A DNA stretch of 64,000 nucleotides from Aneurinibacillus uraniidurans (GTDB lineage: Bacteria > Bacillota > Bacilli > Aneurinibacillales > Aneurinibacillaceae), in assembly GCF_028471905.1 (NCBI RefSeq), contig NZ_CP116902.1:1896501-1960500 (forward strand), given 5' to 3'. Of the stretch, positions 1 to 64,000 are shown in pieces. Numbering within the stretch: the first letter of the stretch is position 1; each line of letters opens with the position of its first letter. Under the pieces are notes generated by a model. That model worked only from the letters and a program-made list of their open reading frames with translations. It searched no databases and was not told the origin of the DNA. Position numbers and translations under genes: made by a program.

Positions 1-30
1 CATGTAAAAAAACAGGGGATAAATCTAACG

Positions 31-71
31 AAATAAAAAACCGAGAGAGCTAACCTGCCCATCTCGGTTTT
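31..71 (-). terminator. Terminator of the ArsR/SRPBCC operon
   Basis: Arms AAACCGAGA (38-46) and TCTCGGTTT (62-70) form a stem. On the minus strand it is followed by a T-rich run, just past the ArsR stop codon. Confidence 0.75.
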
Positions 72-78
72 ATAACAA

Positions 79-417
79 CTAATCGTTATCAGTCTCTACA
101 AAATCTTTAAGAGCAGACAGCTTTTCATCCCAATAGTGTTCAAAAAAAGAAAGCCATTGTTTTAGTTCGACAAGAGGTTCTGGCTGAAGCCTATACCGGG
201 TTTCCCGTCCGACCTTCTGACTGCTGACAAGACCCGCATCAGAAAGAACATGCAGATGCTTGTTGACAGCAGTACGAGTTATGGGGAAGTATTCTGTAAT
301 TGCAGTAATCGGCATTTCCTTGTCAGCGAGCAATTTTAACAGCTTTCTACGAGTGGGGTCAGCGATTGCTTGAAATACATCGTGCTTGGACGGAGATACA
401 AGCAATTTAAGCCCCAA
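79..417 (-). CDS. ArsR-family winged-helix repressor
   Basis: A 112-residue transcriptional repressor. An ArsR-type winged helix occupies about residues 12-80, with the typical opening FQAIADPTRRKLLKLL, a recognition helix around TRTAVNKHLHVL, and the wing ending in GRETRYRL. No metal-binding Cys cluster is visible, so it is more like the ArsR regulators paired with SRPBCC proteins than a metal sensor. It is the second gene of a minus-strand pair and overlaps the SRPBCC gene by 11 nt if it starts at the TTG at 417. A TTG at 405 sits 6 nt after a GGGG and is an equally good start. Two repeated TAACACC elements upstream of the pair are candidate operators. Confidence 0.85.
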   Translation of the reverse strand: MGLKLLVSPSKHDVFQAIADPTRRKLLKLLADKEMPITAITEYFPITRTAVNKHLHVLSDAGLVSSQKVGRETRYRLQPEPLVELKQWLSFFEHYWDEKLSALKDFVETDND

Positions 418-832
418 TATATGCGGGAAGTTTCTCTGTTACGATTTTTCCCCATCCGCCGTCCATAATGCCACGAACGATCGAGTGAGGTTGTCCAAAC
501 TCTGTGATTTTTTCCGCATCCCAGCCAGAATGGATCAGTGTAAACTCTGTTTTTCCATCTTCTAACTTTTTTAATTCAAAAACAAGATGCCAATCCTTAC
601 CCCAATCAAAACCGACACGGTTCGGAGGGTCAAGCTCAGTTACTTTACATGGTGAATCACCGAATTGACCTGTTTGGAGTATGAAGTCATGTCCTAAAAT
701 AGGTTCAAAAGTATTTGGCATCCACCATGCCGAAATCCCTTCTGATGTTGCAACTGCTTTCCAAACTTTTTCAATCGGAGCATTAAGTACAATCGTTTTG
801 TGGATTTCTGGTAATGTTTCCTGTGTTTGCAT
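407..832 (-). CDS. SRPBCC (AHSA1-like) domain protein
   Basis: A 141-residue START/Bet v1-like (SRPBCC, activator-of-Hsp90-ATPase-1-like) protein. It has the usual beginning IHKTIVLNAPIEKVWKAV, the GISAWWMP segment, and a long C-terminal helix. Such proteins bind hydrophobic ligands, and this one's ligand cannot be read from sequence. The ATG at 832 was chosen because GGAGG lies 7 nt upstream on the minus strand. A longer reading frame to 889 would run through the putative operators and has no ribosome site. It is translationally coupled to the downstream ArsR gene, an arrangement common in Bacillales. Confidence 0.85.
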   Translation of the reverse strand: MQTQETLPEIHKTIVLNAPIEKVWKAVATSEGISAWWMPNTFEPILGHDFILQTGQFGDSPCKVTELDPPNRVGFDWGKDWHLVFELKKLEDGKTEFTLIHSGWDAEKITEFGQPHSIVRGIMDGGWGKIVTEKLPAYIGA

Positions 833-855
833 AACTGTGCCTCCAAAATTAAATA

Positions 856-901
856 TAACACCAAAATGTGTCGCAAATAATTGTAACACCTTTTGGTGTT
901 A
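856..901. promoter_or_regulatory. Two putative operator repeats upstream of the SRPBCC-ArsR operon
   Basis: A perfect inverted repeat, TAACACC-TTTT-GGTGTTA, lies at 884-901. A second, degenerate copy, TAACACC-AAAA-TGTGT, lies at 856-871. Both are in the promoter region of the minus-strand operon, so they are probably sites for the ArsR protein encoded in it. Confidence 0.5.
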
Positions 902-1033
902 TATCAAATGTTTTTTCCTATTTGATTATTTCCTTAAGTCTTGTTTACAATTCACGGTAGTTTGTTTAGGCGTTATAACTTGATGGCGATGTATCAGGAT
1001 TCCAATTAGTAAAAAATATTTTTCAGTACCTTG

Positions 1034-1106
1034 CAATAAACAGTACTGAGTAGTATATTATATTTACTAGTACATGACACTGATTGGTACCATACAATAA
1101 ACAGTA
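1034..1106 (+). promoter_or_regulatory. Promoter/operator region of the PadR operon
   Basis: The 12-nt direct repeat CAATAAACAGTA occurs at 1034-1045 and 1095-1106. Between them lies TAGTA-TATTATATT-TACTA (1051-1069), an inverted repeat that overlaps a plausible -10 element. This would suit autoregulation by the PadR protein. The operator assignment is inferred. Confidence 0.4.
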
Positions 1107-1133
1107 GTCATAATGAAGAAAGGTGAGTCAATC

Positions 1134-1457
1134 TTGAATGTACAATTTAAAAAAGGAGTCTTAGAACTATGTGTGCTTGTGTTATTGGATAAGCAAGACC
1201 GATATGGATACGAGTTGGTGCAGAGAATTTCGGATCAAATCGAAATATCCGAAGGTTCGGTATATCCACTGTTACGGCGCTTAACAAAAGAAGAATACTT
1301 CACAACATACTTACAAGAGTCGTCTGAGGGCCCATCTCGTAAATATTATCAATTAACCGACAAAGGAAGAAAATATCTTCACGAGCTTATTGAAGAGTGG
1401 AACGAATTCTCTAGCGGTGTAAATCAATTAATAAAAGAAGGGATGAACAATGAATAA
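1134..1457 (+). CDS. PadR-family transcriptional regulator
   Basis: A PadR winged-helix regulator of about 107 residues. It has the family start VQFKKGVLELCVLVLL, a DRYGYELVQRI helix, the recognition segment SEGSVYPLLRRL, the wing SRKYYQLTDKGRKYL and a C-terminal dimerisation helix. The TTG at 1134 is preferred because AAAGGTGAG precedes it at good spacing; the ATG at 1113 has no ribosome site. Its stop overlaps the start of the next gene by 8 nt. PadR proteins next to HAAS-domain proteins usually control envelope or antibiotic-stress genes, which fits the two genes downstream. Confidence 0.9.
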   Translation: MNVQFKKGVLELCVLVLLDKQDRYGYELVQRISDQIEISEGSVYPLLRRLTKEEYFTTYLQESSEGPSRKYYQLTDKGRKYLHELIEEWNEFSSGVNQLIKEGMNNE

Positions 1458-2010
1458 AGTACAGTTTTTAAACCAATTAGACTCATCATTAAAAAGACTT
1501 TCGCCAAATGAACGTAAGGACATTCTACAAGATTATGAAGAGCATTTCGCAGTGGGTTTAGAAGCAGGAAAAACAGAAGAAGAAATTGCTGCATCACTTG
1601 GTTTACCAAATCAAATTGCAAAAGAACTGCTTGCTTTGTATCATCTTGAAAAAGTGGAGACAGCGGCGACTACAGGGAACATTATGCGTGCAGCCTGGGC
1701 CACCATCGGATTAAGCTTTTTCAACTTGGTGATTGTCTTCGGGCCATTTATTGCACTAGTTGGAGTGATCTTTGCTGGCTGGACAGCAGGTATGGCGTTT
1801 GTTGCCTCCCCACTTCTCGTTCTCGTTAACACAGTAATAAATCCGGGAACATTCGAACTTGCTGACTTATTCTTATCAATGGCGCTTTGTGGAATTGGAT
1901 TATTTATTGCCATTGGTATGTTCTTTACGACAAAAACAGTTATACATTTATTTGTACGTTATCTAAAATTCAATGCATCACTTGTGAAAGGCGGATTAAA
2001 ACATGAGTAG
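1450..2010 (+). CDS. HAAS (DUF1700) domain membrane protein
   Basis: A 186-residue membrane protein. Residues 1-65 are the soluble HAAS/DUF1700 region (FLNQLDSSLKRLSPNERKDI, DYEEHF, EEEIAASLGLP). Three or four hydrophobic segments follow at about residues 80-165. HAAS proteins are typically encoded directly after a PadR regulator. This gene overlaps the PadR gene at its start and the DUF4097 gene at its end (8 nt each), so the three are one translationally coupled operon. The biochemical role of the family is not established. Confidence 0.88.
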   Translation: MNKVQFLNQLDSSLKRLSPNERKDILQDYEEHFAVGLEAGKTEEEIAASLGLPNQIAKELLALYHLEKVETAATTGNIMRAAWATIGLSFFNLVIVFGPFIALVGVIFAGWTAGMAFVASPLLVLVNTVINPGTFELADLFLSMALCGIGLFIAIGMFFTTKTVIHLFVRYLKFNASLVKGGLKHE

Positions 2011-2806
2011 TATAAAAAAAATATCTATGATTGCACTGGTACTTTTACTAGTTGGTGCAGCAGGAAGCCTTTTAACATTTCGCTCAGCAAATAAAGAAGT
2101 GTCTGTTTCAGAAGAAAAAGTTATCGACAATAAAAATATTACAGCAATCCAATTAGAAACCGGCAATGTACATGTAGAAGTCGCCCCTACAAAAGATACC
2201 GTAACAAAGATACAATTATCAGGAAAAGGAACAACTGAAACAAAACAAATCTTCACAGCAAATGTTGAAGGAACAACACTCTTCATCAAACTTAAAGAAC
2301 AACAGTTGAAAATTTTTAATTTCTTTCCTCGCTCCGAATCCTTAACATTAAAAGTATCTTTACCTGAAAAGCAATACGCATCTATGCAAATTGATAATAA
2401 TAACGGGGTTGTACAAATACAACAGCTCAACATAAAAGATGTAAAAGCTACAACAGACAACGGAAGTATTGAATTGAAAAATATTCCTTCCACTACAGTT
2501 AATGTAGAATCAGATAACGGAAAACTCTCACTTGATCATGTAGATGGAACCATTAACGGAAAAACAAACAATGGAAAGATTTCCGTGGTAACCAAACAAT
2601 TGGATCGCCCCATGCAATTAACTTCTGATAACGGGAATATCATAATCCGCACAGAAGAAGAGCCTACAAATGTAACATTTAATGTACGTGTAGACAATGG
2701 CCACATCAATATCCTCGACAAGTACACGGGTAATGCTGTGATCGGTAAAGGAGATAACTTGATCAAATTAGCAACAGATAATGGGGAAATTACTGTAACA
2801 AAATAA
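2003..2806 (+). CDS. DUF4097 beta-repeat envelope protein
   Basis: A 267-residue protein with one N-terminal hydrophobic anchor (about residues 8-27) followed by an extracytoplasmic beta-helix-like domain of the DUF4097 family. At least six short repeats with an S/T-D/N-N-G core are visible between residues 150 and 265, including TDNGSIELKN, SDNGKLSLDH, TNNGKISV, SDNGNIIIR, VDNGHINIL and TDNGEITV. AAAGGCGG precedes the ATG at suitable spacing. It is the last gene of the PadR-HAAS operon and is followed by a terminator. A function in sensing or buffering envelope stress is inferred from context only. Confidence 0.88.
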   Translation: MSSIKKISMIALVLLLVGAAGSLLTFRSANKEVSVSEEKVIDNKNITAIQLETGNVHVEVAPTKDTVTKIQLSGKGTTETKQIFTANVEGTTLFIKLKEQQLKIFNFFPRSESLTLKVSLPEKQYASMQIDNNNGVVQIQQLNIKDVKATTDNGSIELKNIPSTTVNVESDNGKLSLDHVDGTINGKTNNGKISVVTKQLDRPMQLTSDNGNIIIRTEEEPTNVTFNVRVDNGHINILDKYTGNAVIGKGDNLIKLATDNGEITVTK

Positions 2807-2830
2807 TCATGAATCGAAGGGAAACAGGCA

Positions 2831-2863
2831 CAGCAACCTACTCATTTGTGGGTTGCTGTTTTC
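2831..2863 (+). terminator. Terminator after the PadR-HAAS-DUF4097 operon
   Basis: Stem CAGCAACC (2831-2838) / GGTTGCTG (2851-2858), followed by a short T run. Confidence 0.8.
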
Positions 2864-2870
2864 CTGTACG

Positions 2871-3473
2871 TTACAGTAATCCAATAAAAAGATAAATGGC
2901 AGTTCCCCAGATAAACAGGGCAGAGCATTTATTGAATATGTTCATCAACCCCCCTGTACCATCTAGCTTCTTCATGACTGTACCCGCAAGCGTTAATCCA
3001 AAGAACCAAATCCAGGATACTGCAATACATGCGATTGTAAAAAACACTTGTTTCGTTCCGACATACTTTAATGCACTTGTCCCAATAACACCAACTGTAT
3101 CTAAGATGGCATGAGGATTTAATAAAGAAACGGATAAAGCGAAGAGGATTTGTTGACGGATTGGTAATGCTTGATTCGGTTCATTCGTTGTTGGTTCAGA
3201 CCTCCAAATAACGTACCCCATGTAAAGTAAAAACAAAATTCCAGCAATCATAAGGCCAAGTCGTAACCAGTGGAATTGTAAAACAACAACAGATAACCCA
3301 AAGACAGCTAATAGGATTAAAAAGGTATCACACAGTGCAGCAGTAATCGTCGCCGGAAGCGCCCGAAGTAGCTTTGGCTGTGTGGCTCCTTGTGAAAATA
3401 CAAATACATTCTGTACCCCTAAAGGTAAAATGAGTCCGAATGCTAAGATGATTCCATGAAAAATGGCTTCCAT
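2871..3473 (-). CDS. LysE/ArgO-family amino-acid exporter
   Basis: A 200-residue inner-membrane exporter of the LysE/ArgO family. It begins MEAIFHGIILAFGLILPLGV, with the conserved QNVFVFSQG motif after the first helix, and has about six hydrophobic segments. LNPHAILDTVGVIG matches the family's central N-P-x-A/H motif. The ATG at 3473 follows AAAGGGAG at good spacing; the frame extends to 3554 without a better site. The likely substrates are basic amino acids such as arginine or lysine. It is divergent from a MocR-type regulator 100 bp away, which is probably its controller. Confidence 0.9.
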   Translation of the reverse strand: MEAIFHGIILAFGLILPLGVQNVFVFSQGATQPKLLRALPATITAALCDTFLILLAVFGLSVVVLQFHWLRLGLMIAGILFLLYMGYVIWRSEPTTNEPNQALPIRQQILFALSVSLLNPHAILDTVGVIGTSALKYVGTKQVFFTIACIAVSWIWFFGLTLAGTVMKKLDGTGGLMNIFNKCSALFIWGTAIYLFIGLL

Positions 3474-3532
3474 ATAAGTCAACTCCCTTTCAATTGCTAT
3501 CGTACTTGTGATACAACTAAAAGAAAACAACC

Positions 3533-3560
3533 AATTGGATGGTTTTTTATCCACCCAATT
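3533..3560. promoter_or_regulatory. Inverted repeat in the LysE/MocR intergenic region
   Basis: Arms AATTGGATGG (3533-3542) and CCACCCAATT (3551-3560) are complementary at 9 of 10 positions with an 8-nt spacer. They lie between the divergent exporter and regulator genes, so this is a candidate operator for the MocR protein. Confidence 0.45.
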
Positions 3561-3573
3561 TAGGAGAGATTAG

Positions 3574-4995
3574 ATGAAGTGGAAACCAAATCGTCAGTCT
3601 CATTTGACCGTTCAAGAGCAAATTGTAGATTGGATAAAATCTCAGATTGAACGAGGGGAGTGGACTGTTGGCACAAAGATTCCAACACAGCGCCAACTCG
3701 CAGCGCAATTTAATGTGAACCGGAGTACCGTGCAGCTTGCACTTGATGAAGTAAAAGCGGATGGTTTGCTCGAATCAAAAATGGGATCAGGAGTATTTGT
3801 GGCTAATAATTCGTGGAATGTACTTTTGAACAGAGCTCAACCGAATTGGCAGCAGCATATTGAATCAAGTATTCATAAACCAAACTACCATACGATTCAG
3901 CTCATCAACGAATATGAGCAAATGGATCATATCATCCGGCTTGGAACAGGTGAATTATCACCTGAATTACTCCCAACGAAACAAATTGAACAGTCGTTAC
4001 AAAAGATTTCGCTTGAAGCAAAGGCAATAGGTTATTCATCACCACAAGGAAGTGAAAAGCTGAGAAGAATTTTATGTACCTATTTAAAAAAACGTGGGAT
4101 TCAAACAGCGCCTGAGAACATTTTAATTGTTTCAGGTGCACTTCAAGCGCTTCAATTAATTGCAATGGGACTATTAGAAGAAGGATCAATCGTCTTCCAG
4201 GAACAACCTTCGTATTTAAATTCTGTGCATCCCTTTCAATCCGCTGGAATGCGGATGATTCCAGTTTTGCGGGATGAACATGTAACAGACAATTTACGGG
4301 CACTCAAAAGAAAAAGACAATCTTTATTTTACTGTGTACCAACCTTACACAATCCGACAGGGCATAATTGGTCGATGGAAGAAAAGAAAAGCCTGTACAA
4401 TACGTGCAAGGAGCTGCAAATCCCAATTATTGAAGATGATGTGTATCACGAACTATTATTTGACTCATCTTCGCCTGCTATAAAGTCGTTTGATACATCA
4501 GGGCAGGTGCTTTATATCGGCAGTGTATCCAAAACGCTAAGTCCCGGATTACGAATTGGTTGGGTGGTTGCCCCTTCACCTGTAATTAGGCGATTAGCTG
4601 ATATTAAAATGCAAACGGACTATGGTTCAAGTGCCTTTTCTCAAGAAATCGTTGCACACTGGATATCATCCGGTTTATACGAAAAGCACCTGATTAAGCT
4701 TCGTGAACAATTGAAAAGAAGGGCGACATTTGTAGAAGAAATAGTAGAACAGCAATTTCAAAAAATCGCTACCTGGAAAAAGTCTGAGGGTGGTTTTTAT
4801 ATATGGCTCAGATTTCATGAACCGATTGTAAACAAGGCATTATTTCTAAATTTACTTAATCAAAATGTTTTGATCAACCCAGGTTATATTTATGAATCGG
4901 GAGATTTACATCATATTCGTCTTTCCTATGCCTATGCGTCATTAGAAGAATTAAAAAAAGGACTAAACATTTTACTAGAACTAATCCGGAACTAA
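3574..4995 (+). CDS. MocR-family regulator (GntR HTH fused to aminotransferase fold)
   Basis: A 473-residue fusion. Residues 10-78 form a GntR winged helix (GTKIPTQRQLAAQFNVNRST, then GLLESKMGSGVFV). Residues 110-470 form a fold-type I aminotransferase domain with HNPTGHNWS, EDDVYHELLF and the PLP-lysine segment SVSKTLSPGLRIGW. MocR proteins bind PLP and often an amine or amino acid, and usually act on an adjacent gene rather than as enzymes. Here that target is most likely the divergent LysE-type exporter. The ATG follows AGGAGAG. Confidence 0.9.
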   Translation: MKWKPNRQSHLTVQEQIVDWIKSQIERGEWTVGTKIPTQRQLAAQFNVNRSTVQLALDEVKADGLLESKMGSGVFVANNSWNVLLNRAQPNWQQHIESSIHKPNYHTIQLINEYEQMDHIIRLGTGELSPELLPTKQIEQSLQKISLEAKAIGYSSPQGSEKLRRILCTYLKKRGIQTAPENILIVSGALQALQLIAMGLLEEGSIVFQEQPSYLNSVHPFQSAGMRMIPVLRDEHVTDNLRALKRKRQSLFYCVPTLHNPTGHNWSMEEKKSLYNTCKELQIPIIEDDVYHELLFDSSSPAIKSFDTSGQVLYIGSVSKTLSPGLRIGWVVAPSPVIRRLADIKMQTDYGSSAFSQEIVAHWISSGLYEKHLIKLREQLKRRATFVEEIVEQQFQKIATWKKSEGGFYIWLRFHEPIVNKALFLNLLNQNVLINPGYIYESGDLHHIRLSYAYASLEELKKGLNILLELIRN

Positions 4996-5032
4996 TTCTA
5001 TAATATCCGTGTTTTGTTGGCAGGCTTCCTTC

Positions 5033-5902
5033 TTATAGTGATTCCATAAAGGGAAGTATAGCGCTTATAACTGACTCTTTGTTTTGCATATGTAAAGCAT
5101 GACCTACATTGTTAATTTTAATGTGGGTTGCTTTAGGTAAGAGATGCAATGCTTGTTTAGCATCTTCATCTCTTATTAAACCTCCAAATGTAGGATCGCC
5201 TTGAAGAAGTAAAACAGGGCATTGAATTTTAGGGAGCAATTCGTCTATTTTATATTCGGCATAAGTTTCGTCAAAGCGTCCAAGAACGGCTGTAAGTACC
5301 TCCGGATCATTTTGGCTTAGACTTGTTGCGATAAAATGAAATAAAGGATGATCTTCTCCCAATACTTTGAAAGCAGGGACCATGTCTTTTTGACCTGGAA
5401 TTGAGAGAAAAAACTTTTGTTTTAGTTCCGAAAGGATATATTCGGTTGATTTAGTTTTTGCCAGGTCTCTCTGTAACATCAGCATTTCTCGATTGCCGTC
5501 TTTAGTACCTTCTTTCAGAACTTCTAATGAAATGGGGGAATCTCCAATGATCAATGCTTTCACAAGAGCTGGATGATGTGCTGCAGCTAAAATGCTAATC
5601 ATTCCTCCAAGAGAATGACCAAATACAATTGTAGGTTCTTTAATACAGCCTTCGATGAAAGCAGATATATCTGGAACATAGTCGTCTATTTTATAATTTG
5701 AATGAACGTTATCTGATTTACCATGACCTCGTAAGTCTACTGCGTATAAATGCCAATTTTCCTCAAGCTCAGGAATTATGGATTGAAATGACTGCCACCT
5801 TGAAGTGGCTGCATGAAGCAATAGTAGGGGTGGGCTGGCTGGATTACCACCTTCTGCATAATTTAGCTTAACAAATCCCGTATTAAAAACTTTTTCAATC
5901 AT
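5033..5902 (-). CDS. Alpha/beta-hydrolase
   Basis: A 289-residue alpha/beta-hydrolase of general type. It has an oxyanion region LLLLHAATS (about 27-34), DLRGHGKSD (56-64), the nucleophile elbow GHSLGG with Ser97, an acid region near QGDPTFGG, and the catalytic-His region NNVGHALHM near the C-terminus. AAGGAGG lies 6 nt before the ATG at 5902. The substrate is unknown. It is a single gene on the minus strand between the first MocR gene and the CPBP protease operon. Confidence 0.85.
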   Translation of the reverse strand: MIEKVFNTGFVKLNYAEGGNPASPPLLLLHAATSRWQSFQSIIPELEENWHLYAVDLRGHGKSDNVHSNYKIDDYVPDISAFIEGCIKEPTIVFGHSLGGMISILAAAHHPALVKALIIGDSPISLEVLKEGTKDGNREMLMLQRDLAKTKSTEYILSELKQKFFLSIPGQKDMVPAFKVLGEDHPLFHFIATSLSQNDPEVLTAVLGRFDETYAEYKIDELLPKIQCPVLLLQGDPTFGGLIRDEDAKQALHLLPKATHIKINNVGHALHMQNKESVISAILPFMESL

Positions 5903-6067
5903 TAGCGGCCTCCTTTTTTATTTCTTATCTTTTATTTTGTAAAATTGTACAATTGACTATGATTTTTGAAAAGAATATTTTATTCAATCGTTCATTCTAA
6001 AAAAATAATTCTCTAGTTTACGATGTAGTTATTTACATATAATGATAATTTTGTTACTTTATTTATA

Positions 6068-6087
6068 GACCGAACGTTCAGTTTATA
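6068..6087. promoter_or_regulatory. TetR-type operator upstream of the CPBP-TetR operon
   Basis: The 20-mer GACCGAACGTTCAGTTTATA contains the palindromic core GAACGTTC. An almost identical copy (19 of 20 positions) lies at 7500-7519 upstream of the next gene. Both are probably bound by the TetR regulator encoded between them. Confidence 0.65.
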
Positions 6088-6124
6088 GAATTACAATGAG
6101 GCCTCTGTATCTGTAAAGGGGAAA

Positions 6125-6865
6125 ATGTATATGCTTTTTATCATGCTGCTTGCTTTTTTGCTTGTATATGACCCTATATTCGGAAAAATGATGTTTGAAC
6201 GTTTTGTACGAAAGCTGATACGCAATCAAACAACACGAGTGAGCTACTATTATGAAACAATAGCTGTTTTGTGGGGGGCTGTCTTGCTTTTATTTTTGGC
6301 AGTGTGGCAATACAAGGTGCCTTTGACTGAGCTTGGCCTACAAAAGGTACCTACTTTCAATCTTTTAGATGGAAATCCGCTGAATGCATGGATTTCTGCT
6401 ATTGTGCTTGGCTTGATACTTTTGTATGGGATTGTTTTTGTTGTAAATACCTTATTATTTGTATGGAAACCTCACTATTTCGAAAAAATTCAAAAGGAAA
6501 TCGAAGAAGAAGGGTATACCACTTACTTACTTCCTACCAGTACAAAAGAAAAGTGCGTATGGGTTTTCGTTTCGATCACAGCAGGCGTATGTGAGGAATT
6601 GCTCTACCGTTCATTCTTGATGTATTATCTACCGTCACTACTAGACACCCAATCCGTATGGATATCTCTTATTCTCTCTTCTCTTATTTTCGGATTAGCC
6701 CATACGTATCAAGGCGTAAAAGGAGCAATGAAGGCTACGACATTAGGCATGTATTTTTGCTTGCTTTACCTCGTTACAGACTCTATCATTCCAGGTATGA
6801 TTCTACATACACTGATTGACCTGGCCGGGGTTTTCATGATGAAATCAAGGAAAGAAAAATCGTAA
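6125..6865 (+). CDS. CPBP-family intramembrane metalloprotease
   Basis: A 246-residue polytopic membrane protein of the CPBP (CAAX protease and bacteriocin-processing, Abi) family. The active-site motifs are visible: EELLYR with Glu157, Glu158 and Arg162; FGLAHTYQG with His193; and HTLID with His228. Six or so hydrophobic segments are present. Bacterial members process peptides or confer bacteriocin self-immunity; this one's substrate is unknown. The start is at 6125 or the in-frame ATG at 6131 after AAAGGGG. It forms an operon with the TetR gene 15 bp downstream and carries a TetR-type operator upstream. Confidence 0.85.
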   Translation: MYMLFIMLLAFLLVYDPIFGKMMFERFVRKLIRNQTTRVSYYYETIAVLWGAVLLLFLAVWQYKVPLTELGLQKVPTFNLLDGNPLNAWISAIVLGLILLYGIVFVVNTLLFVWKPHYFEKIQKEIEEEGYTTYLLPTSTKEKCVWVFVSITAGVCEELLYRSFLMYYLPSLLDTQSVWISLILSSLIFGLAHTYQGVKGAMKATTLGMYFCLLYLVTDSIIPGMILHTLIDLAGVFMMKSRKEKS

Positions 6866-6879
6866 GGAAGGTATTACAG

Positions 6880-7473
6880 ATGGAAAAGCGAAAACGGGAT
6901 AAAAACGAAACGAAAAAAAGAATTGCAGAAAAAGCAAAGGAACTCTTCTCGCAGAAAGGATATGCGGCGACTTCCATTGAGGATATTATTGCTGCTGCCG
7001 AGAGTAGCAAAGGGAACGTATATTATCATTTTAAAAGCAAAGAAAATTTATTTTTATACTTGCTCGAAGCTGGGATCGAAGAGTGGATTGATCAATGGAA
7101 GAAAAAAGAAAGCCAATATCACACAGCATCAGATAAGTTGTATGGGATCGCTTTGCATGTAGCGGAAGATTTTCAGAATCCGCTCATTAAAGCGGCGGAA
7201 GAGTTCAGCGGAAGTCAGACGGCTGATCCGGAAGTATTAAGTCGTGTGCTGGAGATTACACGTATCCCGCGTCGCCTGTACCATGAAGTGCTAGCAGAAG
7301 GAATAGCCTCCGGTGAATTTGCTTCTCGTGATGTAACGGAGTTAGCGTTTATTTTTTCTGGACTGCTGGGAGGGCTCGGTGCAGCATACTATGAAGTGGG
7401 AATAGACGAATTGAAACGTTTGTACAAAGAAGCGATAACTGTGTTTCTACATGGAATCAGCCTAGAAAAGTAA
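6880..7473 (+). CDS. TetR-family transcriptional regulator
   Basis: A 197-residue TetR/AcrR regulator. The N-terminal HTH spans about residues 10-55 (KKRIAEKAKELFSQKGYAAT, IAAAESSKGNVYYHFKSKENLF) and the rest is the helical ligand-binding domain. AAGGAAGG precedes the ATG. It lies 15 bp after the CPBP protease gene, so it is probably the autoregulated repressor of that operon and of the following membrane protein, both of which carry the GACCGA-CGTTCAGT element. Confidence 0.88.
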   Translation: MEKRKRDKNETKKRIAEKAKELFSQKGYAATSIEDIIAAAESSKGNVYYHFKSKENLFLYLLEAGIEEWIDQWKKKESQYHTASDKLYGIALHVAEDFQNPLIKAAEEFSGSQTADPEVLSRVLEITRIPRRLYHEVLAEGIASGEFASRDVTELAFIFSGLLGGLGAAYYEVGIDELKRLYKEAITVFLHGISLEK

Positions 7474-7499
7474 GACTAATTTTTTTTAGTTACTTAACA

Positions 7500-7519
7500 G
7501 ACCGACCGTTCAGTTTATA
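7500..7519. promoter_or_regulatory. Second TetR-type operator, upstream of the 207-residue gene
   Basis: GACCGACCGTTCAGTTTATA differs at one position from the element at 6068-6087 and lies 24 bp before the next start codon. Confidence 0.65.
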
Positions 7520-7542
7520 TATTTAGAAAGGATGGGGCGTAC

Positions 7543-8166
7543 ATGCTTAAGACTGAAGTACAGATGTGGTACTATGCTTTATTCGCATGGCGGGAGCGGA
7601 AAGAAACAAGAGGAGAAAACCAAACATTTTCATTTCATAAAAATAGTGTGTATTGGGGTCTATTCTTAATGTTTCTACACGAACAAATCTTAGAAGGGGC
7701 TGGACTTCACTTCGTTCTGCACCGTACTAGCCCGTTTTGGGCCTGGATCGTCACTGCCTTGCATGTGTATACCGTAATCTGGCTAATCGGAGATTATAAA
7801 GCGATTCGTCATTCACGGTTTTGTCTTATAGACGAAAAACTGGAACTGCGTGTGGGGTTCCGTAAATCGGTAACGGTGGAACTAAGTAATATCGCATATA
7901 TCGGTTCGGTCAAAACAAGTCTAGAGCAGATGAGTATAGAGACAGATGCTTTCCATGCAGAAGCATGCCCGCGTCTCGCCCCTGATATGGGGTTAGCGGA
8001 TGAGCCACAGTTTGAGATTGAGCTTCACGAACCTGTTCTGTCCGGTGGATTGTTCGGTAGAAAGCAATTAATTCGCAAGCTATATATACGGGTCGATGAA
8101 CCTTCTGTTTTCTTGCAATCAATTAAAAAGCACATGTGCTACACGTCATACCGTAAATATACGTAA
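7543..8166 (+). CDS. Membrane protein of unknown function with PH-like C-terminal half
   Basis: I do not recognise this 207-residue protein. It has two hydrophobic segments at about residues 35-55 and 65-85, then a soluble, beta-rich half (FCLIDEKLELRVGFRKSVTVEL and on) that resembles bacterial PH-like domains found after membrane segments. AAAGGATGG precedes the ATG at 7543. Its promoter carries the same operator as the CPBP-TetR operon, so it is probably part of the same small regulon. A terminator follows. Confidence 0.75.
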   Translation: MLKTEVQMWYYALFAWRERKETRGENQTFSFHKNSVYWGLFLMFLHEQILEGAGLHFVLHRTSPFWAWIVTALHVYTVIWLIGDYKAIRHSRFCLIDEKLELRVGFRKSVTVELSNIAYIGSVKTSLEQMSIETDAFHAEACPRLAPDMGLADEPQFEIELHEPVLSGGLFGRKQLIRKLYIRVDEPSVFLQSIKKHMCYTSYRKYT

Positions 8167-8181
8167 AAGTGTATGATCACG

Positions 8182-8216
8182 AACCTCGTTGACATCCAAC
8201 GAGGTTTTATTTTTTC
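8182..8216 (+). terminator. Terminator after the PH-like membrane protein
   Basis: Perfect 10-bp stem AACCTCGTTG (8182-8191) / CAACGAGGTT (8197-8206), followed by a T-rich run. Confidence 0.85.
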
Positions 8217-8329
8217 AAGTAATACATTTATTACTGTTTACTTTACAAGTTGCGTCAACTTTTCAAATAACACCTGCATTTATGTTTTATCAGGCGTTCT
8301 AGCTGCATTACAATTTTTGGTTTATAATT

Positions 8330-9085
8330 TTGGGAATATTGTCTGTATATGGGGGGATCATTATCAAGATAAGGACATCTGCAATTGTCTGTAGCGTAGT
8401 AAGTATGATAATTTCAGGAACGTTATTGCAAGGGACTACATCAGACACCTTAGATACTAACCAAAAACACGAATATACAAAGTCAGCAAATATATCAAAA
8501 GACAAAAATACTATAAGGAAAAAAGCTAGGAACCTTCAAGAAGCAAAAATGCTACTTCAAACCTTAACCAAGCGCTCGGTTCGTTCATATTCTACGTGGG
8601 ATTTTGGACGGGAAAAAGATACAAGCTGTATTTCTGTTTTAGTAAAGGAAAAGGATGCTATTAACATTCTACATGCAATCAGAACTCAACTTGATCCGGG
8701 CATGATAGCATTCATTGGTACGAAAACAACACAATGGTTTGAAAATAAAGAAAAGGAAACAGAAGTTGAAATTGTCGTGGGTAAAGGAGATGATCCGTTC
8801 GATATTCTTCGTATAGCTAGAACAGATGCTATTAATTATGGAATGAAAACAGAAGATTTGATTAAAAAGCTAAGAAACTTGGTAAAAGACAATAAAATTG
8901 ACATAATAGCTGCCGAAACCGATACAGTCGAATTAGAACTAGTAGACATGCCTTATGATCTCCATGCATTTTGCCAAGAATTATATTCTCTGTGTCCCGA
9001 CATCGTTGACCAAGGAATAGGCTCTATAGAAGATTTAGAGGCTTCAATGCGTAAAGACAAAAAAATTTATTTATGGTGGGATTAG
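8330..9085 (+). CDS. DUF4253 domain protein, probably exported
   Basis: A protein of about 240-251 residues. An N-terminal hydrophobic segment (KIRTSAIVCSVVSMIISG) looks like a signal peptide. The C-terminal 100 residues match the DUF4253 pattern, with DPFDILR, INYGMKTEDLI, ELELVDMPYDL, CPDIVDQGIGS and the terminal KIYLWWD. The ATG at 8330 has no clear ribosome site. A run of six G precedes an in-frame ATT at 8360, which would give a compact signal peptide, so a non-standard start is possible. The function of DUF4253 is not established. No operon partner is visible. Confidence 0.8.
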   Translation: MGILSVYGGIIIKIRTSAIVCSVVSMIISGTLLQGTTSDTLDTNQKHEYTKSANISKDKNTIRKKARNLQEAKMLLQTLTKRSVRSYSTWDFGREKDTSCISVLVKEKDAINILHAIRTQLDPGMIAFIGTKTTQWFENKEKETEVEIVVGKGDDPFDILRIARTDAINYGMKTEDLIKKLRNLVKDNKIDIIAAETDTVELELVDMPYDLHAFCQELYSLCPDIVDQGIGSIEDLEASMRKDKKIYLWWD

Positions 9086-9334
9086 GGAGTAATAATCCTA
9101 AAAAAAGAAAAAGACACCCATAAAGGATGCCAGTGGGAAGTGGTGGTGATAACACATGGCTACATTATAATCCGGTAAGTAGAATAGATAAATGACTTGA
9201 CCGGATTCTTCATGTAAACGATACGATTACTATATAAAATTAATATTTAGGTGGTGCAGCATAACGTTGTGCTCTTATGCAAGCGAATTACAGAGAAGTG
9301 AGGGTAATATGGGGTTGCCTATAATGAGATAGTA

Positions 9335-9367
9335 GAGTAGGAGGGGAGTAGTTACTCCCTCCTACTC
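9335..9367. repeat. Strong inverted repeat downstream of the RND gene
   Basis: A 15-bp hairpin with a 1-nt bulge: the arms begin GAGTAGGAGG at 9335 and end CCTCCTACTC at 9367. It lies just past the RND stop codon, but on the minus strand it is not followed by a clear T run. It could be a terminator or an mRNA 3'-end stabiliser. The rest of 9086-9334 shows no gene. Confidence 0.55.
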
Positions 9368-9379
9368 ACCATTCAATTT

Positions 9380-12300
9380 TTAGCATGTTTTATTATCTGT
9401 TACCTTTATAGATGACTGTTCTGTTCTTTTTATTGACTTACTTTGCAGCCATTCATAAATAATTGGAATCACCATAAAACTGTTAAGCGTTGATGTAATC
9501 ATTCCCCCAATCACTACAATTCCAAGTGTTTGAGAAATAACCGTATCTGTGCTGTGTGTGAATGCTAATGGCAAAAGCGTTAAAATAGTTGTTCCAGCCG
9601 TCATGAAAATCGGGCGCACCCGGGACAAGCTGCCTTGAATAATGGCGCTCCTCATTTCCATGCCTTCCAATCGATTTCGCTCAATCTTATCAATCATAAC
9701 GATACCATTGGTAACTACAATTCCAATAAGCATAAGTACACCGACTAAGGCAGCTAAGTTCCATTCTCCACCAAAAAGAATCAAACTTAATACAACCCCA
9801 CTTACTGCCATTGGAATGCTTAACAAGACCGCCAATGGTGCTTTCCAGCCTTTAAATACAGCACTTGTAATAAGTAGGACCAACAGTACGGAGAAGGCTA
9901 ATGCAATCGACATATCGACTATCATTTGTTTAACCTGCTCAGAAATCCCACCTAACGAAAACGACACACCTTTCGGTAAGGACGTATGATCAAGCGTCTG
10001 TTGTACTTTACTTGATACACCGCTCATATCGTTAGAGGTAATTTGCGCGGTCACAGCCGCATATGGTTGTCCATCACGTTCCTGGATAGAAGAAGGAGTG
10101 TGATCCTCTGAAATAACTGCCAGCTGATCCAGGCGGATTTTTTGTCCATTTTTTGCAGTAAAGGTCTCGGAAGCTAGTAAGGACATAAGTTTTGCTGGAT
10201 CACTTTGCTTTGCAGCTACTTCGCTACCTTTTTCCTGCAACTGTTCAAGATACATATCACCAGGAATGGAGTAAGAGCTGGTCGTAATCGAAAAATCTTT
10301 TGGCTGCGTGAAATAACCAGATAGTACACGTGTGATATCATCCAGTTTTACGCCAGCCTGCTTAATTTTGTTTTGGTTCAGTATCACCGTATATTGCGGC
10401 GTTCCATTTGTGAGGTCTACTTTCCCATCTACGCTTAGCCCTGAAATATCAGCTAACGCAACCCGAACTTTTTGCGCTGCATCATCCACAGATTTTTGAT
10501 CCGGGCCTGTAAGCATCACTTTTAATTGTGAATCATCCCCGGAAATGTTTTGGTTCGTAACGGTATATACAGCTTTATTTGAGAGTGACGAAAGGGACGT
10601 TTGCAGGCTTGGGATAAAAGAATTTAGCTGATTTTTATCCTTCAGCGCTACAGATAGATTCGCAACATTTGGCTGCTGAATAAATCCGCCACCCTCATCG
10701 AACACATCGTCACTTTGCGGTGCAAAGCTTGAGCCAAAGGAAGCCGAAAAGGCAGCCACATTTGGATTTGCTCGCAGAACACTCTCAACCTTTTTAACTT
10801 CCGTATCGACTTGAGACAGTGAACTTCCTTTCGGCAATTCAACCTTAACCGCCACCTGACCTGATTTTGCGCTTGGCAAGAAGTTAACAGGCAAGAAAGC
10901 AGAATAAATGCCAGCACCGACAAAGAGTACAATCGAAGTAAGAATAACCCACCGCTTGTTCGTAAAGGCGAACTGCAGAACCGGCTTCATTTTTGATTCA
11001 ACTGTTACGGATTCGGTGTGTATTCCTTTCCATCCCATAAAGAAAAAGGATGGGATCACCAGCATCGCGACAAAGAAAGAAACGACTAATGCTGTTACAA
11101 CAGACCAGGCAAAGCCGGAAAACGAAGCGCTGACAATGCCACCTACCATCGCGATTGGGACATACACAGCAATCGTGGTAGCGGTGGAAGCAAAAATAGC
11201 AGGCAGCATCTCAGATACAGCGGAAGCCGTAGTATGAAGCAAAGAGGCTCCCTTTGATTCCTGTATTCTTCGGTAAATGTTATCTAAAATGACAATCGAA
11301 TCGTCCACAATGCGGCCCATGGCAACAATCAGACCGGACACAGTTAAAATGTTAAGGGTAATGCCCATCCATTTAAGAACCGCTGTTGTTGCTAGCAGAG
11401 AAATCGGCAGAGACACTGCAATCAACAGAGTAGAGCGTACGTTTCGGAAAAAGAAGAAAACACATAGCATGGAGAATAGACATCCAAGCAAGCCCTCACG
11501 CACAAGTCCCTTTAATGAAGCATTTAATTCATGTGCCCGATCCAGCATAAGCGTAAGAGATACGTCCCCTTTTTGAATAGCAGGGATTTGGGCGATTCTT
11601 TGTTGTACACGCTCCGAAACATCTGTAATGTTTGCGGAAGGTGTTTTCAACACATTAAGCAATACACTCGGTTTTCCGTTCGTTCTGGAAATGGTTTTTA
11701 CATCAGTCAGGGAATGAGACACATCTGCAACGGCAGATAAAGGTACACTTTTTCCCTGTTTATTTTTAAGCGAGATATCTTTAACCTGCTGGTCGCTCCA
11801 GTTTAACCCCTCAATACGAATGGGGATGGAAACTTTCCCGTTCGGAATTTTACCAGATGACCAGGATGGCATAGCAAATGTGAGGGATTTGTTTACATCA
11901 TCCACAGTCAGTCCATTTTTCTGTAAATCTTTCATACGCACCGTGATGACATAGCCATCGTTCGCTGCTCCTACAGCTTGTACATCCGCGACGCCAGGCA
12001 CAGATTTTAACTGTTTTGTGATACTGGCCTGAACAGTGGAGCGTAGTGCGTTTCCATCCATATGGTCGCTAGATAGACTATAACTTAAAATGGGAAATGA
12101 GTTCGTCGTAACCCGTGTAACGGTAGGTGTTTGTTTAACATCGCTTGGTAAATCTACATTCGCCAACGACTGTTTGACCTCATTTTCCGCAAGCTTCATA
12201 TCAAAATCCATCGGGAAATACAGGCTCATCAGCAAACCACCATCGTACGAAGTGGTTTCGATATTTGTAAGCCCATCTGCTGTGCGAACAGCATCTGCTA

Positions 12301-12502
12301 CCTTATCTGTAACGGTTTGTTTGATTTGGTCAGCCTGATAAGATGGTACGCGTAGAGAAACAAGCAGCGTTGTATTATTGATGCTTGGCAAATAGTCACG
12401 CTGCATTTGGAATGCTGAAATCCCGCCCCATGCGACAATGAGCACAATGCAAACTAAGAGAAGTACGGCTCTTTGCATGGAGGCTTCAATTATTTTCTTC
12501 AT
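9380..12502 (-). CDS. RND-family multidrug efflux permease
   Basis: A 1040-residue resistance-nodulation-division permease of the HAE1/AcrB type. In Gram-positives the closest described relative is SwrC/YerP of Bacillus subtilis, involved in surfactin self-resistance. Two repeated halves each have one leading membrane helix, a large porter domain and five further helices. The proton-relay motif GRIVDDSIVILDN in TM4 lies near residue 400. The ATG at 12502 follows GGGGAGG at good spacing; the frame extends to 12532 without reason to use it. No periplasmic adaptor or outer-membrane gene is adjacent, as expected in a Gram-positive. Substrates cannot be named from sequence. Confidence 0.9.
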   Translation of the reverse strand: MKKIIEASMQRAVLLLVCIVLIVAWGGISAFQMQRDYLPSINNTTLLVSLRVPSYQADQIKQTVTDKVADAVRTADGLTNIETTSYDGGLLMSLYFPMDFDMKLAENEVKQSLANVDLPSDVKQTPTVTRVTTNSFPILSYSLSSDHMDGNALRSTVQASITKQLKSVPGVADVQAVGAANDGYVITVRMKDLQKNGLTVDDVNKSLTFAMPSWSSGKIPNGKVSIPIRIEGLNWSDQQVKDISLKNKQGKSVPLSAVADVSHSLTDVKTISRTNGKPSVLLNVLKTPSANITDVSERVQQRIAQIPAIQKGDVSLTLMLDRAHELNASLKGLVREGLLGCLFSMLCVFFFFRNVRSTLLIAVSLPISLLATTAVLKWMGITLNILTVSGLIVAMGRIVDDSIVILDNIYRRIQESKGASLLHTTASAVSEMLPAIFASTATTIAVYVPIAMVGGIVSASFSGFAWSVVTALVVSFFVAMLVIPSFFFMGWKGIHTESVTVESKMKPVLQFAFTNKRWVILTSIVLFVGAGIYSAFLPVNFLPSAKSGQVAVKVELPKGSSLSQVDTEVKKVESVLRANPNVAAFSASFGSSFAPQSDDVFDEGGGFIQQPNVANLSVALKDKNQLNSFIPSLQTSLSSLSNKAVYTVTNQNISGDDSQLKVMLTGPDQKSVDDAAQKVRVALADISGLSVDGKVDLTNGTPQYTVILNQNKIKQAGVKLDDITRVLSGYFTQPKDFSITTSSYSIPGDMYLEQLQEKGSEVAAKQSDPAKLMSLLASETFTAKNGQKIRLDQLAVISEDHTPSSIQERDGQPYAAVTAQITSNDMSGVSSKVQQTLDHTSLPKGVSFSLGGISEQVKQMIVDMSIALAFSVLLVLLITSAVFKGWKAPLAVLLSIPMAVSGVVLSLILFGGEWNLAALVGVLMLIGIVVTNGIVMIDKIERNRLEGMEMRSAIIQGSLSRVRPIFMTAGTTILTLLPLAFTHSTDTVISQTLGIVVIGGMITSTLNSFMVIPIIYEWLQSKSIKRTEQSSIKVTDNKTC

Positions 12503-12533
12503 GTTTTTCCTCCCCATTCTTGGTTTAACCATA

Positions 12534-12866
12534 GTGAAAAGACTAAGACGTTGGCTAAAAAGTTCAGGAGGATTAAAAAAATTTTCGGATGGTGGACTTA
12601 ATGGGCAGATCGCTCAGTTAAATGAGCAACTAAAAGAGCTAAGAAATAATTTATCCAGCACAACAGATGAAAAACAAAGAGAAGAATTGCAGAAACAAAT
12701 CGAAAAAGTGAAAAGTCAAATTGACTCGCTAAGCAGTACGCAACAAATGGATATGCTACGTCTTCAAAGTATGTCAAACAAGCGAAATGAAGCATTTGAC
12801 GTGATGACGAATTTCATCAAAAAGATGCAGGATAGTAGGAGTTCAATCATTGGTAATATGCGATAA
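12534..12866 (+). CDS. Small coiled-coil protein, unknown function
   Basis: An open frame encoding about 110 residues that is mostly one long charged coiled coil (about residues 24-75, with NEQLKELRNNL and REELQKQIEKVKSQID), ending in NFIKKMQDSRSS. The GTG at 12534 is the likely start, 31 bp from the divergent RND start, but the ribosome site is weak. The frame itself is open back to 12438, which overlaps the RND gene. A good terminator follows directly, which supports a real transcript. I do not recognise the family. Confidence 0.6.
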   Translation: MKRLRRWLKSSGGLKKFSDGGLNGQIAQLNEQLKELRNNLSSTTDEKQREELQKQIEKVKSQIDSLSSTQQMDMLRLQSMSNKRNEAFDVMTNFIKKMQDSRSSIIGNMR

Positions 12867-12877
12867 GAAAATAAAAA

Positions 12878-12903
12878 GTCACTCCCTGGAGTGGCTTTTT
12901 TCT
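12878..12903 (+). terminator. Terminator after the coiled-coil gene
   Basis: Stem GTCACTC / GAGTGGC with a CCTG loop, followed by six T. Confidence 0.8.
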
Positions 12904-13082
12904 GTGAAAAACTCTGATTTCCATGTTAGGATTTGCGGCTGAAAAACCATGATTGTTTATTTTGGAAAGGAGAGAGAAACATAGGTTGATATTTTAATAA
13001 CAAAATCGTATTGTAAATTAAATGGAATAATAAATTTCACTTCGATACGTCACTATCTAATTTGTAAAAGGTGTTGGTATGT

Positions 13083-13556
13083 ATGGATATTATGAGATTC
13101 AACAGCCAAGATACTGAAGAGATTGTTAACTTGTTCTATGACACAGTTCATTCAGTGAATGCAAGAGATTATTCAAAGATTCAATTAGATGCATGGGCCC
13201 CTATAGGAGAAAAGCACACTAAGGTAGAAGTTTGGAGAATTTCCTTAAACCAAAATATCACGTATGTCGCTAAAATAAATAATAAGATCGTTGGTTTTAG
13301 TGACCTAATGTACAGTGGGTATATCAATAGACTTTTTGTCCATAAAGATTATCAAGGAAAAGGAATCGCTTCAGCTTTAATTGATAAAATTGAGCTAGAA
13401 GCAAAAAAATTAAATCTTCAAGAAATCGATACACATGCAAGTATTACTGCCAGACCTTTTTTTGAGCGACATAGTTACAACGTAGTTTGCACACAAAATG
13501 TAGAACGTAAAGGTGTTACTTTAACCAACTATCATATGAAAAAAATCTTGAACTAA
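13083..13556 (+). CDS. GNAT-family N-acetyltransferase
   Basis: A 158-residue GNAT acetyltransferase. The acetyl-CoA loop is recognisable in INRLFVHKDYQGKGIASALI (about residues 82-101: the V-x-x-x-x-Q/R-x-x-G-x-G/A pattern), followed by the usual C-terminal IDTHASITARPFFERHSY segment. The acceptor substrate is unknown. The ATG at 13083 follows AAAGGTG; the frame begins with a GTG at 13071 that overlaps that ribosome site. It stands alone. A fragment of another gene follows in the same frame after its stop. Confidence 0.85.
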   Translation: MDIMRFNSQDTEEIVNLFYDTVHSVNARDYSKIQLDAWAPIGEKHTKVEVWRISLNQNITYVAKINNKIVGFSDLMYSGYINRLFVHKDYQGKGIASALIDKIELEAKKLNLQEIDTHASITARPFFERHSYNVVCTQNVERKGVTLTNYHMKKILN

Positions 13557-13754
13557 CGGATTCTACTGTTTGGCAAAGTTTATTTTACACAAACAGTTGC
13601 GGCAGGTCAGACTTTTACTTTGAGAAGCATTAATGATTTTCCACAAGGTATGAGGTCTGGTTCATATACCATTAGCTATCACTCTACCTCTGCTAATGTA
13701 AATGTTGATTACTCTGGATTTGCTTCTAACGATATGGAAGAAACAAAAGACTAA
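13557..13754 (+). pseudogene. C-terminal remnant of an unidentified protein
   Basis: Directly after the GNAT stop, the same frame stays open for 65 codons (beginning FGKVYFTQTVAAGQTF and ending NDMEETKD) to a TAA at 13752, and a terminator follows. There is no start codon with a ribosome site. The composition, rich in S, T, Y and G, looks like the end of an extracellular beta-rich protein. I read it as the 3' end of a gene whose front part was lost, not as an extension of the acetyltransferase. Confidence 0.5.
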
Positions 13755-13770
13755 TCCGATTACGACAAGA

Positions 13771-13799
13771 AGCACTCTTATATTCAAGGGTGCTTTTTA
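13771..13799 (+). terminator. Terminator after the gene remnant
   Basis: Stem AGCACTCTT / AAGGGTGCT, followed by five T. Confidence 0.8.
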
Positions 13800-13927
13800 T
13801 TATGTGAAAAACGAATGAGTATCATCTGATGCAAAACTATACAGTTTGGAAAATACTGTTGAAATAATCCCTTTTATCTGTATTATGGTAATATATCTCA
13901 TTTTTTACATAGTAGAGGAGAAATATA

Positions 13928-15634
13928 ATGAAACGATCATTCACCACACTTCTTCTGACAGCCACGTTACTTCCGACAGGAACGGTTTTGGCTGCAGAGC
14001 AAGGGAATACACCAGCTACTGTCCAACAAGCAGCCGTTACTTCTGAAATAGCTCCGATTCCACCAGTGATTCAAAAAACGATGGACAAGCTTTTCGCACT
14101 GCAACCGACTTTTAAACAATTGCATATTCAGACGAGTAATGTAGATGAGACTGGCAAAATTTTTTACATCTCGCTTGCAGACAATTCTAGTGAGGGAATG
14201 ATTGGCTCCAGCGGTCATCTGACTTTCGATATGGAAACAGGAGAGCTTCGTTCGTTTACTATGAAAATCAAAGAATGGGCTTCTGATAAAAAACCATCTA
14301 CCACATTAGCGAAAGAGAAAGCAGAGCAGTTCATTACCAGCTGGCTAGGTGCTGAAGGGCGAAAACAATTTGGTGAACCTACTTCACATGGGAGCGGTTC
14401 ATCTACAACGTATGACAAAGACCAAAAACCAACTACTTGGGCAGAACGTCAAGTTGAATTCCCGCTTCTGCTTAACAATATTCCTGTTTACAGTCAAGAA
14501 TTACTTCGTATTGAAGTGGATGGTGCAGGACATATTGTAAGGTTTGATTACAACCCATACAATCTAAAAAATATAGCTGTTCCAACCACTGCTCATATTC
14601 GATCGGCTGAGGATATAAAAAACCAGCTGATTACAGCGGATAGTCTTGATCTCAAGTATGTGGAGAAACAGCCTGAAAAATATGACCGTTATCCGATAGA
14701 AATGAAAGAAACCAAGCCGGCACTACAATACAATTTACGAAATTACGGATTTTTCGACGCTCAAACTGGTAAAACAATTAACGTTATGACAGGGGAGGAA
14801 AGTAAAGAAACTTCTTTCTTTGCTGAGCCATGGAAAGTGGTGCAAATCCATCCACAAAAAAGTAAACTAATCGCCCATTCAGAAAAAGAAGCGGCGGAAG
14901 TATTGAGTAAAGCATTCAACTTCGACTTTAGCCAGATGAAATTGCAAAAGTGTGATGATATACCTTTGTCTAGAGAAGAACAAGATTTATTCGTTAATTA
15001 TTCCTGGACCAATGAAAAAGGCATCAGCATTAATGCCAGCAGTGAAAAAGCAAGCGGATGGATTACTTCCGCCAGTCTTAATATAAGCAGCGAAAATAGT
15101 TCTTCAGCAGTGGTCAGTAAAGAAGAGGCATTTGCAACGGCGCTTGCATTCATGGAAAAGTATGCAGGTTCTACAGCTAAAGAGCTGCAGGTTCAATATG
15201 TTACATTTGAACCGGAACAACCTCCAGCATGGGTGGACAAAGAAAAAGTTCCTGCATATGTAAAAAACGAACGACCAGATCATTATTTCGTGTTCTTAGA
15301 ACGCTATGAAGGCATACCCGTCATGGACCGTTTGCACACAGTGGCTGTTGATTCAACAACAGGAAAAATTAGTAGTTTTTCGCTTGATCCTCAAAAAGAG
15401 ACTCTCTCTCTTCCCATGCCAAAAGGGATTGTGTCAAAAGAAAAAGCAGTCGAATCTTTCCTGCAAAACAAAAAGCTAAAACTACAATACATATGGCCGT
15501 CCTATTTTGATCAGCAGGGTCCTGCTCCCATTCTCACGTACACATGGGATGATTTCGGGAATGAAGCTGATTATGTCGATGCGTTTACCGGAAACTATGT
15601 TAAGGTACCGATTGAATGGAATGATGAAGAATAG
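13928..15634 (+). CDS. Secreted YcdB/YcdC-domain protein
   Basis: A 568-residue exported protein. The signal peptide is residues 1-23 (KRSFTTLLLTATLLPTGTVLA). Several repeats of the PepSY-like YcdB/YcdC type (DUF4901) follow: segments with LAKEKAEQFITSWLG, then an aromatic-rich strand, then V-D-x-x-G-x-I (EVDGAGHIVRFDYN; AVDSTTGKISSFSLD). A second half near residues 390-560 repeats the pattern (SKEEAFATALAFMEKY, VSKEKAVESFLQNK). Family members in Bacillus are secreted proteins of poorly defined role, suspected protease propeptide-like or inhibitor-like modules. AGAGGAG precedes the ATG. It is monocistronic. Confidence 0.85.
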   Translation: MKRSFTTLLLTATLLPTGTVLAAEQGNTPATVQQAAVTSEIAPIPPVIQKTMDKLFALQPTFKQLHIQTSNVDETGKIFYISLADNSSEGMIGSSGHLTFDMETGELRSFTMKIKEWASDKKPSTTLAKEKAEQFITSWLGAEGRKQFGEPTSHGSGSSTTYDKDQKPTTWAERQVEFPLLLNNIPVYSQELLRIEVDGAGHIVRFDYNPYNLKNIAVPTTAHIRSAEDIKNQLITADSLDLKYVEKQPEKYDRYPIEMKETKPALQYNLRNYGFFDAQTGKTINVMTGEESKETSFFAEPWKVVQIHPQKSKLIAHSEKEAAEVLSKAFNFDFSQMKLQKCDDIPLSREEQDLFVNYSWTNEKGISINASSEKASGWITSASLNISSENSSSAVVSKEEAFATALAFMEKYAGSTAKELQVQYVTFEPEQPPAWVDKEKVPAYVKNERPDHYFVFLERYEGIPVMDRLHTVAVDSTTGKISSFSLDPQKETLSLPMPKGIVSKEKAVESFLQNKKLKLQYIWPSYFDQQGPAPILTYTWDDFGNEADYVDAFTGNYVKVPIEWNDEE

Positions 15635-15724
15635 CTATATATAAAATTAAATAAGCTAACGAACCAGTAAAGTAACGGGAGTGTTTTTTATATAAATTTT
15701 TCCAACTATAAGACAGAAATGTAG

Positions 15725-15750
15725 TGTAAAATATAGGAAAAAGGAGGGTG
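15725..15750 (+). promoter_or_regulatory. Conserved -10/ribosome-site block, copy 1
   Basis: This 26-nt block contains TGTAAAAT (a -10-like element) and GGAGGGTG (a ribosome site). It matches 17459-17484 at 24 of 26 positions. It precedes the broken lipoprotein gene. Confidence 0.5.
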
Positions 15751-15752
15751 GC

Positions 15753-16367
15753 ATGAAAAAATACATTCTCTTACTTAGCCTAACATTCATCGTTATTTTT
15801 ACCGGCTACAATCAAAAGGAAAAAGAAGTTGCACATACACAAGAACCAGATAAACCAGTTGCAGTTAGTGAAGCTAAACTACATTAAGCAGGGTTTAAAT
15901 ACTCGGTAGACGAAGTCAAAGAAAGACTCTCAAACTCATCATCGTATTATAGAGGGGATAATAACTCTCCTGAGATAATATTGGGCGAATGGGTAATGGA
16001 AAAGATAAAAGGTGATAAGGAAGGTAAATTTGTTTCCTATGCTTATGTGACAAACAAAAAACAACAATTTATTATTATGCCCACTAAAAAAAATAAAGTA
16101 GCGGTCATAACAGTGGGTACATTCTTTTCAAATGAAATAACAGATGAAACAATCGAAACAGCTATTAAGGCATCAGAAATAGCGGCTTACTCCCTTGGAA
16201 TAGAAGGGTACGAAATCAAGGGGAAAATCCGTGAGATACTTGCATCGGAATCTAAGTTTGATATAGTAGGTGCTGGAGAAATCTTTCTTACGAAAAAGGT
16301 AAATGAGAATAAAAAAGTGATTGAATTCGGCATCATAACAAATGGTGACTACGACGCCTACTTGTAG
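15753..16367 (+). pseudogene. Lipoprotein-like gene interrupted by an in-frame stop
   Basis: An ATG at 15753 after AAGGAGG opens a frame with a lipoprotein-type signal (KKYILLLSLTFIVIFTG). It runs to a TAA at 15885 after 44 codons. The same frame then continues without interruption from 15888 (AGFKYSVDEVKERL) through GEWVMEKIKGD to the TAG ending at 16367, giving about 204 codons in all. Two lesions are visible: the TAA itself, and a TAC (Tyr) at 15807 where a lipobox Cys would be expected after T-G. The 3' part alone (from an ATG at 15981) lacks a ribosome site. The family is unknown. Confidence 0.7.
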
Positions 16368-16479
16368 AGAGTTACTTCTTAGTGTTGCTTAAGAATTTAA
16401 CCATATTCAGCAGAGGAACAACTAATATATCTCATGAAACGACAGCAAAAGACAAAGTATTTACTTACTGATTAAGTAA

Positions 16480-16508
16480 AGCACTCGTTATTATTGAGTG
16501 CTTTTTAT
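16480..16508 (+). terminator. Terminator downstream of the broken lipoprotein gene
   Basis: Stem AGCACTC / GAGTGCT with a T run. It resembles the terminator at 13771-13799. Confidence 0.75.
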
Positions 16509-16542
16509 TATGCCAAAAATCCTTAAAGAGGGTGATATACAT

Positions 16543-16579
16543 GTAAATAAAACAAAAGCGCATTCCATATAGAATACGC
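16543..16579 (-). terminator. Terminator of the YcxB-like gene
   Basis: On the minus strand GCGTATTC / GAATGCGC forms a stem followed by TTTTGTTTT. It lies 55 bp past the stop of the minus-strand gene. Confidence 0.7.
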
Positions 16580-16633
16580 AGCTTGAATGAAATCATCTTC
16601 TATACGACGACAACAACAGAACTATACTGATGT

Positions 16634-17203
16634 TCAAATAAATTTAAACAAAATAGTGATAAGCACAATTAATAAAGCAACTGGAATAACAGGCAATCTT
16701 ATTCGTTTTTTTGGACCATATTTTTGTTGTAATGATCGTATTTCATTAAGTTCATCTTCCGTAAGGCATCTTTTAGAAATTAAAACGGCGTAAGAGTCCG
16801 CTATATATAACAAAATCAAGTTTTTAGTTTCTACCACTTGGCGAATATTATTCCACGTATATCTGTCTAAAGCTGATGAAATCTGTATCTTAATTTCGGT
16901 ACTAGAAAAGGTAACTCGTTTCGGTTCTGATAACTCTCTTTTATTTTTATAATCTAATTTTGTAGAGACAATTGTGATAAGAGGAAGAATAACAAAAACG
17001 AACAAAGGAAAGAACATGGCAGCAGGGTTAACTTCAGATAAGTAAAAAGGAGAAAGTAATAGTACGATTGATATAAAGCTCATGAATTGTATCCGAGGGC
17101 TACGAAATAGAACGTTTAAACCACCTTCTAGAAAATCTTTTTCTTCCAACTCAATCCATACAATCAAACTTTTTTGCCCGTCTTCTGTTTCTTGCATTTG
17201 CAT
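16634..17203 (-). CDS. YcxB-like membrane protein
   Basis: A 189-residue protein with two hydrophobic segments (about 42-60 and 63-85), then a soluble region with RVTFSSTEIKIQIS, DRYTWNNIRQVVETKNLILLY and ADSYAVLISKRCLTEDELNEI, and a final C-terminal hydrophobic helix. The central pattern (Y-x-W-x-x-I-x-x-V-x-E-T, then a short strand, then ISKR) matches the YcxB-like family, which has no known function. The ATG at 17203 follows GGAGG; the frame extends to 17278. It is a single gene with its own terminator. Confidence 0.72.
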   Translation of the reverse strand: MQMQETEDGQKSLIVWIELEEKDFLEGGLNVLFRSPRIQFMSFISIVLLLSPFYLSEVNPAAMFFPLFVFVILPLITIVSTKLDYKNKRELSEPKRVTFSSTEIKIQISSALDRYTWNNIRQVVETKNLILLYIADSYAVLISKRCLTEDELNEIRSLQQKYGPKKRIRLPVIPVALLIVLITILFKFI

Positions 17204-17398
17204 ACTATCTTTTCCTCCATGTATAAGAAGTGACATCAATATCACTATCTTATAATGGATTAAAAGGATACAAAACACATATTTTTACCTAATTATGTGT
17301 TTTGTATCAATGAACAAGCTGTAGGCTCCTTGATCGATTTAAAAAAGAAGGTGGTATAGTCTGGAAGTTTATTCGAGCGCCTTTTGTCTACAATCTGG

Positions 17399-17428
17399 GA
17401 GTAGCAAATATGCTACTCTTTTTCTTTT
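17399..17428 (+). terminator. Orphan terminator before the 17.5-kb gene
   Basis: Perfect 8-bp stem GAGTAGCA / TGCTACTC followed by a T run. No complete gene lies upstream on this strand in 17204-17398, so it may be left over from a lost gene or may attenuate a leader. Confidence 0.65.
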
Positions 17429-17458
17429 GGAAAAATATTTCATACTTTAAGGAGATAA

Positions 17459-17484
17459 TGTAAAATGTAGGAAAAGGGAGGGTG
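17459..17484 (+). promoter_or_regulatory. Conserved -10/ribosome-site block, copy 2
   Basis: Same 26-nt block as 15725-15750 (24 of 26 positions). A weaker version, TTGTAAGATGTAG, occurs near 18275, upstream of the DUF2164 gene. Confidence 0.5.
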
Positions 17485-18198
17485 AGAATTCTGAAGCTTG
17501 TTCAATATGCAGGGATAGCAATCATAACTTTGTGTTTGTTGGTGCTAGGCGGTGTATATGTACAACAGAAATTTTTTCCGTTTGACAAGAGTGTCAAAAC
17601 AGCGAGTGTGGAGAAAGAGCAGAGTAGCAGTAACGGACAACAGGAGCCAAACACTAAAGAATCAAACAAACATCTAAAACTTAGTGATTATGAGCGTATA
17701 CTAAGACACGAAACCTACATATATGCTCTAACTAGAGAAAAAATTGCAGAGGCGCAAGAAGTAAGTAAAACAAGGGATTTTATCAATTTTTTTACCATTC
17801 CAGCACAGTCATCAACGATAGATGATGGTGATATCCGTAGAGTCATAATTGATACACCATTCTATACTGCAGCTGTATACTTCAACTTAAACGGTGGAAG
17901 CCCAAAAGAAGACGTAAGCGTTTATGATTTTGAGGAAGCATTGACTTTTACAATAGTTTTTGAAAAAGGGGTAAATTCTCTATACACGGTTAGGATGTAT
18001 CAGGACGGGAATGAGATAGGAAAAGTAGGTGATTTAAGTAAAAGAAAAATAGAATATGAGGCGACATCTTTTCAAACGATTCTGCTTGACATAGATAAAA
18101 CCGACTTTACAAAACCAGCGACAATAGTTATCACAGACAAAAGAGATAGTACTAAAAAGGCTGAATACAAAGTTGTTTTTGCTGACTATGTTCGATGA
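17482..18198 (+). CDS. Membrane-anchored protein of unknown function
   Basis: A protein of about 236 residues. It has one N-terminal hydrophobic anchor (LVQYAGIAIITLCLLVLGGVYV), a low-complexity linker rich in S, E, Q and N (about 35-62), and an extracytoplasmic domain of about 170 residues ending in two strand-like repeats (KPATIVITDKRDS and on). I do not recognise the family. The start is unclear: the GTG at 17482 overlaps the GGGAGG ribosome site, while an in-frame ATT at 17488 and CTG at 17491 have better spacing. Its promoter block matches that of the broken lipoprotein gene at 15753. Confidence 0.7.
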   Translation: MRILKLVQYAGIAIITLCLLVLGGVYVQQKFFPFDKSVKTASVEKEQSSSNGQQEPNTKESNKHLKLSDYERILRHETYIYALTREKIAEAQEVSKTRDFINFFTIPAQSSTIDDGDIRRVIIDTPFYTAAVYFNLNGGSPKEDVSVYDFEEALTFTIVFEKGVNSLYTVRMYQDGNEIGKVGDLSKRKIEYEATSFQTILLDIDKTDFTKPATIVITDKRDSTKKAEYKVVFADYVR

Positions 18199-18202
18199 AA
18201 CC

Positions 18203-18236
18203 AAAAAAAGACGCTCTCATTCAGGGGCGTCTTTTT
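18203..18236 (+). terminator. Terminator after the 17.5-kb gene
   Basis: Stem AAAAAGACGC / GCGTCTTTTT with T-rich tail. Confidence 0.85.
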
Positions 18237-18351
18237 ATATACACTAATTTTTAAATTACAAATATAGGAGTGTATTGTAAGATGTAGTAATGGAAAAAAC
18301 GAGAATGAAATGGAACAATTATATACTATTTATATCGATGGAGGTTCTCTA

Positions 18352-18594
18352 ATGCTTATTAAAAAAATACCAAAAGAACGTAAAGAGGACATTATCAGTA
18401 ACATTCAGCAGTATTTTAGTGAAGAAAGAGACGAGCCTATAGGTAACTTGGCAGCTGAACAATTACTTGATTTTATAGTGAGTCAAACAGCGCCCATTAT
18501 TTATAACCAGGCATTAAACGATGTTCAAACTGTCATTCAACAACAATTCACTTCTCTAGAGGAAGAAATATACGCTTTGCATGCGAAAATGTAA
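18352..18594 (+). CDS. DUF2164 family protein
   Basis: An 80-residue protein whose body (KIPKERKEDIISNIQQYF, ERDEPIGNLAAEQLLDFI, APIIYNQALNDVQ) matches the DUF2164 family, which has no known function. The ATG at 18352 follows GGAGG at 7-nt spacing, clearly better than the upstream ATG at 18310. It is flanked by terminators on both sides, so it is transcribed alone. Confidence 0.85.
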   Translation: MLIKKIPKERKEDIISNIQQYFSEERDEPIGNLAAEQLLDFIVSQTAPIIYNQALNDVQTVIQQQFTSLEEEIYALHAKM

Positions 18595-18597
18595 ATC

Positions 18598-18630
18598 AAA
18601 AAGACGCCTCTGAGTGAGTGCGTCTTTTTG
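18598..18630 (+). terminator. Terminator after DUF2164 gene
   Basis: Stem AAAAGACGC / GCGTCTTTT, with T run. Confidence 0.8.
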
Positions 18631-18812
18631 ATGTCCTATACCTGGTTTATTTCGCTTTTTCTTCTCCTTTTGCTGGGCGATTGTTGAAGCATGAATGACT
18701 AATTCATGATTTTCCGGATAATAAAATTTTAAAAAATCAAATGATTCTATTTTTATATCATGATAGCATTCGAAATGTAGTGGATATTAATACAGAAAGG
18801 AACAAAGAAAAT

Positions 18813-19265
18813 ATGAATAGTAAGATCGAAACTCTTCCAAAATATCGCATCGCATACGTGCGACAAATTGGTCCATATGGCTCTGCCAACGTTCAAACCA
18901 TGCAAAAATTAAAGAAATGGGCTGCGGCAAAAAATCTACTCTCAAAAACATCAATAATCCTTGGTATCTCACATGACAATCCTGAAACCACTCTGCCTGA
19001 AAACTGCCGATACGATGCCGGTATCGTTATTTCAGACGATTATCAAATTGATGATTTCGTCGATGAAAGAGAAATTTTCGGTGGAAAATATGCCATTTTC
19101 AAAGTCAAACACACAGCCGAAGACATTCAAAAAGCGTGGAGCGAAATTTTTTCTGAGTTGATAAACTACGGTTATCAGATTGATGCTCGGCCAATTTTTG
19201 AAAGATACATGGAAGAGATGGTTTGCGATAATTATTGTGAAATCTGCGTGCCCATAACATCATAA
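18813..19265 (+). CDS. GyrI-like / AraC effector-binding domain protein
   Basis: A 150-residue stand-alone GyrI-like (SbmC, AraC effector-binding) domain. It opens with KIETLPKYRIAYVRQIGPYG, the conserved strand-loop of the fold, and continues with LGISHDNPETTLPENCRYDAG (shown here in outline), FGGKYAIFKVKHT and YQIDARPIFERYM. Such domains bind hydrophobic cations or, in SbmC, inhibit gyrase. Its ligand is unknown. The ATG at 18813 follows AAAGGAAC; the frame extends to 18741 without a good site. Confidence 0.82.
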   Translation: MNSKIETLPKYRIAYVRQIGPYGSANVQTMQKLKKWAAAKNLLSKTSIILGISHDNPETTLPENCRYDAGIVISDDYQIDDFVDEREIFGGKYAIFKVKHTAEDIQKAWSEIFSELINYGYQIDARPIFERYMEEMVCDNYCEICVPITS

Positions 19266-19307
19266 ATTTTGGTTTCCGTGTTTTGTTGGTAAGACCCCGT
19301 AAAACAC

Positions 19308-20207
19308 TCAGTAAATCTTGACTTGTTTACTTTTTGTGGGACGGGGTCGAATATCATAGATTAGAAAAATACTTCCCAGAATCACGATAAGTCCTGTGAT
19401 CATTCCGACGGTGATCTTTTCATCCAAAAAAATGACGCCCCAGATCATCCCAAACAACGGAATCAGAAGGGTAACACTTTGGGTCTTCGTCGGGCCTGCA
19501 CTGGTAATCAAGTAAAAAAACAAAGGATAGGCGAGGGCCGTACAGAAGATAGCCACTCCAACCACAGAAAAAATAGCGGCAGATGTCAACGAAGCCATTG
19601 AAGTTGGCAAATTGAAGAGAGTAAAAGGAAGCAAGAGTACAGATGCTCCTATTTGTTGACCAACTGCCACTGACAAAGGAGGTACACCAACAAAGACTTT
19701 TTTGGCATACACGCCTCCAAATCCATAGGACACAGTAGACAGAATAGACAGTCCAACAGCTGCGATCACTTCTAGTGTAAGAGAGATTGAACTCCACCCT
19801 ACCAGGATAGTAACCCCGACAATTCCTATGATGATGCCAATCCATTTTCTAAGAGTTAACTTTTCCTTCATCCATCCCCATGCGACGAGAGCTGAAAACA
19901 AAGGAGTTAGCGAATTTAGGATCGCCGACACAGACGCATTCAGATGTATCGCGGCAGTTGCAATTAGCATAAAAGGAATCGCCGCATTGAGAGCACCAAG
20001 GATAAGATACTGTTTCCAGCGTGTTTTAAAATCAGCAGAACGTCCTGTGAAGACAATATAAATCAGCAAAGCAATCGCAGCGATCGTTACTCGACCTTGA
20101 ATGGTTAAAAACGGTCCTAGCACTGGGGATGCGATTCGAATAAAGAGAAAAGAAGCACCCCATAATGCGGCCAAGCCAAATAAAGAACCTATATCTTTTA
20201 TTTTCAT
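19308..20207 (-). CDS. EamA (DMT superfamily) metabolite exporter
   Basis: A 299-residue membrane protein with ten hydrophobic segments in two EamA repeats (first half with GLAALWGASFLFIRIASPVLGP, second half with ILSTVSYGFGGVYAKK). Such proteins export amino acids and other small metabolites. The ATG at 20207 follows AAGGAG at 9-nt spacing; the frame extends to 20285. It is divergent from a MocR-family regulator about 170 bp away, which probably controls it. Confidence 0.9.
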   Translation of the reverse strand: MKIKDIGSLFGLAALWGASFLFIRIASPVLGPFLTIQGRVTIAAIALLIYIVFTGRSADFKTRWKQYLILGALNAAIPFMLIATAAIHLNASVSAILNSLTPLFSALVAWGWMKEKLTLRKWIGIIIGIVGVTILVGWSSISLTLEVIAAVGLSILSTVSYGFGGVYAKKVFVGVPPLSVAVGQQIGASVLLLPFTLFNLPTSMASLTSAAIFSVVGVAIFCTALAYPLFFYLITSAGPTKTQSVTLLIPLFGMIWGVIFLDEKITVGMITGLIVILGSIFLIYDIRPRPTKSKQVKIY

Positions 20208-20317
20208 GTAGGTATTCTCCTTGTTCTTCATTCTTGGGGCAATTTTGCCCGAATGTAGATCCTCAAATGTTTGCGAGCAAACCAACCTCTCTTCTAGGAC
20301 CCATCATACAGAAAGGA

Positions 20318-20346
20318 TTGACATAAAAAAAGATCCAATTTAGATT
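20318..20346 (+). promoter_or_regulatory. Putative promoter of the second MocR gene
   Basis: TTGACA (20318-20323) and TAGATT (20341-20346) are 17 nt apart, a sigma-A-like arrangement. The flanking repeats of CAATTT may serve MocR binding. Confidence 0.45.
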
Positions 20347-20373
20347 GAATTTATTGTACCAATTTTAAAGGTT

Positions 20374-21831
20374 GTGATCGTAGTGGATTTTCGTGTACCG
20401 TTTCATAAGTTTCGTCAGGAATATCGATTCAAATATTTGGCACTTTATCATGCAATTAAAGAAGCAATTGCGACAGGTACACTTAGTCAGGGAATGAAGC
20501 TGCCTTCTAGCCGCGATTTAGCGGAGCTTTATCAAATCTCGCGAGGAAGTGTGAATAAGGTATATGACATGCTGGTTGTTGACGGATACGTCGACTCGGA
20601 GGTCGGACGTGGCACATTCGTCACATTTCAAGCGAACAATGAACGCCTGCTGGAAAAAGCGGAAACACGGTTAAAGCTATCGAATTGGGGAGAAGAAATT
20701 TGCCGGATGCCGCTGCGGAAACAGACTGAGGAAGGTTCCCCGATCAAAGTTGATTTTCGGGTCGGGCGGACTGACTATTCTAGTTTTCCGTTTAACCAAT
20801 GGAATCGTTTTATGTATTCAGAGGTGAGAAATTTCCTTACTAAGCAGCATGAGGAGGCATTTGTGGTGGAAGGGCATCTTCCTTTAAGGGAAGCAATTGC
20901 GATACATTTGCGCAGAACACGGGGAATTCCGGCAAGTGCCGAACGGATCGTTGTCTGCAACGGATCCATGCAGGTCATTACCCTGCTGGCACAATTGCTG
21001 ATAAATCAGGGCGATCCGGTTATCGTGGAAGAGCCAAGCTTTACAGGCATAAAAAAGGCGATTACTTCTGCAGGAGGCGTGCCAATCCCCACCTGTGTGG
21101 ATGGGGACGGCATACAAGTACAAGAATGGGAATCGCGTTTGCTTTTTGTGACGCCTAGCCGACATTTCCCAACAGGTTCTGTGCTAAGTCAAGACAGGCG
21201 AAGACAGCTACTCGATTGGGCAGCTCGTCAAGGAAGTATTATCATCGAGGACGACTACGACAGCGAGTTTCGCTGGGGTGGAAGGCCAGTGGAGCCGCTG
21301 AAGGCATTGGATCAAGAAGACCGTGTCGTGTATGTGGGGACATTTACGAAAACGACGCTCCCCGATTTAAGGATCGGTTATGTGGTACTACCGGAGTGTC
21401 TTGTAGAGCCAATGGTTCGGGCGAAACAATTATACGAACCGCATCCTTCGACTATTATGGAGCAAAGGGCGCTAGCTGCATTTATGAAAAGCGGGCACTA
21501 TGAACGGCACCTTCGCAGGATGAAACGAGTGTACGGGAAAAAATATGCTATGTTTTATCGAATGTTACAGAAGAAAATTGGATTGCTATTTAATTTTATA
21601 AAATCAGATGCAGGACTTCATATTTATGGGTCATGGAAAGGCATGGAAAGTGAATATGTTCGCTTACAATCGATTTGCCGTCAAAAAGGCGTTATTTGGG
21701 AAGATGCAACAACTTATTTTATGAGCCCATCCGCTCCCGCTGCTTGCTTTGGATTCTCCCATCTAAACGAGGAGGAAATGGAAGAAGGGATTCGCCTCAT
21801 CTTCGAAGCTTGGGAATCCATTAGCACTTAG
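20374..21831 (+). CDS. MocR-family regulator (GntR HTH fused to aminotransferase fold)
   Basis: A 485-residue fusion. The GntR winged helix is at about residues 20-85 (GMKLPSSRDLAELYQISRGS, then GYVDSEVGRGTFV). The aminotransferase-fold domain carries TPSRHFPTGSVLS, EDDYDSEFRW and the PLP-lysine segment GTFTKTTLPDLRIGYV. It is closest in style to PdxR/GabR-type regulators. The start is the GTG at 20374 or the GTG at 20383, both after AAAGG. It is divergent from the EamA exporter. Confidence 0.9.
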   Translation: MIVVDFRVPFHKFRQEYRFKYLALYHAIKEAIATGTLSQGMKLPSSRDLAELYQISRGSVNKVYDMLVVDGYVDSEVGRGTFVTFQANNERLLEKAETRLKLSNWGEEICRMPLRKQTEEGSPIKVDFRVGRTDYSSFPFNQWNRFMYSEVRNFLTKQHEEAFVVEGHLPLREAIAIHLRRTRGIPASAERIVVCNGSMQVITLLAQLLINQGDPVIVEEPSFTGIKKAITSAGGVPIPTCVDGDGIQVQEWESRLLFVTPSRHFPTGSVLSQDRRRQLLDWAARQGSIIIEDDYDSEFRWGGRPVEPLKALDQEDRVVYVGTFTKTTLPDLRIGYVVLPECLVEPMVRAKQLYEPHPSTIMEQRALAAFMKSGHYERHLRRMKRVYGKKYAMFYRMLQKKIGLLFNFIKSDAGLHIYGSWKGMESEYVRLQSICRQKGVIWEDATTYFMSPSAPAACFGFSHLNEEEMEEGIRLIFEAWESIST

Positions 21832-21978
21832 CTTGCAAGGGTCCTACCACCTGCCTATCAAGCCTAAAAAACATCTTCATATATCCAATGACGGCTCCGC
21901 GACATCGTCCATCCATCGTCATTTTGTGCTACACTATTCGGTAGCAGACTTACAAAGAGAAGGAGACGGAATTGTCAC

Positions 21979-23892
21979 ATGAACTTGCTGTCTATTGAAA
22001 ACATCTCAAAATCATACGGCATCAAAACGCTATTCGAAAATGTATCACTCGGTATTCAAGAAGGAGAGCGGATCGGCCTGATTGGCGTAAACGGAACCGG
22101 AAAATCGACACTCCTTAAGGTCATCGCCGGACTTGTTCCAGCCGATACGGGCACCATTACGAAGGGACAAGACGTACGAATTGAATTCCTGCCGCAAAAT
22201 CCAGACTTTCATGAGCAAGAAACCGTACTGGCGCACATCTTTGCAGCTGATACGCCAATTATGCAGCTCGTTAAACAATACGAAGAAACATTGCAGCAAA
22301 TCGCCGCGCACCCAAACGACACGAAGCTGCAGGAGAAGCTCGCCGTCCTCAATGAAAAAATGGACGCAAACGGTGCCTGGGACATCGAAACGAATGCGAA
22401 AACGATTCTTGGCAAGCTTGGGATTACCGATACAACCGCTTGTGTCAGTCAACTATCCGGTGGCCAGCGTAAACGGGTAGCGATGGCCCGAGCTCTGATT
22501 AATCCGGCGGACCTGCTTATTCTTGATGAGCCAACCAACCACATCGATAACGAAACGGTAGAATGGCTGGAGGGATACTTGTCTCGCTTTAAAGGCGCAC
22601 TTCTGCTCATTACACATGACCGTTATTTTCTGGATCGGGTCGTAAATCGCATCATTGAGCTTGACCGTGGACAGCTGCATACATACGAAGGAAACTATAA
22701 CTATTTCCTCGAGAAAAAAGCAGATCGGGAAGAGCGAGAAGCAGCATCTGAAGCGACACGGCAGAACATTTTGCGCCGCGAGATCGCCTGGCTGCGCCGT
22801 GGTGCTAAAGCACGGACGACAAAACAGAAAGCCCGGATTGAGCGAATCGAAAAAATGCAAGAAGATAAGCCGCTTGAAGCGGTACAAACACTGGATATTG
22901 CGTTGAAAACACAGCGCCTCGGCAAAAAAATCATCGAGCTGGATCACGTATCGATGACCTTCGATAACCGCGTTCTTATCCGCGATCTCAGCTATATTGC
23001 AGTTCCAGGGAACCGACTTGGTATCGTCGGTCCGAATGGAAGTGGGAAATCTACACTTCTAAAGCTAATAACAGGTGAGCTAACACCGACGGAAGGAAGT
23101 GTAGCACTCGGTACAACCGTGCGGATCGGATACTATGGTCAGGAAAATACCGAAATGAATGAGTCGATGCGCATGATCGACTATATAAAAGAAGCAGGGC
23201 ATGTTGTTCATCTGACAGACGGACATACGTTATCAGCCGGACAAATGCTTGAACGCTTCTTGTTTCCGATGAGCATGCACGGCACACCGCTTGGCCGCCT
23301 GTCCGGTGGGGAGAAGCGGCGCCTGTATTTGTTACGCGTACTCATGGGTGAGCCAAATGTGCTTCTGCTTGATGAACCGACGAATGACCTTGATATTCAG
23401 ACACTGTCCATTCTCGAAGATTATCTGGAAACATTCCCTGGCGTTGTTATCACCGTCTCACACGATCGTTATTTCCTTGATCGCGTGGTCGAGCGGTTGT
23501 TTGCTTTTGAAGGAAATGGGGGTATCCGCTCGTATGTCGGTAACTATACAGACTATCTCGAGATTCGCAAGCAGGAGGAAGAAGAACAGGCCAAAGCTGC
23601 TGCACAACTAAAAGCCGCAACAGCACCAGCTCCTAAAAAAGACAAACCGCGTCGCCTGTCATACAATGAACAGCGCGAGCTTGAAACGATTGATGACGAC
23701 ATCGCTCGCCTAGAAACGCGCAGTGCAGAACTAGAGCAGGGGATGAACAACACCGGGAGCGACTACGGGCTTCTCCAGCAGCTGACCGAAGAGAAGAGGC
23801 AGGTCGATGCGGAATTGGAAGCGAAAATCGAACGCTGGAGCGAGCTGAATACACTGCTTGAAGAAATCGAAGCTGCGAAAAAAGGAAACTAG
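21979..23892 (+). CDS. ABC-F family ATPase (Uup/YfmR-like)
   Basis: A 637-residue soluble protein with two ABC ATPase domains and no membrane segments. Domain 1 has Walker A GVNGTGKST, signature LSGGQRKR and Walker B LLILDEPTNHID. Domain 2 has GPNGSGKST, LSGGEKRR and VLLLDEPTNDLD. The inter-domain linker is basic (WLRRGAKARTTKQKAR). Residues 555-637 form a C-terminal coiled coil typical of Uup. ABC-F proteins act on the ribosome in translation quality control or antibiotic protection; Uup-type members are housekeeping. It is followed after 61 bp by the acyl-CoA hydrolase gene. Confidence 0.93.
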   Translation: MNLLSIENISKSYGIKTLFENVSLGIQEGERIGLIGVNGTGKSTLLKVIAGLVPADTGTITKGQDVRIEFLPQNPDFHEQETVLAHIFAADTPIMQLVKQYEETLQQIAAHPNDTKLQEKLAVLNEKMDANGAWDIETNAKTILGKLGITDTTACVSQLSGGQRKRVAMARALINPADLLILDEPTNHIDNETVEWLEGYLSRFKGALLLITHDRYFLDRVVNRIIELDRGQLHTYEGNYNYFLEKKADREEREAASEATRQNILRREIAWLRRGAKARTTKQKARIERIEKMQEDKPLEAVQTLDIALKTQRLGKKIIELDHVSMTFDNRVLIRDLSYIAVPGNRLGIVGPNGSGKSTLLKLITGELTPTEGSVALGTTVRIGYYGQENTEMNESMRMIDYIKEAGHVVHLTDGHTLSAGQMLERFLFPMSMHGTPLGRLSGGEKRRLYLLRVLMGEPNVLLLDEPTNDLDIQTLSILEDYLETFPGVVITVSHDRYFLDRVVERLFAFEGNGGIRSYVGNYTDYLEIRKQEEEEQAKAAAQLKAATAPAPKKDKPRRLSYNEQRELETIDDDIARLETRSAELEQGMNNTGSDYGLLQQLTEEKRQVDAELEAKIERWSELNTLLEEIEAAKKGN

Positions 23893-23953
23893 CCATTTTT
23901 GATCGAACTTATTAGGGAGATAGAATTTTCACAAAAATGAAGGAGGTTTCCGA

Positions 23954-25051
23954 GTGGAGAATGTAACACAACAGCAAGAAGTAGTATTCAGTGTGCAGAA
24001 CGGTGTCGGCCGCATTGTGCTGAACCGCCCGAAAGCGCTGAACGCACTGTCCGTCGCGATGGTAGATATGATCGGCAAACAGTTGTCCGCATGGGAAAAT
24101 GACGCGCAAGTAGTCATTGTAACCGTAGAAGGCGCGGGAGAAAAAGGATTGTGTGCGGGCGGAGACATGCGCTCGTTTTATGATAAGAAAGACGACAATG
24201 TAGAAGAGCATGCAGTAAACTTCTTCGGCATTGAATACCGCATGAACTTGCAGATGTACCGCTATCCAAAACCAATCGTAGCGTATATGAACGGCATCGT
24301 TATGGGTGGGGGAGTCGGCATTTCGATTTTTGCAGCAGAGCGCATTGTGACTGAGCGCTCAAAATTATCCATGCCGGAGATGAACATCGGCTTCTTCCCG
24401 GATGTCGGTGGTAGCTACTTTATGAATCAAATGCCAGGCCATATGGGGCGCTATTTGGCTCTGACAGCGCATTTATTTACCGGCGCAGATGCGGTTTATC
24501 TTGGCGCAGCCGATCATTACATCGAAAGTGCAAGCTGGGATGCGTTGAAAGCAGACATTGCGGCACACGATTGGACACAGAAAGCAGATGCAGCCAGAGA
24601 CCTTCGCATGCTCCTGCAAAAATACACTGTTACCGCTCCTGCATCTTCTCTAGCAGCTGTTCAAGAGAAAGTAGATACACACTTTGCACATGAATCGGTC
24701 GTAGATATTCTTGCGTCACTTGATCGTGCAGCACAGGAAGACGACGAATGGGCACAGCAGACAGCGGCTACCTTGCGTACGAAGTCTCCGATCTCGATGT
24801 CCGTAGCACTTGAGCAGCTTATACGTGGCAAACAGATGAGTGCAGCGGATTGCTTCCGCATGGAAATGGATATGAGCATGCACTTCATGCACAGCCATGA
24901 TTTCTATGAGGGTGTGCGCTCTGTGCTCGTTGATAAAGACCGCAATCCGAAATGGAACCCAGCAACAGTAGAAGAAGTAAAGCGTGAGGATGTAGAAGCG
25001 TTTTTCGTCAGCCCGTGGGAAAAAGAAGACCATCCGCTAGCAAACGAATAA
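23954..25051 (+). CDS. 3-hydroxyisobutyryl-CoA hydrolase-like crotonase
   Basis: A 365-residue crotonase-fold enzyme. The oxyanion-hole strand is GLCAGGDMRSFY (about 64-75) and the second is MNGIVMGGGVGIS. The signature MPEMNIGFFPDVGGSYF and the C-terminal extension past 260 residues are typical of 3-hydroxyisobutyryl-CoA hydrolase (valine degradation) rather than ordinary enoyl-CoA hydratase. The GTG at 23954 follows an excellent AAGGAGG. It may be co-transcribed with the ABC-F gene upstream. A terminator follows. Confidence 0.87.
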   Translation: MENVTQQQEVVFSVQNGVGRIVLNRPKALNALSVAMVDMIGKQLSAWENDAQVVIVTVEGAGEKGLCAGGDMRSFYDKKDDNVEEHAVNFFGIEYRMNLQMYRYPKPIVAYMNGIVMGGGVGISIFAAERIVTERSKLSMPEMNIGFFPDVGGSYFMNQMPGHMGRYLALTAHLFTGADAVYLGAADHYIESASWDALKADIAAHDWTQKADAARDLRMLLQKYTVTAPASSLAAVQEKVDTHFAHESVVDILASLDRAAQEDDEWAQQTAATLRTKSPISMSVALEQLIRGKQMSAADCFRMEMDMSMHFMHSHDFYEGVRSVLVDKDRNPKWNPATVEEVKREDVEAFFVSPWEKEDHPLANE

Positions 25052-25071
25052 ACAGATAGCATACGTATAAA

Positions 25072-25124
25072 AGCAGGTCACATGATGGACGTTATCTCCA
25101 CATCCAGTATGCGACCTGTTTTTT
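25072..25124 (+). terminator. Terminator after the crotonase gene
   Basis: Outer stem CAGGTC / GACCTG with a long loop, followed by six T. Confidence 0.65.
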
Positions 25125-25138
25125 ATTAATCATTAAAA

Positions 25139-25351
25139 TCACATCTGAATCAAACCACTTACAATTGCTACTGCACCAACCCCAATACAAACCAATCCAC
25201 CTGTTTTCAAGTTTCTTTTTGAGGGGTTCCTCACAATAAAAATAATGCCTAAAAAAATTAGGATGATACCTAAAATAATATTCGCCCCAAAAAGTTGAGA
25301 AGCAACGCTGTCAAGGGCATTGTCTATGTATCTTTCAATTTTTTGTTCCAT
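25139..25351 (-). CDS. Small two-helix membrane protein
   Basis: A 70-residue protein. A short amphipathic N-terminus (EQKIERYIDNALDSVASQLF) is followed by two hydrophobic helices (about 23-40 and 51-68) joined by a basic turn (RNPSKRNLK). I do not recognise a family. Upstream, at 25427-25452, lies a perfect 26-bp palindrome that is nearly identical to one in front of the neighbouring TetR gene. This suggests it is the regulated target of that TetR protein. Confidence 0.72.
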   Translation of the reverse strand: MEQKIERYIDNALDSVASQLFGANIILGIILIFLGIIFIVRNPSKRNLKTGGLVCIGVGAVAIVSGLIQM

Positions 25352-25426
25352 ACCAGTTAGACCTCCGTACAGCTAATTTTTGAAATGAAAAATTCCCCTC
25401 TGTTTATGGGAGAAGAAAGGAGGGGA

Positions 25427-25452
25427 TATACATACATATATATGTATGTATA
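25427..25452. promoter_or_regulatory. TetR operator, perfect 26-bp palindrome
   Basis: The half-site TATACATACATAT (25427-25439) is followed immediately by its exact reverse complement (25440-25452). It lies about 75 bp upstream of the small membrane protein gene on the minus strand. Confidence 0.7.
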
Positions 25453-25471
25453 CGTCGAAAAATAAACTGCC

Positions 25472-26128
25472 TTATGGCAGTCTGTTTAACTTGCAGATTT
25501 CTTTATGAAAAGTTTCAAGAGCCGTTAGTATTTGCTCATCAATGATTGGTAACCCAATCCCGTTAAATAATTCCTGCAAGTGTTTTCCCTTTTGGATATA
25601 TTCTTCTGTATCTACTGAAAAAATAATTGGACTCAACCAAATATTTGTTAGTAGCATAAGTGTTTCAGCAGCCTGCTTTGGGTAGTGGATGGAAAGTGAA
25701 CCGTCCCTCATGCCTTCTTCAATAAACACTTGTATATCAGGGGCTCCTGTGTTGATACAGTCCATTAATTGATTGGCAATAAGCTTAGGACTTTTTAAAA
25801 TAGCTGGAATAGACTTGAGTGCATCTAGCTGTCCTTGATTAGTAAAGGATAGCAAAAAAGCATTTTTAAGTTTCTCTAAACCATTTAAACCTGTCATTTT
25901 CTTTGTTTGTTCAAAAGGATTATTTTCTAAAGCTAATCGCTCGAGAACGGCGTTGATAATATCTTCTTTCGATTTGAAATGATGATAGAACGCACCTCTC
26001 GTCAAATCCCCTAATTCGTCAACAATATTTTGAATGGTTGTCTGTTCCCATCCTTTTTCAAGGAAAAGTTTAGTTGCAGTGTCTAATATACGCTGTTCTG
26101 TTATTTCTGGATATTTATTGCGTGGCAA
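25472..26128 (-). CDS. TetR-family transcriptional regulator
   Basis: A 218-residue TetR regulator. The HTH is at about residues 9-55 (TEQRILDTATKLFLEKGWEQ, ELGDLTRGAFYHHFKSKEDII), followed by a helical ligand-binding domain. The TTG at 26128 (protein start PRNKYPEITEQ) follows AGGTGA and matches the usual N-terminus of this family. The longer frame to 26146 would begin inside the operator palindrome at 26140-26165. It is probably autoregulated and also controls the small membrane protein downstream. Confidence 0.88.
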   Translation of the reverse strand: MPRNKYPEITEQRILDTATKLFLEKGWEQTTIQNIVDELGDLTRGAFYHHFKSKEDIINAVLERLALENNPFEQTKKMTGLNGLEKLKNAFLLSFTNQGQLDALKSIPAILKSPKLIANQLMDCINTGAPDIQVFIEEGMRDGSLSIHYPKQAAETLMLLTNIWLSPIIFSVDTEEYIQKGKHLQELFNGIGLPIIDEQILTALETFHKEICKLNRLP

Positions 26129-26139
26129 AACATCACCTC

Positions 26140-26165
26140 TATACATACATTTATATGTATGTATA
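26140..26165. promoter_or_regulatory. TetR operator, second copy
   Basis: Arms TATACATACAT (26140-26150) and ATGTATGTATA (26155-26165) are perfect complements around TTAT. It differs from the copy at 25427-25452 only in the centre and lies just upstream of the TetR ribosome site. Confidence 0.7.
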
Positions 26166-26226
26166 GTATTCTTTAATCATTTGTATGTCAATAGAAAGTA
26201 GTTTTCTTCAAATAGAAGATATAGTA

Positions 26227-26262
26227 CAGCGAAAGAACCGACCCATATCGATTCTTTCGCTG
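26227..26262. terminator. Hairpin between TetR and YeiH-like genes
   Basis: 12-bp arms ACAGCGAAAGAA and TTCTTTCGCTGT with a 12-nt loop lie directly after the minus-strand YeiH-like stop. A T-rich tail exists on the plus side only, so termination of the minus transcript is uncertain. Confidence 0.5.
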
Positions 26263-26269
26263 TAGTGTT

Positions 26270-27292
26270 TTATTTCCACACATGTACTAACGTATAGCCG
26301 ACAATAGATAGCAAAATAGAACCAAGTAGACCTGCTACAAACGGTTTAGCACCAAGACGACGGAATGTGCCAATATGAATGGTTAGCCCAAGTCCAGCCA
26401 TTGCCATAGCCATCAGCAGATAGGCAAGTGATGTAAGTTGTCCGGCTACCATTTTCGGCACAAGCCCGGTTGAATTCACACCCGCTACTGCAAGAAACCC
26501 GAAAATAAACCACGGAATCGGTACACCAGACTTCTTTTCATCTCCTGATGACTCGCGCGTAAACCACCATCCGACAAATAACGCAACCGGGACAAGAAGC
26601 GCTACCCGTGCCAGCTTCACCAGTATCGCCTGCTCGACCGCTGCTGCTCCGCCTGGCCCAGCCGCTGCAATTACATGGGCAATTTCATGGAGGGTAGCCC
26701 CGGCGAACAGTCCATACTGCCCACCTGACATTCCTAACACCGGGTACAGAATCGTATACGCAATCGTAAATAACGTACCGAGCACCGCAATCACTGCCGT
26801 ACTGACCGCTGTTTCCTCCTCATTCGCCTTCACCTGCGGAGAAATCGCCGCTACCGCCGCCGCTCCGCAAATCCCTGTTCCACACGCCGTTAACATGCCC
26901 AGCTTTCGGTCTACCCCCATCCAGCGAGCAATCATGTATACAGCGAAAATCCCAAACGCTACATCAATCGCGGCAATCCCTAGTACACGCGGTCCTCCCG
27001 CCAAAATGTCTGCAAAATTCAAGCGCATCCCAAGCAGGATAATCCCTGCACGAAGCAGTTTTTTGCTAGCAAACTGAACCCCGTTCATCGTCTGAACCGG
27101 TGCACCGAAGATAGCACTCCAGCCCATCCCCAGCAAAATTGCCCACACAAGTGGACCAAGCATTTGCACACCGGGAAATCCTGCTATATATTTCGCCGCT
27201 AGTGCCAGCCCAAGTGTAAGTACCAGTCCGCCGATAAAATACGGAGCTGGATTCGGTCGAGCTGCCGGCATCGCATTCGAATTTGTTGCCAT
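26270..27292 (-). CDS. YeiH family putative sulfate exporter
   Basis: A 340-residue membrane protein with about ten hydrophobic segments. Family motifs are visible: SKKLLRAGIILLGMRLNF, ACGTGICGAAAVAAISP and LFAGATLHEIAHVIAA. The family is annotated as putative sulfate exporter or YeiH. The ATG at 27292 follows CAGGAG; the GTG at 27301 overlaps that site. A LysR regulator is divergent 108 bp away, the same pairing seen for YeiE/YeiH in enterobacteria. The transported substrate is not proven for the family. Confidence 0.9.
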   Translation of the reverse strand: MATNSNAMPAARPNPAPYFIGGLVLTLGLALAAKYIAGFPGVQMLGPLVWAILLGMGWSAIFGAPVQTMNGVQFASKKLLRAGIILLGMRLNFADILAGGPRVLGIAAIDVAFGIFAVYMIARWMGVDRKLGMLTACGTGICGAAAVAAISPQVKANEEETAVSTAVIAVLGTLFTIAYTILYPVLGMSGGQYGLFAGATLHEIAHVIAAAGPGGAAAVEQAILVKLARVALLVPVALFVGWWFTRESSGDEKKSGVPIPWFIFGFLAVAGVNSTGLVPKMVAGQLTSLAYLLMAMAMAGLGLTIHIGTFRRLGAKPFVAGLLGSILLSIVGYTLVHVWK

Positions 27293-27400
27293 TGTTTTCA
27301 CTCCTGTTTTTCTTTTAACAATACTGCATGTTTCATCATAAGGGAAATTTGTATATATTATAGTAAAGATTAGTTTTTATAATGATTGGACGGAGATACG

Positions 27401-28273
27401 ATGGAATATCAGGCATTGCGAACATTCGTTGCAGTGGTAGAAGAGAAAAATTTTACGCGGGCAGGAGAGCGGCTGAATTTGTCGCAGCCAGCCGTTAGCC
27501 TGCATATTAAGCAGCTCGAAACGGAATTCCAGGCGCAGCTGCTCGATCGCTCCCCGAAGCATTTGTATGTGACAGTAGCCGGTGAGATTTTGTATAAACG
27601 AGCCGTGCAGATATTGAACATGTATCAAAAAACACAGGAAGAATTATTTGCTCATCTGCATACTGTTACAGGTACCCTGCGCATCGGAGCAAGCTTTACT
27701 ATTGGAGAATATATCCTCCCCGGTATGATCGCCCAATTTTCAAAAAACTATCCAGACGTAGACGTTCAGGTTATGATTAGCAATACCGAGCAGGTCGTTA
27801 AAGAAGTGAAGCTGCTGCAATGCGATATCGGTTTAATCGAAGGACAAGTTCAGGACCAGGAACTCGCCATGCACCCGTTTATGAACGATGAGATGGTACT
27901 TGCCGTGCCAATCACACACCGTTTGGCAGGAAAAAGAAACATTCAGATCGATGATTTACATGATGAAACATGGATTGTACGGGAAGAAGGATCAGGAACA
28001 CGCGTATACACCAATCATGTGATTCGTTCGCTTGGCTTGCGTACAGATAAGCTGATCACGCTCGGAAGTAATCAAGCGGTTACTGAAGCTGTCATCATCG
28101 GACTCGGTATAACCGTCATTTCAAGGTGGGTCGTACAACGGCCGCTTCAGTACGGCGAACTTGCCTGCCCAACCATTCAAGAGCACACGTTTCCCCGTAT
28201 GCTTTCGTACATTGTACCTCCTCATATCGAACGGACACGTCTCCTGGATGCTTTCGTAAGTAAAATTTTGTAA
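27401..28273 (+). CDS. LysR-family regulator (YeiE/CysL-like)
   Basis: A 290-residue LysR regulator. The HTH is at residues 1-60 (MEYQALRTFVAVVEEKNFTR, LNLSQPAVSLHIKQLE). The co-inducer domain follows, beginning LRIGASFTIGEYILPGMIAQF, a form common in the CysL/YeiE/CbbR group. The ATG at 27401 follows GGACGGAG. It is divergent from the YeiH-type transporter and probably activates it; the inducer may be a sulfur or anion metabolite, which is inference. Confidence 0.9.
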   Translation: MEYQALRTFVAVVEEKNFTRAGERLNLSQPAVSLHIKQLETEFQAQLLDRSPKHLYVTVAGEILYKRAVQILNMYQKTQEELFAHLHTVTGTLRIGASFTIGEYILPGMIAQFSKNYPDVDVQVMISNTEQVVKEVKLLQCDIGLIEGQVQDQELAMHPFMNDEMVLAVPITHRLAGKRNIQIDDLHDETWIVREEGSGTRVYTNHVIRSLGLRTDKLITLGSNQAVTEAVIIGLGITVISRWVVQRPLQYGELACPTIQEHTFPRMLSYIVPPHIERTRLLDAFVSKIL

Positions 28274-28309
28274 AATCATATACAACACCTTTCAAGCACG
28301 GTGCAATAA

Positions 28310-28345
28310 AAACTCCGGTATCCCTGCATAGGGGGACCGGAGTTT
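28310..28345. terminator. Bidirectional terminator between LysR and YczE-like genes
   Basis: Arms AAACTCCGGT and ACCGGAGTTT with T runs on both strands, between convergent genes. Confidence 0.85.
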
Positions 28346-28357
28346 TCTCGTTAGTAG

Positions 28358-28999
28358 CTAGACCGATATTCGCTGATCGTGTGGTTTCTGTATGCCAATC
28401 TCCCGCAAAAGCGGAATAAAAAAACGGAGCGACTTCTGAAACACAGGGCTTTGAATAAAGGTGTAAATAAACGTCATCACGAATACGGGTCCGCCCAGAA
28501 CCCAGCCCAGGATAAGCACCAGACTCTCTACGATTATACGGGCCCGACTTACCGAAAGGCCGGTTTTATCGGAGATCGACAGCATAAAACCATCGCGTGG
28601 GCCTGCACCAATTCCTGCTGCGACATACATCCCGCCACCAATCCCTGTTATGATAATCCCACACAACAAAATCAAATAATCAGGCCAGTGATTCGTCGCC
28701 GTAGGTAAAATGTCCAACCAGAGAAATACATCCATAATCGGTCCAATCAAAAGCGCGTTCAAAAACGTCCCAATATTCACATATTTACGTGCAGTAACAA
28801 GTGAAATCATAACGAGGAGTAACCCACAAATCACACCCCACGTCCCAATGGTCAGCCCATACCGTTCATACAGCGCCACACTTAGCACTTCCCATGGATG
28901 AAGCCCCAGATATTTCACCTTTACCGCAAACGCATTCCCTAGCGCATACAAGGTCAATCCGAGGAAAAAGAACGCATAGCGCCATAATCGATTTACCAT
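28358..28999 (-). CDS. YczE/YyaS/YitT family membrane protein
   Basis: A 213-residue protein with five or six hydrophobic segments. Conserved stretches of the YczE-type family are present: FFLGLTLYALGNAFAVK, LGLHPWEVL, NIGTFLNALLIGP, MYVAAGIGAGPRDGFML and ARIIVESLVLILGWVLGG. YczE affects lipopeptide synthesis in Bacillus subtilis, but the biochemical role is unknown. The ATG at 28999 follows AGGAGG at 6-nt spacing; the frame extends to 29035. Confidence 0.87.
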   Translation of the reverse strand: MVNRLWRYAFFFLGLTLYALGNAFAVKVKYLGLHPWEVLSVALYERYGLTIGTWGVICGLLLVMISLVTARKYVNIGTFLNALLIGPIMDVFLWLDILPTATNHWPDYLILLCGIIITGIGGGMYVAAGIGAGPRDGFMLSISDKTGLSVSRARIIVESLVLILGWVLGGPVFVMTFIYTFIQSPVFQKSLRFFIPLLREIGIQKPHDQRISV

Positions 29000-29146
29000 C
29001 TGTATCCTCCTTTTTCTAGCTGCTTTCCTTTTCATAAATTATACACGCTTAGGATATCCTAACAAAGTCAATCTTTCTTTCCACGTTTTGTTATAATAGA
29101 AATGATATATACCCTAGGCGGTGTTCTTATACAGAAAGGTGGAAAA

Positions 29147-29758
29147 ATGATGAACGTATACAAAAACCCATGGGATGAGCGATTTGCGGCAGAAGACTAC
29201 GTATATGGAACCAAACCAAATGCCTTTATCCGCGAGCAGGCACACCGAATCGAAGCTGGCAGTCGCGTGCTTGCGATTGCAGAGGGAGAAGGGCGCAACG
29301 CGGTCTATCTTGCACAACAGGGGCTTGCTGTCACAGCATGGGATTATGCTCCATCCGGACTTGCCAAAGCAAACAATCTCGCCGCCGCTCATCACGTACA
29401 AATTCAGACAGAGCAAGTAGATGTAAGCAAAGCCGATTGGTCAGAAAAATGGGATGCGGCCGTATGTGTATTCGGACACTTTCCAACACCACTGCGCCGT
29501 ACTGTACTAGAAGGCGTACGACAGGCGGTAAAGCCGGGTGGGTTATATATGACAGAAGTATACTCCATCCATCAGCTTCCATATAAAAGCGGCGGCCCAA
29601 AAGAGATTGACTTATTGTATCGTCCGGAAGAATTCCTTGATACATTCCGCGACTGGCACATTTTGCACTTCTATATGGGAGAAGCGGTGCGAAATGAAGG
29701 GACCCTTCACACTGGACTCTGTCATGTCATTCAATTCATCGGACGTAAACCAAACTAA
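29147..29758 (+). CDS. Class I SAM-dependent methyltransferase
   Basis: A 203-residue methyltransferase. Motif I is VLAIAEGEGRNAVYLAQQG, a TehB/thiopurine methyltransferase-like form (AEGEGRNA in place of GCGxGR). Motif II is TAWDYAPSGLAKA and the motif IV region is WDAAVCVFGHFP. The N-terminus (NPWDERFAAEDYVYGTKPN) is typical of this group. The substrate is not known. The ATG at 29147 follows AAAGGTGG. The next gene starts 18 bp after its stop. Confidence 0.88.
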   Translation: MMNVYKNPWDERFAAEDYVYGTKPNAFIREQAHRIEAGSRVLAIAEGEGRNAVYLAQQGLAVTAWDYAPSGLAKANNLAAAHHVQIQTEQVDVSKADWSEKWDAAVCVFGHFPTPLRRTVLEGVRQAVKPGGLYMTEVYSIHQLPYKSGGPKEIDLLYRPEEFLDTFRDWHILHFYMGEAVRNEGTLHTGLCHVIQFIGRKPN

Positions 29759-29776
29759 CAACAGGAGGAAAGCCAC

Positions 29777-30331
29777 ATGCGTCTGTTTACTGCAATCGAA
29801 CCATCACCAGCTGCGAGACAAGCGATCGAAAACGTCCAACGGCAGCTAAAAACGATCATCCGCTGCAAGCGCTGGCAGTCTGTCGAAACTATCCACATCA
29901 CGTTGCAATTTCTCGGAGAAAAACAGGAAGCCGATCTGCAGCAGATCGATCAAGCACTGCAAGCGGCGGTAACAGGAAACCCACCGCTTTCCCTGCAAAT
30001 CGGAACGCCGGGAATTTTTGGTCATCCTAGACATGCACGCGTTCTCTGGCTTTCTTTAGAAGGTGAGACGGATCGGCTGCAGACGCTACAAAAACAGACA
30101 ACTGCTGCTTTAACACAAACCGGCCTATATCAGGAAGACAAGTCATTTCGACCGCATATTACACTGGGGCGCAATCTCGAAACTCCATTCGAATCCGAAG
30201 AAGTTATGCCGCTCTTTCGCGATCTGCCCCTTACAAAATGGACGGTGGAAGCACTACATTTATACCGGTCTACACTCACGCCATCCGGTGCCATTCATCA
30301 TAAACTGAAAACATATCCGCTTATTCAATAA
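29777..30331 (+). CDS. thpR: RNA 2',3'-cyclic phosphodiesterase
   Basis: A 184-residue 2H phosphoesterase of the ThpR/LigT type. Both catalytic motifs are present: HITLQFLG (His44 region) and HITLGR (about residue 130). It begins MRLFTAIEPSPAARQAI, the usual N-terminal strand. The enzyme opens 2',3'-cyclic phosphates at RNA ends and is cytoplasmic. CAGGAGG precedes the ATG. It lies in a run with the methyltransferase (18 bp upstream) and the CDF transporter (14 bp downstream). Confidence 0.92.
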   Translation: MRLFTAIEPSPAARQAIENVQRQLKTIIRCKRWQSVETIHITLQFLGEKQEADLQQIDQALQAAVTGNPPLSLQIGTPGIFGHPRHARVLWLSLEGETDRLQTLQKQTTAALTQTGLYQEDKSFRPHITLGRNLETPFESEEVMPLFRDLPLTKWTVEALHLYRSTLTPSGAIHHKLKTYPLIQ

Positions 30332-30345
30332 AAAGGGGAATGCTT

Positions 30346-31284
30346 ATGACTGCCACAGCCAGTAATCACCATGCCAATTCCATACGTGCCGCCTGGATCA
30401 GCCTCATCAGCAACATCGCCTTAACCTTGATAAAAATCATCGTCGGCGTTTTGTTCCACAGTCCTGTGCTGCTCGCAGACGGTATTCATAATGCAGCCGA
30501 TGTTGCTGCCTCTGCTGCCTCGCTCGGCTCGATGCAGATTTCCAATCGACCGGCGGATGCGGATCATCCGTATGGACACGGCAAAGCGGAAGTGATCGCG
30601 TCCGGCATCGTCGCGATTCTCCTCGGATTTGCGGCAGCGTTTATCGGTTATGAAGCGGTGCGGGCTTTATTTGAACCAGCAGGGTCTGTTAGCGTGGTCG
30701 CACTTATCGCGGCGCTTATTTCCCTTGTCTGGAAACAATGGCTGTATGTGTATACAATGCGGCTTGGTCGCGCAGCGAACAGCAAAGGGCTCATCGCCAC
30801 CGCCTACGACCATCTTGCGGACGTATATGCCTCGCTTGCTGCTGTGGTTGGAATCGGGATCGCCCTTGCCGGAGAATATGTTCCGATCCCGTTTTCACAA
30901 TACGGTGACCCAGTGGCCAGTATTCTTGTATCACTGCTCGTACTTAAGCTCGCTTTCGAGATGGGCAAAGAATCCGTTGATATTTTAATGGAGAGAAGTG
31001 TATCGGAAGAAAAACTTCTCGCCTATGCCGATCTTGTTCGGACTGTATCAGACGTGAAGCGCATCGATCGCCTGCGTGCCCGGGAGCACGGTCATTACAT
31101 TCTGGTCGACATTCGCATCGGTGTCCCGGGTACCCTTACCATTCAGCAGGGACATGACATCGGACGACATCTCAAACAAATGATTATGGAACAGGACGAT
31201 CAGGTGAAAGAAGTGCTTGTCCATCTTAATCCATGGTATGAAGAGGGCGACACATCCGAGCCGACACAAACTGTCAATCGCTAA
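30346..31284 (+). CDS. Cation diffusion facilitator (CDF) transporter
   Basis: A 312-residue CDF transporter with six helices and a cytoplasmic C-terminal metal-binding domain. Site A residues are in LLADGIHNAADV (D-x-x-x-D pattern) and YDHLADVYAS, the DxxxD/DxxxD-type arrangement usually linked to Mn or Fe exporters such as MneP/MneS. The following signature ADADHPYGHGKAEVIASG is typical. The ATG at 30346 is preferred; the ATG at 30340 lies too close to the GGGG ribosome site. Confidence 0.9.
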   Translation: MTATASNHHANSIRAAWISLISNIALTLIKIIVGVLFHSPVLLADGIHNAADVAASAASLGSMQISNRPADADHPYGHGKAEVIASGIVAILLGFAAAFIGYEAVRALFEPAGSVSVVALIAALISLVWKQWLYVYTMRLGRAANSKGLIATAYDHLADVYASLAAVVGIGIALAGEYVPIPFSQYGDPVASILVSLLVLKLAFEMGKESVDILMERSVSEEKLLAYADLVRTVSDVKRIDRLRAREHGHYILVDIRIGVPGTLTIQQGHDIGRHLKQMIMEQDDQVKEVLVHLNPWYEEGDTSEPTQTVNR

Positions 31285-31338
31285 ATCGGGTATGGTATAC
31301 TGGAAAAGTAAACCTATCAGAAAACAGGAGGAATGGCG

Positions 31339-32169
31339 ATGACAGCAACTTCACTTACAGAAGGCGTAACTTTACAAAATGGTGTAAAAATGCCACAGCT
31401 CGGACTTGGTGTATGGCGAGCAAAAGACGGGGAAGAAGTGGAGCGTGCCGTCCAATCGGCTCTCGAGAACGGTTATCGTAGCATCGATACGGCTGCTATT
31501 TATAAAAATGAAGACGGGGTAGGCCGAGCACTGACTCGCTCTGGTGTGCCACGTGAGGACTTGTTCATTACAACGAAAGTATGGAACTCCGATCAAGGCT
31601 ATGATTCCACACTGGCTGCGTTTGAAGAAAGCCGTAAGAAACTTGGCCTTGATTACATCGACTTGTACCTTATTCATTGGCCAGTCGCAGGCAAGTATAA
31701 AGAAACATGGAAAGCGCTTGAGACACTGTACCGTGATGGTAAAGTGCACGCGATCGGCGTCAGTAACTTCCAGGTTCACCACTTGAAAGATTTGATCGAA
31801 GGTAGTACCATCACCCCAATGGTGAATCAGGTAGAATGCCACCCGCTGCTCACTCAGGAAGACGTGCGGGCATATTGCCGTGAACACAACATTCAACTTG
31901 AAGCGTGGAGCCCGCTCATGCAGGGCAATCTTGATCACCCTGTACTGACTGAGCTCGCAACTACATATGGCAAGTCACCTGCGCAAATCATCCTGCGCTG
32001 GGATCTCCAACACGGGATTGTGACCATTCCGAAATCTGTAACACCATCACGCATCGCAGAAAACGCCGATGTGTTTGACTTTGAGCTGAAAGCAGACGAC
32101 ATGGCGAAGCTGGATGCATTGAACGAAAACCGCCGCTTTGGCCCGGACCCGGATAACTTTGCTTTTTAA
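31339..32169 (+). CDS. Aldo/keto reductase
   Basis: A 276-residue NADPH-dependent aldo/keto reductase of the AKR5/YvgN type. The catalytic tetrad is readable: Asp and Tyr in [16 protein letters not shown], Lys in FITTKVW, and His in YLIHWP. The cofactor-binding end is [13 protein letters not shown]. It would reduce aldehydes such as methylglyoxal; the true substrate is unknown. The ATG at 31339 lies 7 nt after AGGAGG, better placed than the ATG at 31333. It has its own terminator. Confidence 0.92.
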
Positions 32170-32199
32170 CCTCGCTTTATTTTTGTATATACAAATAAC

Positions 32200-32240
32200 A
32201 ACTCCGCCTTTATCATTAGGAAAAAGGCGGAGTTTTTTTA
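32200..32240 (+). terminator. Terminator after the aldo/keto reductase
   Basis: Stem AACTCCGCCTTT / AAAGGCGGAGTT, then seven T. Confidence 0.9.
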
Positions 32241-32268
32241 TTTTTCTAAAAGAGAGAGGAAGATCAGT

Positions 32269-33558
32269 TTGAAAACAAAGGGAATTCATTACGCCTGGAT
32301 CATCATGGCGACTGCCTTCGTCACCATGCTCGTGGCAGCGGGTATCCGTTCCGTACCCGGTGTAGTCATGGTACCGCTCGAGCAGGAGTTCGGCTGGGAG
32401 CGCTCTTCCATCTCACTTGCTGTCGCTATCAATCTCATTTTATACGGTGTATCCGGTCCGTTCGTAGCCGCCCTTATGGAACGATTCGGTGTGAAAAAAA
32501 TGATGCTCGGCGCACTCGTTCTATTAGCAGGGGGAACCGGACTGACGACCTTTGTCACGTCCGTCTGGCAGCTGCAGCTTCTGTGGGGTATCATCATCGG
32601 GCTCGGTTCCGGTGTCATTCTTACTGTACTTAGCGCTACGATCGCCAACCGCTGGTTCGTCAAACATAAAGGGCTTGTAATTGGCCTGCTCATGGCAAGC
32701 ACTGCAACCGGACAGCTCGCGTTCCTGCCGCTGCTTGCTTATCTCGTCAGCTCCTCAACCTGGCGCACCGCAATGTGGACAGTAGCCGGTGCAGGCATGA
32801 TCATGATTCCTGTTGTGGCCCTGCTCATGAAAGATTCACCAGCAGATAAGGGACTTACCGCATATGGAGCAGAAGAGGATGACATTCCACAGACCCGCTC
32901 TAAAGTCAATCCGATTCAGGCCGCTTTTGCCGGGCTTGTATTAGGGATACGCTCCCCGGACTTCTGGCTCTTATCCGGCAGCTTCTTCATCTGTGGGTTA
33001 TCAACAGCCGGGCTCGTCGCCACACACTTAATCCCGGCCTGTATTAGCTACGGCATTCCCGAAGTGCAGGCAGCAAGCCTGCTGGCATTCATGGGACTGT
33101 TCGATATTATCGGCACAACCGTATCCGGCTGGCTATCCGATCGGTACAATAACCGCTGGCTTCTCTTCTGGTACTACGGCCTGCGCGGGTTATCGCTTCT
33201 GATTTTGCCTTATGCGCTTGCATCTGGTTCATATTCACTTTTGCTCGTATTTGCGATTTTCTACGGTCTGGACTGGATTGCAACTGTTCCACCGACCGTC
33301 CGACTGACAGCTGACATTTTTGGCACACAAAACAGCGGGATTGTGTACGGCTGGATTTTTGCGGCCCATCAGTTAGGGTCGGGCGCAGCCGCTTATGGCG
33401 GTGGGGTGTTATTTACGCGGATGCAAAGCTATGAAGTAACATTTTTGCTTGCGGGATTTTTCTGTCTGGCAGGGGCGCTGCTTGTGCTGCGTATCGGGAA
33501 AAAACGACCTCTTTCCACCGACACATCCACACATGTAACACTACATCAGGACGCATAA
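32269..33558 (+). CDS. MFS transporter (monocarboxylate/oxalate-formate type)
   Basis: A 429-residue major facilitator with 12 hydrophobic segments. The opening HYAWIIMATAFVTMLVAAGIR and the pattern GVMVPLEQEFGWERSSISLAVA are typical of the MCT/OFA-like subfamily for monocarboxylates. The A-loop is FVAALMERFGVKKM, and the second half has ISGWLSDRYNNR-like VSGWLSDRYNNR. The start is a TTG at 32269 after AGAGAGGA. Its substrate is probably an organic acid, by subfamily only. Confidence 0.87.
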   Translation: MKTKGIHYAWIIMATAFVTMLVAAGIRSVPGVVMVPLEQEFGWERSSISLAVAINLILYGVSGPFVAALMERFGVKKMMLGALVLLAGGTGLTTFVTSVWQLQLLWGIIIGLGSGVILTVLSATIANRWFVKHKGLVIGLLMASTATGQLAFLPLLAYLVSSSTWRTAMWTVAGAGMIMIPVVALLMKDSPADKGLTAYGAEEDDIPQTRSKVNPIQAAFAGLVLGIRSPDFWLLSGSFFICGLSTAGLVATHLIPACISYGIPEVQAASLLAFMGLFDIIGTTVSGWLSDRYNNRWLLFWYYGLRGLSLLILPYALASGSYSLLLVFAIFYGLDWIATVPPTVRLTADIFGTQNSGIVYGWIFAAHQLGSGAAAYGGGVLFTRMQSYEVTFLLAGFFCLAGALLVLRIGKKRPLSTDTSTHVTLHQDA

Positions 33559-33563
33559 ATAGA

Positions 33564-33608
33564 AGTCCCATATTCCATTTACCATAATTACGGAATATGG
33601 GACTTTTT
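33564..33608 (+). terminator. Terminator after the MFS gene
   Basis: 13-bp stem AGTCCCATATTCC / GGAATATGGGACT, with T run. Confidence 0.9.
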
Positions 33609-33692
33609 AGCACTCAAATTATGGTATAATATTACTTAATGTGAAAAAACACACAATAAATACTATCATGAGGTGAGAAAGGAGACGATATA

Positions 33693-35741
33693 TTGAAATT
33701 ACGAAGCAAAGCACTTCTATACGTAGTAACACCGCTGCTATTATTTATGATCCTTATATTGAGTATCGTATACGGACAAACCAAAACGATTATTAATGAA
33801 GAAATCGAAAATAAGATTACAAATAAGATGTCTGAGGTAGGACAAGCGCTGCAAGTCCGAACGATCTCTCATGAAAAAGTGACAGAAGCCCTTGCCCGAA
33901 CCGTTGAAAAAAATCCTGGTTCGCTTTCTCTGGAACAATTGCGACAAACTATGAAAAATGGTCTTGAGACAAATAAAGATACGTTTGGGTTCGGTGTTTT
34001 TTATGCGCCGTATGCACATGATGGTGCACATAAGTTTTTTAGCACGTATGCCTTTCGGGACAAAGATAAGCTGAGCACAACGGAAGAATTCGCCGAACCG
34101 AGTTACAACTACCTCGAACAAGATTGGTATAAACAAGGGATGGAGGCAGCAAAAGCGAAAAGTAAGATTGTTTATTCCGACCCGTATTTCGATGAGAGTC
34201 TGGGCGTTCATATGCTCATTGCGATTGCCCCGCTCTATGATGCACAGGGGAACTTTTTTGGAACCGTAAACGGCGATGTCAGTATGGAAACGATTCAAAA
34301 AATGGTCGAGGACATTAAAGGAATCAATGGCGGATGGGCATTTTTGGTCGATAAAAATGGGAACTACATCGCTAACCAAAACAAGACATACAAACAGGAA
34401 AAATCAATTATTCAGTCTAAAAATGCAGCGTTGTCCGCAGCAGGGAAGCAAATGCTTGGGCAAGAGCAGGGTATGGTCGAGTTTGATGAGAATAAACAAG
34501 TACACCGCCTGTATTATCAGGCTGTTCCAGGCACTGATTGGAAGCTGGGGATTGCCATCCCAACAAGTGCTCTGTTTGCCTCGTTAGTCAAATTAATGAC
34601 AAGCTTGATTGTGATCGGCCTGATCGGGATTATCGCCATCGCACTTGTTGTACTGCTGTTTATCCGTTATGTTGTGAACAATGTCAAAATTGTAGATGGA
34701 TTTATTACAGCACTGGCAAGCGGCAACTTTACCTATTCACAGGAAGTAAAATCAAGCGATGAATTTGGCAGCATGACCGAAAAATTAAACGAACTAATGG
34801 AAAGCATGCGCGGTATGCTGCACAATGTCGTCAACATGTCTTCGGAAGTATCCGCTACTTCTGAGGAGCTGTTATCGATTACAGACGAGTTTACGATGTC
34901 ATCGAACCAGATTGCGCATGAAGCACAAAACATAGCAAACGATGCCGATGTTCAATTAAAAGAGGCCCACACAACCTTCGAGCAATCGCTTGAAATCGAG
35001 CGCAATGTAACCAAAATTGGCGAAGCGACCGATGAGGTCATTCAACTTACAGAAAAAGCGGTAACGGAAGTGGCACAAGGAAGTAAATCTGTGCAGTCGG
35101 TGATTGCGCAAATCAATAAGATTTCTGATGCGTCCTCGGAAGCGACTCGAGTAGTCGGGGTACTTGGCCAACGCTCGCAAGAAATTGGACAGGCAGCAGA
35201 TTTGATTACCGGAATCGCCCAGCAGACGAATTTATTAGCCTTGAACGCGGCGATTGAAGCGGCGCGGGCCGGTGAGCAGGGGAAAGGATTTGCGGTAGTA
35301 GCCGATGAAGTACGTAAGCTGGCGGAGCAATCCGGTCAATTCGCAGACCAGATCGCGGTGCTCATTGCAGCAATTCAACAGGAAACCGAACAGGCTGTCT
35401 CCTCAATGAAGAACGGGGAAAATGAAGTGGCGCAGGGCATTAAAATGATTACCGAAACGAATGAAACATTCAGTGCGATTTCTCACTCGGTTCAAAACAT
35501 TGTGGTCAAAATGAATGATGTGTCCTCCTCACTTGATGACATTGAGCATCGAATTGAATCGACTGTAAAGTTCTTGGAGACATTGAATTCTACCGCGACG
35601 AACTCGGTGTCGCATTCTCAATCGGTTGCGGCTTCTACGGAGGAGCAGGTGGCTTCGATGGAGGAAGTGAAGCACTCGATGGAAAATCTAGCCACGTTAG
35701 TAAGTGAATTGAGGAATGAGCTGGCTCGGTTTACGTTTTAG
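33693..35741 (+). CDS. Methyl-accepting chemotaxis protein
   Basis: A 682-residue chemoreceptor. TM1 is at about residues 8-28. A Cache-type extracellular sensor spans about 35-300 (with [20 protein letters not shown] in part and [14 protein letters not shown]). TM2 is near 305-330, then HAMP, then the signalling domain with the invariant hairpin tip [20 protein letters not shown] and [20 protein letters not shown]. Such dCache receptors commonly sense amino acids or organic acids. The start is a TTG after AAAGGAG. It has a terminator and no adjacent che genes. Confidence 0.93.
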
Positions 35742-35771
35742 ATAGATTACTAACTTAGCAGTTATAAATAG

Positions 35772-35812
35772 AAATCCCTACGATCCAATAAAGGATCGTA
35801 GGGATTTTATCG
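35772..35812. terminator. Bidirectional terminator between MCP and CDF genes
   Basis: 15-bp stem AAATCCCTACGATCC / GGATCGTAGGGATTT between convergent genes. Confidence 0.9.
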
Positions 35813-35821
35813 TCTGATGTA

Positions 35822-36733
35822 CTAGTGAACTTGTAAGGCACCCGTGTCTTTCGATTTATTATGATAATTCTCGTTCGTCTGCAATTGAATCGTAGTATGA
35901 GCAATCTTAAATTCATCCAGTAAAACTTTTTCGATCTTCCGCAGAATACGATCCGTGTCCTTAACAGGCATATCATGAATCTGGATATGAGCACTTAACG
36001 AAATATGTTCATTCGATAAACCCCAAATATGCAGGTCGAGTACATTCAAAATATCTTCCTCTTGTAAAAGACGCGCTTTCACCGCTTCCACAGACACCTC
36101 ACTCGGAACCGCCTCTAATAAAATTTCAGCTGCTTCTTTCGTAATAAGCCAGGCATTTTTGAGAATGATCAACGCAAACAATCCACTTAAAATCGGATCA
36201 ACTAGCATCCAACCCGTCAGCTTAATCACAAGACCCCCGATGAGAATCCCCAGATACGACAGTACATCTCCTAAAAAGTGAATCAACGCACTTCTTACAT
36301 TAATATTTTGTCCGCCCTGCCGTAACACAATCACAATCAGGAACGTACCCACAAAGCCAACCAGAGCCAACCACATCATCCCAGTTGAATGAACCGGGCT
36401 TGGATTAATGATTCTTATGATGGCATGATACGAAATAAAAACAGAAATACAGATCAAGGTTAACCCATTAATCAGTGCCGCTAGACTACCAAACCGGTGG
36501 TATCCGTATGTGTGTTTCGCATCGGCCGGTTTCAACGTTTGCTTAATGGCATACCAGCTTAAGAAAAGCGCTAAAAGATCACTTAGCAAATGCCAGGCAT
36601 CTGACATAATCGCTAAGCTATTCGTAATAAACCCGCCAACGAGCTGACTACTAAACATCAAAAATGTAATTAAGATCGAGAAACGAATCAGCTTTTCGTT
36701 TTGTTTATGAGTCCCAACCGTATCTTCGGTCAT
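35822..36733 (-). CDS. Cation diffusion facilitator (CzcD-type) exporter
   Basis: A 303-residue CDF transporter. Site A has the zinc-type HxxxD/HxxxD residues in DAWHLLSDLLA and IHFLGDVLS. The signature KHTYGYHRFGSLAALING follows, and the C-terminal domain begins near residue 215 with VLDLHIWGLSNEH. It should export Zn and similar divalent metals from the cytoplasm. The ATG at 36733 follows GAGGGAG; the frame extends to 36757, where the ribosome site is too distant. A Fur-like box lies about 105 bp upstream at 36840-36854. Confidence 0.9.
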   Translation of the reverse strand: MTEDTVGTHKQNEKLIRFSILITFLMFSSQLVGGFITNSLAIMSDAWHLLSDLLALFLSWYAIKQTLKPADAKHTYGYHRFGSLAALINGLTLICISVFISYHAIIRIINPSPVHSTGMMWLALVGFVGTFLIVIVLRQGGQNINVRSALIHFLGDVLSYLGILIGGLVIKLTGWMLVDPILSGLFALIILKNAWLITKEAAEILLEAVPSEVSVEAVKARLLQEEDILNVLDLHIWGLSNEHISLSAHIQIHDMPVKDTDRILRKIEKVLLDEFKIAHTTIQLQTNENYHNKSKDTGALQVH

Positions 36734-36839
36734 CTTTATGATCTCCCTCATATTCATATTTTCTATGCCATTTTACTCCTCACAAGAAAATAAAACAACA
36801 GAAAAATGGAGATAAATAAAGATAACTGGAGATAACGAG

Positions 36840-36854
36840 AGATAATCATTATCA
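36840..36854. promoter_or_regulatory. Fur-family box upstream of the CDF gene
   Basis: GATAAT-C-ATTATC (36841-36853) is a perfect 6-1-6 inverted repeat, and the 15-mer matches the Bacillus 7-1-7 Fur consensus (TGATAATNATTATCA) at 14 positions. Three more GATAA units precede it at 36811-36835. It points to control by Fur or a relative, of the CDF gene most likely. Confidence 0.55.
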
Positions 36855-36962
36855 AACTCTGTAATTCAGCTTATTTAACTGAAAATGAGATGTATTATTA
36901 ATTGATTTTGTATATCATTCTCTCCAAAAATTGTGTTGAAAATTTCGCAACCCAGGAGTACT

Positions 36963-37010
36963 ATATACATATTCAAATATATACATATTCAAACATTTGA
37001 AGATGTATAT
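36963..37010. promoter_or_regulatory. ArsR-type operator array upstream of the ArsR-SulP-pckA operon
   Basis: The 15-mer ATATACATATTCAAA occurs at 36963-36977 and again at 36979-36993. An inverted copy with one mismatch (TTTGAAGATGTATAT) lies at 36996-37010. The inner pair forms a 32-bp imperfect palindrome with the ATTCAA-TTGAA core typical of ArsR/CzrA/CadC-family sites. The rest of 36758-37077 has no gene. Confidence 0.65.
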
Positions 37011-37077
37011 ATTTGGGCACTATGTGCCGCTATAACATAGAATGTCCACTAAATCAGAAACGAATGGGTGAATTCAA

Positions 37078-37404
37078 ATGAACACGAGTGATATGCAGCA
37101 ATTTAAAGCAGATTTTTTTAAAGCTTTATCCCATCCTTTACGAATTCGTATTCTCGAATTACTGGCAGAAGGGGACAAAAGTGTAAACGAAATTCAAAGC
37201 AGCCTCAATAGTGAAGGTTCTGCGGTTTCTCAACAACTCAGCCTCCTGCGCGCCAAAAATATCGTTGTCGGAACGAAAGATGGAAAACGGGTCGTATATT
37301 CTCTTCGTGATCCAATGATTATCAATTTGCTCGCTGTCGCGAAGGAAATTTTCAACAACCATTTAATCGATACCATCTCGATGCTGGAAGAACTGGATGA
37401 ATAA
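37078..37404 (+). CDS. ArsR-family repressor
   Basis: A 108-residue ArsR winged helix: FFKALSHPLRIRILELLAEG, the recognition segment SEGSAVSQQLSLLRAKNIV and the wing DGKRVVYSLRDP. The alpha-3 metal motif (ELCVCD) is absent and no Cys is present, so it does not sense arsenic through that site. His and Asp residues in the C-terminal helix (NNHLIDTISMLEELDE) could bind metal. It is the first gene of an operon with a Cys-rich protein, SulP and PckA, and carries a clear operator array upstream. Confidence 0.88.
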   Translation: MNTSDMQQFKADFFKALSHPLRIRILELLAEGDKSVNEIQSSLNSEGSAVSQQLSLLRAKNIVVGTKDGKRVVYSLRDPMIINLLAVAKEIFNNHLIDTISMLEELDE

Positions 37405-37861
37405 CAAACGTTCACGAGAAGAACTGATCGAATATGGAATGAAAGTTCTCCGAACAGCAGGAGCCCATTATGTTTGTGATGCTTGCATTAAAGGAGGAAA
37501 CTCTTGCTGCTCAAAATGCGAGTACTTAGAGGATGGCATTGGATGTACAAAGAGAAATACCGCTTGTACAGCATGGTTATGTGGAATCCAAAAATTTTTC
37601 CTGCAAAACATCGGACTGATGAGTCAGTGGGAAAGATTTTGGAGTCAAGTACCTGGTCGATATTTTCGCGAGGATGAGACGCCTGATTATGTGACAATTG
37701 AGCACTTTATCAACACGGAAGACGTCGATGAGAGGAAAGGGAAGCTTTTAGCTGAAAAGATACGTGCATACGCCCAAAAAGGAGGCGACCTAGGAAGGTT
37801 AGAAATACACTTGAATAACCGATATATCTTTAAAAAATTTGAAAGTGAAAAACTAAAGTAA
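37397..37861 (+). CDS. Cys-rich protein of unknown function
   Basis: I do not recognise this 154-residue protein. Its N-terminal 62 residues hold eight Cys: CDAC (27, 30), CC (37, 38), then Cys41, Cys50, Cys57 and Cys62, with the pattern C-x2-C-x6-C-C-x2-C-x8-C-x6-C-x4-C. This looks like a metal or Fe-S binding module. The C-terminal 90 residues are charged and soluble, with no membrane segment. It overlaps the ArsR gene by 8 nt and precedes the SulP gene by 29 bp, so it is co-transcribed with both. A role in sensing or maturation is conceivable but unproven. Confidence 0.75.
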   Translation: MNNKRSREELIEYGMKVLRTAGAHYVCDACIKGGNSCCSKCEYLEDGIGCTKRNTACTAWLCGIQKFFLQNIGLMSQWERFWSQVPGRYFREDETPDYVTIEHFINTEDVDERKGKLLAEKIRAYAQKGGDLGRLEIHLNNRYIFKKFESEKLK

Positions 37862-37890
37862 TTCATTACACAATAAAGAAGGGTTTCATA

Positions 37891-39657
37891 ATGAGGGGAT
37901 TATTTACCGGTAGATTTCAAGGATATTCGCTCAAGCATTTTCAAAAAGATCTGCTGGCTGGTGTGATTGTAGGTGTAATTGCCATTCCGCTTGCGATGGC
38001 GTTTGCGATTGCTTCGGGGGTAAAACCGGAATACGGCATTTATACAACGTGTATTGCCGGGGCTTTGATTTCATTATTTGGTGGTTCAAAATATCAAATC
38101 GGGGGACCTACAGGCGCGTTTATCCCGATCCTGTTCGGAATTATGATTACGTATGGCTACGAAAATTTACTCGTTGCCGGTTTGCTGGCCGGGATCATGC
38201 TTTGCCTTATGGGGATGTTTCGGCTTGGCTCTCTGATTGCCTTTATTCCACGTCCCGTAATCGTCGGATTCACTTCTGGTATCGCCGTCATTATTTTTGC
38301 TGGACAAATCGCTAGTTTTCTTGGCCTGACGGGTGTTACCAAACACGAGGGGTTTATTGACAATCTTAAGGAAATTGCGATCCATATCGATACCATCAAT
38401 CTGTATAGTATTGCGATTGCCTTGATTTGTTTTGTAATTATGATCGTTACACCTAAATTTTTGCCTAAAGTACCGGGTTCTTTACTTGGATTGATTATCT
38501 CGAGTGCGATAGCATCCTTATTTTTTTCCGAGCATGTGCCTACCATTGGTACCGCATTCGGGACCATTTCGAGTACGCCGCCTCATTTTCATCTGCCGGC
38601 TATGACATGGGAGAAAATTAAACAGTTGCTCGCTCCTGCGTTTGTGATTGCCATACTGGGCGCAATTGAGTCCCTTTTGTCTGCTGTCGTTGCAGATGGG
38701 ATGACGAACAGTAAGCATAACAGCAACCGAGAACTGATTGGACAAGGGATTGCGAACATCATCACACCTTTATTCGGAGGAATTCCGGCAACCGGGGCGA
38801 TTGCACGGACAGCGACGAACATTAAGAGTGGAGCGGTTTCACCAATTTCCGGGGTTGTCCACGGGGTATTTGTTTTCGTAACGCTATTGCTTTTAGCTCC
38901 GTATGCATCTGCGATTCCGCTGGCCAGTATGGCTCCGGTTTTAATGCTGGTAGCCTGGAACATGAGTGAGCGGAAACATTTCGCCCATATTCTTACGCTA
39001 AAAACAGGGGACTCTCTTGTTTTACTTGTGACGTTTTTGCTTACTGTGTTCACGAGCTTAACGACAGCAGTGGAAGTAGGGCTTGTATTAGCTGTCATTT
39101 TGTTTGCCAAACGCATGAGTGAAATGCTTGTTATTGCCAAGGTGCTCCCGGATCACAGCCAAAAGCATGAAAAGGTTCTGCCGCATGTCGTGAATAAAGC
39201 GCACGATTGTCCGCAAATTAGCATGTTCACGATAGAAGGGCCGCTTTTCTTTGGGGCTGCGCAAACGTTTGAACAGAGTATTATGGCCACGATTCACTCT
39301 CGGCCTAAAGTTTTGATTTTACGTCTGGGAAAAGTTCCATTTATGGATACAACGGGAGAATCGTATTTTAAAAGCATTGTTCAGCATTTTACGAAGCAGG
39401 GAGGAGTACTTCTCGTTTCGGGAGCTGCTCCTGAATTAAAGGAAACCGTCAAGAAGACAGACCTGTATGATGAAATCGGCGAAGAACACTTCTTCGATCA
39501 TACAGGGGATGCTCTTAATTATGCGCTTGCTCACATTGAAACTACTCAATGTACAGGCTGTAAACATTTTGCTTTTCATGAATGCGCACAACTTTCTCAT
39601 CAAGTAGAAGAAAAACAGGGGGCGAAAACGAATGAAACTAGCGACAAACGTATCTAA
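37891..39657 (+). CDS. SulP-family anion transporter with STAS domain
   Basis: A 588-residue SLC26/SulP transporter. The membrane domain (about residues 20-410) begins [25 protein letters not shown] and contains [11 protein letters not shown] cytoplasmic STAS domain follows (about 440-550: [37 protein letters not shown]). SulP proteins carry sulfate, bicarbonate or other anions. The C-terminus has an extra CTGC plus Cys pattern ([15 protein letters not shown]). Its 3' end overlaps pckA by 26 nt, so bicarbonate is an attractive substrate, but this is inference. Confidence 0.9.
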
Positions 39658-41155
39658 TGTGTATTTTAATTTACCTGTAAGTCAATTAATTGAAATGGCC
39701 ATCCAGCGTAATGGAAGTAGGCTGTCTTCTTCGGGGGCGATTGCTTCCCGTACCGGAAAATACACAGGCCGGTCTCCTAAAGATAAGTTTATTGTGGATG
39801 AACCTGGCGCACATGATCAAGTGGATTGGGAAACGAACCAACCGCTTTCTCCTGACCATTTTGATCTTCTTTTTCAAGATCTCTCTCATTATATTAAAGA
39901 CAAAGAGCTCTTTGTCTTTGATGGATTTGCGGGCGCGGATGAAGACTACCGTCTCCCGATTCGTGTGATTAATGAGTACGCCTGGCATAATTTGTTTGCC
40001 CACCAGCTTTTTATTCGTCCAACCGAAGACGAGTTAGCCGCACATATCGCGGAATTTACCGTCCTGTGCGTCCCGAATTTCAAAGCGAATCCGCAATTAC
40101 ATGGCACGCATTCGGAAACCTTTATCGTGATTAATTTCGCTAAAAAGCTTGTGTTAATCGGGGGAACTGAGTACGCCGGGGAAATTAAGAAATCGATTTT
40201 TACCGTGATGAATTACCTTCTTCCACAGAAAAATGTGTTATCGATGCATTGTTCTGCGAATAAAGGAAAAGATGGCGATGTCGCTCTATTCTTTGGATTA
40301 TCAGGAACAGGAAAAACCACGCTGTCAGCTGATCCTAACCGCATGCTGATTGGAGATGATGAGCACGGCTGGTCGGATAACGGTGTGTTTAATATCGAAG
40401 GTGGATGCTATGCGAAATGCATTAACCTGTCTGAAGAAAAAGAACCGGAAATCTTCCGTGCCATTCAATTTGGTTCGGTATTAGAAAATGTTGTCCTGGA
40501 TGAGCATACGAGCGAAGCGAACTATGACGATAATAGCCTGACCGAAAATACGCGGGCCGCTTACCCGATTCATTATATTCCGAATGCGCTTATTCCAAGT
40601 GTAGCAGGGCACCCGAATGTTATTTTCTTCTTAACGGCTGATGCTTTTGGCGTTCTTCCGCCAATCTCGAAGCTGACAAAAGAACAAGCGATGTTTTACT
40701 TCCTTTCAGGCTATACCAGCAAGCTGGCTGGAACAGAACGTGGGGTCACCGAGCCTGAAGCGACGTTTTCGACATGCTTTGGTGCACCGTTCCTTCCGCT
40801 TTCTCCGAGTGTATACGCAGAGATGCTTGGTGAGAAGATTGAACAGCATCAAGCAGACGTATACTTAGTCAACACGGGCTGGGCAGGGGGACCTTACGGA
40901 ATTGGCAAGCGGATGGATCTTGCTTATACTCGTGCGATGATTACAGCAGCTCTTACAGGTGAATTGAGCAAAACGGAGTTTGAATTGCATCCGATCTTTG
41001 GACTCAATATGCCGAAACAATGTCCAAACGTGCCGTCAGATATTTTGAATCCTCGGGAGAGCTGGGCAGATAAAGAGGCGTATGATCAACAGGCTATGAA
41101 ATTGTCTAATCTTTTTATGGAGAATTTCAAGCGTTTTAACCAAACTAGTAAATAG
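39632..41155 (+). CDS. pckA: Phosphoenolpyruvate carboxykinase (ATP)
   Basis: A 507-residue ATP-dependent PEP carboxykinase, which interconverts oxaloacetate + ATP and PEP + CO2 + ADP. Motifs are intact: [15 protein letters not shown] near the N-terminus, the kinase-1a P-loop [14 protein letters not shown] (about 227-240), the metal site [19 protein letters not shown] (in part), and ENTRAAYPI. It is about 20 residues shorter at the N-terminus than many family members, but the ATG at 39632 follows AGGGGGCGAA and no upstream start is available outside the SulP frame. The genomic setting, behind ArsR, a Cys-rich protein and SulP, is unusual for pckA. Confidence 0.95.
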
Positions 41156-41168
41156 ATAATAGTCCTGC

Positions 41169-41215
41169 AAACGAGTTTACGTAATTTTTATTATGTAAAC
41201 TCGTTTTGTTTTTAT
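41169..41215 (+). terminator. Terminator after pckA
   Basis: Stem AACGAGTTTAC / GTAAACTCGTT, followed by a T-rich run. Confidence 0.85.
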
Positions 41216-41335
41216 TGTAAGAATGTGGTTCCATAAAGTCTGAACTTCTCGTATTATTCGAGATTTTTAAAAAAAGAAAACCTCCAGCCAATAATGCTAA
41301 AGGTTCTTCGCGTTTTCAACTAGATTATTTCAACT

Positions 41336-41467
41336 TTACTGATCGTAATGCACGCCAATGATGTTCTTGCCCGTGAATCCGACCTTTGGCACGATCGCCC
41401 TCGCCATATACGTTCCGCCGAAATCGGTGTAATCCACGATGTACAAAACGGGGTAGGTGGCTGGTTG
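41336..41467 (-). pseudogene. C-terminal fragment of an unidentified protein
   Basis: On the minus strand a 43-codon open stretch (including YPVLYIVDYTDFGGTYMARA and ending GKNIIGVHYDQ) runs to a TAA at 41338-41336 and is closed upstream by a TAG. It lies directly behind the hydrolase stop, in a different frame, with the same GC-rich codon use. There is no start codon with a ribosome site. I read it as the tail of a second imported gene whose front was lost. 41216-41335 shows no gene. Confidence 0.45.
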
Positions 41468-41487
41468 CTAGGTTCAGGAAGCGCGGG

Positions 41488-42384
41488 TCAATTGCGACGA
41501 GCCGTTCGCTCTATGCCATCAGCGGTTACTTTGTACAGTTGGTGCGGAAGGTCGTGTCCCATGCCGTTAACCAACATTAGCTCGGCACTCGGGATGGCAG
41601 AAGCCGTGTCCTCGCCACACGCCGGGACGAACAGGGGATCGTCCACCCCATGAATGACAAGTACTGGTACTTTTATGGTCGCCAGCCGCGGACGACGGTC
41701 ACCGGAGACAGCGATCGCTGCAATTTGTCGTCCGACACTGCCTGGATCGTAGGCTCGCTGTACTTCCTCCAGAATGAGCGTCCGATAAGCGTCCTCTTCA
41801 AACGGATAGCCGGTGCCGGCGATGCGTTTGGCAAAAGAGAGGCTGTGCGCCAAAAATCCTGCTTCATCCTCAAATGGGTTCGGCGCCGGTTTAGTCATCA
41901 TCGCCATGACATCCGGGGCAGATTGCGGAAGGGCGGGATTACCGGAACTGGACATAATGGAGGTGAGCGATAAAACCCGTTCAGGGTACTCACTGGCTGC
42001 AATCTGGGCGATCATTCCGCCCATCGACCTGCCAACGAAATGTGCCCGGTCAATTGAAAGGGCATCTAGCAGTCCGATAGCGTCGTCGGACATGTCATCG
42101 AGAGTGTAGGGGATGTCCGGTCGTTGTCCCGACATGAGAGCAGTCGCCAGTGCGTCAAAATCCAGCGCCCGATAATGGCTAAAGTGCGTCGAGCAACCTG
42201 CGTCGCGATTGTCAAAGCGGATCACGCGAAAGCCCCGCGCTGCTAATATTCGACAAAACGGAACCGTCCATCGGATCATCTGGGTTCCAAGCCCGGCGAT
42301 TAGGATAATAGCCTCGTCGTTTTCGTTACCGAAACTGTCATAGACCAAATCGACGCCGTTGACTTTTAGGATGTTCATGGTCAT
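41488..42384 (-). CDS. Alpha/beta-hydrolase, GC-rich and probably acquired
   Basis: A 298-residue alpha/beta-hydrolase. It shows ILIAGLGTQ (oxyanion strand), RFDNRDAGCS, the nucleophile elbow GRSMGG, an acid region at HGVDDPLF, and the catalytic-His region NGMGHDLP near the C-terminus. It resembles the esterase/epoxide-hydrolase-like group often found in Gram-negatives and actinobacteria. Its codon use is visibly richer in GC than the neighbours. AAGGAG precedes the ATG at 42384. A 15-bp operator copy at 42401-42415 matches those in front of the adjacent XRE gene, so it is probably controlled by that regulator. Confidence 0.87.
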   Translation of the reverse strand: MTMNILKVNGVDLVYDSFGNENDEAIILIAGLGTQMIRWTVPFCRILAARGFRVIRFDNRDAGCSTHFSHYRALDFDALATALMSGQRPDIPYTLDDMSDDAIGLLDALSIDRAHFVGRSMGGMIAQIAASEYPERVLSLTSIMSSSGNPALPQSAPDVMAMMTKPAPNPFEDEAGFLAHSLSFAKRIAGTGYPFEEDAYRTLILEEVQRAYDPGSVGRQIAAIAVSGDRRPRLATIKVPVLVIHGVDDPLFVPACGEDTASAIPSAELMLVNGMGHDLPHQLYKVTADGIERTARRN

Positions 42385-42400
42385 ATTTTTTTCACTCCTT

Positions 42401-42450
42401 GACGTAATTTATGTCTTAGGGTTATCCCGAAGCAAAAATAGTTATGAAGT
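42401..42450. promoter_or_regulatory. XRE operator plus duplicated leader, hydrolase copy
   Basis: Begins with the operator GACGTAATTTATGTC (42401-42415) followed by a leader containing GGTTATCCCGAA. The whole 50-nt block recurs at 43051-43101 with three substitutions and one inserted base. Confidence 0.7.
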
Positions 42451-42513
42451 AATGCCCGTTATCCCCGAAAAAAAGATTGTAGAAAACAGCCCTTTAATCA
42501 ACTCTCGATTCTA

Positions 42514-42984
42514 TTAGTCATTTCGTTTCCCCCTTATCAGTTGCTCCATTTCTGTCAAGAATAGGTCGATTCCTCGGTCTATTTCTTCATCATCATGATG
42601 GAGTATCGAAGCCAATCTTCCAATACGAATTTGTTTCGCTTTTTCCTTTTGAAGCTTCTGGATATGTTCTAGATAATGCTCTGTCTCCTCAACACCTTCA
42701 TTTATTTTTTTCTTAATAAGCAGCATTTGGATATCAATCTTATTAATTGGGTCGAGATTTTTTGTGAAATTATTCTCATCCACTAGATACGATTCATCGA
42801 TATCAAAATAGTCACTAAGTGTTTTTAATCTTTCTTGCGGAATCGGTCTGCGTTTCTTAATCCAATCCGAAAATTGTTGAGGAGTAATATTTAACTCCCT
42901 ACCGATCGCTGAATAAGACCGTTCATTGACCAATACGAGGTATTCTAATGTAGTTTTAGAATTTAAGATGTTCTGAGCACTCAT
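42514..42984 (-). CDS. XRE-family HTH regulator
   Basis: A 156-residue regulator. An XRE/Cro-type HTH is at about residues 15-65 (NERSYSAIGRELNITPQQFS, DWIKKRRPIPQERLK), followed by a charged coiled coil (about 80-120) that probably dimerises. AAGGAG precedes the ATG at 42984. Three copies of a 15-bp near-palindrome, GAC(G/A)TAA-N-TTATGTC-like, lie within 80 bp upstream and a fourth is in front of the hydrolase gene 600 bp downstream. This indicates autoregulation and control of the hydrolase. Confidence 0.82.
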   Translation of the reverse strand: MSAQNILNSKTTLEYLVLVNERSYSAIGRELNITPQQFSDWIKKRRPIPQERLKTLSDYFDIDESYLVDENNFTKNLDPINKIDIQMLLIKKKINEGVEETEHYLEHIQKLQKEKAKQIRIGRLASILHHDDEEIDRGIDLFLTEMEQLIRGKRND

Positions 42985-42997
42985 TTTTTTACTCCTT

Positions 42998-43065
42998 GAC
43001 GTAATTTAAGTCAACAATAACAAAAAGACATAAACTATGTCAATGCTTTTGACGTAATTTATGTC
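42998..43065. promoter_or_regulatory. Triple XRE operator upstream of the XRE gene
   Basis: Three 15-mers: GACGTAATTTAAGTC (42998-43012), GACATAAACTATGTC (43027-43041) and GACGTAATTTATGTC (43051-43065). They share a GAC-x-TAA / TTA-x-GTC palindromic plan. The first is 13 bp before the start codon. Confidence 0.75.
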
Positions 43066-43101
43066 TTGAGGTTATCCCGAAACAAAAATAGTTAATGAAG
43101 T

Positions 43102-43572
43102 GCTAATTTTGAATCTGTTCTTGGTTTATATGTAACGAACCGTTTTCAATTCTCACCGCAAAATATTTCCATGATTCTTACCACGGATGCTGTTATTGGA
43201 GTTGGTATGCAAGCATTAATTGTTGCTAAAGTAATTAAGATGTTTGGTGAAAAAAAAGGAGCTCTGCTTTTTACCTCATTTGCTTATGTTGTACTTCTAT
43301 TTGCCAAAGATTTTTGGGGGATCTTTCTTGTAGCTGCCGGGACTTTCTTTGCTACTTCTATGCTTCGTCCAGCTCTTACTACACAATTATCGAAGCTGGC
43401 AGGGAGTGAACAAGAATATGTAGCTGGTATGAATAATGCCTATATGAGCGTAGGTAATATTTCGGGCCCAACTCTAGCGGGATTCTTATTCGATACAAAT
43501 ATGTTTGCTCCTTTCATAGCAGGCGGTTGTATTATTTTTATTGCTTTTTTGATGACACTAAAATTGAAATGA
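43102..43572 (+). pseudogene. C-terminal half of an MFS transporter
   Basis: A frame open from about 43102 encodes 157 residues that look like the second half of a major facilitator: NFESVLGLYVTNRFQFSP (TM7 region), VIKMFGEKKGALLF, the TM9-TM10 pattern, and GMNNAYMSVGNISGPTLAGF before TM11. The N-terminal six helices are missing. The break lies exactly where the duplicated leader block (43051-43101) ends, so the rearrangement that brought the XRE module probably removed the front of this gene. The in-frame ATG at 43171 has no ribosome site. Confidence 0.75.
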
Positions 43573-43591
43573 AAATTACAGCCGTTATTGT

Positions 43592-43633
43592 AAGGGTTTG
43601 ACCATGTTATCCTTTTGGTCAAACCCTTTTTTA
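43592..43633. terminator. Bidirectional terminator after the MFS fragment
   Basis: 13-bp stem AAGGGTTTGACCA / TGGTCAAACCCTT with T run. Confidence 0.85.
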
Positions 43634-43643
43634 TATATGAAAA

Positions 43644-44204
43644 TTAAACTAACGCTGGAGTTAGTACAAATAAGATATGAATCGGTTCATCACTTTTGTT
43701 CAAAAATCGGTGTCTAACATTTGGCGGAATGCGTACGACATCACCCTCATCTAAACAATATTCGGTGCCTTCCAGTTCAACATACGCTTGACCTTTCATG
43801 ATGACAGCAATTTCTTCTTGATCATCGTGTGAATAGTAACTTTCGGTAGTGCTTGCGTTTGCATGTAAATCCATCAGTAAGAGTTTAATATGTGCTTTCA
43901 TAAAGTCTGGCGTTAACACATCATAGACAACATGGTGACGATCTTCGCGATATACTTTCTTTCGATCATGCTTCCTCGATATAAGCGAATCCGTATTAAT
44001 TTCATTAATGAAGAGGGTAAAGAGAGGCACATTTAATGCTTTTGCAATGAGCTCTAGCACACTTAACGAAGGATTCGCTTGTCCTCTTTCTATTTGGCTA
44101 ATAAGTGAAGTGCTGATTCCTGCATAATCGGCGAACTCACGAATTGTCATCCCGTTCTTTTTACGATAATGTAATACCGTTTGTCCAAGGCGAAGATTGT
44201 TCAT
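43644..44204 (-). CDS. XRE-cupin transcriptional regulator
   Basis: A 186-residue regulator. Residues 1-60 form an XRE HTH (TIREFADYAGISTSLISQIE, then ANPSLSVLELIAKALN). Residues 105-185 form a cupin-2 sensor domain (SHDDQEEIAVIMKGQAYVEL, GDVVRIPPNVRHRF). Such proteins commonly control amino-acid or amine metabolism and export. The ATG at 44204 follows GGAAGGGA; the TTG at 44222 lacks a site. It is divergent from the EamA exporter, its probable target. Confidence 0.9.
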   Translation of the reverse strand: MNNLRLGQTVLHYRKKNGMTIREFADYAGISTSLISQIERGQANPSLSVLELIAKALNVPLFTLFINEINTDSLISRKHDRKKVYREDRHHVVYDVLTPDFMKAHIKLLLMDLHANASTTESYYSHDDQEEIAVIMKGQAYVELEGTEYCLDEGDVVRIPPNVRHRFLNKSDEPIHILFVLTPALV

Positions 44205-44374
44205 AGAAAAGATCCCTTCCAAAATAATATACGTTTAACTCGTTTTGTGCTGACATACTAAACATGGAAAATTAGTGCTTTTTTCGGTTACCTAAATAAT
44301 TTATACTGACATTTGTACATTATAATATATTTTTTTTATTATTATAAACATACATCTAGAAAAGGGGAACAGAC

Positions 44375-45277
44375 TTGAAATCACCACTTATTTCTTACAT
44401 ATCTTTGTTTTTTGGCGTATTTGCGTTATCTACTTCAGCCATTTTTGTAAAATTAGCAGATGCCCCTGTGACTATTACAGCATTCTATCGAATGTTTTTT
44501 GCAGCAGTAATGCTTTTACCATTTTTATTAGTAAATAAAAAGAATCGAAAGGAATTATGTTCGTTGTCAAAAAAACACTGGGGACTCGGGTTACTATCAG
44601 GTGTATTTTTAGCAGCCCATTATGTATTGTGGTTTGAATCGTTACAGTACACATCTGTAGCAAGCTCGACGGTAATCGTGACATTACAGCCGCTTTTTTC
44701 AATGGCTGGAGGCTATTTTCTATTTAAAGAGCGCTTCAGTAAAGGGGCTATAATCGGATGTCTCTTAGCGATTGTCGGAAGCGTTGTAATTGGATATAAA
44801 GATTTTCACATTAGTGGACAGGCGTTATTTGGTGATATACTTGCTTTTATTTCGGCGGGCGTCATTACAGCTTACTTCTTCATTGGCCAGCATGTGCGCA
44901 ACATGCTATCTCTTATCCCATATTCAATCATCGGTTATGCCAGCAGTGCATTATTTTTAAGTATGTTGGCTTTCAGCCAGCAAACATCTTTCGTTGATTA
45001 TTCCCCCAAAACATGGTTGGTCTTTATTGGATTAGCGTTTGTCGCAACCATATTAGGGCAAATGATTTTTAATTGGCTATTGAAATGGCTAAGTACCTCA
45101 GTTATTTCAATGGGCATATTAGGAGAGACGATTGGGACTTGTATACTCGCTTATTTCATTTTGGATGAGGTCGTTTCTTTCCAACAAGGTATCGGTATCG
45201 CACTTATCTTAATCGGTCTAGTAGTATTTTTACTACAGCAAAGAAATAACAAATCCATAAAGACTACCTCCGATTAA
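44375..45277 (+). CDS. EamA (DMT superfamily) exporter
   Basis: A 300-residue ten-helix transporter with two EamA repeats: the first with FALSTSAIFVKLADAPVTIT and the second with LFGDILAFISAGVITAYFFIG. The start is a TTG at 44375 after AAAGGGG. It probably exports an amino acid or related metabolite under control of the divergent XRE-cupin regulator. Confidence 0.9.
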   Translation: MKSPLISYISLFFGVFALSTSAIFVKLADAPVTITAFYRMFFAAVMLLPFLLVNKKNRKELCSLSKKHWGLGLLSGVFLAAHYVLWFESLQYTSVASSTVIVTLQPLFSMAGGYFLFKERFSKGAIIGCLLAIVGSVVIGYKDFHISGQALFGDILAFISAGVITAYFFIGQHVRNMLSLIPYSIIGYASSALFLSMLAFSQQTSFVDYSPKTWLVFIGLAFVATILGQMIFNWLLKWLSTSVISMGILGETIGTCILAYFILDEVVSFQQGIGIALILIGLVVFLLQQRNNKSIKTTSD

Positions 45278-45328
45278 AAATAGAGGATCTGCTTACGAGA
45301 AAGAGTTATTCCAAATATGATAATTGAA

Positions 45329-45348
45329 ATATCTATATAAATAGATAT
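45329..45348. promoter_or_regulatory. Operator upstream of the ArsR gene (ATATCT type)
   Basis: Perfect inverted repeat ATATCTAT-ATAA-ATAGATAT. A related 20-mer lies at 45714-45733 upstream of the MFS gene, so one repressor probably serves both. Confidence 0.65.
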
Positions 45349-45358
45349 AATAAGACAT

Positions 45359-45670
45359 ATGGATACCATGATAATCTTTAAAGCTTTGTCTAATGATACC
45401 CGCGTGCAAATTTTGAAGTGGTTAAAAAATCCGGATGAAAATTTCGGTCCACAATTGTATTTACCACCGGATGCTGACTTTGAAGGAGGGATATGTGTAG
45501 GAAGCATTCAAGAAAAAACAGGATTAGCGCAATCCGTGATTTCCAGCTATTTGATGCTCATGAAGAAAGCTGGACTTTTGGAATCTAAGCGATACGGGCA
45601 ATGGACCTATTACCGGAGAAATGAAGAAACGATTCGTAAATTGGCCGACTATATCAAAAATGAAGTGTAG
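45359..45670 (+). CDS. ArsR-family repressor
   Basis: A 103-residue winged helix: FKALSNDTRVQILKWLKNPD, the recognition helix LAQSVISSYLMLMKKAGLLE and the wing YGQWTYYRRN. It has an insertion of about 20 residues (FGPQLYLPPDADFEGGICVG) between helices 2 and 3, seen in an ArsR subfamily that pairs with MFS efflux genes. The ATG at 45359 lies 10 bp after the operator and has no strong ribosome site; ATG at 45368 is an alternative. A terminator overlaps its stop codon, so it is transcribed apart from the MFS gene. Confidence 0.85.
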   Translation: MDTMIIFKALSNDTRVQILKWLKNPDENFGPQLYLPPDADFEGGICVGSIQEKTGLAQSVISSYLMLMKKAGLLESKRYGQWTYYRRNEETIRKLADYIKNEV

Positions 45671-45703
45671 GTAGCTTCAATAAATTAAAGCTACCTACTT
45701 TTT
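45667..45703 (+). terminator. Terminator overlapping the ArsR stop codon
   Basis: 11-bp stem GTAGGTAGCTT / AAGCTACCTAC and five T. Confidence 0.85.
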
Positions 45704-45713
45704 ATACATATAT

Positions 45714-45733
45714 ATATCTGTTTATATAGATAT
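45714..45733. promoter_or_regulatory. Operator upstream of the MFS gene (ATATCT type)
   Basis: ATATCTGTTTATATAGATAT has the same ends and right arm as the ArsR operator at 45329-45348. It lies 40 bp before the MFS start. Confidence 0.6.
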
Positions 45734-45772
45734 GTATATTTATAAAAATTATATTACAAGGAGAAGAGAAGC

Positions 45773-46960
45773 ATGGAAAAAAACAGCCCCCTATTTTTTA
45801 TTGCTCTAGGTATATTTGGCATTATCAATACTGAGCTTGGTGTAGTTGGAATTTTGCCGATGATCATGGAGAAGTATAACGTTACCGCAGCACTGGCTGG
45901 AATGCTTGTTAGTTCATTTGCTCTTATTATTGCTCTGTTTGGTCCTTGGATGACGTTATTACTGTCAAGGTTGAACCGTAAGACAGTATTAATAGGCATT
46001 CTGCTTCTATTTGCTGTCTCTAATGTGATTTCGGCTTTTGCTCCGAACTTTTATGTACTTATGGTTTTCCGAATGATTCCCGCTTTCTTTCATCCGGTTT
46101 ATTTCTCCATTGCCTTCGTATTAGCCGCTGCATTATCGGTAAAGGAAGAGGTCGCGAAGGCAAGCGCAAAGGTATTTCTTGGAGTCAGTATGGGCATGGT
46201 ATTGGGAATTCCGCTTACTTCCTATATTGCAAATCAATTTTCACTAAGCACTTCGTTTTTATTTTCTGCTATTGTGAATGGGATCGCGTGCGTTGGAATA
46301 GGAGTAATGGTTCCATTCATACCTGTAAAGGAAAAAATCTCATTTGGAAGACAGCTTAAGATATTGTATAAGCCCGCTTTGTGGTTAAATATCGCTGCCA
46401 CGTGCTTCATACTTGCTGCTATGTTCTCCGTATATAGTTATTTTGCTGAATATTTAGGACAGAGATTCGACATGGGCGGAAAGCTTATTAGCGTGATGCT
46501 TGTGATTTTCGGTGTTTGCGGTGTGGCAGGTAACTGGTATGCAGGAAAGCTGTTAAGCTATCGCATGTTGAGAACCGTACTGCTTTATCCTGTAGCTTTA
46601 GGAATTTGCTATTTACTTCTTTTTTATATGGAAACATCGCTACTTCTACTATGTGGGATTATCATTGTATGGGGAGCAATTCATACAAGTGGACTTATTG
46701 TAAGTCAAATTTGGCTAACATCAGAAGCTCCAGAGGCTCCGGAATTTGCTAACAGTTTATTTGTGTCTTTTTCAAATTTGGGTGTGACGATTGGTACAGC
46801 GATTGGGGGCTGGTTTATATCTCGGCTCGGAATAGCAGCAGTCGTTTGGAGTGGTTTACTTTTTGTAATTTTGTCGTTTTTATGTATTGCCGTCAAAACC
46901 ATATATTTCGACTTAAATATAAAGTCATCTGAAAAAGCTATGGTTACGGAAGAAGATTGA
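45773..46960 (+). CDS. MFS efflux transporter (DHA1, AraJ/YdhP-like)
   Basis: A 395-residue 12-helix major facilitator. It opens FFIALGIFGIINTELGVVGI (the INTE-type TM1 of the AraJ/YdhP/CmlA-like group), with the A-loop LSRLNRKTVLIG and the TM5 motif GVSMGMVLGIPLTSYI. It probably expels drugs or sugars/metabolites. AAGGAGAAG precedes the ATG. It is controlled by the ArsR-family repressor encoded just upstream, judging from the shared operators. Confidence 0.9.
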   Translation: MEKNSPLFFIALGIFGIINTELGVVGILPMIMEKYNVTAALAGMLVSSFALIIALFGPWMTLLLSRLNRKTVLIGILLLFAVSNVISAFAPNFYVLMVFRMIPAFFHPVYFSIAFVLAAALSVKEEVAKASAKVFLGVSMGMVLGIPLTSYIANQFSLSTSFLFSAIVNGIACVGIGVMVPFIPVKEKISFGRQLKILYKPALWLNIAATCFILAAMFSVYSYFAEYLGQRFDMGGKLISVMLVIFGVCGVAGNWYAGKLLSYRMLRTVLLYPVALGICYLLLFYMETSLLLLCGIIIVWGAIHTSGLIVSQIWLTSEAPEAPEFANSLFVSFSNLGVTIGTAIGGWFISRLGIAAVVWSGLLFVILSFLCIAVKTIYFDLNIKSSEKAMVTEED

Positions 46961-46987
46961 CGGAAATCATTCTTAAAGGTTTCTCAT

Positions 46988-47036
46988 AAAAAACACCATT
47001 TTCATCTCGTTGTTAGAGAAAGAATGATGTTTTTTT
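46988..47036 (+). terminator. Terminator after the MFS gene
   Basis: Imperfect stem around AACACCATTTTC / GAAAGAATGATGTT, ending in seven T. 47037-47212 shows no gene. Confidence 0.65.
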
Positions 47037-47212
47037 GTTTTGGGGATACCGGAAAATATTAGTTTGATAGCGATAGGGTAAGACCACTTTTTTCATTTAT
47101 TGAGCTTAGTGGGAGTAAATAAAATCAGAACGTAAATGGTAAAAGAGGAATTGCATTCTATATAATCAAATAATAATATAATTAATAACTTATATAAATG
47201 GAGGTGAATATA

Positions 47213-47569
47213 GTGGAGCGTTCCCTTGAAGAAGTGATTGAGGTATTAAAATTGGCCGCAGATAAAACACGGCTTACTATTTTACTGCTTTTACAAGAGA
47301 AAGAGTTGTGTGTATGTGATTTAGTCGAAATGATTGGAATCTCTCAGCCAGGAATTAGTCAACATTTACGAAAAATGAAGCAAGCAGGGATAGTACTGGA
47401 ACGCAGACAAGGAACATGGATGTATTATCGATTAGATGAATCGGCTCATCCGGTGGTTCAGGCTATTCTTCAGCATGCACCTTCCCTTAAAGAAAAACTA
47501 GAAGTGTATGAAAAACAAAGAAGTTCAACGATGTGTGAAAGTGAAAACAACTGTAAAAAGGATCAGTGA
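47213..47569 (+). CDS. arsR: Arsenic-responsive repressor ArsR
   Basis: A 118-residue ArsR. The arsenite-binding motif ELCVCDL is in the DNA-reading helix region, and the winged helix has [16 protein letters not shown] and [10 protein letters not shown]. Extra Cys near the C-terminus ([13 protein letters not shown]) may add a binding site. The GTG at 47213 follows GGAGGTGA at good spacing; the ATG at 47198 overlaps that site. It is the first gene of the arsR-acr3-arsI-arsC operon and would repress it until arsenite binds. Confidence 0.93.
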
Positions 47570-47574
47570 TAAAA

Positions 47575-48633
47575 ATGATCGAAATTCCCGTTCGTAAACG
47601 GATGTCCTTTTTGGACCGTTATTTAACTCTTTGGATATTCGCAGCCATGATTATGGGGATTGGAATCGGCTATTTTTCTCCAGGCTTTGTGCAAGTGTTG
47701 AATCAATATCAGGCTGGAACGACATCGATTCCGTTAGCAATTGGACTCATTTTGATGATGTATCCCCCTTTAGCTAAAGTACGGTATGAAAAAATGGGCC
47801 ATGTATTTCGAAATACAAAGATACTAGGAATTTCTCTTTTGCAAAACTGGATTGTTGGGCCTACCCTTATGTTTTTATTGGCCATTCTTTTTCTGCGTGA
47901 TTATCCAGAATACATGGTTGGCTTAATCATGATCGGGCTTGCTCGCTGTATTGCCATGGTCGTTGTTTGGAATGATCTTGCGAAAGGAGATCCTGAATAC
48001 GCGGCAGGGCTTGTTGCCTTTAACTCAATATTCCAGGTGTTCTTTTACTCTGTTTACGCGTATGTGTTTGTTACGGTTATTCCAGGGTGGTTTGGCTTAC
48101 AAGGCGTTGTTGTCGATATTACTATCGGTGAAGTAGCAAAGAGTGTCTTTATTTACCTGGGGATTCCTTTCCTCGCCGGTATGATAACTCGCTTTGTATT
48201 GGTAAAGGCGAAGGGGGAAAAGTGGTATCAAAACGTATTTATCCCTAAAATTAGCCCCATTACCCTCATCGCATTACTTTTTACCATTATTGTTATGTTC
48301 TCTTTAAAAGGAGACGTCATTGTTCGTCTACCACTTGATGTAATACGAGTTGCGATTCCGTTACTTATTTATTTTGTGGTTATGTTTTTTGTATCGTTTT
48401 ATCTCAGCAAAAAAGCAGGAGCGAATTATCCGATTGCAACTACCTTATCCTTTACGGCATCGGGTAATAACTTTGAATTAGCTATCGCCGTTGCTGTCGG
48501 AGTATTTGGCATTAATTCTGGTGCTGCTTTTGCAGCTGTGATTGGTCCTCTCGTAGAAGTGCCGGCTTTAATTGCTTTGGTCAATGCTGCATTCTGGCTT
48601 CAGAGAAAATACTTTAAAGAACAAAAAATATAA
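47575..48633 (+). CDS. acr3: Arsenite efflux permease Acr3
   Basis: A 352-residue ten-helix permease of the ACR3 (BART superfamily) type. The conserved Cys lies in [20 protein letters not shown], followed by [12 protein letters not shown]. The C-terminal half has [26 protein letters not shown] with its conserved Glu (shown in part). It exports arsenite using the proton motive force. The ATG at 47575 is preferred over the GTG at 47566. It begins right after arsR and is followed by arsI after 14 bp. Confidence 0.93.
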
Positions 48634-48647
48634 GGAGAGAGACTACC

Positions 48648-49127
48648 ATGAATCCTACATTTCGAATGCATGTCGCTATTAACGTGAGAAACTTAGAGGA
48701 AAACTTGAAATTTTACCGTGCTTTTTTCGGTGAAGAGCCAACAAAAGTCAAAGAAAACTATGCGAAATTTGAATTAAATAATCCACCTCTTCATTTTTCA
48801 ATGAATGTACGTACGTATGACAATAAAGGAGCCCTCAATCATATGGGATTCCAGGTAGCCGATACGGCTGCTGTAATAGCCATGAAGGAACGTTTCCAAG
48901 AAGCAGGACTCGTCGCCATTGATGAAATGAATACAACATGCTGCTATGCGGTTCAGGATAAAATCTGGGTGCATGATCCAGAGGGCAATGCCTGGGAAGT
49001 CTTCTATACAAAAGAAGATTCAGAATTTGAATCAGCAGGCGAACCAGCAGTAGGAGGCGTATGCTGCGCTCCTGAACCCGTTCAAATTCAGTTTGGGAAT
49101 CTTGATAGTTTCAAGAAAAATAAGTAG
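48648..49127 (+). CDS. arsI: ArsI-type C-As lyase (VOC dioxygenase)
   Basis: A 159-residue vicinal-oxygen-chelate protein. Putative Fe(II) ligands are His8 (RMHVAINV), His65 (LNHMGFQV) and Glu117 (NAWEVFY). The vicinal cysteines Cys98-Cys99 (NTTCCYA) match those used by ArsI to bind trivalent methylarsenicals. A second pair, Cys139-Cys140 (GGVCCAPEP), lies near the C-terminus. ArsI cleaves the carbon-arsenic bond of methylarsenite and trivalent aromatic arsenicals. The same family includes cadmium-induced CadI; the operon position favours ArsI. AAGGAGAG precedes the ATG. Confidence 0.88.
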   Translation: MNPTFRMHVAINVRNLEENLKFYRAFFGEEPTKVKENYAKFELNNPPLHFSMNVRTYDNKGALNHMGFQVADTAAVIAMKERFQEAGLVAIDEMNTTCCYAVQDKIWVHDPEGNAWEVFYTKEDSEFESAGEPAVGGVCCAPEPVQIQFGNLDSFKKNK

Positions 49128-49145
49128 GCCCCTAAGGAGAGACAC

Positions 49146-49571
49146 ATGGCAGACAACAAAAAAATCATCTACTTCCTATGTACAGGTAACTCCTGCCGCA
49201 GCCAAATGGCTGAAGGATTCGGGAAAAAATACTTAGGTGACAAATACGATGTATACAGTGCTGGAATTGAAGCTCATGGCCTCAACCCGAATGCCGTAAA
49301 AGCTATGTCAGAAAAAGAGATCGATATTTCGAATCAGACTTCCGATATCATCGATCCAGAGCTGCTGCATAAAGCTGACTATATTGTAACTCTCTGTGGG
49401 GATGCAAATGATAAATGTCCAATGACGCCTCCTCATGTAAAACGTGATCATTGGGCATTTGATGATCCTGCGAAAGCTACCGGAACGGAGGAGGAAAAAT
49501 GGGTGTTCTTCCAACGTGTATGTGATGAAATTGAAGACAGAATCAAACGCTTTTTTAAGGAAGGAAGCTAA
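49146..49571 (+). CDS. arsC: Arsenate reductase, thioredoxin-coupled
   Basis: A 141-residue low-molecular-weight-phosphatase-fold ArsC. The catalytic P-loop CTGNSCRSQ supplies Cys12 and Arg18. The disulfide relay cysteines Cys84 and Cys91 lie in [14 protein letters not shown]. It reduces arsenate to arsenite with thioredoxin, giving the substrate of Acr3. AAGGAGAG precedes the ATG. It is the last gene of the operon, with a terminator after it. Confidence 0.95.
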
Positions 49572-49589
49572 GAAAATAACTAAATTAAA

Positions 49590-49628
49590 ATCCGATTTTC
49601 CTTGGTGCGTAGGAAAATCGGATTTTTC
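49590..49628 (+). terminator. Terminator of the ars operon
   Basis: 13-bp stem AATCCGATTTTCC / GGAAAATCGGATT and T run. 49629-49809 shows no gene. Confidence 0.9.
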
Positions 49629-49809
49629 TATGTAAAAAATCGCTTAGCGTGGGTTTTACGTCAAAATGTTGGCGGCACCTCTGATAGCGATATGGTAGTT
49701 CCCCATAATACAATTCAGTGGTGATTTTAAAAACAAAGCATTATTCCTTATTGAAATTAATAAAACAAACAATATAATAAAAGTAATTACGAAATAAAGG
49801 TGATTTAAC

Positions 49810-50268
49810 ATGAATGCATTGGATTACAAAATTCTACAACTTTTAACGACCAATGGACGAGCGACTTGGGCTGAATTAGCAGCAAACGTAGGGATGTCCG
49901 GTCCCGCTATCGCTGATCGGGTACGTCGACTAGAAGAACAAGGCGTGATTAAAGGATATACAGCCATTCTCAATCCGGAATCGGTAGGTTATGAAATGAC
50001 TGCTTTTATCTCCATCTCCATAGACCAGTTAGAACATCGTGAATTATTTTTAGCTCGGGTACCTGAGATACCTGAAGTGCAGGAATGTCATCATGTCGCA
50101 GGAGAATATGATTATCTACTGAAAGTTCGCTGTCAAGGAACGAAAGATTTGGATCGGATTATCAGTCAAGAATTAAGGAGATTACCAGGTGTTTTTAAAA
50201 CCCAGACAACAATCACACTTAATACTTATAAAGACACCCAAAAGATTCCGCTTCCCACTGAAAATTAG
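49810..50268 (+). CDS. Lrp/AsnC-family regulator
   Basis: A 152-residue Lrp/AsnC regulator. The HTH is at residues 3-50 (LQLLTTNGRATWAELAANVG, then SGPAIADRVRRLEEQGVIKG) and the RAM ligand domain at about 65-145 (VQECHHVAGEYDYLLKVRC). AAAGGTGA precedes the ATG. It stands 41 bp upstream of the serine dehydratase genes on the same strand and probably regulates them in response to an amino acid, serine being the obvious candidate. Confidence 0.92.
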   Translation: MNALDYKILQLLTTNGRATWAELAANVGMSGPAIADRVRRLEEQGVIKGYTAILNPESVGYEMTAFISISIDQLEHRELFLARVPEIPEVQECHHVAGEYDYLLKVRCQGTKDLDRIISQELRRLPGVFKTQTTITLNTYKDTQKIPLPTEN

Positions 50269-50309
50269 TTACGATCTCCAATTTCCACGATAGAAGGGAT
50301 TTACTGAGC

Positions 50310-51194
50310 ATGGCTTTTACACATTTGCATGAATTAATTAAGGTAGCTAAAGAGCGAAACATGACCATCGGTGAAGTAATGATGGAAATGGAAAAAGAGC
50401 AAACTGGACGGTCAGAGCGTGAGATTTTCAATCAAATGGAGCGACAGTTTGAGGTTATGGAAGAAGCTGTACGTAAAGGGATTCAAGAACCCGTTATGTC
50501 TCGTAGTGGGATTACCGGTGGGGATGCCTATCGCGTTTATGAATACATCAAGCAGGGAAATACATTTATCCATCCACAAACACTGCAAACGATGGCGTAT
50601 GCTCTCTCTGTTTCGGAAGTCAATGCCGGAATGGGACGCATTGTAGCAACACCTACAGCTGGATCAGCTGGTATATTACCTGGTGTATTGGTATATGCAC
50701 TAGATACTGGACGGTACTCTCGGGATACCATTATTTTATCGTTGATGACAGCAGCTGCACTTGGCCTCGTTATCGCTAATTCCGCATCCATTTCTGGAGC
50801 TGCAGGCGGATGTCAAGCTGAGGTCGGTTCCGCAACCGCAATGGCAGCAGGTGCATTAGTAGAAATTGGCGGCGGCACACCAGAACAAGTAGGTCATGCT
50901 GTTGGATTAGCTTTAAAAAACTCGTTGGGTCTGGTATGTGATCCCGTTGGTGGCCTAGTAGAGGTTCCGTGTATCGTTCGTAACGGACTCCATGCCATCA
51001 CCGCTTTGGCAGCTGCTGATATGGCGTTAGCCGGAGTAAAAAGCATCATCCCTCCAGATGAGGTGATCCAGGTTATGCATGAAGTAGGTACAGAAATGCC
51101 AGCGTCTCTTCGTGAAACGGGAATCGGAGGATTAGCTGGAACACCTACAGGAAAAGCATTGCGGGAAAAAGTTTTCAACAAGAGCAAGGGGTGA
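50310..51194 (+). CDS. sdaAA: L-serine dehydratase alpha subunit
   Basis: A 294-residue iron-sulfur L-serine dehydratase alpha subunit. Residues include SRSGITGGDAYRVYEYI, ATPTAGSAGILPGVL, GGCQAEVGSATAMAAGALVE and LGLVCDPVGGLVEVPCIVRN (in part); the Cys in the last three supply the 4Fe-4S cluster. With the beta subunit it converts L-serine to pyruvate and ammonia. Start ATG at 50310 after AGAAGGGA. The beta gene starts 6 bp after its stop; in many Bacillales the order is beta then alpha. Confidence 0.95.
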   Translation: MAFTHLHELIKVAKERNMTIGEVMMEMEKEQTGRSEREIFNQMERQFEVMEEAVRKGIQEPVMSRSGITGGDAYRVYEYIKQGNTFIHPQTLQTMAYALSVSEVNAGMGRIVATPTAGSAGILPGVLVYALDTGRYSRDTIILSLMTAAALGLVIANSASISGAAGGCQAEVGSATAMAAGALVEIGGGTPEQVGHAVGLALKNSLGLVCDPVGGLVEVPCIVRNGLHAITALAAADMALAGVKSIIPPDEVIQVMHEVGTEMPASLRETGIGGLAGTPTGKALREKVFNKSKG

Positions 51195-51200
51195 ATCCCA

Positions 51201-51869
51201 TTGAAATACACAAGTATGTTTGAGATTATTGGTCCAATCATGGTGGGGCCGTCTAGCTCCCATACAGCAGGAGCGGTTCGCATTGGAAACATCGCCCGAC
51301 AAATACTGGATGAATGTCCAACAAAGGTGACATTTCAGCTTATGGGTTCATTTGCCGAAACGTATCAAGGTCATGGTACTGACTTGGCTTTGTTAGCGGG
51401 GATCTTAGGGATGACCACAGCTAGTAACGATGTCCCGATATCTGACCAAATTGCGTCCGAAATGGGCGTTGAATATAGCTTTACGAAAGCAAATGCCGGG
51501 ATGCACCATCCTAATACTGTGCGAATTGAGGCAACCGGGCCTACCCGGTCTGTAAAATTACTGGCTAGCTCCCTGGGTGGTGGAAAAGCTGAGGTGCAGG
51601 AACTTGATGATCTGCCCGTGAAATTTACAGGAGAAAAGCCGACACTGATTCTTTACCATACAGATCAAAAAGGTTTTTTAGCGAAAATATCCCACATTCT
51701 CAATACGCAAGGATATAATATTGCACGATTGACTTTGGAAAGGTGGAAAAAAGGGGAACTGGCAATTACAGTTTGTGAAGTCGACGAAATACTACGTGAT
51801 GAGATTATACAAATGATAAAAGCATCGATCCCCTTTTTAAAGGATGTTAAATTGGTGCAAACCATTTAG
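51201..51869 (+). CDS. sdaAB: L-serine dehydratase beta subunit
   Basis: A 222-residue beta subunit. The N-terminal domain has EIIGPIMVGPSSSHTAGAVR, FQLMGSFAETYQGHGTD and MHHPNTVRIE. An ACT domain occupies about residues 148-220 (TLILYHTDQKGFLAKISHIL) and may bind serine. The start is a TTG at 51201 after AAGGGGTGA. It completes the enzyme with SdaAA. Confidence 0.95.
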   Translation: MKYTSMFEIIGPIMVGPSSSHTAGAVRIGNIARQILDECPTKVTFQLMGSFAETYQGHGTDLALLAGILGMTTASNDVPISDQIASEMGVEYSFTKANAGMHHPNTVRIEATGPTRSVKLLASSLGGGKAEVQELDDLPVKFTGEKPTLILYHTDQKGFLAKISHILNTQGYNIARLTLERWKKGELAITVCEVDEILRDEIIQMIKASIPFLKDVKLVQTI

Positions 51870-51947
51870 AAAATGAGAACTTTCGTTTAAAATGATTGGA
51901 GGAATGTTGATCATACACACTAAACCAATAGGAGCGAGCATAATCAT

Positions 51948-52781
51948 ATGGGCATGGCAGATAGAATATACAAAGATTTAGTCAATGATGTGTTGGAAAA
52001 TGGAGACTGGGATAAAGACCAGCAAGTAAGAACGGTTTGGGCTGATGGCTCACCTGCTTATACAAAAAGTGTAATTTGTAAGAAGGTTACATTTGATAAC
52101 CTCGAAGTACCTATTTTGACCACTAAGAAAGTAGCTTGGAAATCTTCCATTCATGAGCTGCTTTGGTTTTATGTAAAAAGAACAAGTGACGCTGCGTACC
52201 TTGACGAAAACAATGTGAAGATATGGAAAGAGTGGACAAACCAGCATAATAACATTGGAAAAGCATATGGCTATCAATTAGGAAAACCAATTATGCTTAA
52301 AGGGAAATTGACGAATCAGGTACAAAATTTGCTTGATGAACTAAAAAATAACCCGGCTTCAAGAAGGCATATTATTTCGCTATGGAATATAGATGATTTA
52401 GATCAGATGGGGCTCTATCCTTGTGTTTGGAATAACCAATGGATTGTTAAACAAGGCAAGCTGCATCTGATTGTACAGGTTCGTTCTAACGATCTAGCTT
52501 TAGGGCACCCATTCAATATATTTCAGTATTATGTACTGCAAAGAATGATATCGCAAGTTACAGGGTACGAGTTGGGGACGTTAACATTTAATATTAACGA
52601 TCTTCATATATATGAGCGGCATATTGAACCGCTAAAAGAACAGATGAAACGCGAGCCATTCCCTGCACCAGAATTATGGATAAATCCTGACGTCAAAAAC
52701 TTTGACGATTTTACAATCGATGATTTTCAACTAATCGGCTATGAACATCATCCAACCATTAAGATGGAGGTGGCTATTTAA
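51948..52781 (+). CDS. thyA: Thymidylate synthase
   Basis: A 277-residue folate-dependent thymidylate synthase (dUMP to dTMP). Motifs: SRRHIISLWN (phosphate-binding Arg region), catalytic Cys in LYPCVWNNQW, RSNDLALGHPFNIFQY and HIYERH. The catalytic loop differs from the usual PPCH form, as in the Bacillus subtilis ThyA/phage phi3T group, which is also this length. AGGAG lies about 13 nt before the ATG at 51948; the ATG at 51954 is an alternative. Its stop overlaps the dihydrofolate reductase start (TAATG). Confidence 0.93.
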   Translation: MGMADRIYKDLVNDVLENGDWDKDQQVRTVWADGSPAYTKSVICKKVTFDNLEVPILTTKKVAWKSSIHELLWFYVKRTSDAAYLDENNVKIWKEWTNQHNNIGKAYGYQLGKPIMLKGKLTNQVQNLLDELKNNPASRRHIISLWNIDDLDQMGLYPCVWNNQWIVKQGKLHLIVQVRSNDLALGHPFNIFQYYVLQRMISQVTGYELGTLTFNINDLHIYERHIEPLKEQMKREPFPAPELWINPDVKNFDDFTIDDFQLIGYEHHPTIKMEVAI

Positions 52782-53272
52782 TGCTTTCTATGATTGTAGC
52801 CATGGATGTAGACAGGGGCATAGGTAAAGATAATCAGCTATTATGGCATATTCCAGAGGACTTGCAGTATTTCAAAAGTATAACGAGTCATAAGGTAGTG
52901 GTAATGGGGAGGAAAACCTTTGAATCAATTGGCAGGCCGCTTCCTAATAGAACGAATATAATTTTGACCAGGGATCCTTCCTATCAGGCACCTGGCTGTC
53001 TTGTTCATCATTCCATCGAAGATATTCTTTCAAAAAATGTGATGGGTGACGATCGTGCAGAAGTAGTCATTATAGGTGGGGCAGAGATTTACAATTTGTT
53101 TTTGCCTTACGCAGATCGGTTGTATATAACACAAGTGAACGGAACTTTTAATGCTGATACTTATTTTCCGGTATTACCAAATGAACAATGGAAAATGGTT
53201 TCTCGAAAAAAAGGAACGCAGGATACTCCATATGAATATTATTTTGAGATTTATGAGAGAAATATGGAATAG
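52781..53272 (+). CDS. folA: Dihydrofolate reductase
   Basis: A 163-residue dihydrofolate reductase. MLSMIVAMDVDRGIGKDNQL is the N-terminal substrate loop, then LPWHxPEDL-like LLWHIPEDLQYFK, VVMGRKTFESIGRPLPNR and IIGGAEIYNLFLPYADRLY. It regenerates tetrahydrofolate consumed by ThyA, to which it is translationally coupled by a TAATG overlap. A terminator with a TTCG loop follows. Confidence 0.95.
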   Translation: MLSMIVAMDVDRGIGKDNQLLWHIPEDLQYFKSITSHKVVVMGRKTFESIGRPLPNRTNIILTRDPSYQAPGCLVHHSIEDILSKNVMGDDRAEVVIIGGAEIYNLFLPYADRLYITQVNGTFNADTYFPVLPNEQWKMVSRKKGTQDTPYEYYFEIYERNME

Positions 53273-53275
53273 TCT

Positions 53276-53306
53276 AAAGTCATTCTTCGGAATGGCTTTT
53301 CTTTTT
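53276..53306 (+). terminator. Terminator after thyA-folA
   Basis: Stem AAGTCATTC / GAATGGCTT closed by a TTCG tetraloop, then T-rich sequence. Confidence 0.8.
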
Positions 53307-53404
53307 GGGAAAATTATCGATACAAAATATGGATTTACACCCGATTTATAGTATAATTTCAGTTAATATTCTGAAAAATTATACGCAAGGAGGGAGTGTC
53401 TGCA

Positions 53405-55372
53405 GTGAAAAGTTTAAAAACTAGACTAATTACATTTATCTCATTTCTTCTATTTGGTGGGCTTGTTCTCTTAGCTGTAATCAGCTACTCAAGTGCGTCT
53501 TCTATTTTAAAACAAAGTCTTGAAAAAGAGGCGGAAACAGAAGCGGTTCGTTTAACTGAACAACTTGATGTATTTATCCAACAACAGAAAGCAGTCATTG
53601 CTTCTCTTGCAAAAGTAGCTGCCGAAAACTATGGCGATGAAAAAAAACAGCTAGCATTTGTCCAAAAGGCTAAAAAAGATTGGCCGGAATTCGAAACAGT
53701 TGTCTTTTCTCACGATTTAAGTGGTAAAAGAACAATAACAGATACAGGGCAGATTATCGATGTATCGAGCCGATCGTACATAAAATCTGTTTCAGAAGGA
53801 AAAACCGTCATTATGGACCCGGTGTATTCTAAAGTAACCGGCAAAGTCATTACCATTGTAGCTTCTCCGCTGATAAAAAACGGACAAGTTGTCGGTTTTA
53901 TTGCCGCAGGTATTCCAATAGAGGCAGCAACAGAAAAAGTGGCGCAGGCGAAATTTGGCGAAACAGGCTATGCAGGATTATTCGGCGTAACTGGTCAAAT
54001 CATTTGGCATCCAAAGAAAGAAATGATTGTAAAAGGGAATGTAGCCGACTTCAAAGTACCTGAGCTTATTAGCATTCATCAAGAGCTACAAAAAGGGAAA
54101 CACGGCATCTCATTCTATACGATATCCGGGAAAGAAAAACTTGCCGCCTATGCTGGTACACAAGATAAATGGGGAATCATTATCGGTGCCCCTCTCGATG
54201 AATTATACGCTCCGATTGATAAACTACGAAATGAATTGCTTATCATTACGCTGGTTGTCATCGTAATTGGCGCACTTATTATGTATCGTATCACCGGCAC
54301 GATTACAAGGCCGATTGAAAAACTGAATGAAGCCTTCTCTGTTCTCTCATCTGGTGATTTAACATATGAAGTGCATGTAAAAGGAAAAGATGAGCTCTCC
54401 CAACTATCGGTCCACTTCAACAAAACAAATCATACACTAAAGCAACTCATTCAAAGCATTTCCACCAATTCCAAACAGGTAGGGTCCTCAGCGCATACCT
54501 TCTTAACAAACATATCACAGGCCATACAAGGTTCAGAGCAAGTGGAAAAAACAATACATCAGGTAGCGAGTGGCGCCGAATCCCAGGCAATGAGTCTCGA
54601 GGAGAGTACGCGGGCTATTCAAGAGATGAGTAGCGGCATTCAACGCATCTCGGAAAGTGCAGCAAATGTGACTGATTCTTCACAGGAAGCGGTGAAAAAT
54701 GCTGCTGAGGGTCAGCATACGATTAAAAAAGCAACTCTTCAAATGGATAAAATCAGCATGGTAGCACAAGAATCTGCTGCTCTTGTAAAAGCATTAGGCG
54801 AGCGTTCGAATGAAATCAGCAGCATTACGACAGCGATTACGTCAATCTCCGCACAGACAAATTTGCTGGCCTTGAATGCAGCGATCGAAGCTGCACGTGC
54901 TGGTGAACAGGGGAAAGGGTTTGCTGTTGTAGCAGAGGAAGTAAGAAAATTAGCAGAGCAGTCTGGTGAATCTGCCAATCAGATTAGTACTTTGATCCAG
55001 GAAATACAAAATGAGACGGAAAACGTTGTAACTACGATGAACAAGGCAGTTGAAGAGGTTCAAGTGGGCATTGATGTGGTGAATCATGTAGGGGAAGCTT
55101 TCAATATGATTGTAAACTCTTCAGAAAAAGTTTCCGGCGAAATTCAGGAGGTGTCTGCCGCAACTGAGCAGATTTCCGCTGCCTCCCAAGAGGTACTCGC
55201 TTCTGTGGAAGAGTTAAACCGCATTTCCCATAAAGCGACTGATTATTCCAAAGAAGTAGCAGGTGTAACGGAAAAGCAGGTACGCATTATTAAGGAAATT
55301 GAAAACTCAGCTTTACAGTTACAACAAACATCTATTTCGTTAGAACAATCCATTAATGAGTTCAAGGTATAA
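53405..55372 (+). CDS. Methyl-accepting chemotaxis protein
   Basis: A chemoreceptor of about 655 residues. TM1 is at residues 6-30, a Cache-type sensor follows at about 35-275 ([34 protein letters not shown]), TM2 near 277-300, then HAMP, then the signalling domain with tip [20 protein letters not shown] and [20 protein letters not shown]. The GTG at 53405 is preferred because AAGGAGG lies only 2-3 nt before the alternative GTG at 53396. It is monocistronic. Confidence 0.93.
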
Positions 55373-55451
55373 AAATGTAAAATTTTGTCCCTTTCTCTCT
55401 GAAAAAATGATAGGATGAGAAGATAGAAAAATAGAGAAAGAAGGACAGCAA

Positions 55452-56378
55452 GTGCAGAGGAAAAAATGGGGGAAATCTTGGGGAATCTGGATTTCCATTA
55501 CGGGGTTACTCCTGATCGCCCTTACAAATGTATGGGTAAATGGAGGAAAAGAAACATTCGCAAAAATGACAGAGAATATACTGGCAACGAAATCTCAGCC
55601 TGTATCACAGCCAGAACCTGAAAAAACGGAGGCTGCTGCGCTACCATCAACACAAGCAGGGACCAATTCAGTGCCAAACACACCTGAGTTAGTAAAGCCA
55701 CAGCCAGCCAAACAGACCGAAACTGCATCGGTACAGCCGACTGTCACACATCCTCCTATGGTAAAGCAGGCAGCCGGTATGGAACTGGGCAAGAAAATTA
55801 CTGAACTGCCGATTCCAGGTGAAAAGGTAGTGTATTTAACCTTCGATGACGGTCCTGGTCCGTACACAAAACAGATGGTAAACATTTTAAATGAAAACAA
55901 AATACAAGCTACCTTCTTCTGGATTGGTCAAAACTTTAAACCAGAATGGGCACCATATGCGAAGCAGATGCTCACACAGGGCCACCAAATCGGCGCCCAT
56001 TCCATGCGTCATGAGGCGATGGGCAAGAAAAGTAAAGAGTATCAAAAACAAGACCTGCTTATGACGGCTGCTCATATGGAAAAACTGATAGGCCAAAAAA
56101 TTATCTACTACCGCCCACCGTATGGCTCGATAAACGCTTCGAGTCTCCCTGTAACCAAAGAAGTCGGGGAGTACATGATTCTCTGGCAAGCGGATAGTCG
56201 TGACTGGGCATTAGCACATAACCCGCAGCAAATTCTCACCAACATCAAAAAAGAGATAAAACCAGGCGCTATTATTTTGATGCATGAGCGAGCACAAAGT
56301 TTACAAGTATTGCCGCAGGTGCTGGCCTATTTAAAGCAAAATGGCTATACGATTCGTACGTTACCACCAGGAAAATAA
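55452..56378 (+). CDS. Polysaccharide deacetylase, membrane-anchored
   Basis: A 308-residue NodB-type deacetylase. One N-terminal hydrophobic anchor (WGIWISITGLLLIALTNVWV) is followed by a long P/T/Q/E-rich linker (about 45-115), then the catalytic domain. Motif 1 is TFDDGPGP, motif 2 is HSMRHEAM (H-S-x-x-H), motif 3 is YRPPYGSIN, and motif 4/5 includes WQADSRDW and ILMHER. It probably deacetylates peptidoglycan or another wall polysaccharide outside the membrane. The start is a GTG at 55452 after AGAAGGA. Confidence 0.93.
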   Translation: MQRKKWGKSWGIWISITGLLLIALTNVWVNGGKETFAKMTENILATKSQPVSQPEPEKTEAAALPSTQAGTNSVPNTPELVKPQPAKQTETASVQPTVTHPPMVKQAAGMELGKKITELPIPGEKVVYLTFDDGPGPYTKQMVNILNENKIQATFFWIGQNFKPEWAPYAKQMLTQGHQIGAHSMRHEAMGKKSKEYQKQDLLMTAAHMEKLIGQKIIYYRPPYGSINASSLPVTKEVGEYMILWQADSRDWALAHNPQQILTNIKKEIKPGAIILMHERAQSLQVLPQVLAYLKQNGYTIRTLPPGK

Positions 56379-56401
56379 TGCAATACAGAATCATAAAAAA
56401 T

Positions 56402-56433
56402 CGGGATGAATGCATTCATCCCGGCTTTTTTTT
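56402..56433 (+). terminator. Terminator after the deacetylase gene
   Basis: Perfect 11-bp stem CGGGATGAATG / CATTCATCCCG followed by eight T. Confidence 0.92.
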
Positions 56434-56483
56434 GCTAGAATAGAGGAGACAAAAAATATAGATAATTACAACAGAGGTGTAAG

Positions 56484-56915
56484 ATGATAACGATTACAAT
56501 CCAGGAACTGTGTACCGAAGAGGAAGTTGTACGGATTTTCCCGCTTATGAAAGACTTGCGTCCGTATCTAGAAGAAGATCGCTTCCGCGAAATCTGGCGT
56601 GCGATGCAGCCAGATGGCTACCGCATTTATGCGATGTACGATGGGGAAGAAATTGTCGCATTTACGGGCATTCAAATCCGAACGAATATGTATTATTTCC
56701 GTCATGTATTCGTACATGAGCTCGTTACACGGGCAGATATTCGCTCAAAAGGGTACGGCGAGAAACTGCTTACATTTGTACATGAATGGGGCCGCGAGCA
56801 TGACTGTGTAACAGTGGCACTTGAATCTGCTCTAACACGAGTAGATGCACATCGATTCTATGAAGAAAAGATGGACTATGATAAGTTTTGTTATTCATTT
56901 AAAAAGTCATTATAA
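56484..56915 (+). CDS. GNAT-family N-acetyltransferase
   Basis: A 143-residue GNAT enzyme. The acetyl-CoA region is VHELVTRADIRSKGYGEKLL (R-S-K-G-Y-G loop), followed by ALESALTRVDAHRFYEEKMDY. The N-terminal half has FPLMKDLRPYLEEDRFREIW. The acceptor is unknown. AGAGGTG precedes the ATG. It is between two strong terminators, so transcribed alone. Confidence 0.9.
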   Translation: MITITIQELCTEEEVVRIFPLMKDLRPYLEEDRFREIWRAMQPDGYRIYAMYDGEEIVAFTGIQIRTNMYYFRHVFVHELVTRADIRSKGYGEKLLTFVHEWGREHDCVTVALESALTRVDAHRFYEEKMDYDKFCYSFKKSL

Positions 56916-56940
56916 CGGAATATCCGCATTGTAACACGTA

Positions 56941-56990
56941 AAGCCTGTTCATGGTTGTCCATTAAACCGTGAACAGGCTTTGTTATTATT
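56941..56990. terminator. Bidirectional terminator between GNAT and MocR genes
   Basis: Stem AAGCCTGTTCA / TGAACAGGCTT, extended by GG/CC, between convergent genes. Confidence 0.85.
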
Positions 56991-57022
56991 TCATCATTGG
57001 ACTATCCTTGCGTAAAAGAAGA

Positions 57023-58447
57023 TTACGAAGTATAAAATGGCAGCCACGCTGCATGTAGACGTTCAATTCCTTGGACAATCTCTTGTAACGACAATCCACC
57101 AAATCCAAGAAGAATAAGAGGCGGATATTCTTTAGGGCAGCTACACCAATCATTTGCTGTACTGTACACTTTTACCCCCGATTCTTCTGCTATTTTTACT
57201 AACTCCTCCACATGTATGCCGCTATGCACTTTCATCACGATATGTAGACCTGCGTCTTGTCCCGTTATCGTTACGTTTCCCTGCATCACGTTTTTAATCG
57301 TCTGCAATAAAACATCATGCTTTTTTTGATAAACCTTCCTCATTCTCCGGATATGCCGCTCCCATTCTCCACTTTCCATAAATAGCTGTAACGTATTTTG
57401 ATGCAGCCTAGAAGCTGTTTGGTCATTCGTGAGCAGGTTTTTGTGATATACATTCAGCAGACGTTCGGGAAGTACCATGTAGCTTATTCGAATAGCTGGC
57501 ATAAGTGATTTCGAGAACGTTCCGATATATACGACATTGCCATGCGCATCCAATCCTTGAAGGGATGGAATTGGTCTGCCATGATAGCGAAACTCGCCGT
57601 CATAGTCGTCCTCAATAATTAAACTTCCGTTTTCTTCTGCCCAGTGCAATAGCTTCATTCGTTTGGCAATCGGCATTACCATCCCGAGCGGATATTGATG
57701 CGAAGGGGTAATGTACACAACTTTTGCCTTGCTTCGGACAAGTTCATCGATGGCAATTCCGTCTTCTTCAAGGGGGATCGGTTTGATCGAAAATCCAAGC
57801 TGTTGAAACATCGTTCGCACCCCGTGATAGCCTGGTTCTTCCATGGCAATTGGGTTCCCATCCAAACCGATAAGCTGGCATAAAAGTCGAATCATCGTTT
57901 GTGTTCCAGCGCCAATCACAAGTTGTTCCTCCGAACAATTCACCGCTCGTGCCTGTCGAAGATACTGAGAAAGCGCTCGCCGGAGTCCTATTTCACCCTG
58001 ACGATCCCCATAAGAAAGCAGCTGTTTTTGCTCAAGGTTCATACTTTGATTGGAACACATCCGCCATTTATCATACGGGAAATGATCGACATCAATTTTT
58101 GACATATAAAAATCATACCGAATCGGTTTTGGCTTACGATTCGAATCTCTGTTTGGAGATGGGGAGGAATATGAAGCAGGCGGATGCTCAAACGACTCGC
58201 TCGCCATGTCCACGACATAAAATCCGCTTCGCTCTTTACTTTCAATGTATCCTTCTGCGAGCAGCTGCTGATAGGCCACCTGGATGGTTGTCTTGCTGAT
58301 GTGTAAAAAATGAGCAAGCTGACGAATGGATGGAAGACGTGTAGAAGACGGTATTCTCCCTGTCTGAATCTCTTCCTTTATATATTGATAGAGTTGTATA
58401 TACAATGGCTCTTTTGCTGCTTCATCCAAATTCGGGCTAATATCCAT
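57023..58447 (-). CDS. MocR-family regulator (PdxR-like)
   Basis: A 474-residue fusion. The GntR winged helix is at about residues 10-80 (STRLPSIRQLAHFLHISKTT, then GYIESKERSGFYV). The aminotransferase-fold domain has TPSHQYPLGMVMP, EDDYDGEFRYHGRPI and the PLP-lysine segment GTFSKSLMPAIRISYMV. The ATG at 58447 follows GGGAGCGG; the ATG at 58462 overlaps it. It is divergent from a GNAT gene 125 bp away, which is its likely target. Confidence 0.9.
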   Translation of the reverse strand: MDISPNLDEAAKEPLYIQLYQYIKEEIQTGRIPSSTRLPSIRQLAHFLHISKTTIQVAYQQLLAEGYIESKERSGFYVVDMASESFEHPPASYSSPSPNRDSNRKPKPIRYDFYMSKIDVDHFPYDKWRMCSNQSMNLEQKQLLSYGDRQGEIGLRRALSQYLRQARAVNCSEEQLVIGAGTQTMIRLLCQLIGLDGNPIAMEEPGYHGVRTMFQQLGFSIKPIPLEEDGIAIDELVRSKAKVVYITPSHQYPLGMVMPIAKRMKLLHWAEENGSLIIEDDYDGEFRYHGRPIPSLQGLDAHGNVVYIGTFSKSLMPAIRISYMVLPERLLNVYHKNLLTNDQTASRLHQNTLQLFMESGEWERHIRRMRKVYQKKHDVLLQTIKNVMQGNVTITGQDAGLHIVMKVHSGIHVEELVKIAEESGVKVYSTANDWCSCPKEYPPLILLGFGGLSLQEIVQGIERLHAAWLPFYTS

Positions 58448-58571
58448 TCTATCCGCTCCCATCTGTACTGGTTTGTTTATGAAAAACTGTATCTTTTTTA
58501 GTTGTCAATTTTCCTTCTATAATAAACCATAGTCTTTATGACTCACAACTTTAATACAGGAGGGACTACGC

Positions 58572-59015
58572 ATGTCTATTACAGTACGACCAGTCGAGCA
58601 AGGCGATAAGCAGGAAGTCATTTCGTTAATGTATGAATACATTGTAGACTTCTATCAAAGACCTCGCCCATCTATCGATAAGGTACATTCCTTATTCGAC
58701 ACGTTGCTTGAAAACCAATTAGGAATCCAGTTTATCGCAAAGCAAGGAGGAAAGGCGGTAGGATTCGCCACGTTATACTTTACATTCAGTACAACACGAG
58801 CTGATAAAATAACAGTCATGAATGATCTTTATGTCGTGGAAGAAGCGAGGGGAGCGGGTGCGGCTCAGGAACTGTTTCAAGCATGCGAAACATTTACAAA
58901 AGATAATGGGTACGTCTGTATGTCGTGGATAACAGCTGCAGACAATTATCGTGCGCAACGCTTTTATGAAAAGATGGGTGGAGTTCGCGGAGATTGGCTG
59001 AATTATTCCATTTAA
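58572..59015 (+). CDS. GNAT-family N-acetyltransferase
   Basis: A 147-residue GNAT enzyme. It opens SITVRPVEQGDKQEVISLMY. The acetyl-CoA region is MNDLYVVEEARGAGAAQELF (R-G-A-G-A loop), followed by WITAADNYRAQRFYEKMGG. It is of the common diamine/amino-acid acetyltransferase style, but the substrate is unknown. CAGGAGG precedes the ATG. The divergent MocR regulator probably controls it. Confidence 0.9.
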   Translation: MSITVRPVEQGDKQEVISLMYEYIVDFYQRPRPSIDKVHSLFDTLLENQLGIQFIAKQGGKAVGFATLYFTFSTTRADKITVMNDLYVVEEARGAGAAQELFQACETFTKDNGYVCMSWITAADNYRAQRFYEKMGGVRGDWLNYSI

Positions 59016-59050
59016 GTGGTCGCAGTTCTTAATTAAATAAAAGAAGGATA

Positions 59051-59081
59051 AAAACCCGTCCATTAAGACGGGTTTTATATT
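59051..59081 (+). terminator. Terminator after the GNAT gene
   Basis: Stem AAAACCCGTC / GACGGGTTTT followed by a T-rich stretch. Confidence 0.85.
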
Positions 59082-59126
59082 TGTCGAATTCTTGCTACAT
59101 GGAGGTCTTTTTCTATGATAGAATTC

Positions 59127-59159
59127 TAAGTATCGATAATTTATTATTATCGATACTTA
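59127..59159. repeat. lox-like inverted repeat, candidate recombinase target
   Basis: Fully complementary 14-bp arms TAAGTATCGATAAT (59127-59140) and ATTATCGATACTTA (59146-59159) flank five bases. Read another way it is 13-bp arms around a 7-bp core TTTATTA. The size and plan match a tyrosine-recombinase core site (two inverted arm sites around a 6-8 bp spacer). It ends 27 bp before the recombinase start codon. No T run follows, so it is not a typical terminator. Confidence 0.55.
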
Positions 59160-59186
59160 TCTAAAAAGCACGAAAGAAGGGGAATC

Positions 59187-60158
59187 ATGGCTCATTCATC
59201 ACCTAGCGTGCGGTCTTCTACTACTCTTGTAGATACAAAACTCCAGCAACTCATTCAGGACGCTCGCTCGCATATCGATCACGCTCGGTCCGATAATACA
59301 CGACGGGCGTATGCTTCCGACTGGCGCAGCTTCGAAAACTGGTGTGCAGCCTATGAACTGGTTTCGCTTCCGGCAGAGGCAGCCACTGTCATTTTGTACA
59401 TAACAGACCTGGCGAACGATGGGTACAAGTTCAGCACAATCCGGCGCCATGTGTCTTCGATTTCGATTCGACATAAACTCATGCAGCATCCATCTCCTGC
59501 ACGCGACATTCATGTCATCGCCGCTCTCGATGGTATCGCCCGCAAAATCGGGAAAATGAGCACGCCAAAGAGAGCGGCCGAACTTGACTACATCGCAATG
59601 ATGGTTGATGCGATTGATACGAGTCGCTTACTTGGCTTGCGTGATAAAGCGATGATCCTACTAGGATTCGCTACAGCATCACGTCGCTCCGAACTAGTCA
59701 ACCTAACTACGAAAGATATTGAACGGAAGGCACGGGGAATTGTCGTCACGATTCATGCACATAAAACAAACGAAATTTTACGCAAGGGGATTGTTGCGGT
59801 TCATAGCGACTACTGCCCGATTCGGGCACTTGATGAGTGGATCGAGGCAGCGGGGATTACATCCGGCCCGTTGTTCCGGGCTGTGAATCGGTATGGTCAT
59901 GTAGCAGACAAAGCCCTTACATCACAAGTCGTTGCTAAAGTTGTGAAGCGTGCAGCAGAGGCAGCGGGTCTGAATCCAGATGAGTTCGCCGGGCATAGCC
60001 TGCGTTCCGGTATCGTCACGACATCCGGACAAAAAGGCTTCAATATTCAGGCTGGTATGAAACAAACCGGGCATAAAACGCCTGGGATGGTGATGCGCTA
60101 TCAGCAGGAAGGACAAATTTTTGATAACAATATCTCTAGTATGCTAGGGGATTTGTGA
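59187..60158 (+). CDS. Tyrosine recombinase (Cre/XerD-like)
   Basis: A 323-residue tyrosine recombinase. The core-binding domain is about residues 15-125 (ARSDNTRRAYASDWRSFENW). In the catalytic domain I assign Arg166 (ATASRRSELV), Lys193 (HAHKTNE), His270-x-x-Arg273 (GHSLRSG), His296 (TGHKTPG) and the nucleophile Tyr305 (MVMRYQQEG). It is intact. The organisation resembles phage/plasmid Cre-type enzymes more than chromosomal XerC/D. AAAGAAGGGG precedes the ATG. A lox-like inverted repeat lies just upstream and a McrBC-like module just downstream, which suggests a mobile defence element. Confidence 0.9.
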   Translation: MAHSSPSVRSSTTLVDTKLQQLIQDARSHIDHARSDNTRRAYASDWRSFENWCAAYELVSLPAEAATVILYITDLANDGYKFSTIRRHVSSISIRHKLMQHPSPARDIHVIAALDGIARKIGKMSTPKRAAELDYIAMMVDAIDTSRLLGLRDKAMILLGFATASRRSELVNLTTKDIERKARGIVVTIHAHKTNEILRKGIVAVHSDYCPIRALDEWIEAAGITSGPLFRAVNRYGHVADKALTSQVVAKVVKRAAEAAGLNPDEFAGHSLRSGIVTTSGQKGFNIQAGMKQTGHKTPGMVMRYQQEGQIFDNNISSMLGDL

Positions 60159-60339
60159 AATATAATCATAAGAGATTGTGAATACAAACCGATGTCAAAG
60201 AAGTGCTGCAAGTATCGTGATTTCAGCGTGTTTCCGCCTGAAGCGTTTGAGTAGGAATAACGAGAAAGTGATTATAGGGCAGCCAGATAAGCGATTGAGC
60301 CTGAGATGATAAGATAATTACACTAAATAAAAGGATAAG

Positions 60340-60368
60340 CCTGCACTAAATACTGTGCAGGTTTTTTT
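60340..60368 (+). terminator. Terminator between recombinase and McrB-like gene
   Basis: Stem CCTGCAC / GTGCAGG with an 8-nt loop and seven T. The preceding 60159-60339 shows no gene, though AAGTATCG at 60212 resembles one arm end of the lox-like repeat. Confidence 0.85.
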
Positions 60369-60424
60369 GTTGTGGTAAAATTATGAAATGTATTAATCGT
60401 ATATAAAGGGGGAGCCAAGTAATC

Positions 60425-62662
60425 ATGATTCAGGCAGATAATGTCCAGGCTTTATTCGATTTAGAGTCACCATCAGAGCGTTGTGAGCGTGTGTTAAATG
60501 AAGTGCAACCAAAATTAAGGGGAATTCTTGATTTATTTAAGGAACGATATAGAGGATTATATCCCGAACTCAATCATTATGAAGTTCATACATATGAGTC
60601 TACTTTAAGAACTACAATGTATACTGCACGAGATCCTGAAATTGCTCAAAGTATACTTAGCAGAGGCAAAAAAGCATTTGTTCGATTACAAAAAAGCTTC
60701 GAATACGGAGATCCTGTTTCTTTACTACAAATTGAATTTAACGGAATAGAAAAGTTGATTCAAATTAAAATTGAATCAACTTTTTATCCATTATGGATGG
60801 GAGTAAAGGAAAATACTTTATCAGATATAATAGGGTCTTTAGGCGAAGACATTAAAGTTATGGTACAAGATCCAAATTTTCATGAGTTTGAAGTAAGGGA
60901 TTGTATAAACGAGATAAAAAACTATATTGAGAAAAAAAAGCAACCTTATTTTTCTTTTGGGGTGAGTATTCCATTAGAAGGTGAGATTAGTGAAGAATTT
61001 TTGGTTGAAAAGATTTGTTCAGTATGGGATAAGCTAGAAGATTTACGTAATTTTTTATTGGCAGATGCCGAAATCCACAGTAAAACTATTCATGTTATTG
61101 AACAGTTAAAAAGCCATGAAGGTAGTTACGAGGTTAGTTTATATAATCATAAATATGAAATCGAGTACCATAAGGCAGAAAAACCCAAACCCCATTTTCA
61201 CAGGCAGAAGTTCTCACTTTATGATAATGGTCAACTTATAGAGAAAGGACAAATTTTTTATTATTTGAATGTAGGAAAGTATCATCCCCATGAAGTTTTA
61301 TCTGTGATCATTAGTGGGCATGAGTATATTTTTACCGGCTTCAGACCATTAGTTCAAAGTGAACAATACCGTTGGGAAGTTAGTAAATTGTTCGCGATGA
61401 AGAATACAAACAATCATGAACTATTACAAAAAGCCATGACATCATTAAATGAGAATGGGATAGAAGCAGAAAACGGAAAGTACTATTTAGGAACGTATGA
61501 TAATGTAAAGAATTTCTTTGTTGAAAAAGTGGAAGATGTAAAAGAAAAGATTGCCAAAGCAGCACTTATATTTGCTGACGTGAGTGGAAGAAGACCATTA
61601 CCACGCGTGGATTTAATTCCAGTGATAGATAATAGCGGGTACCTAGATGATGAGTATGAAGGGCAATTGCTTACCAGCAACTTTGATTTGTTAAGCATTC
61701 TTGAAATTATTGGAGATAGCGGTTTTACTTTCTCAAAAGATATCATTCGAGACTTTCATTTAAGCTTAACTTCCCTTGATGATAAACATTTTGTTATTTT
61801 AAATGGCATATCAGGCACTGGAAAAACACAGCTTTGTCGCCTCTATGCAAACGCTGTTTATGGGCTTGACTATGAAGCAGAAAATCCTTATTTGTGTGTT
61901 ATTCCTGTAAGACCTGATTGGATGGAATCTACTGCTTTATTTGGGTATTATAGTTCATTTGAAAAAAGATATGTTGTAACGGAGTTTCTTGAAATTGTTT
62001 TACGGGCATTGAAGGAACGGGAAAAACCGCATTTTGTAATACTGGATGAAATGAATCTTGCTCGGGTGGAATATTATCTGAGTGATTATCTAAGTGCGGT
62101 TGAATCTAGGAAGCCAATTTGCCTTCATTCACAAGATAATGTGGCTGACGTTCCAAAAACAATTGAAATTCCTCCTAACTTGTACGTTATTGGAACAATA
62201 AATGTAGATGAAACAACACATAGTATTTCAGATAAAGTATTGGACCGTGCATTTGTTATGACTCTGTCAGATGTTGATTTCCAAAGGTTTTGGGGAAGTT
62301 TGGAGAATGATATTCAGGACGTACTTGATAGAGAATTTGAAATGCTATTGTCTGTTCACCAGAAGTTATTAAAATATGATTTACATTTTGGTTATCGGAC
62401 AATGTATGAAATGATAATGAAATTATATAGAAATCGGCAATTACCTGAAGATATACAGATGGAACAAATGAAGGCAGTTGATCGTGTCGTGAGTGAAAAG
62501 GTACTGCCTAAATTGCGTGGAGATGACAGGATCATGCCGCTATTAGAAGAACTATCTCAATGGTGTACCGAGCAATTAGGGATAGAAGCAGAATCGCTAC
62601 GGCATCTGGTACGCATGAAGGGAGAACTCGAACGATATGGGGCTACGCAATTCTGGCGTTAA
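60425..62662 (+). CDS. McrB-like AAA+ GTPase of a restriction system
   Basis: A 745-residue protein. The C-terminal part is a McrB-type AAA+ domain: Walker A GISGTGKT (461-468), Walker B with Asp541-Glu542 in VILDEMNLARVEYYLSDYLS, and the McrB signature GTINVDETTHSISDKVLDRA near 590-610. The 450-residue N-terminal region has no domain I recognise; it is charged and partly helical and may be the DNA- or target-recognition part. The ATG at 60425 follows GGGGGAGCC. The nuclease gene starts inside its 3' end, 26 nt before the stop, so the two are translationally coupled. Confidence 0.9.
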   Translation: MIQADNVQALFDLESPSERCERVLNEVQPKLRGILDLFKERYRGLYPELNHYEVHTYESTLRTTMYTARDPEIAQSILSRGKKAFVRLQKSFEYGDPVSLLQIEFNGIEKLIQIKIESTFYPLWMGVKENTLSDIIGSLGEDIKVMVQDPNFHEFEVRDCINEIKNYIEKKKQPYFSFGVSIPLEGEISEEFLVEKICSVWDKLEDLRNFLLADAEIHSKTIHVIEQLKSHEGSYEVSLYNHKYEIEYHKAEKPKPHFHRQKFSLYDNGQLIEKGQIFYYLNVGKYHPHEVLSVIISGHEYIFTGFRPLVQSEQYRWEVSKLFAMKNTNNHELLQKAMTSLNENGIEAENGKYYLGTYDNVKNFFVEKVEDVKEKIAKAALIFADVSGRRPLPRVDLIPVIDNSGYLDDEYEGQLLTSNFDLLSILEIIGDSGFTFSKDIIRDFHLSLTSLDDKHFVILNGISGTGKTQLCRLYANAVYGLDYEAENPYLCVIPVRPDWMESTALFGYYSSFEKRYVVTEFLEIVLRALKEREKPHFVILDEMNLARVEYYLSDYLSAVESRKPICLHSQDNVADVPKTIEIPPNLYVIGTINVDETTHSISDKVLDRAFVMTLSDVDFQRFWGSLENDIQDVLDREFEMLLSVHQKLLKYDLHFGYRTMYEMIMKLYRNRQLPEDIQMEQMKAVDRVVSEKVLPKLRGDDRIMPLLEELSQWCTEQLGIEAESLRHLVRMKGELERYGATQFWR

Positions 62663-64000
62663 ACTTCAAATATGGGATGATGCCATGGGAGAATGGGTCT
62701 TTCTTGATGAAATGTATTTTCAAGAAGCAAAATCTTATCGCTGGCGTTGGGCTACACCTGAAGAAATCACTTTTTCTATGCAGGGAATTTCACTTATGAT
62801 GAACCGTGTACAAGACCACTGGGAAGGGATAGTGGAAACTCCTTTTCAAAGTGGGATTGTTACATTTACAATCAAAAATTCAACGATGCAGCAGGCTATG
62901 ACGATTTCCATGCATATTTATCCTGATAATCGTAAATTAACAACTACACAGTACGAAAATATGATTCAGGATATTTTACAGGAAGCAGCTGTTTGTTTGA
63001 AATTCTCAGGCTTGTTTCATGGAGTTGATGTTCACGGAAGAAAACGTGAGGGTTCCTGGTTACAATGGGATTACATTGAACGTTCTATTACTCAGCTACG
63101 CTTTCTTTTTAAGGAGATTGCTACTCATCCCTTGCGTGTATTAAAAAAGGAAGAAAAAATAAAACGTATTGAACACGTTAAATATACGAATAATCGTACA
63201 ATTTTCTGGATGGAGCGTCATGGGGAAACGTATGGTGCCTCCCCAAGCACTTTGCCTACGCATCTTAAAACTTTTCAAATAAATGAAACATATGATGTAT
63301 ATGAGAATCGTGTTATAAAAGCGCAGTTGAATGAGTTAAGGCAGATACTGAAATGTTATGAGCAATCTTCTTATGAGATTGTTAGAATAAAAGCTCAAAA
63401 ATATAGCAATTGGGTTACATATTGGATCAATGATTCATTTTTACAAAATGTTACGTTGCATACCGGTAGCATAAAAATCACACAGGTTTTTCGAAAACAC
63501 CCGTATTACCGTTTTTGGTATCAATGGTTTCAACATTTATATGAAAACGCCCAGTATTCAATAGGATTTTCAAAATCTATTCCACTAAAAGATACCTATG
63601 AGCTATATGAAATATGGGGATTTATGCGAGTTGTTAAAGCATTTAGGGAACTTGATTTATTACAAGATACCTCAGAAATTTATGTAACCAGGGAAGATGA
63701 ATTATTCTTGGCGCTGGCTGAGAATAAGGGGAGTAAAGTAGCCTTAAAAGATGGTGGGGTTTTATATTATCAAAAAATAATACAAAACAATACGCATCCT
63801 TATTACTCCTATACACAAAGGATGATTCCAGATATTGTATTGGAAAGAAGGGATCATTTAGTAGTGTTTGATCCGAAATATCGTGTTGAACATAATATGG
63901 GGACAGCTTTAGGAGAAATGCATAAATATCGGGATGGGATTTTGCATCAAGAAGATGGACAAAGAGCTGTTACGCATGCTTTTATATTAACACCGAAAAA
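62637..64000 (+). CDS. DUF2357/PD-(D/E)XK nuclease, McrC-like partner (partial)
   Basis: A frame open from the ATG at 62637 to the window end (454 codons, no stop), so the gene is incomplete here. GGAG lies about 12 nt upstream; the in-frame ATG at 62685 is an alternative. The middle has a DUF2357-like region (FQINETYDVYENRVIKAQLN, then RKHPYYRFWYQWFQHLYEN). Near the end is a PD-(D/E)XK nuclease core: Pro398-Asp399 (MIPDIVLER) and Asp412-x-Lys414 (VVFDPKYRV). Proteins of this type are the nuclease partner of McrB-like GTPases. The 26-nt overlap with the GTPase gene supports a two-subunit restriction enzyme. Confidence 0.82.
   Translation, partial: MGLRNSGVKLQIWDDAMGEWVFLDEMYFQEAKSYRWRWATPEEITFSMQGISLMMNRVQDHWEGIVETPFQSGIVTFTIKNSTMQQAMTISMHIYPDNRKLTTTQYENMIQDILQEAAVCLKFSGLFHGVDVHGRKREGSWLQWDYIERSITQLRFLFKEIATHPLRVLKKEEKIKRIEHVKYTNNRTIFWMERHGETYGASPSTLPTHLKTFQINETYDVYENRVIKAQLNELRQILKCYEQSSYEIVRIKAQKYSNWVTYWINDSFLQNVTLHTGSIKITQVFRKHPYYRFWYQWFQHLYENAQYSIGFSKSIPLKDTYELYEIWGFMRVVKAFRELDLLQDTSEIYVTREDELFLALAENKGSKVALKDGGVLYYQKIIQNNTHPYYSYTQRMIPDIVLERRDHLVVFDPKYRVEHNMGTALGEMHKYRDGILHQEDGQRAVTHAFILTPK

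Follow-up and report, generated by a model that had tools for sequence, protein, structure and literature searches.

The window, by which we mean the whole 64,000-nucleotide stretch of chromosome analyzed here, contains a plus-strand gene (59187-60158) whose predicted product of 323 amino acids retains an intact R-K-H-R-H-Y catalytic set (R167, K193, H270, R273, H296 and Y305, all of them invariant or nearly so among relatives) and a Phage_integrase domain (PF00589) scoring 64.2 bits against a cut-off of 27. By these features, the protein is a member of the tyrosine recombinase superfamily. Its scores against the curated NCBIfam models for XerD (63 bits for a cut-off of 330), XerC (55 for 335), XerA (57 for 220) and XerS (27 for 267) are all below threshold, and on this evidence it is not an equivalog of any of these proteins. 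A profile search of solved structures returns Cre as the top match (7e-29, with XerD at 3e-16), and the AlphaFold model of the protein (mean pLDDT of 87) aligns to Cre with a TM score of 0.79 and to XerH with at most 0.57. Sequence and modeled fold hence agree that the recombinase is Cre-like, and not of the XerC, XerD, XerS or XerH type. In the tree, it groups with proteins of Mesobacillus, Niallia, Neobacillus, Bacillus and G192 (97/96), and the entire Cre-like family is separate from the XerC and XerD of the host genome itself, while P1 Cre forms a long branch without a settled placement.

The gene is preceded, at a distance of 27 bp, by a 33-bp inverted repeat (59127-59159) of sequence TAAGTATCGATAA TTTATTA TTATCGATACTTA, which can validly be read either as 14-bp arms around a 5-bp spacer or as a 13-7-13 arrangement. 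Both the perfect repeat and its spacing to an intact Cre-like recombinase were confirmed as the sequence-only reading had given them. Under the 13-7-13 reading, the palindrome resembles lox and dif sites, with a left half-site TAAGTATCGATAA (59127-59139, plus strand) and a right half-site TTATCGATACTTA (59147-59159, minus strand) enclosing an asymmetric 7-bp central region, TTTATTA (59140-59146), that is presumed to be the crossover region. By chance, perfect 14-bp arms separated by 5 bp would arise about 0.0003 times in 64 kb of the window composition. Nonetheless, the window has three further inverted repeats (35772-35807, 49587-49626 and 60750-60784) whose arms match perfectly over 13 bp or more, so that symmetry alone is weak proof and comparison must decide.

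Upstream of the repeat lies a promoter-like match, TTGCTA-16-TATGAT (59092-59119, plus strand), which is a match to consensus of a kind found twice against 2.7 expected by chance. It stops 8 bp 5' of the site and, on this prediction, transcription would begin on or near the first base of the site. Because the site overlaps this predicted start, the recombinase probably regulates its own gene, with occupancy of the site probably repressing transcription, although this suggestion derives from a weak consensus match. The earlier proposal that the site affects expression of the recombinase is consequently plausible by occupancy, but not by inversion.

Among seven genomes of the genus, an orthologue of the recombinase (97% amino acid identity) was found in G004 only, the module being present in two of the seven congeners. 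The G004 gene is preceded by an identical 33-bp repeat, contained in an 80-bp leader (59107-59186, plus strand) that is likewise identical between the two species at a gene dS of 0.36, and the dN/dS ratio of 0.038 reveals strong purifying selection on the recombinase gene. The block that can be aligned with G004 extends only from 59095 to 60345. On one side, 5.9 kb of inserted DNA with RND efflux genes is present in G004; on the other, the McrBC-like pair found downstream of the recombinase in the window is missing. Since both flanks differ, what is conserved as a unit is the recombinase with its site, and the McrBC-like genes are chance neighbors, their membership in the unit having been rejected on account of their absence beside the orthologous module. 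The pair itself (60425-63999) comprises an AAA ATPase (PADLOC PDC-M26A, 6.6e-52) and a DUF2357/PDDEXK_7 protein, and a terminator-like hairpin (60337-60364, plus strand) between it and the recombinase gene points to a separate transcription unit.

This comparison also bears on whether recombination might invert or excise the adjacent segment, McrBC-like genes included, as a local DNA switch. A recombinase adjoining its site and a defence-like pair downstream would suit such a switch, but a search of the whole 3.85-Mb genome, with as many as three mismatches allowed, revealed no second copy of the site, where an invertible or excisable element would be flanked by two. Moreover, G004 keeps site and recombinase with other neighbors on both sides, and homology between the two species breaks 32 bp outside the site and not inside its core. 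Excision of the McrBC-like module, as initially envisaged, finds no support in these results, and we consider a local switch extremely improbable.

A shared motif upstream of distant relatives

Relatives of the recombinase at 35-46% identity were gathered from plasmids, Bacilli genomes, genome contigs and viral contigs, those on genome contigs being recovered with an alignment query where a single-sequence scan of the same contigs gave none. Those closest to the window protein are plasmid-borne in Mesobacillus and Niallia, or encoded in genomes of Neobacillus and Bacillus. A perfect match to the motif CGATAA-N7-TTATCG appears in 18 of the 32 genomes or plasmid records (0/32 for the reversed control). 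The motif is present in 21 of the 36 oriented class-level and plasmid loci, in every case 5' of the recombinase gene and at a distance from the start codon of either about -30 to -60 or -500 to -990. Across 160 contig loci, inverted repeats with a 7-bp spacer precede the gene in 53-59, against about 10 in the downstream control, and the specific motif is present in 72, a few instances of which lie far from the gene and may be due to chance. Several relatives (e.g. L040, L043, L045, L048, L053, L059 and L060) have no site in the part of the locus that was read, and a second G192 site (C2:44650) was set aside for the poor symmetry of its outer arms.

The arms of these sites covary. In 46 distinct sites, 329 of 414 outer-arm cells are symmetric, against a mean of 221.5 and a maximum of 246 in 2000 shuffles, a contrast that the shared ancestry of the sites prevents from being a strict probability, and at several outer-arm positions the base shared by the two arms takes three or four different identities. 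Covarying arms are what would be predicted if a single protein binds both half-sites. Taken together, the association of site and gene in very distant homologues, the fixed 7-bp spacing and the covariation of the arms make it very probable that the 33-bp repeat is the recombinase's own target site, a role that the sequence-only reading had proposed and that now receives strong support from comparative data. Further copies of the site, which that reading called for, are absent from the host genome at up to three mismatches but are supplied, as the motif, by relatives, and the repeat is retained upstream of the close orthologue. A lone genomic copy does not refute the role as target, since dif and P1 loxP also function at one copy per replicon. 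These natural enzyme-site pairs, with their covarying half-sites, additionally provide a data set for the study of recombinase specificity.

The palindrome could instead be an operator only, bound by the recombinase or by a repressor for transcription control while recombination takes place elsewhere. Its overlap with the predicted transcription start and its placement between -30 and -60 in many relatives would be congruent with such a function. In other relatives, however, the site lies 500-990 bp upstream, at times past other genes, or several kb off; its 7-bp core is conserved within lineages, and no other conserved candidate site emerges. It seems reasonable, hence, to regard a purely regulatory palindrome as highly unlikely.

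The longer spacing is exemplified by the Alicyclobacillus plasmids L035 and L036, in which the site is located some 780-990 bp 5' of the recombinase and an AbrB-like gene plus a PIN-domain or hypothetical gene, reminiscent of a toxin-antitoxin pair, occupy the interval. Similar spacing is seen in L041, L042, L044, L052, L058 and L061.

Position at the replication terminus

The 33-bp site corresponds to genome positions 1955627-1955659, 19 kb from the canonical dif of the host genome (TTTGTCCGATAATATATATTATGTTAA, at 1974571), which was missed by a strict firmicute dif pattern and found with a relaxed one. GC skew, sampled along the chromosomes and not computed over their entirety, turns from positive to negative in the host at about 1.964-1.98 Mb. 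In G004, dif lies at 2579497 and the site at about 2560000, a spacing like that of the host and likewise at the GC-skew terminus. The host genome has a single site per chromosome, at the terminus, as chromosome dimer resolution systems do. It also encodes XerC and XerD, both scoring above their cut-offs.

Three Thermoactinomycete-like chromosomes, from a clade with Marinithermofilum and Paludifilum, have at their midpoint, near the skew switch, the recombinase gene along with one matching site, and a dif pattern search found no canonical dif in them. The lox-like site of these genomes (L162:5726-6924, L164 near 7638 and L163 near 11911) is no more than a few kb from the Cre-like gene and from a second, Xer-like recombinase of 363 amino acids that falls below the XerS cut-off (170 against 267 bits), and in two of the three it is closer to the Xer-like one. 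Among plasmids, the site is roughly 15 kb or less from the skew switch on the 1.44-Mb megaplasmid of Niallia, and away from the terminus switch on the 551-kb plasmid of Mesobacillus.

We judge it probable, on comparative sequence evidence, that gene and site form a single-recombinase, single-site module of the Cre/lox type for the resolution of replicon dimers, in this case a chromosomal one. A dimer of the recombinase would occupy the pair of 13-bp half-sites, and the enzyme would synapse two copies of the site, which coexist only after replication or in fused sister replicons; strand exchange inside the 7-bp central region would then convert dimers to monomers. With only a single site in each replicon, neither inversion nor excision of a local segment can be the normal product, and dimer resolution agrees with such an arrangement. 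Against this assignment, the host already possesses XerC, XerD and dif, which would render dimer resolution by the module redundant here. Its patchy presence in the genus, the off-terminus site of Mesobacillus, the relatives devoid of a site and the Xer-like neighbor in two genomes also count against it. Coexisting with XerC, XerD and dif, the module may be a back-up, specialized or a relic in the host; it could act as a back-up terminus resolution system or have been domesticated from a plasmid-type ancestor. For the host species, it amounts to a candidate second terminus recombination module beside XerCD/dif.

Alternatively, the module could be a mere passenger, the dimer-resolution cassette of an integrated plasmid left in a plastic terminus region with no chromosomal role. 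Terminus regions gather insertions, and the plasmid location of several of its closest relatives, together with Neobacillus and Bacillus genomes, its occurrence in two of seven congeners and the differing flanks of the two species are all in line with that history. An omega of 0.038, coupled with an 80-bp leader that has stayed identical at a dS of 0.36, is not, and such selection speaks against a dead relic; neither is the 19-kb distance to dif, which is the same in both species, nor the fact that no plasmid replication or partition genes were recognized among the neighboring ORFs inspected. We deem such an origin without present function unlikely, and retain dimer resolution as the preferred interpretation.

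Two observations concern the host dif itself. Some 285 bp past it, three minus-strand genes (genome 1974883-1979437; L165:14884-19438) look like a transposition set of the Tn7/Tn5053 type, with AAA and rve domains, which is not found beside dif in G004. In addition, the XerC arm of dif in the host group (GTCCGATAA, G000:C1:1974571) resembles the lox-like half-site (tcCGATAA), a likeness that suggests shared ancestry or cross-recognition.

SAR11 genomes and pelagiphages

The relatives extend to the Pelagibacteraceae (SAR11), whose genomes are mostly partial single-cell assemblies. All 39 SAR11 loci (among L209-L260) present the motif, exclusively with a spacer of 7, and 38 of them share the core TTAATTG. 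In each of eight SAR11 genomes (G399-G406), the one protein with a Phage_integrase domain is a relative of 325 amino acids whose gene is preceded by the site, and no other tyrosine recombinase was found in any of the eight. The skew switch falls within the interval holding the gene in all five SAR11 contigs sampled, and in two contigs the cumulative skew, as far as the sequence was read, peaks 3 and 13 kb from the gene.

Carnoy and Roten (2009) reported that Pelagibacter ubique lacks a dif/Xer system, found no evidence at the time of loxP/Cre-like systems in dif/Xer-deficient proteobacteria, and asked whether a Cre/loxP-like system replaces dif/Xer in Pelagibacter (PMC2731167). In E. coli, Cre/loxP substitutes for dif/Xer only when loxP is placed at the terminus (PMC2731167).

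The exact SAR11 site is also present in three phage contigs, next to terminase genes (L366:4150-4179, L367:13659-13688 and L368:1780-1809), and lies between the small and large terminase genes in both contigs that have the two subunits. These contigs are related to pelagiphages. No recombinase was detected in the stretch read of any of them, and in carrying a site without a recombinase of their own they resemble elements that exploit Xer. Possibly, the phage copy is an attP that makes use of the host enzyme; the conservation of site and core beside terminase genes fits this function and not that of an operator, which weighs again against a palindrome devoted to transcription control. A comparison of the 37-nt SAR11 site with 50,697 named phages yielded two Pelagibacter phages as best matches, with imperfect copies. 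Greip and HTVC024P were rejected as carriers, having only imperfect copies (a 6-bp spacer; an altered arm), as was pelagiphage HTVC106P, which lacks the site.

On balance, we incline to the view that these proteins belong to a Cre-type family, so far undescribed, in which a single recombinase resolves chromosome dimers. The family would range from chromosomes and megaplasmids of Bacilli as far as SAR11; there it would take on the dif/Xer role reported missing from Pelagibacter, and pelagiphages would bear the site so as to exploit the recombinase of their host. Subscription papers and preprints aside, no description of this Cre-like family or of a SAR11 dimer-resolution system was found in the literature searched, and the family-wide site and the link to SAR11 are new. 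The SAR11 evidence points to a Cre-like replacement for dif/Xer with a named site, gene, position and candidate phage hijackers, so that the question of the missing Pelagibacter dimer-resolution system becomes directly testable.

Relation to known recombination systems

The Cre-type systems described to date include Cre/loxP of phage P1, VCre/VloxP, SCre/SloxP, Vika/vox, Nigri/nox and Panto/pox (PMC4957104). The module resembles them in its simple two-domain tyrosine recombinase, which is nearest to Cre by fold and profile, and in pairing a single enzyme with a single near-palindromic site that is roughly 34 bp long, has 13-bp arms and lies close to the gene. The protein, though, is only about 20-24% identical to Cre, and the site differs from loxP in arm sequence and in length (33 bp with 7 bp between the 13-bp arms, against 34 bp with an 8-bp spacer). 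In contrast to Cre/loxP, the module lies at the terminus of a bacterial chromosome. It would work like Cre/lox, but we do not class it as a member of Cre/loxP, given a spacing fixed at 7 bp throughout the clade instead of the 8-bp spacer of a 34-bp site.

Single-recombinase systems acting on one terminus site are also known in XerS/difSL of streptococci and lactococci and in XerH/difH of Helicobacter and Campylobacter, and xerS, like the gene reported here, adjoins its own site (PMC5357621). Nevertheless, the window protein reaches only 27 of the 267 bits set as the XerS cut-off and is far nearer to Cre in fold, and in difSL the arms are imperfect and the central region spans 11 bp (PMC5357621). 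XerL/dif of the Legionellales sets a precedent for a divergent single-recombinase dimer resolution system missed by homology searches, with a site that mobile elements use and a plasmid-borne member in Coxiella (PMC9765430). XerL has been described in Legionellales only (PMC9765430), and the likeness of the present family to it is one of published description. XerCD/dif, lastly, which the host also carries in full, differs in relying on two recombinases and a 6-bp center, but it likewise joins tyrosine recombinases to a site at the terminus, and the inner XerC half-site of the host dif (GTCCGATAA) resembles the half-site of the window.
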